In this document: piece after piece, positions 1-36,027 of the stretch
How positions within the stretch are numbered: position 1 is the stretch's first letter
Layout of the letters: each line of letters starts with the position of its first letter
DNA from: a virus
Length of the DNA stretch: 36,027 bases
Virus record (IMG/VR): IMGVR_UViG_3300031578_000169
Location: 1 to 36,027 of that record
Direction: 5' to 3' (one strand)
Notes under the pieces: model-generated
What the model was told of the DNA's origin: nothing
Databases searched by the model: none
The model's input: the letters and a program-made list of their open reading frames with translations, nothing else
Made by a program: the position numbers and the translations under genes

Positions 1-1
1 T

Positions 2-211
2 CTCGATAAAGTCACCGGCCTCGAAGAAGGGGATGAGGTGATTCTTACGCCTGACGATGGAGCCAAACCCATCACTGTCAAGCATGGGACCTATCTCAAG
101 CTCGAGAGCGGTGCCGATTTTATCATGGATAATGCGCGTGACAAGATGAGACTTTTTGGCGAGGGAAGCGATTTGTGCTCCGAAATCAAACGGACGAGCG
201 TGGAGGATTGA
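2..211 (+). CDS. C-terminal end of a fibre-like structural protein (5' end outside window)
   Basis: An open frame of 69 codons runs in from the left edge and stops at a TGA that overlaps the next ATG (TGATG). The visible end is beta-rich and acidic. It contains the stretch YLKLESGADFIMDNARDKM, which resembles YLELQGGANFVMNNEADML near the end of the 555-1517 product, so both proteins seem to share a C-terminal module. Such ends are typical of phage fibre or decoration proteins. The N-terminus is missing, so it is not known whether it also carried a signal peptide. Function is inferred from resemblance and position only. Confidence 0.6.
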   Translation, partial: LDKVTGLEEGDEVILTPDDGAKPITVKHGTYLKLESGADFIMDNARDKMRLFGEGSDLCSEIKRTSVED

Positions 212-558
212 TGAAAACGAAAACGACTATGCTAGTTCTGATTTTTTGCATGATCTCTATTGTTGCCGTATTTGTATCAAGAGCGATCGCCGACGAATCA
301 GGACCGGCTAAATCGGCCCTTACTGACCAAGGGGATACAGTTAATGCACTCGAATGGAAGGCCCGATACTACGGGGCCTTGATCACTAACCTTGAATACG
401 TCTACAGGATTAAGATGTTCCAAAGCGAACGCTACCTTGTACTCGCAGCGGAGCTTGCAAAAACAAATGCCGAGCTAAACCAGATTGCTGCTAGCAGGGT
501 GGAGAAGGATAGACCAAAGGCAAAAACCCAAATCAAAGAAAAGGAGATAAACCGATGA
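211..558 (+). CDS. small exported protein, unknown function
   Basis: 115 residues. The ATG at 211 is chosen because it overlaps the preceding stop; a longer frame from 175 would run into the upstream gene. Residues 1-29 form a classical signal peptide: KTK, then a hydrophobic run, then AIA before DES. The mature part is helical with several aromatic residues and a Lys-rich tail (KEKEINR). No family is recognised. It overlaps the next gene by four bases (ATGA), so the two are probably translated together. It is the first of five adjacent genes with export signals. Confidence 0.6.
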   Translation: MKTKTTMLVLIFCMISIVAVFVSRAIADESGPAKSALTDQGDTVNALEWKARYYGALITNLEYVYRIKMFQSERYLVLAAELAKTNAELNQIAASRVEKDRPKAKTQIKEKEINR

Positions 559-1517
559 AAAAGATAGCGATTCTGTTTTTGGCGGCAGTTTTTATTTTCT
601 GCGCGGGTGATGCTTTCGCGGGGGCGGGTGACATTGTCCTGGACCCTGTTTTGCTCTCGGAGATTGAGAGTACGGATAAGTCGGGCGACGATGAAACTCT
701 CATCACAGGTACGGCAGGCACGAGTACATATGCGGCTGTCTGGGATGCTAATGGGGATTTGGTTGACGGTCCTGGTGTGCCGGCGATCACTGATTTGAGC
801 AACATCGCATCGACAGCTATCCCGGTGTCACTGATCTCGGATACTGCTGGGACCGACGATCTTGGAACTGAGGCTATCTTCTGGCAGACCCTTTATCTCA
901 AAAGCATCATCAGTTTTGAGGGCGCGACGGACAATGAGTTTCAGACCAGCCTCACAGTGACCGATCCTACGGCAGACCATACAATCACGATCCCTGCCAG
1001 CGATCAGACAATCGGTGTGGCTACATCGGCTGCAGCAGACGCAATCGACGCTATCACCGAGATTGCTGCGGCTCTGAAGACTGGGGCTGACACAAAGCTC
1101 TGTACAGGTACGGCTGGGGCCGATGGTAATGTCGCTACCTGGGATGCCTCCGGTGACTTGGTGGACGGCGGGGCTGTTGCGCCTGGGTCCTTCGGTACGG
1201 GGGTTGCCCAAACCGCAGCATCCGGAATAATCACCACCACTGCTAACGAAAACTTCGTCATAGTCACCGGAGAGGGTGATGTTGCTGACGCCATAACCGA
1301 GGTTGTACTGACATCCGGCGCGGTAGGCGACATTATGGTTTTCAAGGGCAAAACCGGCTTGGCTTACGACCTTACCTGGACGGACGGTGCCTATTTGGAG
1401 CTTCAGGGTGGTGCAAACTTTGTGATGAACAACGAGGCTGACATGCTCACCCTAGTTTGTACAACTCTTGGGGCAAATGAAGTATTTACCGAGATTGCCC
1501 GGTCTAGCGGGAACTGA
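555..1517 (+). CDS. exported fibre-like protein with internal repeats
   Basis: 320 residues preceded by AGGAGA. Residues 1-22 are a signal peptide ending AFA before GAG. The mature protein is rich in Gly, Ala, Thr and Asp and has an internal duplication: GTAGTSTYAAVWDANGDLVDG near residue 52 and GTAGADGNVATWDASGDLVDG near residue 185. The block TSLTVTDPTADHTITIPASD is typical of phage tail or head fibres. The C-terminus resembles the end of the partial gene at the left edge. A fibre-like fold is therefore likely, but a Sec signal is unusual for a virion protein, which assembles in the cytoplasm. It could be a surface-exported adhesin carried by the phage. Confidence 0.6.
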   Translation: MKKIAILFLAAVFIFCAGDAFAGAGDIVLDPVLLSEIESTDKSGDDETLITGTAGTSTYAAVWDANGDLVDGPGVPAITDLSNIASTAIPVSLISDTAGTDDLGTEAIFWQTLYLKSIISFEGATDNEFQTSLTVTDPTADHTITIPASDQTIGVATSAAADAIDAITEIAAALKTGADTKLCTGTAGADGNVATWDASGDLVDGGAVAPGSFGTGVAQTAASGIITTTANENFVIVTGEGDVADAITEVVLTSGAVGDIMVFKGKTGLAYDLTWTDGAYLELQGGANFVMNNEADMLTLVCTTLGANEVFTEIARSSGN

Positions 1518-1534
1518 TCAGGCCCAAATTGTAC

Positions 1535-1565
1535 GCAGGACGCTCCTGTTATGGGGGCGTCCTGC
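1535..1565 (+). other. strong intergenic hairpin
   Basis: GCAGGACGC at 1535-1543 pairs perfectly with GCGTCCTGC at 1557-1565. Four more pairs, including wobbles, can close the loop down to GTTAT. It lies between the 555-1517 stop and the ATG at 1584. No T-run follows, so a classical intrinsic terminator is unlikely; an mRNA processing or stability element is possible. Confidence 0.4.
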
Positions 1566-1583
1566 CTCAACCGGAGACAGAAT

Positions 1584-2429
1584 ATGAGGCGAATACTTTG
1601 CATCACGTTAATAGCCATATTTTTTGGTCTTCCTAATCTTGCCTCCGGTGCTTCTGTTGGGGGAGACCAAGTTCTCTACAATTCCGAGGGTGGCATTAGT
1701 TCTGGTGCTGCCGACGGTAAACACCGTCTCAATATATCAAACAGCGGCGCGGAGACTTTCACCGAAGTCGATGGTGATGTCTGGTATCGCAAAGATACAA
1801 ACATCTGGTTTTTCTACGATGGCGCCGAATGGGATTGGTTTATTACAAATGAGGCTGTCGAGGGCAACACCGAAACCGGGATCACGGTCACAGCTCAAGC
1901 GGATGGAACAATTGATTTTGTTACTGATGTTATCCAGGCGGAAGTAGATGCAAAACTTGCGCTTACCGGTGGCACGATGACCGGAGCGATCACCCTCAAC
2001 GACGACGCCAGCCTCAAAATCGACGCAACCCCGGACGGCATGGCGGACGACAAATACAACGGGATCACGATAACAGGGCTCAACTTCGGTGAAACCGTGG
2101 GTCAATGGGCGTGTGTGTTTCTGGCGGCAGACGGCAAGCTCGACATTGCCGACGCTGATGCTGCGGGTGAGTACCCTGCTCTTGGGATCGTGGTCGCCGG
2201 GGGTGACGACACCGACCCGGCGATCGTGCTTGTGCAGGGAGTTGTGAGAAACGAGGGTTGGACAGGTCTAACGGTCGGTGGTGCCGTGTACTTAGGTGAC
2301 GGCGGTGCAGGGGCGATCACCCAGACCGCGCCGTCTACCACTGATGATTGTGTCCAGGCAATCGGTCGGGCTCTGTCCGACAGTGAAATCTACTTCAACT
2401 TCACGATGGATTACTTCCAGGCTGAATAA
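1584..2429 (+). CDS. exported fibre-like protein
   Basis: 281 residues from the ATG at 1584, preceded by GGAGACAG. An upstream in-frame ATG at 1551 lies inside the hairpin and is less likely. Residues 1-22 are a signal peptide (MRRILC, hydrophobic core, LASG). The mature protein contains VWYRKDTNIWFFYDGAEWDWF near residue 64, LTGGTMTGAI (a phage fibre repeat motif) near residue 131, and a C-terminal region with VGGAVYLGDGGAGAITQ and CVQAIGRALSDSEIYF that is common at the ends of phage fibre and decoration proteins. As with its neighbours, export signal and fibre architecture are combined. Confidence 0.6.
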   Translation: MRRILCITLIAIFFGLPNLASGASVGGDQVLYNSEGGISSGAADGKHRLNISNSGAETFTEVDGDVWYRKDTNIWFFYDGAEWDWFITNEAVEGNTETGITVTAQADGTIDFVTDVIQAEVDAKLALTGGTMTGAITLNDDASLKIDATPDGMADDKYNGITITGLNFGETVGQWACVFLAADGKLDIADADAAGEYPALGIVVAGGDDTDPAIVLVQGVVRNEGWTGLTVGGAVYLGDGGAGAITQTAPSTTDDCVQAIGRALSDSEIYFNFTMDYFQAE

Positions 2430-2440
2430 CGAGGCTCGGA

Positions 2441-3376
2441 ATGAAGAAGATCAGACCTTTTGAGATCATTATGGCGGGGGCCGGAGCGGTCCTTATCTGG
2501 TCCCTGCTCATTTTCTCCCCCGTCCACCCCGCTTGGAGCGCGATTGATACATGGGGAACCACGGCTATCACCCAATCCACCAAGATCCTCGGCCAGACGG
2601 GAATGGGGAAGGCGCTGGGGATAGCGATCACGAGTGGAGCGCCTTCCAACTTCTGTTCTTCCTGCGCTCCCGGCGATCCAGCAGATGTTTTCTGCGAGGA
2701 TTGGGAAGGGAGCGAGGACATCGCCGATGGTCCGAGCGGCATTGCTCAATGTACTGGATGGGATAATTCAGAAGGCGCTGGAAAGGCAAATCTGACCTCT
2801 GGTATACACAATCCTGTTGGGGATACGCTTGGATGCTCGGGCAAAGGATCGAACTACATCAAGATACAATATATTGATGATGCTCAAATTTGGTTGCTGA
2901 AATCAATTACAGAAACAAATCTCTACGTCAAATTCTATATGTACCTCAATAATACTACGGGTGTGGACGATGGCGATTATGTTATTCCTTTTGAGATTGA
3001 AAGAGCAGATCATGCTGAGCTTATAACGTTCTATGTGAAGTGGACGGCCGCAACAAGCAACTGGCAGATCAAGTGGTACTGGCTAGAAACCGGTGGTCAA
3101 CAAAACGAATACCTTGCCAATCTTATGGCTAACAATACTTGGTGGGAAGTGACGATCGTTTGGGAATCTGGAGCCAAGGCTGAGATATACATAAACGATG
3201 GCACGGCGACCAATTCAGCCTCCAAGACCGCAAACATAGTGACCGCCGATGTTGTCGAAATTTCATTTATATGTGATGGCAATCAAACCGCTGGTGAGCA
3301 AATTGACATACTAATCGATTGCATTTCTGCCGATGACGACACGATACCAAGCGACTGCGCGGGAACTTCGCCATGA
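2441..3376 (+). CDS. exported lectin-like (concanavalin-fold) protein
   Basis: 311 residues, with GAGG upstream of the ATG. Residues 1-33 form an N-terminal signal or anchor (basic KKIR, long hydrophobic stretch, AWS). A Cys-containing segment (CSSCAPGDPADVFCEDWEG) is followed by a beta-sandwich-like region of about 230 residues with FEDWEG, WYWLETGG and YINDGT patterns and a final ILIDCISADDD. This resembles LamG/polysaccharide-lyase jelly rolls that bind glycans. Its stop overlaps the start of the beta-helix gene (ATGA). Carbohydrate binding is inferred from fold-like patterns; no catalytic residues can be named. Confidence 0.55.
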   Translation: MKKIRPFEIIMAGAGAVLIWSLLIFSPVHPAWSAIDTWGTTAITQSTKILGQTGMGKALGIAITSGAPSNFCSSCAPGDPADVFCEDWEGSEDIADGPSGIAQCTGWDNSEGAGKANLTSGIHNPVGDTLGCSGKGSNYIKIQYIDDAQIWLLKSITETNLYVKFYMYLNNTTGVDDGDYVIPFEIERADHAELITFYVKWTAATSNWQIKWYWLETGGQQNEYLANLMANNTWWEVTIVWESGAKAEIYINDGTATNSASKTANIVTADVVEISFICDGNQTAGEQIDILIDCISADDDTIPSDCAGTSP

Positions 3377-5763
3377 AAAGAATACGGAATGTTTTAATAG
3401 GCTTGATCCTCGCCGTTGCCGTTCCTGGATGGGCAACGACCTATACGGTTTGCTCGTCCGGCTGCGATGAGACTACGATCCAGGCGGTTTTTGACAACAA
3501 TGACCTCGGGACTGATGACATCATAGATGTCACCGATTCCGGGATCTATCGAGAACTCGTAACCTGGGGATCGAATGACGGAGGAAGTTCTGGACAACCA
3601 GTTGTATTGAGGTCTACAGGAGGGGCCTCGATCTATGGTTCAGAAGAGAAAAACGATGCGGAAGACTGGACCAATGAGGGCGGAGGTGGAGAAAGTGGCG
3701 GTCTTTTGGTAGTCGATCTTGAGGAAGGTGACACAAGTGACTGGACAAGTACTCAAGTAGGCGGTACAGCCACGGTCGCAGCCTCAGAAGGTTCAAAGCA
3801 TGAAGGTATTTATGGGATGGTCGTCACAGGTGATGGGTCTACCCTGACCATCTATGGCGAGAAGACTTTCACTGAGACTGATGACGTTTATGTCAGAATC
3901 TATTTTTATATCCCAGACGGGGCATCCCTGGGTGCTTCTGGATCAACGCGATCAATTAGGGCATTTTCGATCAACGATGGAACAACAATATGTTCTTCTT
4001 TCCTACTCAAACAGGACTATGATGTAAGTCAAATAGACTCAGTAACGTGGTCACTCGAAACTCCTTGGGTAGGTGAACAAGGTCACACCGACATCAGCAC
4101 AAATACGTGGTACTACACAGAAATGCGGTATAAAGGCGGTGACGCTGATACTGGAGGGGCGCAATTTTGGCTAAATGGAGTATCGAAGTATAGCAGTTTC
4201 ATACAAAACACAAGTACTGCTCATCCAGACAGAGCTAGAGTCGGTTCGCTATCTACTTATCAGGGTTCGGGCGTCTTACAAAGTGCTCACACATTATATT
4301 TTGACGACATCAAAGGTGATACATCTCAGGTAGGTGCTTATTCCGGGAGTTCGGGAAATCTCTGGTATGCAACCGTCACAAGCGAACCTAATCTAGTCTG
4401 GAGGGATACGGGCGGTGGCTTTTCACCCATGACGGAAGTTGCGGCCAAGGAGGATTGTGATTCAGATGGTGAATGGTGGTGGGATTCGGGAAATACCAGG
4501 GTTTATGTCTATGACACGGATAACCCAACCACGGGCAGTGTCAAGTTTGAAATTCCCCAGAGAGCCAACTGCATCGCCGCTGATGCGAACGTGGATTATG
4601 TGACGGTTGATGGTCTTATTTGCCAGTTTGCAAACGAACAAGGGATTTTGGCGAGCACAGGTCGAGATTATTGGACGGTCCAGACTTGCTCTGTGGCCTA
4701 CACCTATAAGACGGGAATTTACTTCAACGCCTGCTCCAATGCTCAGGCCATAGGAAACACAGTTTCCTACTGCGGGAACATGCCTGAATCCCCTGATCCT
4801 ACGACCGCACCCCAGACAGGGATTGTGTTAGATACGATCACAACAGGATTAGTCCAGGCCAATGAAGTCAGTTATACGGGGCGAACGGGCATCCTCATCA
4901 ACGCCGATAGTTCAAATGTGACGGCTGAATATAATGAGGTCCACCATACTGGGCAAGTCGGGCACCATGGATACGGAATTCAGATGTATGGGATCACCGG
5001 CACAGCCCAGACCGGGACCATTGTTAGACACAATAAGCTGCACGATAACGGAAACATCGATATCTACTTCTTGAATAAAGTATCTGGGCCGAAGGTGTAC
5101 GGTAACATCTGCGACAATCCGAAGCAGAACGCGAAAGGTTCCGATTGGTTTGCTAACATCGCCGTTGACAACACGACCGGAACGCCGGGAGATGACACGT
5201 CCAGCCTTGAGCTTTCAAATAATACCTTCTATCTGGATTCGACCGACAAGGATGCCTATAACATCTACGTGAACTATGTCGATGGTGTCTATCCGGCCAA
5301 AATCGAAGGAGCGTTGATAAATAACAACATCATCGTAAATGATGAATTAGGTCAACTCGCTTATTCGACTTATAGTAGTGTGACGCATACGATACCACCA
5401 ACCTTTAATTATAACAGGTACGATATTAACAATTCAAATATTGTCTACTATGAAGGAAACACTCGAACATTTGCCACCTTCCAGTCTGAGGACTCACAGG
5501 AAGCAAACGGATCATCAGGTGATCCCCTGATGACCGATCCGGCAAATGGGGATTTCACTCTCCAACCCTCCTCCCCCTGCATAGATGCGGGAGTGGATCT
5601 GGGGGATACCTATGATGACGGTCTTGATCCCGATTCATCCTGGCCCGATTCCGTATTAACCCTAGACCAAGACTCCTACGGCTCCGGCTGGGAAATCGGG
5701 GCGTATATATATGAATCTGGAAAGCCTGTTCTCAGCGGCTCCATCGCGGGGGAAATTCAATGA
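3373..5763 (+). CDS. exported parallel beta-helix protein with lectin-like insert
   Basis: 796 residues. Residues 1-21 are a signal peptide. Residues about 22-80 and 350-740 have right-handed beta-helix repeats (NNDLGTDDIIDV, VDYVTVDGLICQF, NAQAIGNTVSYCGN, GILINADSSNVTAEYNEVHHTG). Residues about 110-320 look like an inserted concanavalin-type domain. The end (DPANGDFTLQPSSPCIDAGVD) is the hallmark closing segment of secreted beta-helix proteins of the choice-of-anchor Q type. Phage tailspikes and polysaccharide lyases share this helix, but the export signal points to a secreted or surface protein. It is the largest of the five exported products. Confidence 0.65.
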   Translation: MKRIRNVLIGLILAVAVPGWATTYTVCSSGCDETTIQAVFDNNDLGTDDIIDVTDSGIYRELVTWGSNDGGSSGQPVVLRSTGGASIYGSEEKNDAEDWTNEGGGGESGGLLVVDLEEGDTSDWTSTQVGGTATVAASEGSKHEGIYGMVVTGDGSTLTIYGEKTFTETDDVYVRIYFYIPDGASLGASGSTRSIRAFSINDGTTICSSFLLKQDYDVSQIDSVTWSLETPWVGEQGHTDISTNTWYYTEMRYKGGDADTGGAQFWLNGVSKYSSFIQNTSTAHPDRARVGSLSTYQGSGVLQSAHTLYFDDIKGDTSQVGAYSGSSGNLWYATVTSEPNLVWRDTGGGFSPMTEVAAKEDCDSDGEWWWDSGNTRVYVYDTDNPTTGSVKFEIPQRANCIAADANVDYVTVDGLICQFANEQGILASTGRDYWTVQTCSVAYTYKTGIYFNACSNAQAIGNTVSYCGNMPESPDPTTAPQTGIVLDTITTGLVQANEVSYTGRTGILINADSSNVTAEYNEVHHTGQVGHHGYGIQMYGITGTAQTGTIVRHNKLHDNGNIDIYFLNKVSGPKVYGNICDNPKQNAKGSDWFANIAVDNTTGTPGDDTSSLELSNNTFYLDSTDKDAYNIYVNYVDGVYPAKIEGALINNNIIVNDELGQLAYSTYSSVTHTIPPTFNYNRYDINNSNIVYYEGNTRTFATFQSEDSQEANGSSGDPLMTDPANGDFTLQPSSPCIDAGVDLGDTYDDGLDPDSSWPDSVLTLDQDSYGSGWEIGAYIYESGKPVLSGSIAGEIQ

Positions 5764-5781
5764 GGGAGAGACGATAGATAA

Positions 5782-5940
5782 ATGGCCAACGACCCGCGCA
5801 CATGCGACACCGATGATGTCAAATTCATTGACTGGAACGACGTGGTCTGGGCGCAGCGGTCCGAGATTGGCCGCCTGGGGGTGATCACGGACCCGACCAT
5901 CGAGTCGGCAACGACCGAACGGACCATCGAGGCCACGTAA
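5782..5940 (+). CDS. small phage protein, unknown
   Basis: 52 residues (MANDPRTCDTDDV start), with a purine-rich GGGAGAGACGATAG leader upstream of the ATG. The product is acidic with two Trp in IDWNDVVW. It lies 18 bases after the beta-helix gene and 9 bases before the next gene, in the same direction, so it probably belongs to the structural operon. No family is recognised. It could be a small head or connector protein. Confidence 0.5.
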   Translation: MANDPRTCDTDDVKFIDWNDVVWAQRSEIGRLGVITDPTIESATTERTIEAT

Positions 5941-5949
5941 GGACACAAT

Positions 5950-6258
5950 ATGCTGAGAGAAATTGTCTATCTCAATCGCGACAACACCATCGACATGATA
6001 CTCAAGGCTGACGGCTCCGCCGTGGACCTCTCGAGTGTCACCAAGATGGAGCTCATTATTGATGAGACAACGATCAGTTCGCTCACATCGCCCGACGCCT
6101 TTGACTGGTCGGAGGGCAGTGGCAAGCTCATTCTGGCCTTGGGTGATGAGGATATCGATGCGGGGAGCTATGACGCGCAGTTGATCGTCTATGACGTCGA
6201 CAACCCGGACGGCATCATGTGGAGTTACATCAACATCGTTGTGAGGGAATCGGGATGA
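5950..6258 (+). CDS. phage structural protein, beta-rich, unknown
   Basis: 102 residues (MLREIVYLNRDNTIDMIL). Strand-rich with YDAQLIVYDVDNPDGIMW near the end, which suggests an immunoglobulin-like or BppU-N-like sandwich found near head-tail connectors and baseplates. It ends in an ATGA overlap with the next gene. The position just ahead of the tail completion genes supports a virion role; the exact function is not known. Confidence 0.55.
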   Translation: MLREIVYLNRDNTIDMILKADGSAVDLSSVTKMELIIDETTISSLTSPDAFDWSEGSGKLILALGDEDIDAGSYDAQLIVYDVDNPDGIMWSYINIVVRESG

Positions 6259-6932
6259 ATACTCCGCTCGAAATGCGAATAGAGAAAGACACCGTTTCGG
6301 CCTGGCTCCGTGGAATGGGCACGGGCGGTGTTGACAAGGCAATCGAACGCGCCACGCGATCAGAAGGTTTCAGGCTCAAGAGGACGATGGAAACATCCGT
6401 CAAGGGCGGACAGATGGGATGGGGCAAGGTATCGCCCTTCACCAAGGCGACCCGGAAACGATACAAGTCCGGACCTCCCGGGGTGTGGTTCCGGCAGTTT
6501 GTGCGATACGGGGTGGGCCGTGATCTGCGCGGAGACCTCACGCTCAAGGTCGGTATCTTTAACCCCGGCCCTGATATTCGGGGGGCTAAAGTCAGACCCT
6601 TGTCTAAGATGATCATCGGGGCAGCCGAGCGATTTGTCTCTGGGTCCCGGCAGACGATCAGCCGGAAAATTCAGCGTGGTCGGGTCAAGAAATACCTCCG
6701 GGCCAAAAACATTGAATCCAGCGCCCTCTCTCCGGGAAGGAGGAAGTCTCTCAGGAAGCGCATGTTCAAGGCCGGTGTCTTTGTCAGAATCGGGAGCGTG
6801 TTGAAGACGCCCGCCCGGACCGTCGACAGGTTCGTCCGGGGGCAGGAATCGACGATCTATCGCAACATCGGCAATCTCTTCCACAAGGCCCTCCGGGGCG
6901 AGCGGTGGTCAAAGGACTGGTGGCAGAAATGA
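6255..6932 (+). CDS. probable tail completion / HK97 gp10-like protein
   Basis: 225 residues from the ATG overlapping the previous stop (ATGA). Very basic, with Arg/Lys-rich segments (RRKSLRKRMFK) and the motif GWGKVSPFTKATRKRYKSGPP, like virion morphogenesis proteins that sit between head and tail. It is followed by another ATGA overlap with the terminator-like gene and then by the tail tube genes, which is the usual order of connector, terminator and tube. Assignment rests on position, size, charge and the N-terminal pattern. Confidence 0.5.
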   Translation: MNTPLEMRIEKDTVSAWLRGMGTGGVDKAIERATRSEGFRLKRTMETSVKGGQMGWGKVSPFTKATRKRYKSGPPGVWFRQFVRYGVGRDLRGDLTLKVGIFNPGPDIRGAKVRPLSKMIIGAAERFVSGSRQTISRKIQRGRVKKYLRAKNIESSALSPGRRKSLRKRMFKAGVFVRIGSVLKTPARTVDRFVRGQESTIYRNIGNLFHKALRGERWSKDWWQK

Positions 6933-7384
6933 GCGAACCGTCAGAAATCATCGACACGATACTTACGGCCCTGAGGGCAAGTGAGGACATCGACAATTTC
7001 TGCGTGGCAAAATGGGGCAAGGTGCCGCATGTCGGGGCCGATTTTGATCCCGAGAATCCGCCCGAGTCAACTGAATATCCGGTGATCGGCATCGATGAGG
7101 CGCGGATCAATCACGTCGCCAATTTCTCATGGTCGACAAATATGGTCATGCCCATCTATCTCTCGTTTTATGTCGCCTTCCAGGAGGCAGGGACGGACGT
7201 TCTGGATGATGTCATCATGGCTGGGAAAAAGACTCTATTGAATTTCATGTGGCTTGTGTGGAAGGCCATATTTGAGACGGATCTCGAAATCGAAACACCC
7301 ACGGAAGACCAGATGCAGGTTCAGTACTATCCGGTCTTCTGTGCCAAACTTCCATTGGTCATTAACTGGTATTTTGAGACATAA
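6929..7384 (+). CDS. probable tail terminator protein
   Basis: 151 residues from ATG 6929, chosen for the ATGA overlap. An acidic protein of the size of tail terminators (gpU-like), which cap the tube at the end of tail assembly. It contains YPVIGIDEARINHV, then strand-rich FSWSTNMVMPIYLSFYVAF and a C-terminal QVQYYPVFCAKLPLVINWYFET. It lies directly before the tail tube genes, as expected. The family is not certain. Confidence 0.5.
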   Translation: MSEPSEIIDTILTALRASEDIDNFCVAKWGKVPHVGADFDPENPPESTEYPVIGIDEARINHVANFSWSTNMVMPIYLSFYVAFQEAGTDVLDDVIMAGKKTLLNFMWLVWKAIFETDLEIETPTEDQMQVQYYPVFCAKLPLVINWYFET

Positions 7385-7401
7385 GAAAAGGAGGCACCAA
7401 A

Positions 7402-7791
7402 ATGGCTAAATATCACGGAAAAAGTGCGACCGTCAAAAAGAACAATGTGGCCATCGCCGAATTCAACAACTGGTCGATTGAAAGTTCGGTGGATATCGTA
7501 GAGGGTCAGGACTTCGGCGACACCTGGAAGACCGGAGAGGCTGGGATGATGGGATGGAGCGGGTCGATGGGCGGAAACCTCGATCCTGCGAACACCGAGC
7601 AATTGGCCTTGCTCAATGCCATTCTGACAGGCCCGACGAAGCTAACCGACGTTGTCTTCTACGTTGATGCGGCCAAAAACTTTTCAGGAGACATCTGGGT
7701 CTGGTTCAGCGTGGGCACAGACATCACAAAACTCGCCGACCTGGCTGTCAGCTTTCAGGGTGACGGGGCGCTCGCGTACTCGGCCACATAA
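7402..7791 (+). CDS. tail tube (major tail) protein, copy 1
   Basis: 129 residues with a strong AGGAGG ahead of the ATG. It starts MAKYHGKSATVKKNNVAIAE and contains WSIESSVDIVEGQDFGDTWKTGEAGMMGWSG, a pattern of small phage tube proteins that stack as hexameric rings. The next gene starts with the same MAKYHGK and contains a related central block, so the two are paralogues. The position before the chaperones and tape measure supports a tube role. Confidence 0.7.
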   Translation: MAKYHGKSATVKKNNVAIAEFNNWSIESSVDIVEGQDFGDTWKTGEAGMMGWSGSMGGNLDPANTEQLALLNAILTGPTKLTDVVFYVDAAKNFSGDIWVWFSVGTDITKLADLAVSFQGDGALAYSAT

Positions 7792-7808
7792 AAAAAAGGG
7801 GGTGAACC

Positions 7809-8402
7809 ATGGCGAAATATCACGGCAAAGACGCGGCTCTCTATGCTTGGAACGGCACGAGCACGGTCCACACGGATGAGGCTTGCACCGAGGTCACGAC
7901 GACGGCACAGATCACCGACACGGCAAAACGCATCCTCGATCCGAATGAGACACAGACTTTCACAGATAGTGGTGGGAAGAATGTTCTTGACATTGACTAT
8001 ACGATCGGAAAGGCGACTTTTGACGATACCGTAACGATCGTGACGGCGACGGGTAAGCATGTTCTGGTGGCAAACATCACAGAAATCGGGAACCTTTTTG
8101 GATGGAATATTGAAACCTCTCTTGATCTTGTCGAGGCTGCCTCGTTTGGTGATACATGGAAATCGAGTGAGGCTGGCATGATGAAATGGTCAGGCGGGGC
8201 CGAGGGGTATTTCCTCAACGACTATTGGAGCGATGCCCAAGCCCTTCTCAAGATGTGGCTCGTCAAGTTTTTCACCGATGCCGACACGTACTTCATGGGG
8301 TGGTGCCATCTACCGGGGCTCTCGCAGGGAGCGAGTGTCAGTGAGATTGTCAAGGAATCGATCACGATCGACGGCTACAAACATATGCTTTTAGTACCAT
8401 AA
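7809..8402 (+). CDS. tail tube paralogue, copy 2, with inserted domain
   Basis: 197 residues. It shares MAKYHGK with copy 1 and has FGWNIETSLDLVEAASFGDTWKSSEAGMMKWSG matching copy 1's central segment in order. About 70 extra residues lie between these parts (from ALYAWNG to ITEIG), with alternating strands typical of an added Ig-like or surface domain. The C-terminus (SEIVKESITIDGYKHMLLVP) differs from copy 1. It may be a minor tube protein, a tube-end protein or a decorated version of the tube. The RBS is GGGGGTG. Confidence 0.65.
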   Translation: MAKYHGKDAALYAWNGTSTVHTDEACTEVTTTAQITDTAKRILDPNETQTFTDSGGKNVLDIDYTIGKATFDDTVTIVTATGKHVLVANITEIGNLFGWNIETSLDLVEAASFGDTWKSSEAGMMKWSGGAEGYFLNDYWSDAQALLKMWLVKFFTDADTYFMGWCHLPGLSQGASVSEIVKESITIDGYKHMLLVP

Positions 8403-8413
8403 GGAGGTAAATC

Positions 8414-8710
8414 ATGAAATCTATCTTAGTCAACGAAATCAAATGCCTTTACAGCCCGGAAGAGGTTCGCAAGGCCGAGACTGATGCCGAGGTGATCGTG
8501 TGTCTGAAGGACGGCAAGGGCAACCCGATTTTTTCTCCGATGCGGGCAGGAAGGATCGCGGGGCGAAAACAATGGTTCGGGACGATTGATGAGATGAAGC
8601 AGGGAGCCCAGGAGAGCGAGAAAAAGCAGACGACAAAAGAGGGAGTCTATGAAAGCGGACGAGATCAAAAAAAGAGCGGCCGAGGCCGAGGGAAAACTAA
8701 GAAATCATGA
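8414..8710 (+). CDS. small protein upstream of tail chaperone
   Basis: 98 residues with AGGAGG upstream. The N-terminal half (MKSILVNEIKCLYSPEEVRKAE) is compact; the C-terminus is Lys/Arg/Gly-rich (DQKKSGRGRGKTKKS) and probably disordered. Its last 62 bases overlap the chaperone gene in another frame. Possibly a tail assembly factor; no family recognised. The long overlap suggests that the C-terminal extension may be dispensable. Confidence 0.55.
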   Translation: MKSILVNEIKCLYSPEEVRKAETDAEVIVCLKDGKGNPIFSPMRAGRIAGRKQWFGTIDEMKQGAQESEKKQTTKEGVYESGRDQKKSGRGRGKTKKS

Positions 8711-9124
8711 GATCCCCGCGTGGGGGGTCAAGGTCTATTTCACGCCGATCACTGTGGCCGACGAGCAATATCTCTCCCAGCGCACAAAGAATATGGGGGA
8801 TGAAACGACCTATGCCGTTGAATTGATCGCTCTGAAGTGTCTCGATGATGCGGGCGCACGGATCTGGACAACCGACGAGGATCGGGAATTCCTCAGGGCC
8901 AAAGTCAACCGGACCCTGATCAGGGATCTTGTCATCGCGATCGGCGGGGCTGGAATTGAGGAAGCAAAAAAAAACTCGAAAACTGCCCGGTCCTGATGGA
9001 TGCGTATGAGCTTGCTCTTCTCACAGGGAAAGACATTGACGAAATCAGGGCCTGGCCGATGGAAAAGCTCAATGAGTGGCGGGCCTTTTTTATCGTGAGG
9101 GCAAAGGCAAAGAAAAAGGATTAG
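8649..9124 (+). CDS. tail assembly chaperone G with -1 frameshift product GT
   Basis: The G frame runs 8649-8996 (115 residues, MKADEIKKRAAEAEG to KTARS). Ribosomes slipping -1 at AAAAAAC (8969-8975) continue in the overlapping frame to 9124, adding LENCPVLMDAYELALLTGKD to KAKKKD. This is the conserved G/GT arrangement of tailed phages: two chaperone forms in a fixed ratio just before the tape measure, which they bind during assembly. The T frame alone also has an ATG at 8996 overlapping the G stop, so independent initiation is an alternative. The start at 8649 has GAGGGAG upstream. Confidence 0.75.
8969..8975 (+). promoter_or_regulatory. programmed -1 frameshift slippery heptamer A AAA AAC
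   Basis: Nine A residues (8966-8974) followed by C give the canonical heptamer in phase with the G frame: A, AAA, AAC. Slippage joins the G and T frames. RNA polymerase slippage on the A run is another possible route to the same product. Confidence 0.75.
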
Positions 9125-9127
9125 CCG

Positions 9128-10975
9128 ATGGCATTCGGATCCAAAGAGTTTTCGGTTGTCTTCAAGGCGCGGGATGAGATCAGCCGAACCGTGAAAGGTG
9201 TTGACAGCAAATTTGGCGGGCTGACATCGACCCTGAAGAGACTGATGCCCATGATCGGCGTGGCCGGCATCGCCGGCGGCTTTGCAAAGATCGTCACCTC
9301 AACCGCACAGGCCGGAGATGAAGTGGCGAAAATGAGCCAAAAGGTCGGGGTCGCCGTGGAGACCCTTTCGGCGTATAAGCACGTTGCCGAATTGTCCGGG
9401 ATAACGCTTGACACGGTGGCTGTTGGGCTCAGACGCTTTGCTCAGAATTCTCTCGATATGTCGAGGGGCCTCGGCGAAGCACGGCGGGAATTTAAGGACC
9501 TCGGGATTCAAGTTACGGATGCGAACGGCAATGTCCGGGAGATGGAAGATTTGATTCTCGAGGTCGCTGATCGATTCTCAAAGATGGAAGACGGCACGGT
9601 AAAGACGGCCATGGCCATGAGGCTGTTCGGCAGGTCCGGGGCCGAGATGATCCCCATGCTCAATAAAGGCTCGGCGGGCATCAAGGAAATGACGGATGAG
9701 GCGCGGGCATTGGGTCTTGTTTTTTCAGAGAAGAGCGCGAAGGCATGTGAAGATTTTAATGATAGCATGACGCGCCTCAAGGGAACTCTCCGGGGTCTGA
9801 CTCAAGATATCGGAAACATGGTGATTCCTGCGATGACCGACATGATGTCTATGATTCTGCGTCTAAGAGACATCGAGACTGCTATTCCGAAGTACAAGAT
9901 GCTCCAGGGAAGTATCGCGGAATATGAAAATGAAATCACGAAATTGACAAAAGCCCTGGAAAAAGAAGAAGTCCAGGAGTGGAAAAACGAAAATAAGATT
10001 GATGATCTGAACGCACAGCTTGAAAATGCTCAATACTGGCTCTCCGAACGGAAAAAGGAACTCGAGGGATTGACCAAGGCGGAGAAGACTTATCAGGACA
10101 CAATGGGGGGGGGTGGTGGCGATACAGGAGCAAAGGCGGCGGCTGCGGCTAATCAACGGTACCGTAATGAAATAGACAAGGCCACCAAGAGCGATCGGGA
10201 ACGGCTTGAGATCTGGCGGCAGGAGCAGCTTGCGATTGAGGGGGTCGACGCAGTTCTCATGAATCATGTCGTTAAAATCCGGGAGGAAACAATCGCACAG
10301 ACTGAACTTGCGGCGGTCATGAAAGAGCAAGAGGAGACGGCGCTCAGGGCTGCTCAGGCAGAGGAGGAGCGGCAAGAAAAGTTGCAGACTCAATGGCTTG
10401 CCCTCCATGATATGGGACGTGACTATCATGAGGTTTTAGAGGAGACTGCAGACGCGACAACCACAATTGGAGACAATGCCGGTATGACGGCGAACGTGAT
10501 CAGCGGACGGATGGGATCTGCTATCAGTCAGGTCACTGTGGGGGGGCAGCAAATGGGCATGGCCATGAAAGGCGTCATGAGTAGCCTTATTGCCGACCTT
10601 ATTCAGGCGACGGTCAAAGCTTTGGCGCTCAAAGCCGTGATGGCAACCATAGGTGGTGGCGGTGGCTTCCTCGGGAGTCTTTTCCATGAGGGCGATATGG
10701 TGAAGCACACGGGGGGCATGATTCAGAAGGCTCATACAGGCCTCATGCTTAGACCTGACGAGCGGCATATCATCGCCCAGACAGGCGAGGGGATTCTCTC
10801 GCGCAAAGGGGTCGCGTCGATCGGGGGGCCAGCTACGGTTGATGCCATCAACCGGGGTGAGATTAATTTCATGATGAATGCTAATTTCGGCGGCATTCAT
10901 AACATGGCCGACGCGGGGGCCATGGCAGAGGTCATGGGGAGACAGATCCTCACGGCCATCAGAGAGGCGGCATGA
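9128..10975 (+). CDS. tail tape measure protein
   Basis: 615 residues. The N-terminus (SKEFSVVFKARDEISRTVKGVDSKFGGL) and VGVAVETLSAYKHVAELSGI match the TP901-type tape measure family. Hydrophobic segments occur near residue 40 and around 495-520, and a charged coiled-coil region lies between residues 270 and 440, including ELAAVMKEQEETALRAAQAEE. It sits right after the chaperones and before Dit, the standard order. In siphophages this protein sets tail length, and this one is short, implying a short tail. It overlaps the next start by four bases. Confidence 0.88.
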   Translation: MAFGSKEFSVVFKARDEISRTVKGVDSKFGGLTSTLKRLMPMIGVAGIAGGFAKIVTSTAQAGDEVAKMSQKVGVAVETLSAYKHVAELSGITLDTVAVGLRRFAQNSLDMSRGLGEARREFKDLGIQVTDANGNVREMEDLILEVADRFSKMEDGTVKTAMAMRLFGRSGAEMIPMLNKGSAGIKEMTDEARALGLVFSEKSAKACEDFNDSMTRLKGTLRGLTQDIGNMVIPAMTDMMSMILRLRDIETAIPKYKMLQGSIAEYENEITKLTKALEKEEVQEWKNENKIDDLNAQLENAQYWLSERKKELEGLTKAEKTYQDTMGGGGGDTGAKAAAAANQRYRNEIDKATKSDRERLEIWRQEQLAIEGVDAVLMNHVVKIREETIAQTELAAVMKEQEETALRAAQAEEERQEKLQTQWLALHDMGRDYHEVLEETADATTTIGDNAGMTANVISGRMGSAISQVTVGGQQMGMAMKGVMSSLIADLIQATVKALALKAVMATIGGGGGFLGSLFHEGDMVKHTGGMIQKAHTGLMLRPDERHIIAQTGEGILSRKGVASIGGPATVDAINRGEINFMMNANFGGIHNMADAGAMAEVMGRQILTAIREAA

Positions 10976-12213
10976 GCCTCTGGCTGATTGACAGCAACGG
11001 CAATCGTTATGATTTCATCCGGGCCGATCTCGCTGGGTTCCCGGTGGCTATGCGCCGGAATCTCATCACGCTTGCCTTTGCTCATGGTGCCAGGGATATT
11101 GGCGATCAGAAGATAGACCCACGCCGGTTGGAAGTGGCGACACTTCTCAAGGGAACGACAGGCGGGATGGTGCGGCAGCTTTTCCATTGTGAGTCGATTA
11201 GTGGGTGGACTGGAGCAGTGGACGGTCTTACACCTGTTCTTGATTCGACATATATCAAGCAGGGTACTTATTCACTAAAATTGGGGATTGACGCGGACAA
11301 AAATCCCGAAGATTACGGGCGATGGGAAAATCTGCAGACGTTCGGCGATTTGTCAAGCTATCAAACCGACTATCTCAGATGCTGGTTTTACTTTCCCGAT
11401 CTCACATATATAGAGATTTCCAGTAACTGCTTTCAAATTGGTATAGGAAGCTCTCCGGGCAACTATGACCGATGGAATATCGCGAAATCTTCTCTGTCTG
11501 CCGGATGGAACTTGATCGAATGCGATCTAGACGATCCTTCCGTTACTATCGGTAGTCCTGATTGGACGGCAATCGATTTTTTCAAAATTCTTATTAAGAC
11601 AGTCGCCTCCAACACGCACGATTTCGAGATCTATGTCGATGACTTGAAAATCTGGCGGGTCTCCTACCAGGCCGAGTTCGACGACCTCATGCGATGGGTC
11701 GGGCGCACAGATCTGAAGTTCTATAAGGATACGAGCCGGTATATCAACGTCGAGAGCATGGATCTGAAAAACCACTCATGGATCGTGGGCGACGCGAAAA
11801 GCAAAGCCACCCTTGAGCTTTTTTGTCCTGATCCATTTTGGTATGCGGACGATGAAACAACTGAGGATACATGGACCGTATCAGCGTCACCGGACACAAA
11901 CGACATCATGAACAAGGGCAACATCGATGTCTTTCCCGTCATTGAGATCACGGCGGCGGCAGATCTCAGCGGTGGGATCGAGATCGAGAACCAAAGTGAC
12001 GGGAGTGTCCTTTTTTCATATGTTGATTCAAATTTTACGAGCGGAAAGAAACTCACCATTGATTGCGTAAACGGGACCGTGGATCTCGATGGAACGGATA
12101 CCTTCCGGTTTTTCGAGGGGCAATTTCTCCGGCTTCTGGCTGGTTCTAACACGTTGCAGTACACGGGCGGCGACTGTTCGATCGTCGTCAAGCACAGGGA
12201 CAGGTGGTTGTGA
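10972..12213 (+). CDS. distal tail protein (Dit) with inserted lectin-like domain
   Basis: 413 residues. The N-terminus (MSLWLIDSNGNRYDF; ARDIGDQKIDPRRLEV) and the later FDDLMRWVGRTDLKFYKDTSRYINVESMDL through CPDPFWYADDE are characteristic of Dit, the hexameric baseplate hub of siphophages. Between residues about 70 and 228 lies a separate domain (WTGAVDGLTPVLDSTYIKQG; YLRCWFYF; FEIYVDDLKIW) typical of carbohydrate-binding jelly rolls. Such evolved Dit proteins are known in Gram-positive phages and add host-binding capacity. The last part forms the galectin-like C-domain. Confidence 0.75.
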   Translation: MSLWLIDSNGNRYDFIRADLAGFPVAMRRNLITLAFAHGARDIGDQKIDPRRLEVATLLKGTTGGMVRQLFHCESISGWTGAVDGLTPVLDSTYIKQGTYSLKLGIDADKNPEDYGRWENLQTFGDLSSYQTDYLRCWFYFPDLTYIEISSNCFQIGIGSSPGNYDRWNIAKSSLSAGWNLIECDLDDPSVTIGSPDWTAIDFFKILIKTVASNTHDFEIYVDDLKIWRVSYQAEFDDLMRWVGRTDLKFYKDTSRYINVESMDLKNHSWIVGDAKSKATLELFCPDPFWYADDETTEDTWTVSASPDTNDIMNKGNIDVFPVIEITAAADLSGGIEIENQSDGSVLFSYVDSNFTSGKKLTIDCVNGTVDLDGTDTFRFFEGQFLRLLAGSNTLQYTGGDCSIVVKHRDRWL

Positions 12214-12476
12214 TGTCTGAAAAGATCGAGAAGCTGAAGGATCTCGTCAAACGCTTCCGGGAAATCGAGAGGGAGACCCAGGAGCGACGTGCGGAGATTG
12301 CACACTATGAAGTGCTCATCGATCGACACGGACGCGAGGACGGGATCGAACTCAAGGCCAAGGACAAGAAGACGGCCATTGAAAAAGAGGCCGATACGAT
12401 CGACGAGACTGACATGGAGAAATGGATCGCGGACGTTGAAGAAGCTCTGAAGGCCAAGACGGTGATAAAAGCATGA
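12213..12476 (+). CDS. small coiled-coil protein between Dit and hub
   Basis: 87 residues from ATG 12213, overlapping the Dit stop (TGATG). Almost entirely charged helix (KIEKLKDLVKRFREIERETQERRAEI, then EADTIDETDMEKWIADVEEALKAK), consistent with a coiled coil. Its stop overlaps the hub start (ATGA). Perhaps a baseplate assembly factor; no family recognised. Confidence 0.55.
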   Translation: MSEKIEKLKDLVKRFREIERETQERRAEIAHYEVLIDRHGREDGIELKAKDKKTAIEKEADTIDETDMEKWIADVEEALKAKTVIKA

Positions 12477-13678
12477 GTGTGTCGAAGCACTACACGATTT
12501 GTCAATTCAACGGCTTCCTCGGTGGGCGGATCATCGGCGGGCCGTGGGAGTTCAACGTCGAAATCGTCTCCTATGCCCTCGGGGCGGTCGGGTGGAAGAT
12601 CATCTTCTACGACAAGGCTGACAAGACCCAGAAGGTAGGCGAGCTTTCGAGCGACACGGGACAGGGATACGTCTCGGAAATCGGTTTCAATTTGGTCGAG
12701 ACCGGTTGCGGAGATTTTGAAATCACCCTCGGGGTGGCACCATCAGCCCTCCCCTTCACGGTCGAGTACAATCAGGGCGTCGAGATTTACCTCTATCACG
12801 ACTCGAACCCCTGGCATGCAGGATATATCTTTGAAATGCCCGTCTCCGGCTCGACCGAGCGGCCATGGAAAATCGCGGGATCAGGATACTACAACCAGCT
12901 TGAGAAGTGCGTGGTGAATAAGGACTATACCTCAGAGGAAATCTCCGCCATCGTGCGGGATTTGGTGGATGACTTTGTCGAGGAGAAGACCGACATCGTC
13001 TATGCCGACTATAAGATCGCGATGACTGATTATACGGTTTCAGATATTCAATTCAACCACACGACCGCAAAGAAGGCGATTGAACAGCTTGCGGACCTTG
13101 CCCAAGGTTTTGTGTTTGGAGTGGATGCAAACCGGGAGATCTTCTTTCGGGGGATCGATCCAGACGTGAACCCTTCAGCCATTTTTGCGGTGGGAAAACA
13201 CATCGATGAATTCAGATTAACTGAGAATGCAGAGGACGTAGTCAATCGAGTTTATGTCAAGGTGGGTCTCTCTACCGGAGGGACGAATATACAGGCCGAG
13301 GTCTCGGCCTATAACTCTCAGGTCCTCTATGGGATCAGGGAAAAGGTTCTCAGCGCCCCGTCACTCCAGAGCACGAATGACGCCATTCGATGGGGGAATT
13401 GGCAGCTTGACGATTTGAAGCGGCCGCGGCAGAAAGCAAGAATTCCGTGGACCAACTGCTCAGGCGGCAAGATCGAGGCTAAGGGCAAGGCCCGGATATT
13501 CGACAATGACGGGGGAAAGCACCAGATTTCGGTCAAGAAGGTTGCCTACTCGGTAGACTCTAACGGAATCGGGTGCTCTATTGAGCTCGGAGACTTGGAA
13601 AAAAGCGCAGGGCGGATACTGAGAGACATCCTTTTTGATATCGCGAATCAAGAGCTTATCCAGGAAGCGAACGCATAG
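12473..13678 (+). CDS. tail hub / tail-associated protein (gp27-like)
   Basis: 401 residues. Features of baseplate hub proteins: a strand-rich N-domain, GVEIYLYHDSNPWHAGYIFEMP, the glycan-free hub stretch WKIAGSGYYNQLEKCVVNKDYT, and a central domain with FNHTTAKKAIEQLADLAQGFVFGVDANREIFFRG, which resembles gpD/gp27-type proteins. It follows Dit and the coiled-coil protein and precedes a fibre, the usual siphophage order. It lacks any lysozyme or peptidase tail domain, so it is the short form of Tal. Confidence 0.65.
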   Translation: MSVSKHYTICQFNGFLGGRIIGGPWEFNVEIVSYALGAVGWKIIFYDKADKTQKVGELSSDTGQGYVSEIGFNLVETGCGDFEITLGVAPSALPFTVEYNQGVEIYLYHDSNPWHAGYIFEMPVSGSTERPWKIAGSGYYNQLEKCVVNKDYTSEEISAIVRDLVDDFVEEKTDIVYADYKIAMTDYTVSDIQFNHTTAKKAIEQLADLAQGFVFGVDANREIFFRGIDPDVNPSAIFAVGKHIDEFRLTENAEDVVNRVYVKVGLSTGGTNIQAEVSAYNSQVLYGIREKVLSAPSLQSTNDAIRWGNWQLDDLKRPRQKARIPWTNCSGGKIEAKGKARIFDNDGGKHQISVKKVAYSVDSNGIGCSIELGDLEKSAGRILRDILFDIANQELIQEANA

Positions 13679-13690
13679 GAAGGTGAAAAC

Positions 13691-14965
13691 ATGGCAGATC
13701 CTGTTACTTGGAGATTTGACCCTTTTACTGAATCATATTCCGCGGTGAAACAGGAAGACGAGGACCAAGCAGTTCCAGGGTCTCCGCCCTATCGGGTGAG
13801 ACTCAATGAGGTGCCGCGAGACGACAGCCCATCGACGGTTGAGGCGGTCATTCTGGTTCAACTCAACGAGGCGCTGGACGACTCGGAGACGGGTGTTGAC
13901 ATCGTGGCGGGTCATTATGGCCGGGTGAATGTCAATGACATCATTCTCGTCGATGACGAACAGATGCAGGTTACAGCCAAACCCGGAAGCCCTACATTGA
14001 CGGTTACGAGGGGATACGGAGGCACCACACCAGACACACACAGCACATCGGCATGGATGGAAATTCTGAACTCGCTGACTGAAATCACGAGTGGATCTCC
14101 GGCGTCGAGAGAGTTTCGAGTCGATTACAAGTACAATACAGGGCTGGTTCTCTTCAACTCGGCCGAGTCAGGTTATGACGTGCGCTTCAATTATTATGGG
14201 TTGGGGAGTCCGTTTCATGCCGAAATTCTATGGCCGACAGCGAATATCAAGGACCTGGCGGTGACGACTGCGAAACTGGATGATCTTGGAGTAACCACCG
14301 GGAAAATCGGAAATCAGAACGTAACATGGGATAAGATAGACACGACGGAGGGAACCACGGGAGGTGGTGCCGGGAACCACACACTCCCAGGGGGATCGCA
14401 TGGACTTTATCCGAGGATTTATACTGCGGGAAGTGTAACGCGGGAATTCTATATAGCTGTGGGATTCTCAACATCTGGTAGTTATATTGCCAACATCTAT
14501 TTTTCTGGTGCTGATCAACTAGCCAAACAGTACTACATCCAAAGTTCTCCACCCTATATGCTTGGTTCAAAACGATGGGGGCATTTTTTATTCCTGCTTC
14601 GAAAATTGTCAAACGGAGAAATCGTATCGGGATATGAGGCCCCGGACCCGCCGTGGGCGTACAACGGCTCCGAGTGGAATCCCAAGGACAGCCCGGAGAG
14701 AATATCGGAGATCCCACACCCGTTTGTGGATTACTACAGAAAAGATCCGAGCGCGGACGGGCTTGAAATCGTGCTTATCGATCTCAGGGAGTACGATGTC
14801 GAACAGTGGAAAAAGGATCTCCAGCCAAAGAAAAAGGGGTCGATTCTGGAAGATCTGGCCGGGAACGTCAATCCGCCGATAGGGAAATCCGGCCTCGTCA
14901 CGAACATTGATATTCCGATGATCGAGCGTTTCTCAAACACGGTGAAGATCAAAAAGAGGATGTGA
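13691..14965 (+). CDS. baseplate / tail fibre protein
   Basis: 424 residues, RBS AGGAAGG. The N-terminal 180 residues are beta-rich (VNVNDIILVDDEQMQVTAKPG, TLTVTRGYGGTTPDTH) and probably attach to the baseplate. A short repeat-like helical segment (IKDLAVTTAKLDDLGVTTGKIGNQNVTWDKI) often precedes trimeric fibre shafts. The distal half (residues 235-424) is unique and may contact the receptor. The function follows from position and architecture. Confidence 0.6.
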   Translation: MADPVTWRFDPFTESYSAVKQEDEDQAVPGSPPYRVRLNEVPRDDSPSTVEAVILVQLNEALDDSETGVDIVAGHYGRVNVNDIILVDDEQMQVTAKPGSPTLTVTRGYGGTTPDTHSTSAWMEILNSLTEITSGSPASREFRVDYKYNTGLVLFNSAESGYDVRFNYYGLGSPFHAEILWPTANIKDLAVTTAKLDDLGVTTGKIGNQNVTWDKIDTTEGTTGGGAGNHTLPGGSHGLYPRIYTAGSVTREFYIAVGFSTSGSYIANIYFSGADQLAKQYYIQSSPPYMLGSKRWGHFLFLLRKLSNGEIVSGYEAPDPPWAYNGSEWNPKDSPERISEIPHPFVDYYRKDPSADGLEIVLIDLREYDVEQWKKDLQPKKKGSILEDLAGNVNPPIGKSGLVTNIDIPMIERFSNTVKIKKRM

Positions 14966-14969
14966 CCCC

Positions 14970-15368
14970 ATGAAGACCCTCACCCTCAAGCGCATATCAA
15001 CGAATCAGGAGGCAACTTTCGGCGTCTTAATCGAGGACACGGAACCTTTTGCCGTGACCCTTGAGCGGCCCTGGGCGGAGAACCGACCATATGTCTCTTG
15101 TATTCCGGCTGGCGTCTATACATGCGTAAAGGTTATCTCTCCTCATTTCGGAAAGACCTTTGAAATTCTGCACGTTCCAGGCCGGTCTGCCGTTCTGTTT
15201 CATAAGGGGAACACCCCGGGGGACACGGAGGGGTGCATCATCGTGGCCGAGCGGTTTGAAAGACTCGCTGGCGAGCCCGCCGTCCTCTCGAGTGCGGATG
15301 GGTATGGGGAATTCATGAAACGGATGCAAGGGGCTGATCAATTCAGCCTCACAATTATCTGGGTATAG
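14970..15368 (+). CDS. DUF5675 family protein
   Basis: 132 residues. The block FAVTLERPWAENRPYVSCIP, AGVYTCVKV, FEILHVPGRSAVLFHKGN and DTEGCIIV is characteristic of the DUF5675 family, found in tailed phages near lysis and tail genes. It has conserved His and Cys that could form an active centre, as in L,D-transpeptidase-like folds, but no enzyme activity is established. No other endolysin is visible in this region, so a cell-wall role is possible. Confidence 0.75.
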   Translation: MKTLTLKRISTNQEATFGVLIEDTEPFAVTLERPWAENRPYVSCIPAGVYTCVKVISPHFGKTFEILHVPGRSAVLFHKGNTPGDTEGCIIVAERFERLAGEPAVLSSADGYGEFMKRMQGADQFSLTIIWV

Positions 15369-15391
15369 ATCCCAGAGGAAAGGAGGAAAAC

Positions 15392-15649
15392 ATGGACTTT
15401 TCAACGATTCTTCCCTTGGTTGCACCTTTGGCAGTCGTGCTTATTACCCAAGGACTCAAGGCATTGATCAACATGGGTGGTAAGTACGCAGTTTTGGTCG
15501 TCATTGTCCTGGGTGCTGGAACGGCGATTCTTCAACAGGGATTGGCACCCGATCCGGCATGGGTTGATGGCTTGGTCACCACAGGATGGGTTTCGGGTCT
15601 CGCGACATTGTTCTATGACTTTTTCAAGAAAATGATCCTTAAACAATAG
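15392..15649 (+). CDS. holin-like membrane protein
   Basis: 85 residues with a strong GGAGG RBS. Three hydrophobic segments (about residues 6-24, 31-49 and 58-75) and a charged end FKKMILKQ fit a small holin, which makes inner-membrane holes at lysis. It sits between the DUF5675 gene and the lipoprotein gene, as a lysis cassette would. The family is not certain. Confidence 0.6.
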   Translation: MDFSTILPLVAPLAVVLITQGLKALINMGGKYAVLVVIVLGAGTAILQQGLAPDPAWVDGLVTTGWVSGLATLFYDFFKKMILKQ

Positions 15650-15661
15650 GAGGTCAAGACC

Positions 15662-16039
15662 ATGATTCTGATCCAAAGAAAAACAGCCCTAATGTGCATT
15701 TTGCTTATTGCCTTGATCGTGGTTTTTTCTGGTTGCTCGCTTCTCAGTGGGCTGACCAGGGATGAAAAGGCAAGGCTCATCACAGACGGTTGGCAGGAGA
15801 CACTTGGGGATCTCTGGACGGAGGGGAAGGCATACATCGCCGAGCATCCTCAACATCAGGAACTCTGGAAAGAGAAGGTCGTTCCGGCGTTCGACATTGC
15901 CAACACAACATTGAAGGACATTATTGATTTGGCACAGAAAGAGGATATTACTCCTCAAGAAGTTGAGGACATGATGGGTCCGCTCTTGAAAAAAATCTAT
16001 GGTTATATGGCGCAGCTTGGCATTGATCTCACAAGCTGA
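15662..16039 (+). CDS. phage lipoprotein (possible lysis accessory)
   Basis: 125 residues with GGAGG upstream. The N-terminus has basic residues, a hydrophobic run and a lipobox-like VVFSGCS, so the product is probably lipidated at Cys25 and placed in the outer membrane. The mature part is helical (WQETLGDLWTEGKAYIAEH; EVEDMMGPLLKKIYGYMAQ). It could be a spanin-like partner of the holin, but no i-spanin is seen. It is good evidence for a Gram-negative host. Confidence 0.6.
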   Translation: MILIQRKTALMCILLIALIVVFSGCSLLSGLTRDEKARLITDGWQETLGDLWTEGKAYIAEHPQHQELWKEKVVPAFDIANTTLKDIIDLAQKEDITPQEVEDMMGPLLKKIYGYMAQLGIDLTS

Positions 16040-16094
16040 TCGCCCATAGATAGAGTGGTTGTCCTTAACTCGATCAAACAATGGAGGTTTTACT

Positions 16095-16250
16095 ATGTGG
16101 GAAAGCATGATCAACATGACGTTTCAGATCGCTTACAATCTCTGGAAGAAATGGCGGGAGGCCGAGGGTGTCGATAAGGTTCCCGAATGGTCCGAAATCG
16201 CCGACAAGAATGCTCGGCTCCAAGCTGAGATTGATGCTGAAATGGGATGA
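16095..16250 (+). CDS. small helical protein, unknown
   Basis: 51 residues from ATG 16095, preceded by TGGAGG; an in-frame TTG at 16059 is less likely. Contains an amphipathic N-terminus (MINMTFQIAYNLWKKWREAEG) and an acidic tail. No family recognised; similar small proteins follow lysis genes in phages. Confidence 0.5.
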   Translation: MWESMINMTFQIAYNLWKKWREAEGVDKVPEWSEIADKNARLQAEIDAEMG

Positions 16251-16261
16251 TTGAGCAATGA

Positions 16262-16351
16262 AATCTCTGCGAGGGCTAGGGCGCTAGAAGACTGACCCAT
16301 ATATCAGTCAAGAGAAAGCCGTGGGTGGGCACGGGGGGCGCCTCAGAGATT
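16262..16351 (+). ncRNA. cloverleaf-like structured RNA candidate
   Basis: AATCTCTG (16262-16269) pairs perfectly with CAGAGATT (16344-16351), extended by AGG/CCT across a bulge. Three hairpins lie inside: CTAG with loop GGCG (16276-16287), GACTGA/TCAGTC (16290-16309) and CCGTG/CACGG (16319-16334). Together they make a four-way junction. It lacks a T-arm consensus and is not a tRNA, and no riboswitch class is recognised. It lies 35 bases before the ATG at 16387 and could be a cis-acting leader or a small RNA. Confidence 0.4.
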
Positions 16352-16386
16352 CCAGTTATTAATTGCGGGGTCCAAAAGGAGCACTA

Positions 16387-16590
16387 ATGCCTTATCCAAA
16401 AAAAATGGGTCACTGGACATACACGGACGACAGGTTTGGGATGTGTGTGATTCTGGACTCATTTAGAAAAGCGTTCTATCACCAAAATTACCAGAGAGAG
16501 AAGAATAAAGATGCAGCAAGATCAGCAAAAATCATCAAAGAAATCACAGGCGGCGACCCGCGGTTCGATCCCGGAGAACTGTCCCGGTAA
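16387..16590 (+). CDS. small phage protein, unknown
   Basis: 67 residues, start MPYPKKMGHWTYTDDRFG, with AAAGGAG upstream of ATG 16387. The product is basic and has RKAFYHQNYQREKNKDAARSAKIIKEI, a helical segment. Preceded by the structured RNA candidate and overlapped at its end by a short Cys-rich frame. No family recognised. Confidence 0.5.
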   Translation: MPYPKKMGHWTYTDDRFGMCVILDSFRKAFYHQNYQREKNKDAARSAKIIKEITGGDPRFDPGELSR

Positions 16591-16681
16591 ACTCAATAGG
16601 GGGGCCGTGGTCTGTAATGATTGCCTTTATCGGACAAAGAACTATCGTTGCCCTCTGGATGGCTCGTTTTATAGTCCATGA
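16511..16681 (+). CDS. 56-residue Cys-rich (zinc-ribbon-like) protein
   Basis: This frame (MQQDQQKSSKKSQ start) overlaps the end of the previous gene by 80 bases and ends in an ATGA overlap with the next gene, which supports translation. The C-terminal half has the pattern C-x8-C-x2-C-x8-C (from ENCPGKLN to YRCPLDG), which fits a zinc-binding ribbon. No good RBS is seen beyond GAAG, so confidence is moderate. Confidence 0.4.
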   Translation: MQQDQQKSSKKSQAATRGSIPENCPGKLNRGAVVCNDCLYRTKNYRCPLDGSFYSP

Positions 16682-16938
16682 GAGGATTGGAAAAAATGGA
16701 AGCGATGTCGATCAAACACTATTGGGCGGAACTTGTTGCAGTATGCGGAGGGATAATCGTGATAGGGAAAATTGTCATGATGGGGAGAAATTTTGTTACG
16801 AGGAAGGAACTACATGAGCATTGTGCCGCGCAGATGCAGAATATCGAACTCAAGATCGAGAACGCCGTGATCAGGGCAACAATGGAAGGAATAAAGCGGT
16901 ATTACAGAGAGAACGGTAAGAGTGACCGAGGGGGATAA
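16678..16938 (+). CDS. small single-pass membrane protein
   Basis: 86 residues. The ATG at 16678 overlaps the preceding TGA, so coupling is likely; ATG 16696 is an alternative. One hydrophobic segment (LVAVCGGIIVIGKIVMMG) is followed by a charged helix (LHEHCAAQMQNIELKIENAVIRATME). The architecture resembles holin-associated or i-spanin-like proteins, but no family can be named. Confidence 0.5.
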   Translation: MRGLEKMEAMSIKHYWAELVAVCGGIIVIGKIVMMGRNFVTRKELHEHCAAQMQNIELKIENAVIRATMEGIKRYYRENGKSDRGG

Positions 16939-16942
16939 CTCG

Positions 16943-17128
16943 ATGAAAAATACCCTCTGCCCCATCGAGCACGCTGTCGTTCATAAGCTCATCCAATTGT
17001 TTGTCATGCTATGTAAGGACTGCCCCAAGCGCGAGATTTGCCGAGCTCAGATTAGCAGACTCATCAAGGAAGTTCAGGATATGGAGTGCAAGGAAGTTGC
17101 TAAGGCGATAAAGGTTGATTCCTCCTAG
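16943..17128 (+). CDS. small Cys-rich protein, unknown
   Basis: 61 residues from ATG 16943 with GAGGGGG upstream; a GTG at 16922 in frame is an alternative. Contains LCPIEHAVVHKLIQLF and CKDCPKREIC, a possible metal site. It is the last rightward gene before a convergent junction: the leftward cluster ends only seven bases away. A weak inverted repeat (AGTCGT/ACGACT) covers the junction but no clear terminator is seen. Confidence 0.5.
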   Translation: MKNTLCPIEHAVVHKLIQLFVMLCKDCPKREICRAQISRLIKEVQDMECKEVAKAIKVDSS

Positions 17129-17134
17129 TCGTCC

Positions 17135-17440
17135 TCAGTAAACGACTCTATCGGTTTCCACATAATATCGGCAACAATCCGTTTCAGACTCCAGCTCCGT
17201 GTGGACCAAATCCCCATTAGCCAGCGTGACAATCACGGCTTGATATTTTTTGGGCACATTGGTAGGATCTCCGCGTTCGTCCAGTTCGTAGTATCTTACG
17301 TCCCTGACTCCTGCTTCATACCCTTTCTTATATAGGCCGAAACCCAATAAGAGAAAAATCGTTATAGCCATGATAATCATGGTAACGAATCCTAGCAATG
17401 GGGGAACATCCATCATTGAAGTTTTCATATCAGAATTCAT
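17135..17440 (-). CDS. membrane protein, unknown
   Basis: 101 residues with AGGAGG immediately upstream. One hydrophobic helix near residues 14-37 (LLGFVTMIIMAITIFLLLGF) is followed by a soluble domain rich in Tyr and Asp (YELDERGDP, YVETDRVVY). It is the last gene of the leftward transcript. Similar small anchored proteins with unknown roles are common in phage accessory cassettes. Confidence 0.55.
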   Translation of the reverse strand: MNSDMKTSMMDVPPLLGFVTMIIMAITIFLLLGFGLYKKGYEAGVRDVRYYELDERGDPTNVPKKYQAVIVTLANGDLVHTELESETDCCRYYVETDRVVY

Positions 17441-17478
17441 TTTCCTCCTTTCCCCTCTGGCTGTAATGCTTCCCTCAC

Positions 17479-17715
17479 TTATCGGTGATTGAAGTCGCCC
17501 CTATCATGTATATCCTCCTTAACGAAGACCTTCAAATCATCACCAGTATCTTGGAAGTAATCATTTTCAAGTACTAATGCTTTTCCCATTACTTCAGCAT
17601 CCTTTTCAGATTTTGCCCGCACTGTAACAGCGCCATAAACACGTTTGTAGACGAAGACATGAAATTTCTTCATCTCCTGGCCCCCTTTTTTCCTCTTGGT
17701 GTCAATGTTGGTCAT
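17479..17715 (-). CDS. small phage protein, unknown
   Basis: 78 residues; the ATG at 17715 overlaps the YopX gene stop (ATGA) and follows the shared block GGAGGACAACCC. An internal ATG (MKKFHVFVYK, 17673) directly after AGGAG is an alternative start giving a 64-residue product. The strand-rich part (FHVFVYKRVYGAVTVRAKSEKDAEVMG) looks like a small alpha/beta domain. Confidence 0.5.
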   Translation of the reverse strand: MTNIDTKRKKGGQEMKKFHVFVYKRVYGAVTVRAKSEKDAEVMGKALVLENDYFQDTGDDLKVFVKEDIHDRGDFNHR

Positions 17716-18110
17716 GGGTTGTCCTCCAGGAGTTCGGGGTTTTCATAAATGTTGCCGATGATTTCGTTTGCCTCATCATTTGTCTCCAACCCCCATAAAG
17801 TTCCGGCTGGATCTCTCCAGACGAATCTTCCCTTCTTTTCGTCAAAGACCATTTCCCCAATCTCTGTTACTTTGCCAAAACAAGTAATTTCAACTAGATC
17901 CCCCTTATAGGTCTCCTCCTTGTTCTTATCTAAGAGGCCAGTAAATTCTATCAATTCAAATTCATCGGGATAAATTAATTGTGTTGCCACATTCTCACCA
18001 AAATCTATCAGAGCACCGATCACTCCATCATCATCCAGCGAAAGTTGCAAAACTTTTCCCATCCGTTTCTTGGCTTTGTCCCATGCTTTGTATTTGATTA
18101 GTCGTGTCAT
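17712..18110 (-). CDS. YopX family protein
   Basis: 132 residues. The N-terminus IKYKAWDKAKKRMGKV, the middle FTGLLDKNKEETYKGDLVEI and the end ANEIIGNIYENPELLED are the three conserved blocks of the YopX family, very common in phages of many bacteria and of unknown function. It has a strong AGGAGG and is followed by the next gene with an ATGA overlap. Confidence 0.88.
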   Translation of the reverse strand: MTRLIKYKAWDKAKKRMGKVLQLSLDDDGVIGALIDFGENVATQLIYPDEFELIEFTGLLDKNKEETYKGDLVEITCFGKVTEIGEMVFDEKKGRFVWRDPAGTLWGLETNDEANEIIGNIYENPELLEDNP

Positions 18111-18128
18111 GGCTTATCCTCCTCCCGT

Positions 18129-18362
18129 TCAAGGACTCCCATCATTGTATTCAAATTCTGTTCCGCATGTGGGACAGGTACATTTAATGAGTATCTCAAA
18201 CCCTGGCCCCCAATCGGTCTTTGTTTCTTTGCTATCTATAACCTCACAAAAACCCTCAGCTACGCCATTTTCGGAAGTAGCATTCCAACCACATCCGGGA
18301 CATTCATTAGCGAAATAGAGTTCACCTCGTTTTCTCATTGTATTTAGGTATTGATCGGTCAT
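18129..18362 (-). CDS. zinc-ribbon protein
   Basis: 77 residues, RBS AGGAGG. Two Cys pairs (NECPGCGW and CTCPTCGTEFEY) about 40 residues apart form a typical zinc ribbon. The sequence between them is acidic. A DNA- or protein-binding adaptor is possible. It sits among similar small genes of the leftward cluster. Confidence 0.6.
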   Translation of the reverse strand: MTDQYLNTMRKRGELYFANECPGCGWNATSENGVAEGFCEVIDSKETKTDWGPGFEILIKCTCPTCGTEFEYNDGSP

Positions 18363-18373
18363 GGCTCATCCTC

Positions 18374-18529
18374 CTATTCCAAATCCGCATAACTTTGACA
18401 AAGCGTACAGGCACATGGTCCATTGTACCATTCTGGGTGTTCTTCTTCATCTCTTGTCTTCCATAAAAGTTCGTTGTATTTCTCCCCATTTGTGGTGACT
18501 TCAAGTATCTTCCATTCTTCCTCAGTCAT
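18374..18529 (-). CDS. small acidic protein with C-terminal Cys motif
   Basis: 51 residues (MTEEEWKILEVTTNGEKYNE start), RBS AGGAGGG. The C-terminus has GPCACTLCQ. It is too short for most gene finders, but the start block GGAGGGATAACCCATGAC matches those of its neighbours. Function unknown. Confidence 0.5.
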   Translation of the reverse strand: MTEEEWKILEVTTNGEKYNELLWKTRDEEEHPEWYNGPCACTLCQSYADLE

Positions 18530-18532
18530 GGG

Positions 18533-18676
18533 TTATCCCTCCTTTATCAATGTCTTCAACTTCTCTTCCTCCTCTTCCGACCAGTTACATTCTCCCCCGA
18601 TCCACCAATAACAATCGTAACAACTAAGAACCTTATCCATGATAGAGCAATATTCAGGATCAATGGGGTTAGTTAT
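18533..18676 (-). CDS. small Cys/Trp-rich protein with a possible ATA start
   Basis: The open frame begins at ATA where neighbours have ATG. The upstream block (GGAGAACAAACC) has the same spacing, and the next codon ACT (Thr) is the one usual in this cluster. ATA overlaps the preceding stop as ATAA, just as others overlap as ATGA. The product is 47 residues with DPEYC, LSCYDCYWWIGGEC and an acidic end. If ATA does not work, the internal ATG at 18640 gives a shorter 35-residue product. A recent start-codon mutation is the alternative. Confidence 0.4.
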   Translation of the reverse strand: MTNPIDPEYCSIMDKVLSCYDCYWWIGGECNWSEEEEEKLKTLIKEG

Positions 18677-18753
18677 GGTTTGTTCTCCTTATCAAAAAGC
18701 CCATCAAAGCCGTGCTCATTGAGATATTCAAGAACTATGTCTTTGACTGTCAT
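18673..18753 (-). CDS. 26-residue protein, probably truncated member of a phage family
   Basis: TVKDIVLEYLNEHGFDGLFD resembles the N-terminus of a small phage protein family that normally continues with a Cys-rich metal site. Here it stops after ENKP. RBS AGGAGG is strong. Because it ends at the ATA start of the next frame, which is Cys-rich, the pair could be remnants of one family or two separate mini-genes. Confidence 0.4.
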   Translation of the reverse strand: MTVKDIVLEYLNEHGFDGLFDKENKP

Positions 18754-18756
18754 GCC

Positions 18757-18966
18757 TTATCCTCCTTCCCCTCGGGTTGGGGTTCTACACAAAAAATGCA
18801 ATCCCTCATATTCTCCTAGTGCCTCAATCCGTTCCATAATACACATTCCACATAGCAATCCACCCTCATCAGACTTACCCATTGGTTTGATTCTTTTCCA
18901 CAGATCATCTGGCACTATTAAATCAACTCTATATCTACGACCACAGGATTGGCAAGTACAACTCAT
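18757..18966 (-). CDS. zinc-finger protein
   Basis: 69 residues. CTCQSCGRRYRVDLIVPDDLW and LLCGMCIMERIEAL form two CxxC pairs around a short domain, a pattern found repeatedly in small phage proteins next to YopX genes. GAGG lies upstream of the ATG. It is the first gene of the leftward accessory cluster after attP; whether it is read from PL or from a local promoter is not visible. Confidence 0.65.
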   Translation of the reverse strand: MSCTCQSCGRRYRVDLIVPDDLWKRIKPMGKSDEGGLLCGMCIMERIEALGEYEGLHFLCRTPTRGEGG

Positions 18967-19069
18967 GGATTTTCCTCAGAAGACCTCTTGACTGCATTTT
19001 GACTGCGGGTGACTCGTTTTATGCAGTCATTTTGGTTCTGTGTTGACCTCTTTTACCTTATTCTTCCCA

Positions 19070-19098
19070 TTGCCTAAATCCTTGAAATCTGCTAAGAT
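19070..19098 (+). promoter_or_regulatory. possible promoter ahead of the tRNA half
   Basis: TTGCCT (19070-19075), 17 bases, TAAGAT (19093-19098). The predicted start lies just before tRNA base 1 at 19109. A phage that supplies the 5' half must also supply a promoter for the hybrid tRNA. Both hexamers match only four of six consensus bases. Confidence 0.3.
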
Positions 19099-19108
19099 CC
19101 TTGATATT

Positions 19109-19146
19109 GCCTCCGTAGCTCAACGGTAGAGCAACTGATTTGTAAT
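19109..19146 (+). other. 5' half of tRNA-Thr(TGT) forming the att core
   Basis: GCCTCCGTAGCTCAACGG begins a tRNA acceptor and D-arm, followed by the anticodon stem and the loop TTTGTAA (anticodon TGT). Identity to a bacterial tRNA-Thr seems to stop right after the anticodon loop: TAATAAGTTG replaces the expected TAATCAGTTG and no T-arm follows. It cannot itself be a tRNA. On integration it would supply the 5' half of the reconstructed tRNA. Confidence 0.65.
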
Positions 19147-19168
19147 AAGTTGATATGCAACCCCAGTT

Positions 19169-19423
19169 CTAGCTTTGCGACGGATTGACTGCAGATTGAC
19201 TTTCATTTTGGCCTTCCACCGTAAATGGGTCTTCCGCTCTAGCATGAGCGTCAATCCATCCTTCAAACCAATACCGCCGGAAAGCCTGAGAGAAAGTGAC
19301 TCCATTATGATAATTCTGCCTGTAATCAGGATACGGACATTCGGATTTAAGGCAACCAGAGAGAAAAGCTTCTCTTCCTTTGCGATATGCAGCATGGAAA
19401 TGTTTAGCGATTGAACGTTTCAT
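19169..19423 (-). CDS. RMF/CrpP-like small protein
   Basis: 84 residues, overlapping the integrase end by 20 bases. The pattern AYRKGREAFLSGCLKSECPYPD ... FRRYWFEGWIDAHARAED matches the ribosome modulation factor and CrpP superfamily (A..KG..A...G...CPY ... R..W..GW..A). RMF dimerises ribosomes in stationary phase; phage copies have unknown roles. The right-arm att repeats lie in its 3' end, so the gene doubles as attP DNA. Confidence 0.65.
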   Translation of the reverse strand: MKRSIAKHFHAAYRKGREAFLSGCLKSECPYPDYRQNYHNGVTFSQAFRRYWFEGWIDAHARAEDPFTVEGQNESQSAVNPSQS

Positions 19424-20441
19424 CTCCCCTCCTCACCGCTTCATCGAGCTTCACCACGACCCCCTTCATCCTCTCATCCCCCTGGTGGATATACCGATCG
19501 GTTGTTCTGATATCGGTATGCCCCAGGATATCCTTGATATCCCTCTGCGTGGCTCCCGAGATGGCAAGCAGCGATCCTGCAGTATGCCGGAGGTCGTGCA
19601 GCCGATAGTCGCCATATCCCGCTCGGACAAGATACGTCTTGATCTTGTGTGTGATCGTGTCTGGGTGTTGGTAGCGCCGGAAGATCCGCCCGAATCTGGG
19701 GAGGTCCAGACGCCCGATAATCTCATCCAACACGGGCGAGATCGGTGCCCATCGCTCATGGCCACCCTTGGCCTTTCTGATATGGATCGTCCCACTGTCC
19801 CGGTGGATGTCCCGCGCCTCAAGATTGTGAATCTCCGTTCGCCTGGCGCCGGTCAGAACATAAAACCAGAGCATTGTGATGAGCTCAATTTCTCCATCCG
19901 CCTCCATGAGCGATGCGATGGTGTGCAGCGTGGCCGGCGGGAGGTAGCGCGTCGATCGCCGCTCTTCCTTGAGCATGGAGTAGCCGTCAAAGGGTGACTT
20001 TTTGATGATCTCCATCTTGACCGCCTGGGAGAAAGCGGCTTTCAGGTGCCGCAAGAACGTGTTGATGCTCACCCGCTTCATGCCTCGTGAGTGACAATCG
20101 GCGACAAAGGTATCTATTTCGCCCCGCCCGATGAGAGACAGCTTCCGGTTGCCGATGACCGCCAGGAGCCGGTTCAGGGCCAGCCGGTCGTTCAACCAGG
20201 TCCTCTGGGCCACGGAGATCTCACGGGTTGCGGTGTAGGATTCGATATACGCCTTGAGGGTCGGGGATGTTTCGGTCGTGATGAGCTCGGGGAAGCGCCC
20301 GGCGAGGAAGGCTTTCTTGAGCTTCCGGAACAAATACTCGGCAGTCTCTTTGTCGGTGCATTTCAGAGACTTCGGGTGAGCCCGCTGAAACTCCGCGTAC
20401 CAGTATTTCCCTCGTTTGTAGAGGCGCATGGTGAGGTTCAT
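19404..20441 (-). CDS. int: tyrosine-type site-specific integrase
   Basis: 345 residues. N-terminal arm-binding domain (LYKRGKYWYAEF), SAM-like core-binding domain (about residues 60-150, RRLLA-type helices), then the catalytic domain with Arg in LTGARRTEI, Lys in RKAKGGHERW, LHDLRHTAGS (HxxR), LGHTDIRTTDRYIH (second His and the nucleophile Tyr). All catalytic residues are present. It lies next to attP and overlaps the methyltransferase stop (ATGA), so it is expressed at the end of the leftward operon. Confidence 0.92.
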   Translation of the reverse strand: MNLTMRLYKRGKYWYAEFQRAHPKSLKCTDKETAEYLFRKLKKAFLAGRFPELITTETSPTLKAYIESYTATREISVAQRTWLNDRLALNRLLAVIGNRKLSLIGRGEIDTFVADCHSRGMKRVSINTFLRHLKAAFSQAVKMEIIKKSPFDGYSMLKEERRSTRYLPPATLHTIASLMEADGEIELITMLWFYVLTGARRTEIHNLEARDIHRDSGTIHIRKAKGGHERWAPISPVLDEIIGRLDLPRFGRIFRRYQHPDTITHKIKTYLVRAGYGDYRLHDLRHTAGSLLAISGATQRDIKDILGHTDIRTTDRYIHQGDERMKGVVVKLDEAVRRGDETFNR

Positions 20442-21688
20442 TTTAGACCGCGCTCCTCAGTTCGGCAAGAGGAAAAATCAAAGACTTCCTGTCTAAGACG
20501 CTTTATGCTTATTTCACAGTATTCCTCTTTTGGGTCTATCAAGACGGCCTTTCGATTCAATTCCTTAGCTACTTCTCCGGTTGTTCCCGATCCGGCGAAC
20601 AAATCCATAACCGTATCGCCTGGGCGAGACCCTGCTTTGATGCAAGGTTCAATCAAGGTTTTGGGGAAAACGGCAAAATGGGCTTCGGGAAAGGGAATAG
20701 TGGGGATGGTCCAAACGGAGCGTTTGTTGCGTGTCCCTAGTTGTGCTAATGTATGGCGCCGGGTGACATTTCTCACAGATCCAGTTTTTCCTTGCGGATT
20801 TTGGCCTGTTTTCCCATCCGCTGCGATTCGATAAATTGTATTTAACCCTTGACTTTTTTCTCGAAGTCGCCGGCGCCGTTCATGTTCTTCTTGTGGTTCT
20901 TTAATCGCCTCCCCATCATAGAAATACTTCTCCGACTTCGCCAATAAAAACAGATATTCATGGGCTTTTGTGGGTCTGTCAGCAACACTTTCAGGCATGG
21001 GGTTTGGCTTGGCCCAGATGATGTCAGAACGCAACCACCAACCATCCGCCTGAAGGGCCAGAGCAACACGGGCGGGGATCATGCAGAGATCTTTGGGTTT
21101 GAGGCCTGGGATCGGCATTCGATTGGGCTGAATTATCGGTCCCATATGGTCCGCGATGTATTTGTGTTTACCATCCTGACGTATTCCGCGATGTCCTTTC
21201 CATCGTTCTCCTTGTTTGCCTCCGCCCGGACAATCCCCTACCTTGCCAGCACCCGTGGCATACGAATCTCCTATTACTAGCCAAACTGTCCCGTCCTTCC
21301 TCAGCACCCGTCTCACCTCCCGGAATATCTCGACAAGATGTTCGACATACAATTCCGGGGTTGGTTCGAGGCCGAGACAGCCGAGCCAGGCGTGGCATCG
21401 AACACAGAATCCAGGTTGGAGGCCTCCACGCTTTCTGCCGGCCGCCCGATCTCTCCTAAATGACAATCCTGTTCCTTGGCCTCCAGGTTCAATCGTGGGC
21501 TGCCATTCATGCTCGCATGTCTCGTCCCCTCCCCATATTGACGGTTCAATCCCATAATCCCGGAGGCCCCAATAAGGTGGGGAAGTCACGACACATTGGA
21601 TGGATTCATCGTCTAACATAGGCAATACTTTCCGAGCGTCATCACAATAGATAGTTACCCAGTGATCCTGGTAAAATGCCTGCGTCAC
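20438..21688 (-). CDS. DNA methyltransferase (beta class, N4C or N6A)
   Basis: 416 residues from GTG 21688, which overlaps the preceding stop (GTGA); a longer frame from 21781 would overlap the HTH gene. TSPPYWGLRDYG (motif IV) lies near the N-terminus and VMDLFAGSGTTGEVA (motif I, AdoMet binding) near the C-terminus, the order of the beta class. A zinc-like CEHEW ... CVRCHAWLG insertion precedes LEPTPELYVEHL, as in many phage methyltransferases. SPPY favours cytosine-N4 but does not prove it. No restriction partner is visible; the enzyme may protect phage DNA. A gutted relative lies at 32596. Confidence 0.88.
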   Translation of the reverse strand: MTQAFYQDHWVTIYCDDARKVLPMLDDESIQCVVTSPPYWGLRDYGIEPSIWGGDETCEHEWQPTIEPGGQGTGLSFRRDRAAGRKRGGLQPGFCVRCHAWLGCLGLEPTPELYVEHLVEIFREVRRVLRKDGTVWLVIGDSYATGAGKVGDCPGGGKQGERWKGHRGIRQDGKHKYIADHMGPIIQPNRMPIPGLKPKDLCMIPARVALALQADGWWLRSDIIWAKPNPMPESVADRPTKAHEYLFLLAKSEKYFYDGEAIKEPQEEHERRRRLREKSQGLNTIYRIAADGKTGQNPQGKTGSVRNVTRRHTLAQLGTRNKRSVWTIPTIPFPEAHFAVFPKTLIEPCIKAGSRPGDTVMDLFAGSGTTGEVAKELNRKAVLIDPKEEYCEISIKRLRQEVFDFSSCRTEERGLK

Positions 21689-21915
21689 AGCCCCATCCTC
21701 TCCCTTGCGTCCAGAAAAAGTCGCTCGTTCTGGGTATCGGGCTCCATGAATTCCTCGATGCTCTGCTTGTCGATCTTCCACACCCCGACCTTCTTTGCCC
21801 TGATCCGCCCCTCATGGATGTACTTCAAAAGCGTCTTCCGGCTCATGTCCAGGTATTCACATGCCACCTTCAGCCGGAGCCAGCGGGAGCGGGGATTCAT
21901 GATTTTGTCGCCCAT
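21685..21915 (-). CDS. excisionase-like HTH protein
   Basis: 76 residues. WLRLKVACEYLDMSRKTLLKYIHEGRIRAKKVGVWKIDKQSIEEFM is a MerR/AlpA-type helix-turn-helix with a short wing, the form used by many excisionases. The start at 21915 is one base after the helicase stop. It sits two genes upstream of integrase in one transcript, so it may be Xis; a transcriptional regulator is the alternative. Confidence 0.6.
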   Translation of the reverse strand: MGDKIMNPRSRWLRLKVACEYLDMSRKTLLKYIHEGRIRAKKVGVWKIDKQSIEEFMEPDTQNERLFLDARERMGL

Positions 21916-21916
21916 T

Positions 21917-23746
21917 CTATCTTTGTGGTTGCCATATTCCCTCCAATCGATCTATCATCTCTCCCACAAACCTCGACCTCGGGTTCTCGTAAACCCTCCC
22001 CCCCGGGCCTTCTTTCCTCTCCGGCCTGATGGCCAGAATGAGCTTGTCACGGGCGCGGGTCATGGCCACATACATCAGCCGTCGCTCCTGTTCGATCTCG
22101 CTGGAGTCAATCGCCTGTTTGGAGGGAAGGAGACCCTCATTGCAACCAGCCACGATCACCACGGGCCATTCAAGGCCTTTCGCGCTATGAATCGTCATGA
22201 GCTTGACCTTGCCCTCACCCTCCTCCTCCCGGATCTCGTCCTGGATGTCATAGGTGGCAAGCCAGTCAAGATACTCTTTGATCGTGCCTAAGGGGTTATC
22301 GATCAGCCAGCCCATGACGAATTGAAAACAATCTCCTACGTCAAAACTCCATTTCGGGCCATCGAAGGGGAGTGCCCCACTTGCCATGTATTTGATCGCG
22401 AACGCGGCGGCACCTAAAGACTCAACCAAGGGCTCATTGAAAAATGAAATCTTGACTTCCTCGTTTCCCCAGGCCCCCTCAATCCACGTCTGAAAGTCAC
22501 TCCTCCCCTCCCGCGTGGCTTGAAGGCGAATCTCATTATATTCCTGACGGGAAAGGCCGATCAGATCCCAGATCAAGAGAAAGCTGAAGTTGTCATATGG
22601 GTTGACGAGGAGCTTCAAGAAGGCATGGAACCGTCGAAACTCGGGCGAGTTCGTGAGCACCGCTGTCTTGCCAATTTTCACGGCAGGAACGCCAAGGGCG
22701 TCAAGCTCATCAGCCAGCTTGTCGAGGAGAAAATGGTTTCGGGCGAGGATGCCAATATCCGATGGGTCCTGTTCATGTATGAGGAGATAACCCCGTATCC
22801 CCTGGCTTGTTTTTGCGCTGTCTGCCCCGGTCCATTCAATAGTTGTTTGGTTCCCATCCCATTCTCTCGTGGCCCACATCGTCCGTGGTATGCGTTTCTC
22901 ATTGTGTCCGATCAAGTTATTTGCCGCCCGAACGAGGGGAAGAGTCGATCGATAATTGCTCTCAAGCCGATAGATATCAAATTCGCCCTGATGCTCGACG
23001 AGATATCCCGGACAGGCCCCGCGCCACTCAAAAATAGACTGATCGATATCCCCCACCGCAAAGACCGACGCCTCGCAGAGCGTCTTGATCCTATTTATGA
23101 TATCCCACTGGAGTGCGTCGATGTCCTGAATTTCATCGATAAGGATGTGTTTGAAACGGAGATAGTTCCTGATCATAACGAGAAGGTTTCTGAACGCAAT
23201 CAGCAGCCCCCCATAGGTGAGGGCGTTATTCTCCCGGCACCGGGCATTGAAATCCTGAAAAAGCGGATAGACAGGATCGGTCTCTTCTGGTGGCTTGCCC
23301 TCCTGGTAGTAGAGGTCGAATACTCGGTCGACGTCCTTCTTCGGGATCTTCCAAGCCTTGCCATTGTAGATCCCAAGGTCGGTGGCCACTTCCCGGAGAA
23401 GATAGTCGGCCTCCCATTCGCCATAGACGGTCAGATTTCTCCCCCTCAGTCCGGCGAGCTCGCCGAAGCGTTTCAGAAATCCGAGGGCGATACTATGAAT
23501 TGTGCCCATAGTGATGCCATAGGATTTTCTTCCGATGCGATCTTCAAGGCGGGTCTTCATCTCTCCTGCAGCTTTCCGGGTGAAAGTCAGGCATAATATT
23601 TCGCTCGGGCTAACCTTCCTGTGTTCGATCAGCCAGGCGATCCGTTCGGTGAGCACACGGGTCTTACCGGACCCTGCAGCCGCCAAACATAAGACTTGCT
23701 GCGAAGATGACTTAACGGCCAGAATTTGTTGCCTATCTAGTTCCAT
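21917..23746 (-). CDS. UvrD/Rep-like superfamily 1 helicase
   Basis: 609 residues. Walker A in CLAAAGSGKTRVLTERI (residues 20-36), motif Ia LTFTRKAAGEM, motif II LIDEIQDID, motif III AVGDIDQSIFEWRGA, motif IV LESNYRSTLPLV, motif V VKLMTIHSAKGLEWPVV and motif VI YVAMTRARDKL are all present in order. It unwinds DNA 3'-5' and acts in replication or recombination. Motif II has DEIQD where bacterial UvrD has DEYQD. It follows the HNH gene with a short overlap. Confidence 0.93.
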   Translation of the reverse strand: MELDRQQILAVKSSSQQVLCLAAAGSGKTRVLTERIAWLIEHRKVSPSEILCLTFTRKAAGEMKTRLEDRIGRKSYGITMGTIHSIALGFLKRFGELAGLRGRNLTVYGEWEADYLLREVATDLGIYNGKAWKIPKKDVDRVFDLYYQEGKPPEETDPVYPLFQDFNARCRENNALTYGGLLIAFRNLLVMIRNYLRFKHILIDEIQDIDALQWDIINRIKTLCEASVFAVGDIDQSIFEWRGACPGYLVEHQGEFDIYRLESNYRSTLPLVRAANNLIGHNEKRIPRTMWATREWDGNQTTIEWTGADSAKTSQGIRGYLLIHEQDPSDIGILARNHFLLDKLADELDALGVPAVKIGKTAVLTNSPEFRRFHAFLKLLVNPYDNFSFLLIWDLIGLSRQEYNEIRLQATREGRSDFQTWIEGAWGNEEVKISFFNEPLVESLGAAAFAIKYMASGALPFDGPKWSFDVGDCFQFVMGWLIDNPLGTIKEYLDWLATYDIQDEIREEEGEGKVKLMTIHSAKGLEWPVVIVAGCNEGLLPSKQAIDSSEIEQERRLMYVAMTRARDKLILAIRPERKEGPGGRVYENPRSRFVGEMIDRLEGIWQPQR

Positions 23747-24302
23747 TGCAAGCCTCTAGGTATGACCAGTTGATATTATTCTTGATTTGCGCGATGGTAT
23801 TCCTGGCAACACCAAATATCTTAGCAATTTCCCTTTGTTTGAATGAGCCAGAATCAAGTAATTCCTTTATTTGTATGACCTCTTTTTCTGTGAGTTTTGC
23901 CCCATTATTCCTTTCTCCTCTTTGATTTAGAGAGCCAGAAAAATAAGCTTGTTGAATATTAGTGGAAGGTGTCACCCATTCAAGATTATCAATGCGATTG
24001 TCCTTGGTATTCCCATTTTTATGATGGGCGATATACCCTCCTGGAGCTGGACCCAGAAATGATTCCAGAACTAACCGATGGACGCTTAGCCAAACCCTCT
24101 TGTTTCCACCTCCAATCTTACGCAAGCCAACAGCATGGTAGCCTTTACGGTTACAGCCAATAAGTATTTTGCCAATAGGAGTTGTATCTCTGTTACATAA
24201 GATCTTTATTTTCTTAACTCTGCCATAATTTGATACTGCGTAAGCGGAGAAATCTCTTATCGGTCGCCATTCTTCAAATGGAATCTCAATCTGTGCTGTC
24301 AT
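23733..24302 (-). CDS. HNH homing endonuclease (NUMOD4 plus HTH)
   Basis: 189 residues from ATG 24302, overlapping the ATPase C-half stop. N-terminal NUMOD4-like segment EEWRPIRDFSAYAVSNYGRVK, HNH core (SVHRLVLESFL, IAHHKNGNTKDNRIDNLEWVT) with the conserved His pair and Asn, and a C-terminal HTH (KQREIAKIFGVARNTIAQI). Free-standing homing endonucleases of this type insert in phage genomes. It is AT-richer than its neighbours and overlaps both, which suggests later insertion into the recombination operon. Confidence 0.85.
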   Translation of the reverse strand: MTAQIEIPFEEWRPIRDFSAYAVSNYGRVKKIKILCNRDTTPIGKILIGCNRKGYHAVGLRKIGGGNKRVWLSVHRLVLESFLGPAPGGYIAHHKNGNTKDNRIDNLEWVTPSTNIQQAYFSGSLNQRGERNNGAKLTEKEVIQIKELLDSGSFKQREIAKIFGVARNTIAQIKNNINWSYLEACNGTR

Positions 24303-24868
24303 AATAACGCTATCTCCCATCCTTCAGGGGTCAACTCGAGACCATGGCAGGTATTGACGATGATCTGGGCGTCCGGGTGATTCTCGACCACGTTGCGGAG
24401 GGTCCGCGAAAGGTTGTTCTTGTCTAACTCGGCCGCTTCGAGGATCAGGACCTTGTTTGCTGACCCGCCCAGGAGAGCGTTCGATAGCGCCGCGTCAAAG
24501 GCGATCCGCTCACCGCCGGAGAGTGAGTGGTACGGAACAACCTTTTCCTCTGGATCTCTCCAATGCACTCCAAGTTTATTGTCATCAAGCGTGATGATCC
24601 CCTCCCCTGCCGGTAGAAACATCGTGATTGCATCGGAGAGAGGCCCGCATACTTCCTGGAGGAGAGCGGCCTTTTTCTGCTTGAGGTCTTTCAGTCTGGC
24701 TGTGGTCTCCGACAGCGTCTGCTCATGCTTGGACGAGTCGGCCCGGGCAATTTCGATCTGCTCGGCAAAGGTCTGGGCCTTGATCAAATGTCGTTCTTTC
24801 TGCCGGAGCTCGGCAATGGCGAGGGCAAGGGCAGTTTCCTGATCTCTCAGGATGCTAAGATCTTCCAT
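24299..24868 (-). CDS. SMC/Rad50-like ATPase, C-terminal half
   Basis: 189 residues from ATG 24868 (GTG 24877 is an alternative). A coiled coil (ETALALAIAELRQKERHLIKA to LKDLKQKKAALL) leads to the ABC signature YHSLSGGERIAFDAALSNAL, then a Walker B-like VLILEAAELDKNNL (a less usual LEAAELD) and a D-loop/switch region QIIVNTCHGLEL. The Walker A is absent; it is in the next upstream gene. Together they make one Rad50/SbcC-type head. The two frames overlap by 14-23 bases and differ, so the split is real or caused by one sequencing error. Confidence 0.8.
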   Translation of the reverse strand: MEDLSILRDQETALALAIAELRQKERHLIKAQTFAEQIEIARADSSKHEQTLSETTARLKDLKQKKAALLQEVCGPLSDAITMFLPAGEGIITLDDNKLGVHWRDPEEKVVPYHSLSGGERIAFDAALSNALLGGSANKVLILEAAELDKNNLSRTLRNVVENHPDAQIIVNTCHGLELTPEGWEIALL

Positions 24869-25865
24869 TTGTGCCACCCCACTTTCTGAGTTCCGCGTTG
24901 ATGACGATCATCGCGGCACACGTCTCGCACCCAGCTTCGAGCATGGTTTCTTTGATCTTCAGGAGGGATTTGGCAAAGAGACTGTCATCCTGGATTGATG
25001 CTTCCTCAGCCTCTATCTCGATCCCCGTGCTCATGATTCCTGGAGAATCCCCGGTCCTCGGCTCCATGTTTACCGGTGCATCCCCGGTCCTGGTCTTCCC
25101 GAATAGGCCCCCATTTCCAGAATCCTGGGCCTCTGGGTGGCTCTGTGGTAAACGATCGGCCTCAGCCTTGGCCGCTGCCCTTGCCTTTTCCTTTTCCGCC
25201 TCGATCTCGATGCTCCTGATGGCTCTCCGTGTCTCCTCGAGGGTCTTCTCTCGGTTGCCGATCTCGCCTCGGATCTCGGCGAGGGTCCCCGAGGGGAGAT
25301 CGAGGGCGGCTTTTTCAGTCGTCAATCTCTCGATCACCAAAGAGGCGGCCTTGATGTTCGATCTCAACCCTGATTCCTTCGAAGTCAGGGTTTCGATCTC
25401 CTCATCGGTCTTCGACAAATCCCCGGACGGCGGAGAGAGGGAGAGGATCGCATCAACCTTTCTTTGATCCGAGAGTGCCATGAATTCTCCGAGGTCGAAG
25501 ACCTTCGGATCACCCGTGTCGATCAGCGCCCGCTCGATCTGCTTCTGAGCGATCTTTTTGCCGTCCTTGCTGACCGTCATCGACACAGCCCCGGCCCCGT
25601 CTCGCTTGTAATGCCGGGCAAAGGTCCGTCCCCCCTCGGTCTCGAAGCCGACCGAGAACCCCTCGTCACCAGATGAGTGAATATCGAAGATCGCCCCCGG
25701 CTGCTTCTTCCCGTCCGAGGGGAGATATCCGAGAACGGCGAGCACGAGGGCCTGAGTCCGGGCTGATTTGCCCGCACCGTTCGGCCCGATAAACAGATTG
25801 TATTTCCCCAGGGGAAGCTCGAAATCGATCCCCTTGAAGCCCTTAGCGATGACTTTCGTGATCAT
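24855..25865 (-). CDS. SMC/Rad50-like ATPase, N-terminal half with CxxC hook
   Basis: 336 residues. KVIAKGFKGIDFELPLGKYN then Walker A FIGPNGAGKSARTQ near residue 30, as in RecF/SbcC/Rad50. Residues about 165-240 form a coiled coil; 240-290 are low-complexity (TGDAPVN ... TGDSPGI, a short internal repeat). Near the end is GCETCAAM (Cys313, Cys316), like the Rad50 zinc hook, after which the frame soon stops. It overlaps the SSAP-like gene by four bases. It probably pairs with the C-half in DNA end processing or protection. Confidence 0.8.
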   Translation of the reverse strand: MITKVIAKGFKGIDFELPLGKYNLFIGPNGAGKSARTQALVLAVLGYLPSDGKKQPGAIFDIHSSGDEGFSVGFETEGGRTFARHYKRDGAGAVSMTVSKDGKKIAQKQIERALIDTGDPKVFDLGEFMALSDQRKVDAILSLSPPSGDLSKTDEEIETLTSKESGLRSNIKAASLVIERLTTEKAALDLPSGTLAEIRGEIGNREKTLEETRRAIRSIEIEAEKEKARAAAKAEADRLPQSHPEAQDSGNGGLFGKTRTGDAPVNMEPRTGDSPGIMSTGIEIEAEEASIQDDSLFAKSLLKIKETMLEAGCETCAAMIVINAELRKWGGTNGRS

Positions 25866-27133
25866 TCAGCACCCTCCTCATTTGCGATTTCATTACAGCG
25901 GGCAAGGATACGTTTTCCCTCGTCTTTGGTGATGGCCTTCCTTGGATCAATCTTCAACTCTTTCAGTGCCTGTTCATAGATTTCAGGTACCGCCTTTTGT
26001 GTGGCATGGAGCTGATTGAAGACTACGCCGGTCTGACGCCCCTTGACGGTCGTCTCTGAGGGCTTTCGGTCCTCGGCGGGGGAAGGCTCGGGAGCCAGGG
26101 TCCCTTGCTCTTCGAGTATTTCGGCCGCCCGATCCTCTTCCTCAATCATCTCCTCGATGCCCTCGGGCTCATCCGAAATGTGATCGTGCCCAGATGAGAC
26201 ATCGACCGCCGATGCCTCGATTTGCAGGATCTCCCTCATGTCGCCTTTCTGCCCGGCGAGTGCTTCGAGCTTCCCCTGGGCCACGGCGTAGCGCGTGGAG
26301 TCCCACTTGATGAGGTTCCCGCTCGTGGGACGCCAGCAGATGACCGGGAGCTCCCAATGGTCAATCGACTTGGTGCCGGTCACGGTTTTCTGACCCGGCA
26401 CGGCCTGGAGTCCCAGGAGATGTTTGACCGCGTTTCGTTGTGCGAATGTCTGAGCGAAGTCGATGGCCTTTTTCTCGCGGTTGATGATATGGGCATAGAA
26501 TTGCAAGGCTTCCTCGTGGGCGGTGTTGATCCACAGGCAGGTATTCTCATCGAACGAATACCGTGCCCAGGTCTCGCCATTTGTGCTCTCGGGATCCATG
26601 CCGACTGGAAGAAGCCGGAACGCCTGAGGGAACTTCTTGGCCTTGGAGAGGAGATCAATGAGCCGATAGGCCGGAACATCGAAGATCGTGGTTCGGTCAC
26701 TGACCTGAGGGATGCCTTTGGATGAGTAGCGGAAGGCAATCGCTCGGCAATAGATCGCCAGTATTCGCCCATTCTTTTCGTCCCTCATGACGTGTGGGTT
26801 CTGTTCCATTTTGCCATCGACGAGTACATGCGGCGCGTTCATGACGATCGTTCCCGTGGCCTCGGCAAGAATCTCATAGCCCTGAGCCGATACGACGTAG
26901 GGGCCGCCCGGGACAGGCTGAACAAGCGTTCCCGCCTGTGCCGAGAGTCTTACGACCGAGCGAAAGGCTCGTATCTCCCCCTCTGAGTCAATGAGTTTGA
27001 ACGCCTCATCCTCACCGAGGACGGCGATGTTTTTCTCCCGCACGCTGTCAACATACTTTTGGATCGCCATGGCTTCCTCAGGCATTTTCTCTCTGATGTT
27101 TTTCAGAACATCCTTGACCGCAGATGTTTGCAT
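25862..27133 (-). CDS. possible single-strand annealing protein (RecT-like, divergent)
   Basis: 423 residues with AGGAGG well placed. Residues 60-300 form the main domain (RSVVRLSAQAGTLVQPVPGG, AYRLIDLLSKAKKFPQAF, NAVKHLLGLQAVPGQKTVTG), the rest is acidic and disordered (EGIEEMIEEEDRAAEILEE), followed by a short helical tail. Position upstream of a Rad50-like pair and a helicase resembles phage recombination modules with RecT or Redbeta. The resemblance to RecT is weak, so an unrelated phage protein is possible. Confidence 0.4.
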   Translation of the reverse strand: MQTSAVKDVLKNIREKMPEEAMAIQKYVDSVREKNIAVLGEDEAFKLIDSEGEIRAFRSVVRLSAQAGTLVQPVPGGPYVVSAQGYEILAEATGTIVMNAPHVLVDGKMEQNPHVMRDEKNGRILAIYCRAIAFRYSSKGIPQVSDRTTIFDVPAYRLIDLLSKAKKFPQAFRLLPVGMDPESTNGETWARYSFDENTCLWINTAHEEALQFYAHIINREKKAIDFAQTFAQRNAVKHLLGLQAVPGQKTVTGTKSIDHWELPVICWRPTSGNLIKWDSTRYAVAQGKLEALAGQKGDMREILQIEASAVDVSSGHDHISDEPEGIEEMIEEEDRAAEILEEQGTLAPEPSPAEDRKPSETTVKGRQTGVVFNQLHATQKAVPEIYEQALKELKIDPRKAITKDEGKRILARCNEIANEEGAE

Positions 27134-27164
27134 GGTTTCAACCTCCTGATGTTATTTTTTTGTC

Positions 27165-27395
27165 TTAGAATATTGACCGCCAGATCCATACGGCGATGTG
27201 AGAGGCGAAGAAAATCCAGCCACAGATAATCACTATCGGTGTGAGGATCTTCGCGAGATACGTGAGCAACCGCTCAAAGCCTGTGGTTCTCGATGAGCTC
27301 ATCCATCTCGCTGACGAATTCCGGTTCTGTTCTGCCTCATGGCCTCGGGCTACCGCTAGGCGGAAACGTGCCGAGTCGATATCATAGGCTTTCAT
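27165..27395 (-). CDS. small C-terminally anchored membrane protein
   Basis: 76 residues from ATG 27395 with GGAGGGG upstream; longer frames begin inside the next gene. The N-terminal half is basic and soluble, followed by a C-terminal hydrophobic helix (LTYLAKILTPIVIICGWIFFA). Its start overlaps the pentapeptide gene end. Function unknown. Confidence 0.5.
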   Translation of the reverse strand: MKAYDIDSARFRLAVARGHEAEQNRNSSARWMSSSRTTGFERLLTYLAKILTPIVIICGWIFFASHIAVWIWRSIF

Positions 27396-27702
27396 GGTTC
27401 CCCTCCAATGGCTTAACATCCGGCCTAAATTCACAAAATTTATTTTGCCAATGAAATAATGACTGAACAGCTTTTTTTGCTTCATCCGAGCATTCCGAAA
27501 CATCGAGGCGGGTGATATGACAAATCAGTTGCCACACCAAACGATCATCCACTTTCGCATTAAATGAACCACACCAGAGAGGCCAACATGAGAAATCGAG
27601 ATTCGCTCCCCTGAGATTCGCTCCCCCGAGATTCGCTCCGCTCAAGATTTCAATGTCAATTACCTTAATCACTTCTTGGGTAAACCGATTTATGATTTTC
27701 AT
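27382..27702 (-). CDS. pentapeptide-repeat-containing small protein
   Basis: 106 residues from ATG 27702, with GAGGAG upstream. The N-terminus (INRFTQEVIKVIDIEILSGAN) leads to three to four repeats of the A(N)LxG type (GANLGGANLRGANLDF), the start of a right-handed quadrilateral helix. The repeat run is very short. The remainder contains WPLWCGSFNAKVDDRLVWQLI, as in small phage and host proteins of unknown function. Confidence 0.6.
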   Translation of the reverse strand: MKIINRFTQEVIKVIDIEILSGANLGGANLRGANLDFSCWPLWCGSFNAKVDDRLVWQLICHITRLDVSECSDEAKKAVQSLFHWQNKFCEFRPDVKPLEGNHESL

Positions 27703-28033
27703 TCTTTCTCCTCTCTTCAAACAATTTCATCTGGCCAGCCAGAGCGTCCGCGCTCGCCCGGTCGAATGCCCTGAGCCGCTTCCATAATTCCAGGACACGG
27801 GACCGGAGCTGATTGACGTACTGTGTCTTTTCTGTCTCAGTCCGGACAATGAAAAGACCATAGGGCGGCCTGGTGGATGATGCTACCGGATGGCCGGCCT
27901 GGGTGAGTTCGAGTGCGTCGGCCCGGACCTGACGGCCAGAAATCCCAAGGCGTTGTGCTAGTCTCGCAACCCGGATGGGTCTGTCAGATCCGATAGCCTC
28001 TTGTGCTAAGATGCCCAATAATTCAACGTTCAC
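27665..28033 (-). CDS. HTH protein, unknown role in early operon
   Basis: 122 residues from GTG 28033, which has a strong GGGAGG; the TTG at 28111 would add 26 unconserved-looking residues. The N-domain VELLGILAQEAIGSDRPIRVARLAQRLGISGRQVRADALELTQAG is a winged HTH of the kind found in DeoR-like and phage regulators. The C-terminus is helical and basic. Its 3' end overlaps the pentapeptide gene by 38 bases. Confidence 0.55.
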   Translation of the reverse strand: MNVELLGILAQEAIGSDRPIRVARLAQRLGISGRQVRADALELTQAGHPVASSTRPPYGLFIVRTETEKTQYVNQLRSRVLELWKRLRAFDRASADALAGQMKLFEERRKNENHKSVYPRSD

Positions 28034-28107
28034 GATTTTACCTCCCGGCCCCCCGTACGCCCCTCTCCGTCCAGAGTGGTTCACTTCGGGGGGCCTGGGT
28101 GTGAGAG

Positions 28108-28338
28108 TCAACTATCCAACCGCCGCCAGACTTCCGTTAGCCTGCCATCGAAGTCCGGTCCAAAGGCCAACACGTTGATGATCTCCGAACATGTAGGAAA
28201 CTCCTCAGGTAGAAATGGCCCAAGTTCTTCCAATGGCTTCCCGTCTTTGCAGATATAGAGAAGATCTTTGCCCCGATCATGGTTGACCGAATAGTACGGG
28301 CTATCTCCTCCTTGCATACAGCCGACCATGGTGATCAT
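28108..28338 (-). CDS. small phage protein, unknown
   Basis: 76 residues, RBS GGGAGG. Contains PYYSVNHDRGKDLLYICKDGKPL and LPEEFPTCSEIINVLAFGPDF. It fits tightly between its neighbours in the early leftward operon, three bases after the preceding stop. No family recognised. Confidence 0.5.
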   Translation of the reverse strand: MITMVGCMQGGDSPYYSVNHDRGKDLLYICKDGKPLEELGPFLPEEFPTCSEIINVLAFGPDFDGRLTEVWRRLDS

Positions 28339-28340
28339 CG

Positions 28341-28589
28341 TTAACCTCCCTTCTTGTGCTTAACTGCCAGCCTGTCCTGGGAGGCCGTTATGTCCCCAAG
28401 ATTCGCGCCCCGATCGGCTGGTCTGCGCGTAACTTCCCTCACGGCATCAACGCTACTCGGCTCTTTTTGGCCCTTCGCTCCGCCACGGCTATAGGAATTT
28501 CTAAAAGCCCACGGGCCACCCAGGGGAGTCGGACCCCCAAGGTTACTAACGTCATTGGCCATGCGCCCGGCGATGGTCGTGGGCCTCAT
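28341..28589 (-). CDS. small phage protein, unknown (low complexity)
   Basis: 82 residues from ATG 28589 (MRPTTIAGRMANDVSNLGGP), with GGGAGGAG upstream. Rich in Gly, Pro, Arg and Ser, so probably disordered (WAFRNSYSRGGAKGQKEPSS). A longer frame from 28682 lacks an RBS. The opposite-strand frame over the same bases looks less gene-like. Confidence is low because of the composition. Confidence 0.35.
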   Translation of the reverse strand: MRPTTIAGRMANDVSNLGGPTPLGGPWAFRNSYSRGGAKGQKEPSSVDAVREVTRRPADRGANLGDITASQDRLAVKHKKGG

Positions 28590-28593
28590 CTCC

Positions 28594-28689
28594 TCAACTC
28601 CTCCCCCACACCGCCAGCAAAAACGCGGCGGCGAAACAACCGAGAACCAAGTAGGCTCCTTTTTCGAGAAGATAGGCTTCAAGCATCAT
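28594..28689 (-). CDS. 31-residue single-helix membrane protein candidate
   Basis: MMLEAYLLEKG is followed by one hydrophobic helix (AYLVLGCFAAAFLLAVWG) and stops four bases before the next start. It would be the first gene after PL. Its RBS is weak (GAGAG), and a 17-codon frame (28679-28732) overlaps its start. Small phage membrane peptides of this kind exist, but this one is tentative. Confidence 0.35.
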   Translation of the reverse strand: MMLEAYLLEKGAYLVLGCFAAAFLLAVWGRS

Positions 28690-28768
28690 CAGGGCTCTCT
28701 TTTTCGATAAGGCTGGTTGAGTTAAGGTCCATAACCTCGTGATCCTAACTCATAGGTTTGAAAGCATA

Positions 28769-28804
28769 CGAGTTATATATATCTCAATTTTTGAGATTTG
28801 TCAA
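28769..28804 (-). promoter_or_regulatory. PL: leftward early promoter with operator
   Basis: Read leftward: TTGACA (28804-28799), 17-base spacer, TATATA (28781-28776). The spacer holds the palindrome ATCTCAATTTTTGAGAT (28781-28797). It is the mirror of PR at 29884. Repressor binding in the spacer would block RNA polymerase. The transcript would run through the recombination and integrase genes. Confidence 0.85.
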
Positions 28805-28827
28805 GAAAAACTTGCAAAAAATGAGAC
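28781..28827. promoter_or_regulatory. OL operators
   Basis: OL1 is the 17-bp palindrome ATCTCAATTTTTGAGAT (28781-28797). A degenerate second copy (CTTGCAAAAAATGAGAC, 28811-28827) is centred 30 bp away, upstream of the -35. This matches the roughly 29-bp spacing of the OR sites on the other side of the repressor, as expected for paired operators. Confidence 0.6.
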
Positions 28828-28972
28828 AAACAAAGGGGAGCCTTTTTGAACGTCCCTGATTCCGAACAAAACCCTGGCTATCAGCTAAAGGGATGTGGTA
28901 TGGTACGGCTAAGAATAGTGAGAGGATGATCAAATATACTAAAAAGGGAGAACTAAAAAGGAGGAGAAAGAC

Positions 28973-29194
28973 ATGAATCAGTTGCCACCGGTTTTGCTCA
29001 GCATTATTATTCTTCTAGGTGTTCTTCTTTTGGTGGCCTATATTATTCTTCCCTTCAATGTCTGGGCGCTACGAGACCATATCAAAGAAATCAGAAAACT
29101 CCTCGATTTGAACGTCCGTGAGACGCGAAAAGAAATCACGGAAATCAAGAGACTCGTGGAAAAGATCGCAGGAGGGAAGGTGTCTGAGCGTTAA
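28973..29194 (+). CDS. small membrane protein next to the repressor
   Basis: 73 residues, RBS AGGAGG. One hydrophobic helix (VLLSIIILLGVLLLVAYIIL) is followed by a charged coiled-coil tail (VRETRKEITEIKRLVEKIAGG). It lies between PL and the repressor, on the strand opposite to both. In temperate phages this place often holds exclusion or lysogenic-conversion genes, but no family is recognised. A clear promoter is not seen. Confidence 0.55.
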   Translation: MNQLPPVLLSIIILLGVLLLVAYIILPFNVWALRDHIKEIRKLLDLNVRETRKEITEIKRLVEKIAGGKVSER

Positions 29195-29401
29195 AGGAAA
29201 CTACCATGCGGATGATATCTTTGCTATTCACTTGGCCGCTTTCGCGAGCTAATGATTTTGGCTATCTATGGATACCATCTTCTCATTCATCTAACTTCTC
29301 TTGGAAAAGCGCTGCAACATAGGATTCCCCATACTCCTCTATAATTCATCCACGCGGCTCGGGCTCCATAAGATCCTCAAGCCGAATCGCATGTTTTCTC
29401 T

Positions 29402-29863
29402 TTAGCCATCGCTCTGCACGTTTTTCAAGGAATCTTTTTCTTGGTATAATCTCAGCCCTTCTCCCCCCGATGAAGGGCTCATAGCGTCTAATAACCCCGA
29501 TAACCTCTTTTTCTTTTCTCTGTCTTTCAGCATCTCAACCAGCAGATCACAGACCCTCATGAATAAATTGGTCTCTTCCTCGGTGAGGATCTGGCCAAGT
29601 ATCGGCTTGAGCCGATGTTCAAAATACAAGATTAGTATATTATCGGTTTTAGGGGGAGAAGGGCGTAGGTCTTCACCAAGCAGATATTGAATACTAACGT
29701 CAAAGTACTTGGCGATGGGCTCTAAATCTTCCTGTTTAGGCGATTGTATGCCTTTTTCAAATCTCCATATCTTATTATCATTCATCCCCACATAATGGCC
29801 CAATATCTTGAGCGTTAGGCCTCTTCTTTTGCGTTCGGAAGTGAGAATTTCTGGAAATTTCAT
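29402..29863 (-). CDS. phage repressor (XRE-type HTH, no peptidase domain)
   Basis: 153 residues from ATG 29863. N-terminal HTH (FPEILTSERKRRGLTLKILGHYVGMNDNKIWRFEKGIQSPKQEDLEPIAKYFDVSIQYLLGED) is typical of lambdoid-like repressors. The C-terminus is helical (ILILYFEHRLKPILGQILTEEE, then a Ser-rich tail) and lacks the S24/LexA peptidase, so SOS self-cleavage is unlikely. The predicted transcript start lies on the A of the ATG. A TTG at 29890 is an alternative. Confidence 0.85.
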   Translation of the reverse strand: MKFPEILTSERKRRGLTLKILGHYVGMNDNKIWRFEKGIQSPKQEDLEPIAKYFDVSIQYLLGEDLRPSPPKTDNILILYFEHRLKPILGQILTEEETNLFMRVCDLLVEMLKDREKKKRLSGLLDAMSPSSGGEGLRLYQEKDSLKNVQSDG

Positions 29864-29907
29864 CTCAGAATTTAAAATTCCTCTTGACAAATCTCAAAAT
29901 TTGAGAT
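29862..29907. promoter_or_regulatory. OR operators
   Basis: OR1 is the perfect 17-bp palindrome ATCTCAAAATTTGAGAT (29891-29907). OR2 is ATCTCAGAATTTAAAAT (29862-29878), with three mismatches, covering the repressor start codon and -10. The centres are 29 bp apart. Binding at OR1 would block PR; binding at OR2 would shut off the repressor itself. Confidence 0.7.
29863..29897 (-). promoter_or_regulatory. PRM-like leftward repressor promoter (leaderless)
   Basis: Read leftward: TTGAGA (29897-29892), 17-base spacer, TAAATT (29874-29869). The predicted start is six bases on, at 29863, the A of the repressor ATG. The -35 lies inside the OR1 palindrome. In lambda the PRM transcript of cI is likewise leaderless. 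Confidence 0.55.
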
Positions 29908-29919
29908 AAATAACCTTAT
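29884..29919 (+). promoter_or_regulatory. PR: rightward early promoter with operator
   Basis: TTGACA (29884-29889), 17-base spacer, TAAATA (29907-29912), with the predicted start near 29919. The spacer is filled by ATCTCAAAATTTGAGAT, the same palindrome as in PL. It drives the Cro-like gene and the replication genes. Confidence 0.85.
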
Positions 29920-29951
29920 GGTATGATCCCAAACTCCGAGGTTAGCACAAA

Positions 29952-30167
29952 ATGAGACTCAAGGCAAAACGTATTTTTTTCGACCGGAATATTCCAATCG
30001 CCCACGGTGCCAAGCACTGTGGAGTCAGCCCCGAATTTCTGTATATGGTCCTCAACGGCCACAGAAAGCCCTCTCCCAAGGTCCGCCGTGGGCTTGCGAA
30101 GTTTCTCAAACTCCCCCAGAGAGAGCTTTTTGTTCCTCTCGAGGCAGGAAAAAGCACAACTGAATAA
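29952..30167 (+). CDS. Cro-like HTH protein
   Basis: 71 residues, the first gene after PR. The helix-turn-helix IAHGAKHCGVSPEFLYMVLNGHRKPSPKVRRGLAKFL fits a small XRE-type Cro. A weak CGAGG lies ahead of the ATG. It is positioned like lambda cro, facing away from the repressor, and probably binds the same operators. A long antisense frame over this region is not credible. Confidence 0.75.
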   Translation: MRLKAKRIFFDRNIPIAHGAKHCGVSPEFLYMVLNGHRKPSPKVRRGLAKFLKLPQRELFVPLEAGKSTTE

Positions 30168-30203
30168 ATGCCTGACCGACTCCTGACCCATTAGTGAGAA
30201 GCT

Positions 30204-31082
30204 ATGCCCAAACTCGATGATAACGGCCATTGCCAGGTTCACCGGATTCGCCTTCCCTTGGGATACGAAAACCTTCTCGAAGACCTCATCAGTCTTTCTA
30301 GAAATTCTAAAGATCAACAGATCCGCATGATCATCATGGACTGGTTCGACACGAAGATCAAACCAATCAGGAGCATTGAGATAATGCCTTGGTACGTCTT
30401 CCAGTGCGAAACCTGCGGCAAATGGAAAAAACGCTATAAGGGTCCCGGATACGGAAAGCCCCGTTTTTGTGACAGGGAATGTATGACGGGTAAACCTCTC
30501 AAGCCCGAGCAGTGGCCGATCACCCCGGAGATCCATGCCAGGATCGAGAAGATCTATAAACGAGACACCGGGAACGGCCAGGTTCGAGCACTTGCCCGTA
30601 GCCTCGGCTATCCCCGGTGGAAAATCACTCGCTATGCCATTAAGCAAGGATGGACGGCGAAAAGTAAAAAGGAACCCCCTTGGAGTGAAGACGAACTTGA
30701 GATCCTTCAAAAATATGCCTATCTCGGAGCTGAAGGATTGCAGAAAAAGTTGAAGAAAGCCGGTTACAAACGAACGGCTGCGGGTATCGTCCTGAAAAGA
30801 AAACGAATGGAATTTTCAAAATATCTTGATGGTTATTCAGCACGCGGTCTGGCTCGGTATCTAGGGGTTGACGATCATTTTATCACCCGTGCCATCGACG
30901 CTGGCCGCCTCAAAGCAAAACAACGAAAGACGAAACGAACGAAACAGCAGGGCGGGGATATGTACTATATTCCCGAAAAATCCGCGAGACAATACATCAT
31001 GGAATATCTCAATGAAATCGATATCCGCAAAGTGGACAAGCATTGGTTTGTGGGTGTGCTTACGGGATGGAAAATAGCTTAA
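30204..31082 (+). CDS. zinc-ribbon and Myb/SANT-like DNA-binding protein
   Basis: 292 residues. A zinc-binding CETCGKWKKRYKG ... CDREC lies near residues 70-95; a helical middle (VRALARSLGYPRWKITRYAIK) may be HTH; PWSEDELEILQKYAYLGAEGLQKKLKK resembles SANT/Myb; a third HTH-like region (SARGLARYLGVDDHFITRAIDAGRL) follows. Such multi-HTH proteins in early rightward operons are probably regulators or replication accessories. The exact role is unknown. Confidence 0.6.
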   Translation: MPKLDDNGHCQVHRIRLPLGYENLLEDLISLSRNSKDQQIRMIIMDWFDTKIKPIRSIEIMPWYVFQCETCGKWKKRYKGPGYGKPRFCDRECMTGKPLKPEQWPITPEIHARIEKIYKRDTGNGQVRALARSLGYPRWKITRYAIKQGWTAKSKKEPPWSEDELEILQKYAYLGAEGLQKKLKKAGYKRTAAGIVLKRKRMEFSKYLDGYSARGLARYLGVDDHFITRAIDAGRLKAKQRKTKRTKQQGGDMYYIPEKSARQYIMEYLNEIDIRKVDKHWFVGVLTGWKIA

Positions 31083-31141
31083 AAATAACGGAACTAAAGA
31101 GAGCGACCATTAAGCCGTGGAACTTATGAAGGTGTGAGTGA

Positions 31142-31981
31142 GTGGCGAATCCTCAGCTAGAGAATGGCTATACGAGTATTGCCAACGGCATATTTGAGCA
31201 TCTGGCCAAGCTACGTATTCCGGGTGAAGCGAGGCAAGTCCTCGATTTCATCCTGCGGAAAACGTGGGGCTGGCACAAGAAATCAGACATGATTTCCTTG
31301 AATCAATTCGTAGAAGGAACAGGGCTGAACAAGGTGCATGTATGCCGCGCCATCAATACCCTCCTCGCCATGAATCTCGTTACCAAAAAAGGTAACGCTC
31401 GATTTCACGTTACCCAAAAAGGTAACGCTTCAGAGCTAAGTTATGGATCTCAAATGAATTTTAACAAATCACAAGCGTTACCCAAAAAGGTAACGTCCAC
31501 TTCCCATATTACCCAAAAAGGTAAAGCCACAGCCGCAACCTACGAATTTCAAAAGGATTTTGAGAAATGGAAGGCATTACCCAAAAAGGTAAAGGGTGCT
31601 TTTCACGTTACCCAAAAAGGTAATCGGACGTTACCCAAAAAGGTACCCACAAAAGAAACTATTACAAAAGAAAAAAAGATATGGGCGGGATCGAAAAAAC
31701 CCGACCCGCCCAACACGGCTTTTTTTAAGATCTGGGATCAGAAATTTCAAGAGCATGCTGGAGCCCGATACACCTTCACAGGGCAAAAGGAAACACAGCT
31801 CGTCAAGAAAATGATCGCCACCGACTCTCTTGAGCGGTTGGCTGAGTTGATCGATGTCTTTTGGAGGATTGAGGATGACGAGTTCATAAACCGAGCGGGG
31901 AGAACGATCGGTGTTTTCTATTCTCAGATAAACAAACTCAAGACGGTCGAGATAGACCCATATAAGGAATTCAGAAAATGA
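31142..31981 (+). CDS. replication initiator, phage O-like
   Basis: 279 residues from GTG 31142. NPQLENGYTSIANGIFEHL, IPGEARQVLDFILRKTWGWHKKSDMISLNQFVEGTGLNKVHVCRAINTLLAMNLVTKKG is the lambda-O-type N-terminal DNA-binding domain. The central 85 residues are coded by the iterons. A C-terminal domain from about residue 185 may contact a partner helicase or loader. Its stop overlaps the next start (ATGA), as lambda O precedes P. The protein probably binds its own iterons and opens the DNA. Confidence 0.8.
   Translation: MANPQLENGYTSIANGIFEHLAKLRIPGEARQVLDFILRKTWGWHKKSDMISLNQFVEGTGLNKVHVCRAINTLLAMNLVTKKGNARFHVTQKGNASELSYGSQMNFNKSQALPKKVTSTSHITQKGKATAATYEFQKDFEKWKALPKKVKGAFHVTQKGNRTLPKKVPTKETITKEKKIWAGSKKPDPPNTAFFKIWDQKFQEHAGARYTFTGQKETQLVKKMIATDSLERLAELIDVFWRIEDDEFINRAGRTIGVFYSQINKLKTVEIDPYKEFRK
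31379..31647. repeat. seven iterons (probable replication origin)
   Basis: Seven near-identical 18-bp palindromic repeats with consensus GTTACCCAAAAAGGTAAC start at 31379, 31409, 31477, 31508, 31576, 31607 and 31630. They alternate reading frames: four encode VTQKGN-like and three encode LPKKV-like peptides. Spacings are 30, 68, 31, 68, 31 and 23 bp. Like the lambda origin, they lie inside the initiator gene. Confidence 0.8.
31648..31681. other. AT-rich segment next to the iterons (possible unwinding element)
   Basis: The 34 bases after iteron seven are A-rich (AAAAGAAACTATTACAAAAG). In lambda the AT-rich unwinding element flanks the O-binding sites in the same way. It is coding sequence here as well. 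Confidence 0.45.
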
Positions 31982-32361
31982 TCAGTGAAGAAGATAGGCA
32001 TCGTGTCAATCTATTTGTGGGTATGAGTGCCAAAGAACGGGAGAATATGGAGAAAAATCGACCAGATCTCTTCCGAGAAATTATCAAGCTGCAAAAGTTG
32101 GTAATGAGTGAGTGGGAGATCAAGTTTGGAAAACGGGCATATCTGCGAGAGGGAATAGGGAAGGTGAGAAAAAACCTTAATGGCAAAATGGAGCACCCAT
32201 TCAAGCCTGGATTATTTGTGGCATTCTGGCCTCAGCCCTACCCAGAGAAGATATCGGACGCAAAGACAGCCATGATTAACGAGACGCCGATTGAGGACGG
32301 TGAAAAACAGATAGAGCCAGCGCGGATGAAAAAACTGCTACATGATTTTTTGGGGCAATGA
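31978..32361 (+). CDS. replication-associated protein, unknown
   Basis: 127 residues, ATGA-coupled to the O-like gene. Mostly helical and charged (DRHRVNLFVGMSAKERENMEKNRPDLFREIIKLQKL), with FKPGLFVAFWPQPYPEKI in the middle and a helical end. In lambda the gene after O is P, the helicase loader; this protein is shorter and has no Walker A, so it may be a different kind of helper. Confidence 0.5.
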   Translation: MISEEDRHRVNLFVGMSAKERENMEKNRPDLFREIIKLQKLVMSEWEIKFGKRAYLREGIGKVRKNLNGKMEHPFKPGLFVAFWPQPYPEKISDAKTAMINETPIEDGEKQIEPARMKKLLHDFLGQ

Positions 32362-32398
32362 CAGCCATTCATATCCATAGAAAAGGAGGGCAAGACCG

Positions 32399-32581
32399 AT
32401 GCCAAGAAAATACCTCAAATCCAGATGTGCTGGAAACAAAGAGAAACCCATCAAACGCCAGTGTCTCAAATGTGACCGCGCTTTCATCGCCCAGGGAAGA
32501 TTCAATCGAATCTGTTCCAATTGCCAGATTACCAACCAGAGTATTCCGGATGTGGAGAGATACAAGATTGTCTATTACTAA
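32399..32581 (+). CDS. zinc-ribbon protein
   Basis: 60 residues, RBS GGAGG. Basic N-terminus (PRKYLKSRCAGNKEKPIKRQ) then CLKCDRAFIAQGRFNRICSNC, two CxxC pairs of a small zinc ribbon. Similar ones occur in several places in this window. It ends at a TAATG overlap with a possible ATG of the next frame. Confidence 0.6.
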   Translation: MPRKYLKSRCAGNKEKPIKRQCLKCDRAFIAQGRFNRICSNCQITNQSIPDVERYKIVYY

Positions 32582-32595
32582 TGGGAGGCTATGGG

Positions 32596-32838
32596 ATGAA
32601 GGCACTGAAGGATCATCTCTTCTACCAGGACGATTGGGCGACGATCTATTGCGGGGATTGCCAGGACGTGATGCGGGAAATGCCGGAGAATAGTATGGAA
32701 GAAGCGTTCCGGTTCATCGGGGTTGAAAGGGAAAAGGACTCCTTGGAGATAGCAAGGGTCAGAATAGAACACGCTGAGAAGGAGCGGAGGCAAGAAACAT
32801 TTGATTTTGTCGTGAAAAGAGAGAAGGAGAATCCATGA
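32596..32838 (+). pseudogene. gutted DNA methyltransferase (N- and C-ends only)
   Basis: 80 residues from ATG 32596 (GGAGG upstream). The N-part KDHLFYQDDWATIYCGDCQDVM matches FYQDHWVTIYCDDARKVL of the methyltransferase at 20438, and the C-part FRFIGVEREKDSLEIARVRIEHAEKERRQETFDF matches the end of such enzymes. The middle with SPPY and FAGSGTT is gone, and the frame remains open with an ATGA overlap to the next gene. It cannot methylate. It is likely a remnant, or a reused DNA-binding fragment. Confidence 0.65.
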
Positions 32839-33302
32839 AGAATATACCCGTCACAATCGAGACCTCAGACGGCCAGATGGTTGAAACTACGGTTGAGGAC
32901 CTCGCACAACTCGCCGAGGGCATTGGGACCGTCTGGTGCGAGAGGCGCAAGGGAAAGCGTATCAGACTCGAATATTGCCGCTCGGGGCGGTGCAGCCACA
33001 GAAGCTGTCCGCACTGGGCAAGGGGAAAGGAGAGCGTCAACATGGAGAAAACCAAGGATGCAGCATGTGAGGCAATTCTCGAACTGATCAACAAAGACTG
33101 GTATCAATTCAGGGACGCAATCGAGCGAAGCGACAAGGGCGAGGGCACCATAAATCTCTCGGTCAAGGTGGAGGCGGGGGCTGCGGGCAAAAACGAATTG
33201 ACCGTCACCATGTCGTTCGTCAAGGAAAAGCGAAAGTGGAAGATCGAGAGGAGGATTAATGAAAATCAGATGGACCTCTTGGAGGGAGGGGCAAGCGGGT
33301 GA
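32835..33302 (+). CDS. small Cys-containing protein with a second domain
   Basis: 155 residues, ATGA-coupled to the remnant. Residues 1-68 contain CRSGRCSHRSCPHW (a possible zinc site). From residue 70, MEKTKDAACEAILELINKDWYQF to EGTINLSVKVEAG is a different, soluble domain; ATG 33042 is preceded by GGAGAG, so this part may also be made alone. No family recognised. Confidence 0.5.
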   Translation: MKNIPVTIETSDGQMVETTVEDLAQLAEGIGTVWCERRKGKRIRLEYCRSGRCSHRSCPHWARGKESVNMEKTKDAACEAILELINKDWYQFRDAIERSDKGEGTINLSVKVEAGAAGKNELTVTMSFVKEKRKWKIERRINENQMDLLEGGASG

Positions 33303-33334
33303 GGGCGATTCTCGAAAACAAGGAAGGAGACAAC

Positions 33335-33523
33335 ATGGAAATCAAGGAAGTGAAACAGAAGAAAAATGAATTAAGGCAAGGGGTTAAAAGTCTTCTCGAC
33401 GAATTTTCTAGGGAGACAGGGCTGAAGGTTGAGGAAATCAAAGTCATAAATATTTGCTGCGTGGGTATACATCTGGGACAGACAGCTTATGCTCATTCAG
33501 TGCAAGTCAGGGTGGAGGTGTGA
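33335..33523 (+). CDS. small phage protein, unknown
   Basis: 62 residues from ATG 33335 with GAAGGAG upstream; the GTG at 33299 that overlaps the previous stop is an alternative. Helical N-part (EIKEVKQKKNELRQGVKSLLDEF) then strands (VEEIKVINICCVGIHLG). No family recognised. Confidence 0.5.
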   Translation: MEIKEVKQKKNELRQGVKSLLDEFSRETGLKVEEIKVINICCVGIHLGQTAYAHSVQVRVEV

Positions 33524-33528
33524 GGCAG

Positions 33529-33843
33529 ATGAAACCCATTATCAGAGACGAGCGAATGAACGGGATGGAAGCCCGGTATGCCCACTTGCTCAGCCTACGG
33601 CAAAAGGCAGGAGAGATTCTTGGCTGGCGCTTCGAACCCTTCGGCTTGAGGCTGGCTAAGCTGACCTATTACCATCCTGATTTTCTTGTTGTATTCCCTG
33701 GCCACTTCGAGATTCATGAGGTTAAGGGCTTCTGGCGAGAGGATGCCCGCGTAAAGATCAAGGTGGCGGCTGACTTGTTCCCCTGGTTCAAGTTTGTGGC
33801 TGTGAAGAGCGAGCGGGGACGGTATGTGTATGAGGAGTTTTGA
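33529..33843 (+). CDS. DUF1064 family PD-(D/E)xK nuclease-like protein
   Basis: 104 residues. MEARYAHLLSLRQKAGEI, then RLAKLTYYHPDFLVVFPGHFEIHEVKGFW with a PD...ExK signature (PDF, E, K), followed by ARVKIKVAADLFPWFKFVAV. This is the DUF1064 family of small phage proteins with an endonuclease-I-like fold, often in replication or recombination operons. It may resolve branched DNA. Catalytic residues appear intact. Confidence 0.8.
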   Translation: MKPIIRDERMNGMEARYAHLLSLRQKAGEILGWRFEPFGLRLAKLTYYHPDFLVVFPGHFEIHEVKGFWREDARVKIKVAADLFPWFKFVAVKSERGRYVYEEF

Positions 33844-33873
33844 GGAATAACATCAAACAAACGGAGGTCAATT

Positions 33874-34497
33874 ATGTGGAATGAAATCAAGGTCAAGATG
33901 GAGTTTGAGGAGAAGCTGTGTGGGTCTGTGCCGCAGAGCAAGGAGCTTGTCAGTGCCTGGTTGAATGCTCGAAAGCCGAAGACAAAACCCAAAGATGCGA
34001 AGCCCTTGGAGGAGATCGAGCAGGAGGTCTTGGATTCGATCCAGGATGCTGAAGAGCGAACAACGCTATCCTTTGAGAGAAATGACCGGGGTTTTTTTGT
34101 ACGGGGAGGAACAATCAAGGCGCACTTGAAAGACTGTGCCAACCAGATCAAGGATGTGGTGGGGGTCAAGGCGTTCCGCTCGAAGATTGCGAATAAGATT
34201 CACGTTTTGGAATACCATATTTATCTGCATAAGAATGGGTCTTGTGTGATGGAATCGGATGGCTCTTTTGAGCAACCCGTGCATGTCATGACACCGCTTG
34301 GTCCGCGCAACGCCCTGAAGGTGATCCACTACGTGGAACAGGCGACGTTGGAGTTCACATTGAAATTGCTTGAGGACAAAGAAGTTAAACCCGGCAGGAT
34401 CGAGAAGCTGTTCGAGTATGGCTCTATCCATGGCTATGGCGGGGAGCGTGGCATGGGCGAGGGACGGTACAGATACACCCTTGACGTCGAGCTCTGA
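33874..34497 (+). CDS. phage protein with RAMP-like features
   Basis: 207 residues, ACGGAGG upstream. Belongs, by sequence style, to a family of conserved phage proteins: N-terminal KVKMEFEEKLCGSVPQSKEL, middle FFVRGGTIKAHLKDCANQI, C-terminal EYGSIHGYGGERGMGEGRYRY. The RGGTIKAHLKD stretch and the Gly-rich end resemble RAMP proteins (Cas5/Cas7-like), where such motifs bind RNA. The TGNNN array starts in its last codons. The RAMP assignment is an inference; no catalytic residue is claimed. Confidence 0.5.
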   Translation: MWNEIKVKMEFEEKLCGSVPQSKELVSAWLNARKPKTKPKDAKPLEEIEQEVLDSIQDAEERTTLSFERNDRGFFVRGGTIKAHLKDCANQIKDVVGVKAFRSKIANKIHVLEYHIYLHKNGSCVMESDGSFEQPVHVMTPLGPRNALKVIHYVEQATLEFTLKLLEDKEVKPGRIEKLFEYGSIHGYGGERGMGEGRYRYTLDVEL

Positions 34498-34816
34498 AAT
34501 GCGGTGATCTGGCGTGGCATGGCGACGAGGAATGGGATGATTTGTTTTGACGTGCCGTCGGGTTCTGAGGTGCGGTGGTATGGGGTGACGCCGAGTTTTG
34601 GTCTGAAATGTCGTGTTGTGCAATGGCGGCGAGAAGTGGGATGGTATGAGATGAGCTGCCGTCGAGTTGTGACATGAGGTGCTTTGAGATGCCGTCGAGG
34701 AATGACGTGTATTGACGTGGTATGGCGACGAGGTCTGATTTGCATTGGGCTGCGATGTATTGACGCCGAGTGGTGAGGTGACATGAATTGGCACGTATTA
34801 TTTTGGTTGACGAGGT
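34482..34816 (+). repeat. nine-unit TGNNN / NCGAGNNN array, noncoding
   Basis: Each unit is TGNCG, NCGAGNNN (one unit has CGGG), then four or five TGNNN pentamers, giving 33 or 38 bases. Unit starts: 34482, 34520, 34553, 34586, 34624, 34657, 34690, 34723, 34761. TG recurs with no exception for 48 pentamers until 34793, after which the end decays to a degenerate tenth CGAG (34811). The triplets differ in every unit. All + frames contain many TGA stops, so it is not translated in that direction. The region holds no gene on the + strand. Confidence 0.85.
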
Positions 34817-34824
34817 GAACCATA

Positions 34825-34950
34825 ATGACACTCAAATTCAGGTGCAAGAAGTGCGGGGCATACCAGGAGCACAAGGTCTATGATATCCCTGACGCGGTCA
34901 GGTGCCAGTACTGCAAGGCGGTGAATAGACGATTCAAGGTTGAGGCATGA
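34825..34950 (+). CDS. 41-residue zinc-ribbon protein
   Basis: MTLKFRCKKCGAYQEHKVY followed by RCQYCKAVNRRF: two CxxC pairs 20 residues apart. The RBS (GAGGTG) is the degenerate last CGAG of the array. Too short for most gene finders. Possibly part of the array locus. Confidence 0.55.
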   Translation: MTLKFRCKKCGAYQEHKVYDIPDAVRCQYCKAVNRRFKVEA

Positions 34951-34966
34951 TGGGGTCCAGGATTCT

Positions 34967-35731
34967 ATGAAAAGAAATGAAGCATTATGGACAAAATTGG
35001 TATGCTCGGAATGTGGGATATCATTTGAGCGACCCATAAGATATTTGACGGAAAAGCAAAAGAAGGGGATAGCGAAAGTTTACTGTTCTCGCCGTTGCAA
35101 GGATAAGGGAGAACGGGCTGCCGTTTGCACCAAATGTGGTTCGCCAAATATAAAAAGAATTCCACCATGGAACAGATCTTATTGTGAGAAGTGTTTTAAG
35201 GAATGGAGAAGAGATAATCGAAAGTTGTGGTTTGTTTGTGATTGGTGTGGGAAGAGAGAGAGATTGAATCCTTGCTATAAACGTATAAAGCTCTTTTTAT
35301 GTAAGGACTGCCGAGCCAAGAGTAAGTGTAATAAGCGTACACACTACTTTATCTGTGAATATTGTGGTGTCCAATTCATATCAAAGAAGAAGAACAGGAT
35401 CTATTGCTCTTCTGCATGCGCGGGATCGCATAATTTGAGTATTCTAATAGGACCTCAGTTATTCTGTGTTGATTGTGGAATTGTCTTAGAAGGGAATAGA
35501 ACTCACAAAAATCTTAGTCATCCTGTCTGTAATCTTTGTATGTATGAGAGAAAAACGAAGTACAAAGACAAAGCCACATATGGTGAGTTTTGGAGGATAG
35601 CACAAAGGGCTAGGGTTATCACAATGTTAAGTATTCTCGGGGAAGAAAAACTAAATGGAGGCAAATCATGTCTAAGAGTGTATCCAATTTGGAGAATGGT
35701 ATTAAGAAGGAAATACGAATTAAGACTTTAG
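34967..35731 (+). CDS. multi zinc-ribbon protein
   Basis: 254 residues from ATG 34967. Five successive Cys-pair modules: CSECGISFERP/CSRRC, CTKCGSPNI/CEKC, CDWCGKRER/CKDC, CEYCGVQF/CSSAC and CVDCGIVLEG/CNLC. The C-terminus is helical and basic. It is richer in A and T than its neighbours, which suggests recent transfer. Similar recombination-related HNH or zinc proteins sit near phage packaging genes; no nuclease motif is visible here. Confidence 0.65.
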   Translation: MKRNEALWTKLVCSECGISFERPIRYLTEKQKKGIAKVYCSRRCKDKGERAAVCTKCGSPNIKRIPPWNRSYCEKCFKEWRRDNRKLWFVCDWCGKRERLNPCYKRIKLFLCKDCRAKSKCNKRTHYFICEYCGVQFISKKKNRIYCSSACAGSHNLSILIGPQLFCVDCGIVLEGNRTHKNLSHPVCNLCMYERKTKYKDKATYGEFWRIAQRARVITMLSILGEEKLNGGKSCLRVYPIWRMVLRRKYELRL

Positions 35732-35937
35732 AAGATTTGCTCAATCTCAATCTAAACACCTTGGAAGAAGTTGTCAATGGGCAGATTGATAATCGAAAGG
35801 CGGCTCTCATATTCACAGGATCAAGGACCGTTACAAGCTCGTTGAAAGTTGGATTGGAAGCCATGAAACTTGGGCTAGTCAAAGTTGCGGGAATGCCTGT
35901 TGGGAATACAGCACAATTAATTGAAAAGAGCAAATGA
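35668..35937 (+). CDS. small helical phage protein, unknown
   Basis: 89 residues, RBS GGAGG, overlapping the preceding gene by 64 bases in another frame. SNLENGIKKEIRIKTLEDLLNLNLNTLEEVV and KVGLEAMKLGLVKVAGMPVGNT are helical. Proteins of this kind often lie just upstream of terminase small subunits; the following 90 bases to the window edge are noncoding and AT-rich, then GC-rich. Confidence 0.55.
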   Translation: MSKSVSNLENGIKKEIRIKTLEDLLNLNLNTLEEVVNGQIDNRKAALIFTGSRTVTSSLKVGLEAMKLGLVKVAGMPVGNTAQLIEKSK

Positions 35938-36027
35938 ATCTGTGATAGCCCTAGCTCGATATGTATTTGATATTATTATATATTTACGGGTCCTGGGAGC
36001 ATTGGCGCGGCGCAAGGTTCACGCCAG

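Follow-up and report, generated by a model that had tools for sequence, protein, structure and literature searches.

VIPR (Viral Interference Programmable Repeat) was described in a 2026 preprint as a system composed of a phage RAMP protein, Vipr, and RNAs built of YNNGG pentamers (PMC13142463). As presented there, DNA is read by the NN pairs, one base being skipped, and the targets are competing phages; the characterised system binds to DNA in double-stranded form and is active on either strand, and SUSP1 and a P. fulva prophage are given as examples (PMC13142463). Two other kinds of RNA-guided systems resemble the locus analyzed here. In TIGR-Tas, too, a phage encodes a single protein together with short guides in a tandem array (PMC12045711). 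However, our locus is set apart by the description of Tas systems, in which the proteins are not RAMPs but carry a Nop-like domain and the guides pair contiguously (PMC12045711). Type III and type VII CRISPR-Cas share with it filament-forming RNA-guided proteins and many guides split by a constant element, and their backbone proteins (Cas7/Csm3, Csm4) appear to have the same fold and G-rich loop as the protein modelled here. They differ in that our locus has one protein only, no long repeat, an apparently interrupted pairing and a pitch of 5 nt, while theirs is 6 nt. Neither the direct repeats of at least 20 bases nor the several cas genes of type III CRISPR-Cas were found. Only a 10-base core recurs in the array, in agreement with the initial annotation, which had excluded CRISPR for want of a 20-base repeat. 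No cas gene was recognised among the neighbours scanned, and no adaptation genes were recognised beside the array.

The window, that is the whole stretch of DNA analyzed, comprises 36,027 nucleotides of a virus record (IMGVR_UViG_3300031578_000169). As in VIPR, a single phage gene predicted to encode a RAMP protein adjoins a noncoding tandem pentanucleotide array, and constant positions alternate with hypervariable ones in this array. The locus is very probably a phage VIPR-type RNA-guided system, with the array at 34482-34793 representing multiplexed short guides. Its features are as follows.

33874..34497, + strand: putative vipr-like RAMP gene, 207 aa, with the G-rich loop HGYGGERGMGEGRY (AlphaFold2, Foldseek, hhalign)
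34482..34793, + strand: putative guide array, nine breaks TGNCGNCGAGNNN and 39 TGNNN pentamers (chain and scanner)
34482..34494, + strand: break 1, overlapping the 3' end of the vipr-like gene
34490..34524, + strand: putative guide 1 (AGCTC, five TGNNN, TGGCG), seven repeat steps, boundaries as decoded in relatives
34520..34532, + strand: break 2
34553..34565, + strand: break 3 (CGGG variant)
34586..34598, + strand: break 4
34624..34636, + strand: break 5
34657..34669, + strand: break 6
34690..34702, + strand: break 7
34723..34735, + strand: break 8
34761..34773, + strand: break 9
34789..34817, + strand: decayed array end with the remnant of a tenth break (GACGAGGTG)

The array is a chain of 48 TG dinucleotides on the + strand, in steps of 5 or 13 bases; the next best TG chain in the 36 kb window, with both strands scanned, is 4 long. 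The array scanner gave it a score of 176, and shuffled windows never scored above 15. The initial annotation had read 48 consecutive TG-initial pentamers separated by NCGAG. All 48 TGs were recovered, but nine of them begin 13-mers and 39 begin TGNNN pentamers; the separators also exist, but they are more constrained than proposed and read TGNCGNCGAGNNN, one of them (break 3) carrying CGGG. The spacing of 33 or 38 bases, with nine units and a decayed tenth, was described correctly: the units measure 38, 33, 33, 38, 33, 33, 33 and 38 bases in order, followed by a short decaying unit, and the tenth break is degenerate (GACGAG, at about 34809-34817).

The 3' end of the upstream reading frame (codons L-D-V-E-L-stop) contains break 1. 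The first 16 bases of the array are therefore coding on the + strand, and the earlier view that this strand is untranslatable holds only for the remainder. On the minus strand all three frames are open over the array, which is a side effect of composition since the 33- and 38-base units shift frame mutually. A protein-coding reading was for the same reason ruled out on either strand, and translation, which had been named as an observation that would speak against the initial interpretation, was not borne out. Slippage alone was also rejected as the origin of the array: Tandem Repeats Finder did not report it, while unit duplications do occur in some relatives. The contig L023 has, at 8241-8590, two alternating pairs of almost identical guide units, and these duplicated units, judged from their sequence, indicate array growth by unit duplication. 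Nothing in Rfam matched within the window. The array did not fold better than its shuffles (z -0.37), and it showed no structured tail but only the short constant break.

Three further features of the window were recorded. A 99-base repeat of about 2.5 copies at 31378-31623, with inverted CGTTACCC/GGTAACG motifs, falls within a phage O-like replication initiation gene (31142-31981) and is a candidate lambda-type replication origin. A 41-aa zinc-ribbon ORF with a weak match to phrog_18378 directly follows the array (34825-34950), and a 15-base tandem repeat is present in 2.9 copies at 27597-27639.

No family in Pfam or PHROGs was found for the protein encoded at 33874-34497. Its AlphaFold2 model (pLDDT 80) was compared with the PDB by Foldseek, and the best matches were Cas7 of type VII and Csm3 (E 9e-7 to 1e-4, probability 1). 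The model also matched a viral "Cas system-associated RAMP superfamily protein" (E 4e-12). In a profile search against the PDB, most of the ten weak matches were Csm4 RAMPs, aligned via the G-rich loop. The model thus has the RRM core and G-loop that mark the RAMP protein of VIPR, and the gene, to judge from this predicted structure, encodes a RAMP protein of the type that assembles into filaments along guide RNA. Comparison of the window family (A2) with the SUSP1 Vipr family (A3) by hhalign gave a collinear alignment over 126 columns (E 6e-4), although alignment A4 shows little sequence similarity to a characterised Vipr (12-21%). The RAMP fold, the collinear alignment with SUSP1 Vipr and the adjacent array together identify the locus as a VIPR system at the strength given above.

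Relatives of the gene were detected by protein search on 46 contigs of IMG/VR, several of them near-copies of one contig, and all 46 have an adjacent same-strand array; conversely, the gene just upstream of the array recurs beside the family arrays. Like the window, which is itself a virus record, these relatives place the system in phages. Of 50,697 named phage records, only that of Microcystis phage Mae-JY09 contained a protein recognisably related to the one of the window. No relative was found in plasmids, nor in 798 sampled bacterial genomes; the bacterial sets contained no positive-control genome. A search with one large unassigned protein found no close relatives of the window phage. 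No accessory gene was common to most family loci. At five loci (L099-L102 and L106), the vipr gene stands between two separate same-strand arrays. The 43 kb contig L007 (IMGVR_UViG_3300043220_000029) carries a good array (1378-1802, minus strand) but no detectable Vipr gene in any of the six frames; either the array is an orphan or the contig is part of a larger genome.

Terminase and portal genes are close neighbours of the locus in many relatives. This position, together with a 5-bp step equal to half a helical turn, would suit an array serving as a double-stranded DNA site (replication, partition or packaging) for the neighbouring protein, with triplets that carry no information. Such a role is highly improbable. 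Helical phasing is lost through the 13-base breaks and the changing length of the units, the neighbouring protein has a fold typical of RNA-binding RAMPs, the arrays keep strictly to a single strand with respect to the gene, and the agreement of the variable bases of relatives with genes of other phages far exceeds the null, as detailed below.

Such arrays were found in about 40 uncultured phage contigs and reach a length of about 2 kb, the longest being about 2.1 kb (L097, with 280 pentamers and 56 breaks). The search for the gapped TG pattern in phage DNA that had been proposed initially returned 32 stretches of IMG/VR, nearly all of which were long arrays by an independent scoring scheme that returns nothing in shuffled sequence. 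An array-pattern scan of genomes gave 21 single matches, most or all of them due to chance. The family consensus was drawn from 45 distinct arrays with 3,315 pentamers and 676 breaks. Position 1 of the pentamer is T in 75% and C in 17%, position 2 is G in 97%, positions 3 and 4 show no base preference, and G makes up 48% at position 5. The triplets, which had been taken as freely variable, are indeed nearly free in the window, but across the 45 arrays the bias at position 5 limits this freedom. The family skeleton is (g)YG-NN, the break consensus is YGNCKNCGAGNNN, and the commonest run between breaks is 4-7 pentamers. The terminal triplet before each break was constrained to NCK in the family arrays (C 77%, G/T 95%). 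This constraint could be PAM-like or related to processing; that the four strongest target matches share the C is suggestive.

A guide was defined as the stretch between breaks, and bases 3 and 4 of the pentamers of 226 guides were read against 2.97 Mb of phage DNA with arrays masked, on both strands and at target periods of 2 to 6. At period 3, six of the 226 guides passed ln p < -19.5, while 20 composition-matched nulls averaged 0.55 and reached a maximum of 2. Reversed guide order gave no guide past this threshold, and periods 2, 4, 5 and 6 gave 1, 0, 0 and 1, which is no excess. The best match, of the L027 guide at 3675 to L274, agreed at 22/22 read positions and at 6/11 skip positions, so that all its mismatches fall at the skip; the L018 guide at 12737 matched L241 at 21/22 read positions. 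At the eight target sites examined, which belong to six guides, the guide is antisense to a GC3-rich ORF and the skip falls on codon position 3. The targets are prohead protease/capsid and other genes of other phages. The sites in L274, L177, L185 and L241 fall within an ORF containing the prohead protease used as query, and this protein has matches among records titled prohead protease or major head protein. As in VIPR, five nucleotides of RNA thus appear to read three of the target, with a 1-nt skip on the codon wobble, and the targets are genes of other phages.

The sequence matches show that bases 3 and 4 correspond to DNA and that base 5 would be skipped. The initial annotation had all three bases of the triplet pair with a target; the first two are read in the relatives, but base 5 is a skip. 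Base 5 agrees with the target slightly above expectation (35/63, p 0.015). Apparent matches obtained when positions 4 and 5 were taken as the reading pair were explained by G/C-rich composition in the null and were discarded. No matches spanned a break, and neighbouring guides did not match adjacent DNA, therefore each unit is considered an independent guide. These identified targets account for only a few per cent of the guides. The guides of the window itself are short, with 12-14 read bases, and the search of these guides against 2.4 Mb of phage DNA yielded only matches at chance level.

The target matches bear on two other readings of the array. In one, the triplets drift freely and the array RNA serves as a scaffold or decoy, either for the RAMP protein or, as an RNA anti-CRISPR, for a type III CRISPR complex of the host. 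The duplicated units of some arrays (L023) may be a sign of such drift, and the 8-base break NCGAGNNN presumably resembles type III crRNA handles. Nevertheless, drifting triplets would not be expected to give period-3 matches, a wobble skip and uniform antisense orientation, and a pitch of 5 nt is at odds with the 6 nt of Cas7 filaments, which makes the scaffold or decoy a very remote prospect. The other concerns the guides themselves, which might act on mRNA through an RNP that binds or cuts transcripts. All six decoded guides are antisense to the matched gene, and RNA targets are bound by Csm3 and type VII Cas7, to which the modelled protein is structurally similar. However, six guides are a small sample (two-sided p about 0.03), and the double-stranded DNA binding on either strand reported in the preprint for characterised VIPR (PMC13142463) speaks against it. 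An action on mRNA is consequently regarded as unlikely, and recognition of DNA by the guides is preferred.

Within VIPR, the present arrays differ from those of SUSP1. The scan recovered pentamer runs flanking the SUSP1 gene pair at 28031-29061, of which Vipr is 195 aa long; these runs agree with the vrRNA positions in PMC13142463 and validate the scan as a positive control. SUSP1-Vipr relatives in Vibrio and Listonella phages use another skeleton, GC(A)/NN. In Mae-JY09 (L062, 5700-6100), a distant Vipr homologue is followed by an array of C-initial pentamers, unannotated in the record, with 33-base units, 8-base CGAC..CC breaks and a lag-5 identity of z 5.2. The other letters in the Vibrio, Listonella and Microcystis relatives suggest that period and unit logic are kept while the letters change.

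The skeleton is (g)YG-NN here and GGY-NN in the main text of the preprint, which also allows "a related consensus" (PMC13142463). The guides here span about 6-13 repeat steps and stand head to tail with 13-base YGNCKNCGAGNNN breaks between them, whereas the main text gives for type II vrRNAs of about 100 nt with 9-16 repeats and a structured 3' tail (PMC13142463). Such an invariant structured tail, reported for the SUSP1 clade and not stated for all VIPR types, is absent here. A vap accessory gene, described as typical of VIPR (PMC13142463), was not seen in constant form at the family loci. It is possible, if somewhat short of probable, that the clade is a distinct VIPR type, found mainly in uncultured environmental phages, with up to dozens of short interrupted-pairing guides in a compact, CRISPR-like array, a fixed 8-13 base delimiter and a single ancestral RAMP protein. 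Since all decoded guides are antisense, this type is possibly aimed at transcripts or the coding strand. The clade may also already be among the seven types of the preprint, in view of the "related consensus" and the staggered arrays in its supplement.

In the proposed mechanism, the Vipr-like RAMP protein encoded at 33874-34497 would work with a same-strand array that specifies eight or nine short guide RNAs, each of which would lie between two breaks and consist of AG-NNN, then TG-NNN repeats, then TG-NCK. By analogy, the RAMP protein would assemble along the RNA, one subunit per pentamer, and hold the constant (Y)G. Bases 3 and 4 would pair with target DNA, and base 5 would face the skipped target base. 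The initial annotation had suggested a UG-punctuated RNA with pairing triplets and UG marking protein steps; the RAMP neighbour, the linkage of gene and array and the target matches in relatives favour this idea, by analogy with known systems. Transcription of the array, cutting at the breaks and RNP formation would proceed as in the published VIPR system. Silencing of competing phages is proposed as the likely role because the guides of relatives match other phages' genes in antisense and skip the wobble base.

VIPR, the newest form of RNA-guided recognition, is a proposed forerunner of CRISPR. The clade described here would employ the same interrupted code on a different skeleton (YG-NN-N) and in dense multi-guide arrays, whose layout with a short constant element is closer to CRISPR arrays than single vrRNAs of about 100 nt. 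It is common in uncultured phages and has readable targets in phage genes such as that of the prohead protease. With a 207-aa protein and units of 33-38 bases, it would offer minimal parts for testing the skip code and the punctuation of guides.

Follow-up and report, generated by a model that had tools for sequence, protein, structure and literature searches.

In type I and type III CRISPR-Cas systems, Cas7 subunits grip the guide RNA at regular intervals, with one base flipped out at each. Class 1 loci carry near-identical 25-36-nt repeats with spacers, together with further cas genes (Cas5, Cas6, Cas10/Cas14 and Cas1/2), and the type III-E protein Cas7-11 (gRAMP) joins its Cas7 domains in a fused multi-domain chain of more than 1000 aa. 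In TIGR-Tas, Tas proteins with a Nop domain are accompanied by arrays that alternate 8-12-nt edge/loop repeats with 9-nt spacers (PMC12045711). A short repeating RNA motif is also described for TRAP, for which 11 (G/U)AG RNA repeats bound by repeating subunits are reported (PMC4027176).

Here we describe a phage locus in which the gene for a predicted Cas7-like RAMP protein runs directly into an array with a 5-nt step. The DNA analyzed (the window) is the complete IMG/VR record IMGVR_UViG_3300031578_000169, 36,027 bases in length, and its gene content is that of a temperate tailed phage, with an integrase, a DNA methylase, a UvrD-like helicase, replication protein O and a minor tail protein. 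The features of the locus are collected in Table 1. Two tandem repeats were observed elsewhere in the window: one of period ~99 and 2.5 copies (31378-31623) lies within the replication protein O gene (31142-31981) and encodes repeated ITQKGK-like linkers, and the other is a 15-bp tandem present three times (27597-27639, CGAGATTCGCTCCCC), whose minus-strand frame reads as repeated GANLGGANLRGANL (pentapeptide-repeat-like).

Table 1. Features of the RAMP gene and pentad array, in positions of the window
Feature	Position	Strand	Evidence
Solo Cas7/Csm3-like RAMP protein gene (predicted fold), 207 aa	33874..34497	+	AlphaFold2, Foldseek, VIA-align, family A2 alignment
TGNNN (pentad) array, 9 boxes TGNCGNCGAGNNN spaced by 4-5 pentads, units 33 or 38 nt	34482..34816	+	spacing, lag statistic
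First box TGACGTCGAGCTC, within last codons of RAMP gene	34482..34494	+	sequence, spacing
First pentad run, 5 pentads; initial TGA is the stop codon	34495..34519	+	TG spacing
Second box TGGCGACGAGGAA, a typical box	34520..34532	+	TG spacing
Small protein of the two-helix family, 89 aa, divergent member	35668..35937	+	clustering, HMM (E 0.008)

The initial annotation had called the 207-aa product RAMP-like and had named structure prediction against Cas7 and Csm3 as a check. Run on the protein, this check returned a Cas7/Csm3-type predicted fold over its whole length. The AlphaFold2 model, built from a 44-member family alignment (A2), has a pLDDT of 91.9 and a pTM of 0.85, and all of its top 50 Foldseek matches are CRISPR RAMP chains, with type VII Cas7 first (E 3.9e-8) and Csm3 and Cmr chains next. 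Structural alignment with VIA-align gave Z scores of 13.4 for type VII Cas7 and 12.6 for Csm3, spanning residues 1-207, and about 10.5 for Cas7-11/gRAMP; these comparisons cover Foldseek-ranked entries with a predicted model as query, and absence from that listing rules out no other fold. The model thus has the RRM/ferredoxin-like fold that defines the RAMP superfamily (Cas5/6/7).

Single-sequence searches against Pfam, PHROGs and the PDB returned nothing useful; none of the Pfam RAMP models matched, and the PDB sequence search gave no match to Csm3. Searched member by member, the family matched Csm4 models weakly (PADLOC, 12 of 44 members, best E 0.0005; NCBIfam, 15 of 44, best E 0.012), as it did Cas6 and Cas5 family models. 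Seven residues (H84, K86, C88, G187, R192, G197 and Y199) are invariant in the 44 sequences of A2, three of which (G187, R192 and G197) fall in a Gly-rich loop near the C-terminus, HGYGGERGMGEGRY, that aligns weakly with that of Csm4. In the loop after the first strand, the position of the catalytic Asp in Csm3-type proteins, inspection of the model by eye finds a two-helix insertion instead (helices 23-33 and 45-54). By its predicted fold, the 207-aa protein is therefore a RAMP that lies outside every named RAMP family tested. A ribosome-binding-like GGAGG site sits immediately 5' of the gene.

An array that starts in the last codons of this gene and runs on in the same direction had been noted from the sequence, and the coordinates agree: the first box begins at 34482, the stop codon TGA opens the first pentad (TGAAA), both lie on the plus strand, and the array follows the gene without a gap. 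Each unit consists of four or five TGNNN steps and then the 13-nt box TGNCGNCGAGNNN. Boxes start at 34482, 34520, 34553 (variant CGTCGGG), 34586, 34624, 34657, 34690, 34723 and 34761, and the 3' end degrades into ...TTGACGAGG at 34816. Between 34480 and 34830, 38 TG dinucleotides are followed by the next TG exactly 5 nt on, compared with at most 6 in 320-nt windows of the minus strand. The lag-5/10 match statistic of the array is 8.2; it never exceeds 3.7 in 300 shuffles that preserve dinucleotides, or 2.7 in the rest of the window, and the pattern TGNNN x4 + TGNCGNCGAG has 7 matches in the record and 0 in the control. Tandem Repeats Finder reports nothing at the array because only two of five letters are constant; the best 33-nt copies within it are 64-79% alike.

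Other explanations of the repeated stretch were considered. A stem-loop array of the CRISPR or TIGR type was rejected, as the array matches nothing in Rfam and shows no excess folding: no conserved hairpin was found, and over 35 arrays the folding energy is the same as that of shuffles (mean z 0.13). A protein gene on the minus strand was set aside, since a 5-nt step keeps no reading frame; TTA, CTA and TCA are absent from TG-rich DNA, which explains the long open frames on the minus strand. No terminator-like site was found on the plus strand between 33000 and 36027, and gene and array are likely to share one transcript.

Association of the gene with such arrays extends well beyond the window. 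Homologues of the protein were found at more than 50 loci, every one in viral or phage records: a scan for close relatives gave 4 viral loci with arrays in all (L001 and L002 being near-identical), and a profile scan gave 51 viral loci. Whether homologues are followed by similar arrays was the second check named in the initial annotation, and at 48 of 49 distinct loci (5 distant ones included) the gene is flanked by an array of 5-nt period or by one unit or more, the contig of the 49th ending there. A lag-5/10 score above 5 occurs within 1.5 kb of the gene at 44 of the 49, compared with 0.06% of 7872 control windows. Among the remaining loci, L002 and L219 score 4.8 and 5.0, L004 and L184 show one or two units by eye, and the L206 record ends 188 nt past the gene.

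The same linkage was recovered from the opposite direction. Two scans of IMG/VR for the array pattern, blind to protein sequence, returned true arrays, nearly all of them adjoined by the gene; one contig recovered in this way (L013) proved to carry the gene and to be locus L220 of the profile scan. In every case the strand with the TG pattern is the one that encodes the RAMP protein, and the array lies upstream of the gene in L179 and L225. Loci L198, L211 and L217 have two arrays each, one upstream and one downstream. Arrays vary in size between about one unit in L004 and more than 20 in L185. No gene accompanies two of the arrays, L019, which starts at a contig end, and L015. The latter is a clear pentad array at 1317-1786 on the minus strand of a 43-kb viral record in which no RAMP homologue was detected, and it is either an orphan array or a case in which part of the genome is missing. 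A single-sequence scan of a bacterial genome collection found no homologue, nor did a profile scan of 118 genomes run without a positive control, and a pattern scan of genome contigs gave no dense array among the matches listed.

Comparison of clades separates what is fixed in these arrays from what varies. The anchor in GC-rich phages is YG rather than TG. Relatives from gut phages, 27% identical (L222, L223, L224 and L225; records MT835513, MT835520, MT839334 and MT835477), keep the 5-nt step with only the G fixed, and the first three of these records have unit periods of 31, 36 or 41. An isolated phage, Microcystis phage Mae-JY09, encodes a homologue with 24% identity (WWT39994.1), and the region after its gene has a C-rich 5-nt step that scores 5.4 against a shuffle maximum of 2.5 and is less clearly resolved. 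In its record (PP395641.1, 37713-38976), the C-rich 5-nt periodicity after WWT39994.1 carries no annotation and continues to the end of the record. The 5-nt step is the constant, and anchor letters differ from one protein clade to the next.

The letters between the anchors are nearly free. Over 1817 pentads, Y is present in 95% and G in 98%, and the three NNN positions have entropies of 1.99, 2.00 and 1.82 bits, with a composition that tracks the genome (r 0.61 with flank GC). Whole units turn over as well. L186 and L190, whose genes are 84% identical, have no unit in common, and the related phages L215 and L216 have three in common, in order, while the others differ, so that units appear to behave like separable cargo. 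Tandem duplicates indicate that part of this turnover is ordinary repeat dynamics: units are duplicated internally in L221, L183 and L185. At 5867 and 5948 of L221, where units are duplicated in tandem, the NNN of one pair are identical and those of another nearly so.

One unit, CAC-TTG-TCG-GCG-AAG-TTT-TCG, is present in five phages (L191, L201, L202, L219 and L232) whose RAMP genes are about 66-77% identical where aligned and whose other units differ. Among the copies of this unit, 1 of 21 NNN columns varies, compared with 5 of 12 YG anchor columns (Fisher p 0.016). The reverse pattern would be expected were the NNN filler, and this one unit is the best evidence that the NNN may carry information.

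Few other genes recur at these loci. All ORFs within 6 kb were clustered across 44 loci, and overlapping-frame clusters aside, only the RAMP gene, a small two-helix protein and a large-terminase-like family (at 10 of the loci) recur; no recurring nuclease or second Cas subunit was found. The two-helix family adjoins the RAMP gene or array in about 30 of 44 loci, and its product is a likely candidate partner. Its L215 relative is modeled by AlphaFold2 as two helices (pLDDT 84.6); assignment as a Cas11-like subunit was dropped, a helical hairpin being too generic to support it. Individual loci have further neighbors. In the window, a small PD-(D/E)XK/Holliday-junction-resolvase-like protein (33532-33843; PHROG 190, E 1e-15) is encoded directly upstream of the RAMP gene, and a 263-aa protein with many Cys pairs (34940-35731) has weak HNH matches (PHROG 1271) and no Pfam match. 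A VRR-NUC-like frame is readable after the L215 array and also before the L015 array.

Targets for the NNN letters were sought at several levels. The NNN of 108-290 units, compared with their own locus DNA at gaps of 0-4 in forward and reversed orientation, gave no excess over shuffles, and no target was found in large parts of the gut-phage records, in the Microcystis-phage record, in the window, or in sister-phage genomes (gaps 0-4). The five-phage unit has no target in its own records with up to 3 mismatches or in 497 bacterial genomes (297 of one phylum and 200 of another) with up to 2; in IMG/VR, exact and relaxed patterns of it matched arrays only. Two units common to L215 and L216 matched only those two arrays in IMG/VR, and all units searched against 3.5 Mb of other DNA gave nothing above chance except array-to-array matches. 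At the sensitivity used, pairing of the NNN that regulates the phage's own genes is unlikely. Because the scans were mostly exact, the lack of a match does not refute guiding.

Set beside the known systems, the locus appears to work most like a class 1 effector backbone. With the Cas7 and Csm3 subunits of types VII and III-A it has in common the predicted full-length fold, the Gly-rich C-terminal loop, a gene beside an array, and a unit length that changes by register steps. It differs in its step, which as read from the DNA is 5 nt in all clades examined rather than the 6 nt of Cas7, and in its sequence-fixed anchors; it is a single small gene, found in viral and phage records only, and CRISPR repeats, Cas5, Cas10, Cas14 and Cas1/2 are not conserved nearby. 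In place of near-identical 25-36-nt repeats there is only a degenerate 13-nt box and the 5-nt step, and no further class 1 genes (Cas5, Cas6, Cas10/Cas14, Cas1/2) were found within 6 kb in 44 loci. The Cas7 domains of Cas7-11/gRAMP are joined in one long chain, whereas the single 207-aa domain here would have to polymerize. TRAP has a fold different from that of RAMP proteins. It resembles the present system in having a short repeating RNA motif, which is bound by repeating subunits in TRAP and proposed to be so here, and differs in that the motif here is YGNNN (UGNNN) with boxes, in many variable units that turn over, beside a protein of predicted RAMP fold. As in TIGR-Tas, a phage-borne protein lies beside a compact array without CRISPR repeats, and the TIGR-Tas guide, discontinuous and made of two 9-nt spacers (PMC12045711), can be likened to the discontinuous guide proposed below. 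The predicted RAMP fold, the 5-nt pentads and the single box type are different, and Pfam finds no Nop domain in the 44 members (an unrelated weak 'NOP19' match only). By the defining features tested, the system is neither CRISPR-Cas nor TIGR-Tas. A search of the open-access literature found no published description, though one may exist in preprints (bioRxiv) or subscription papers.

That a ribonucleoprotein of phage origin is encoded here, as first suggested from the sequence, is well supported by predicted fold and linkage, from which we infer that the protein holds RNA; a RAMP-RNA complex is highly probable. The observed spacing, one or two fixed letters in every 5 nt, fits a filament of Cas7 type with a sequence-fixed register, leaving three or four letters per step for a target. 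We somewhat favor the view that gene and array form one system, in which a lone RAMP protein of Cas7 type and the RNA of its array make up a discontinuous guide complex. Gene and array would be co-transcribed, and many copies of the protein would polymerize along the array RNA, as Cas7 does on crRNA, but advancing 5 nt at a time. A fixed YG (only the G in other clades) would be gripped by each copy, and the RNA itself would thus set the register. The box (YGN[C/A][G/T]NCGAGNNN) would end one unit and start the next, and is probably a site of RNA cutting or a filament cap. The free NNN of a unit, mostly 4-8 triplets, would face outward and together form a discontinuous guide, pairing with a complementary target three nucleotides at a time and skipping two in between. 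The complex may silence what it binds or bring in a further enzyme; no nuclease gene is conserved alongside. The further suggestion that the system is RNA-guided has indirect support: the free NNN, the turnover of units and the one unit with conserved NNN speak for it, the lack of any target found speaks against it, and we put it slightly on the side of probable. Also weighing against the proposed mechanism are the dependence of the conservation test on one unit in five phages, the tandem duplicates, the absence of a conserved nuclease or second Cas subunit, and the L015 array, for which no RAMP gene was detected.

A rival reading is an unguided RNA filament. The RAMP protein may coat the array much as TRAP coats its RNA, regulating its own operon or downstream genes or serving as a scaffold, with the NNN as filler. 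In its favor, a short fixed motif recurring every 5 nt resembles TRAP, array folding does not exceed that of shuffles (mean z 0.13), the NNN take on the base composition of the surrounding genome (r 0.61 with flank GC) and no target was found. Fillers should drift while anchors stay, however, and the five-phage unit shows the reverse; whole-unit turnover and the range of array sizes would be unexpected of a fixed regulatory site, and coating needs no variably spaced boxes. We therefore regard an unguided filament as rather unlikely, though worth keeping in view.

Two further readings seem improbable. One places the function in the DNA, with the array as a double-stranded landing site for replication, packaging, partition or transcription that presents TG every half helical turn. 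The 5-nt step is indeed near half a DNA turn, and 10 of the 44 loci have a large-terminase-like ORF no more than 6 kb away, but the linked protein has a predicted RNA-holding Cas7 fold, array and gene keep a constant relative orientation, unit lengths of 33, 38, 43 and 48 nt would not stay in phase with the helix, and the content of units changes between phages. The other, to which we give equally little weight, is a decoy against CRISPR, in which the RAMP protein and array imitate or poison host type III or VII complexes. RNA-based anti-CRISPRs exist, the system has so far been found in viral records only, and the predicted fold is nearest to type VII and III-A backbone subunits. Against this, box and unit are unlike any Rfam family and there is no near-identical repeat, the family is far from Csm3 in sequence, and a decoy would need neither the array length nor the variety of NNN.

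Returning to the RNA-guided RAMP-array system, we see an even chance that it represents a new RNA-guided class in phages, in which one Cas7-like protein polymerizes on RNA in a 5-nt register set by a G (or YG) at every fifth base. Each guide would then be discontinuous, 3 or 4 readable letters alternating with 1-2 anchor letters, and neither CRISPR repeats nor a second Cas protein would take part. If so, phages would carry a minimal guide-RNA system consisting of one 207-aa protein and a repeat-less array, with a guide code unlike any known in that the anchor letters lie inside the guide. Such a system would show what a lone Cas7 filament can do, would bear on the origin or the descendants of class 1 CRISPR effectors, and could offer a very compact starting point for a programmable RNA-binding tool. 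Should it prove unguided, a predicted Cas7-like protein tied to a 5-base RNA code would be an undescribed and testable putative ribonucleoprotein across diverse phages, including the isolate Mae-JY09.
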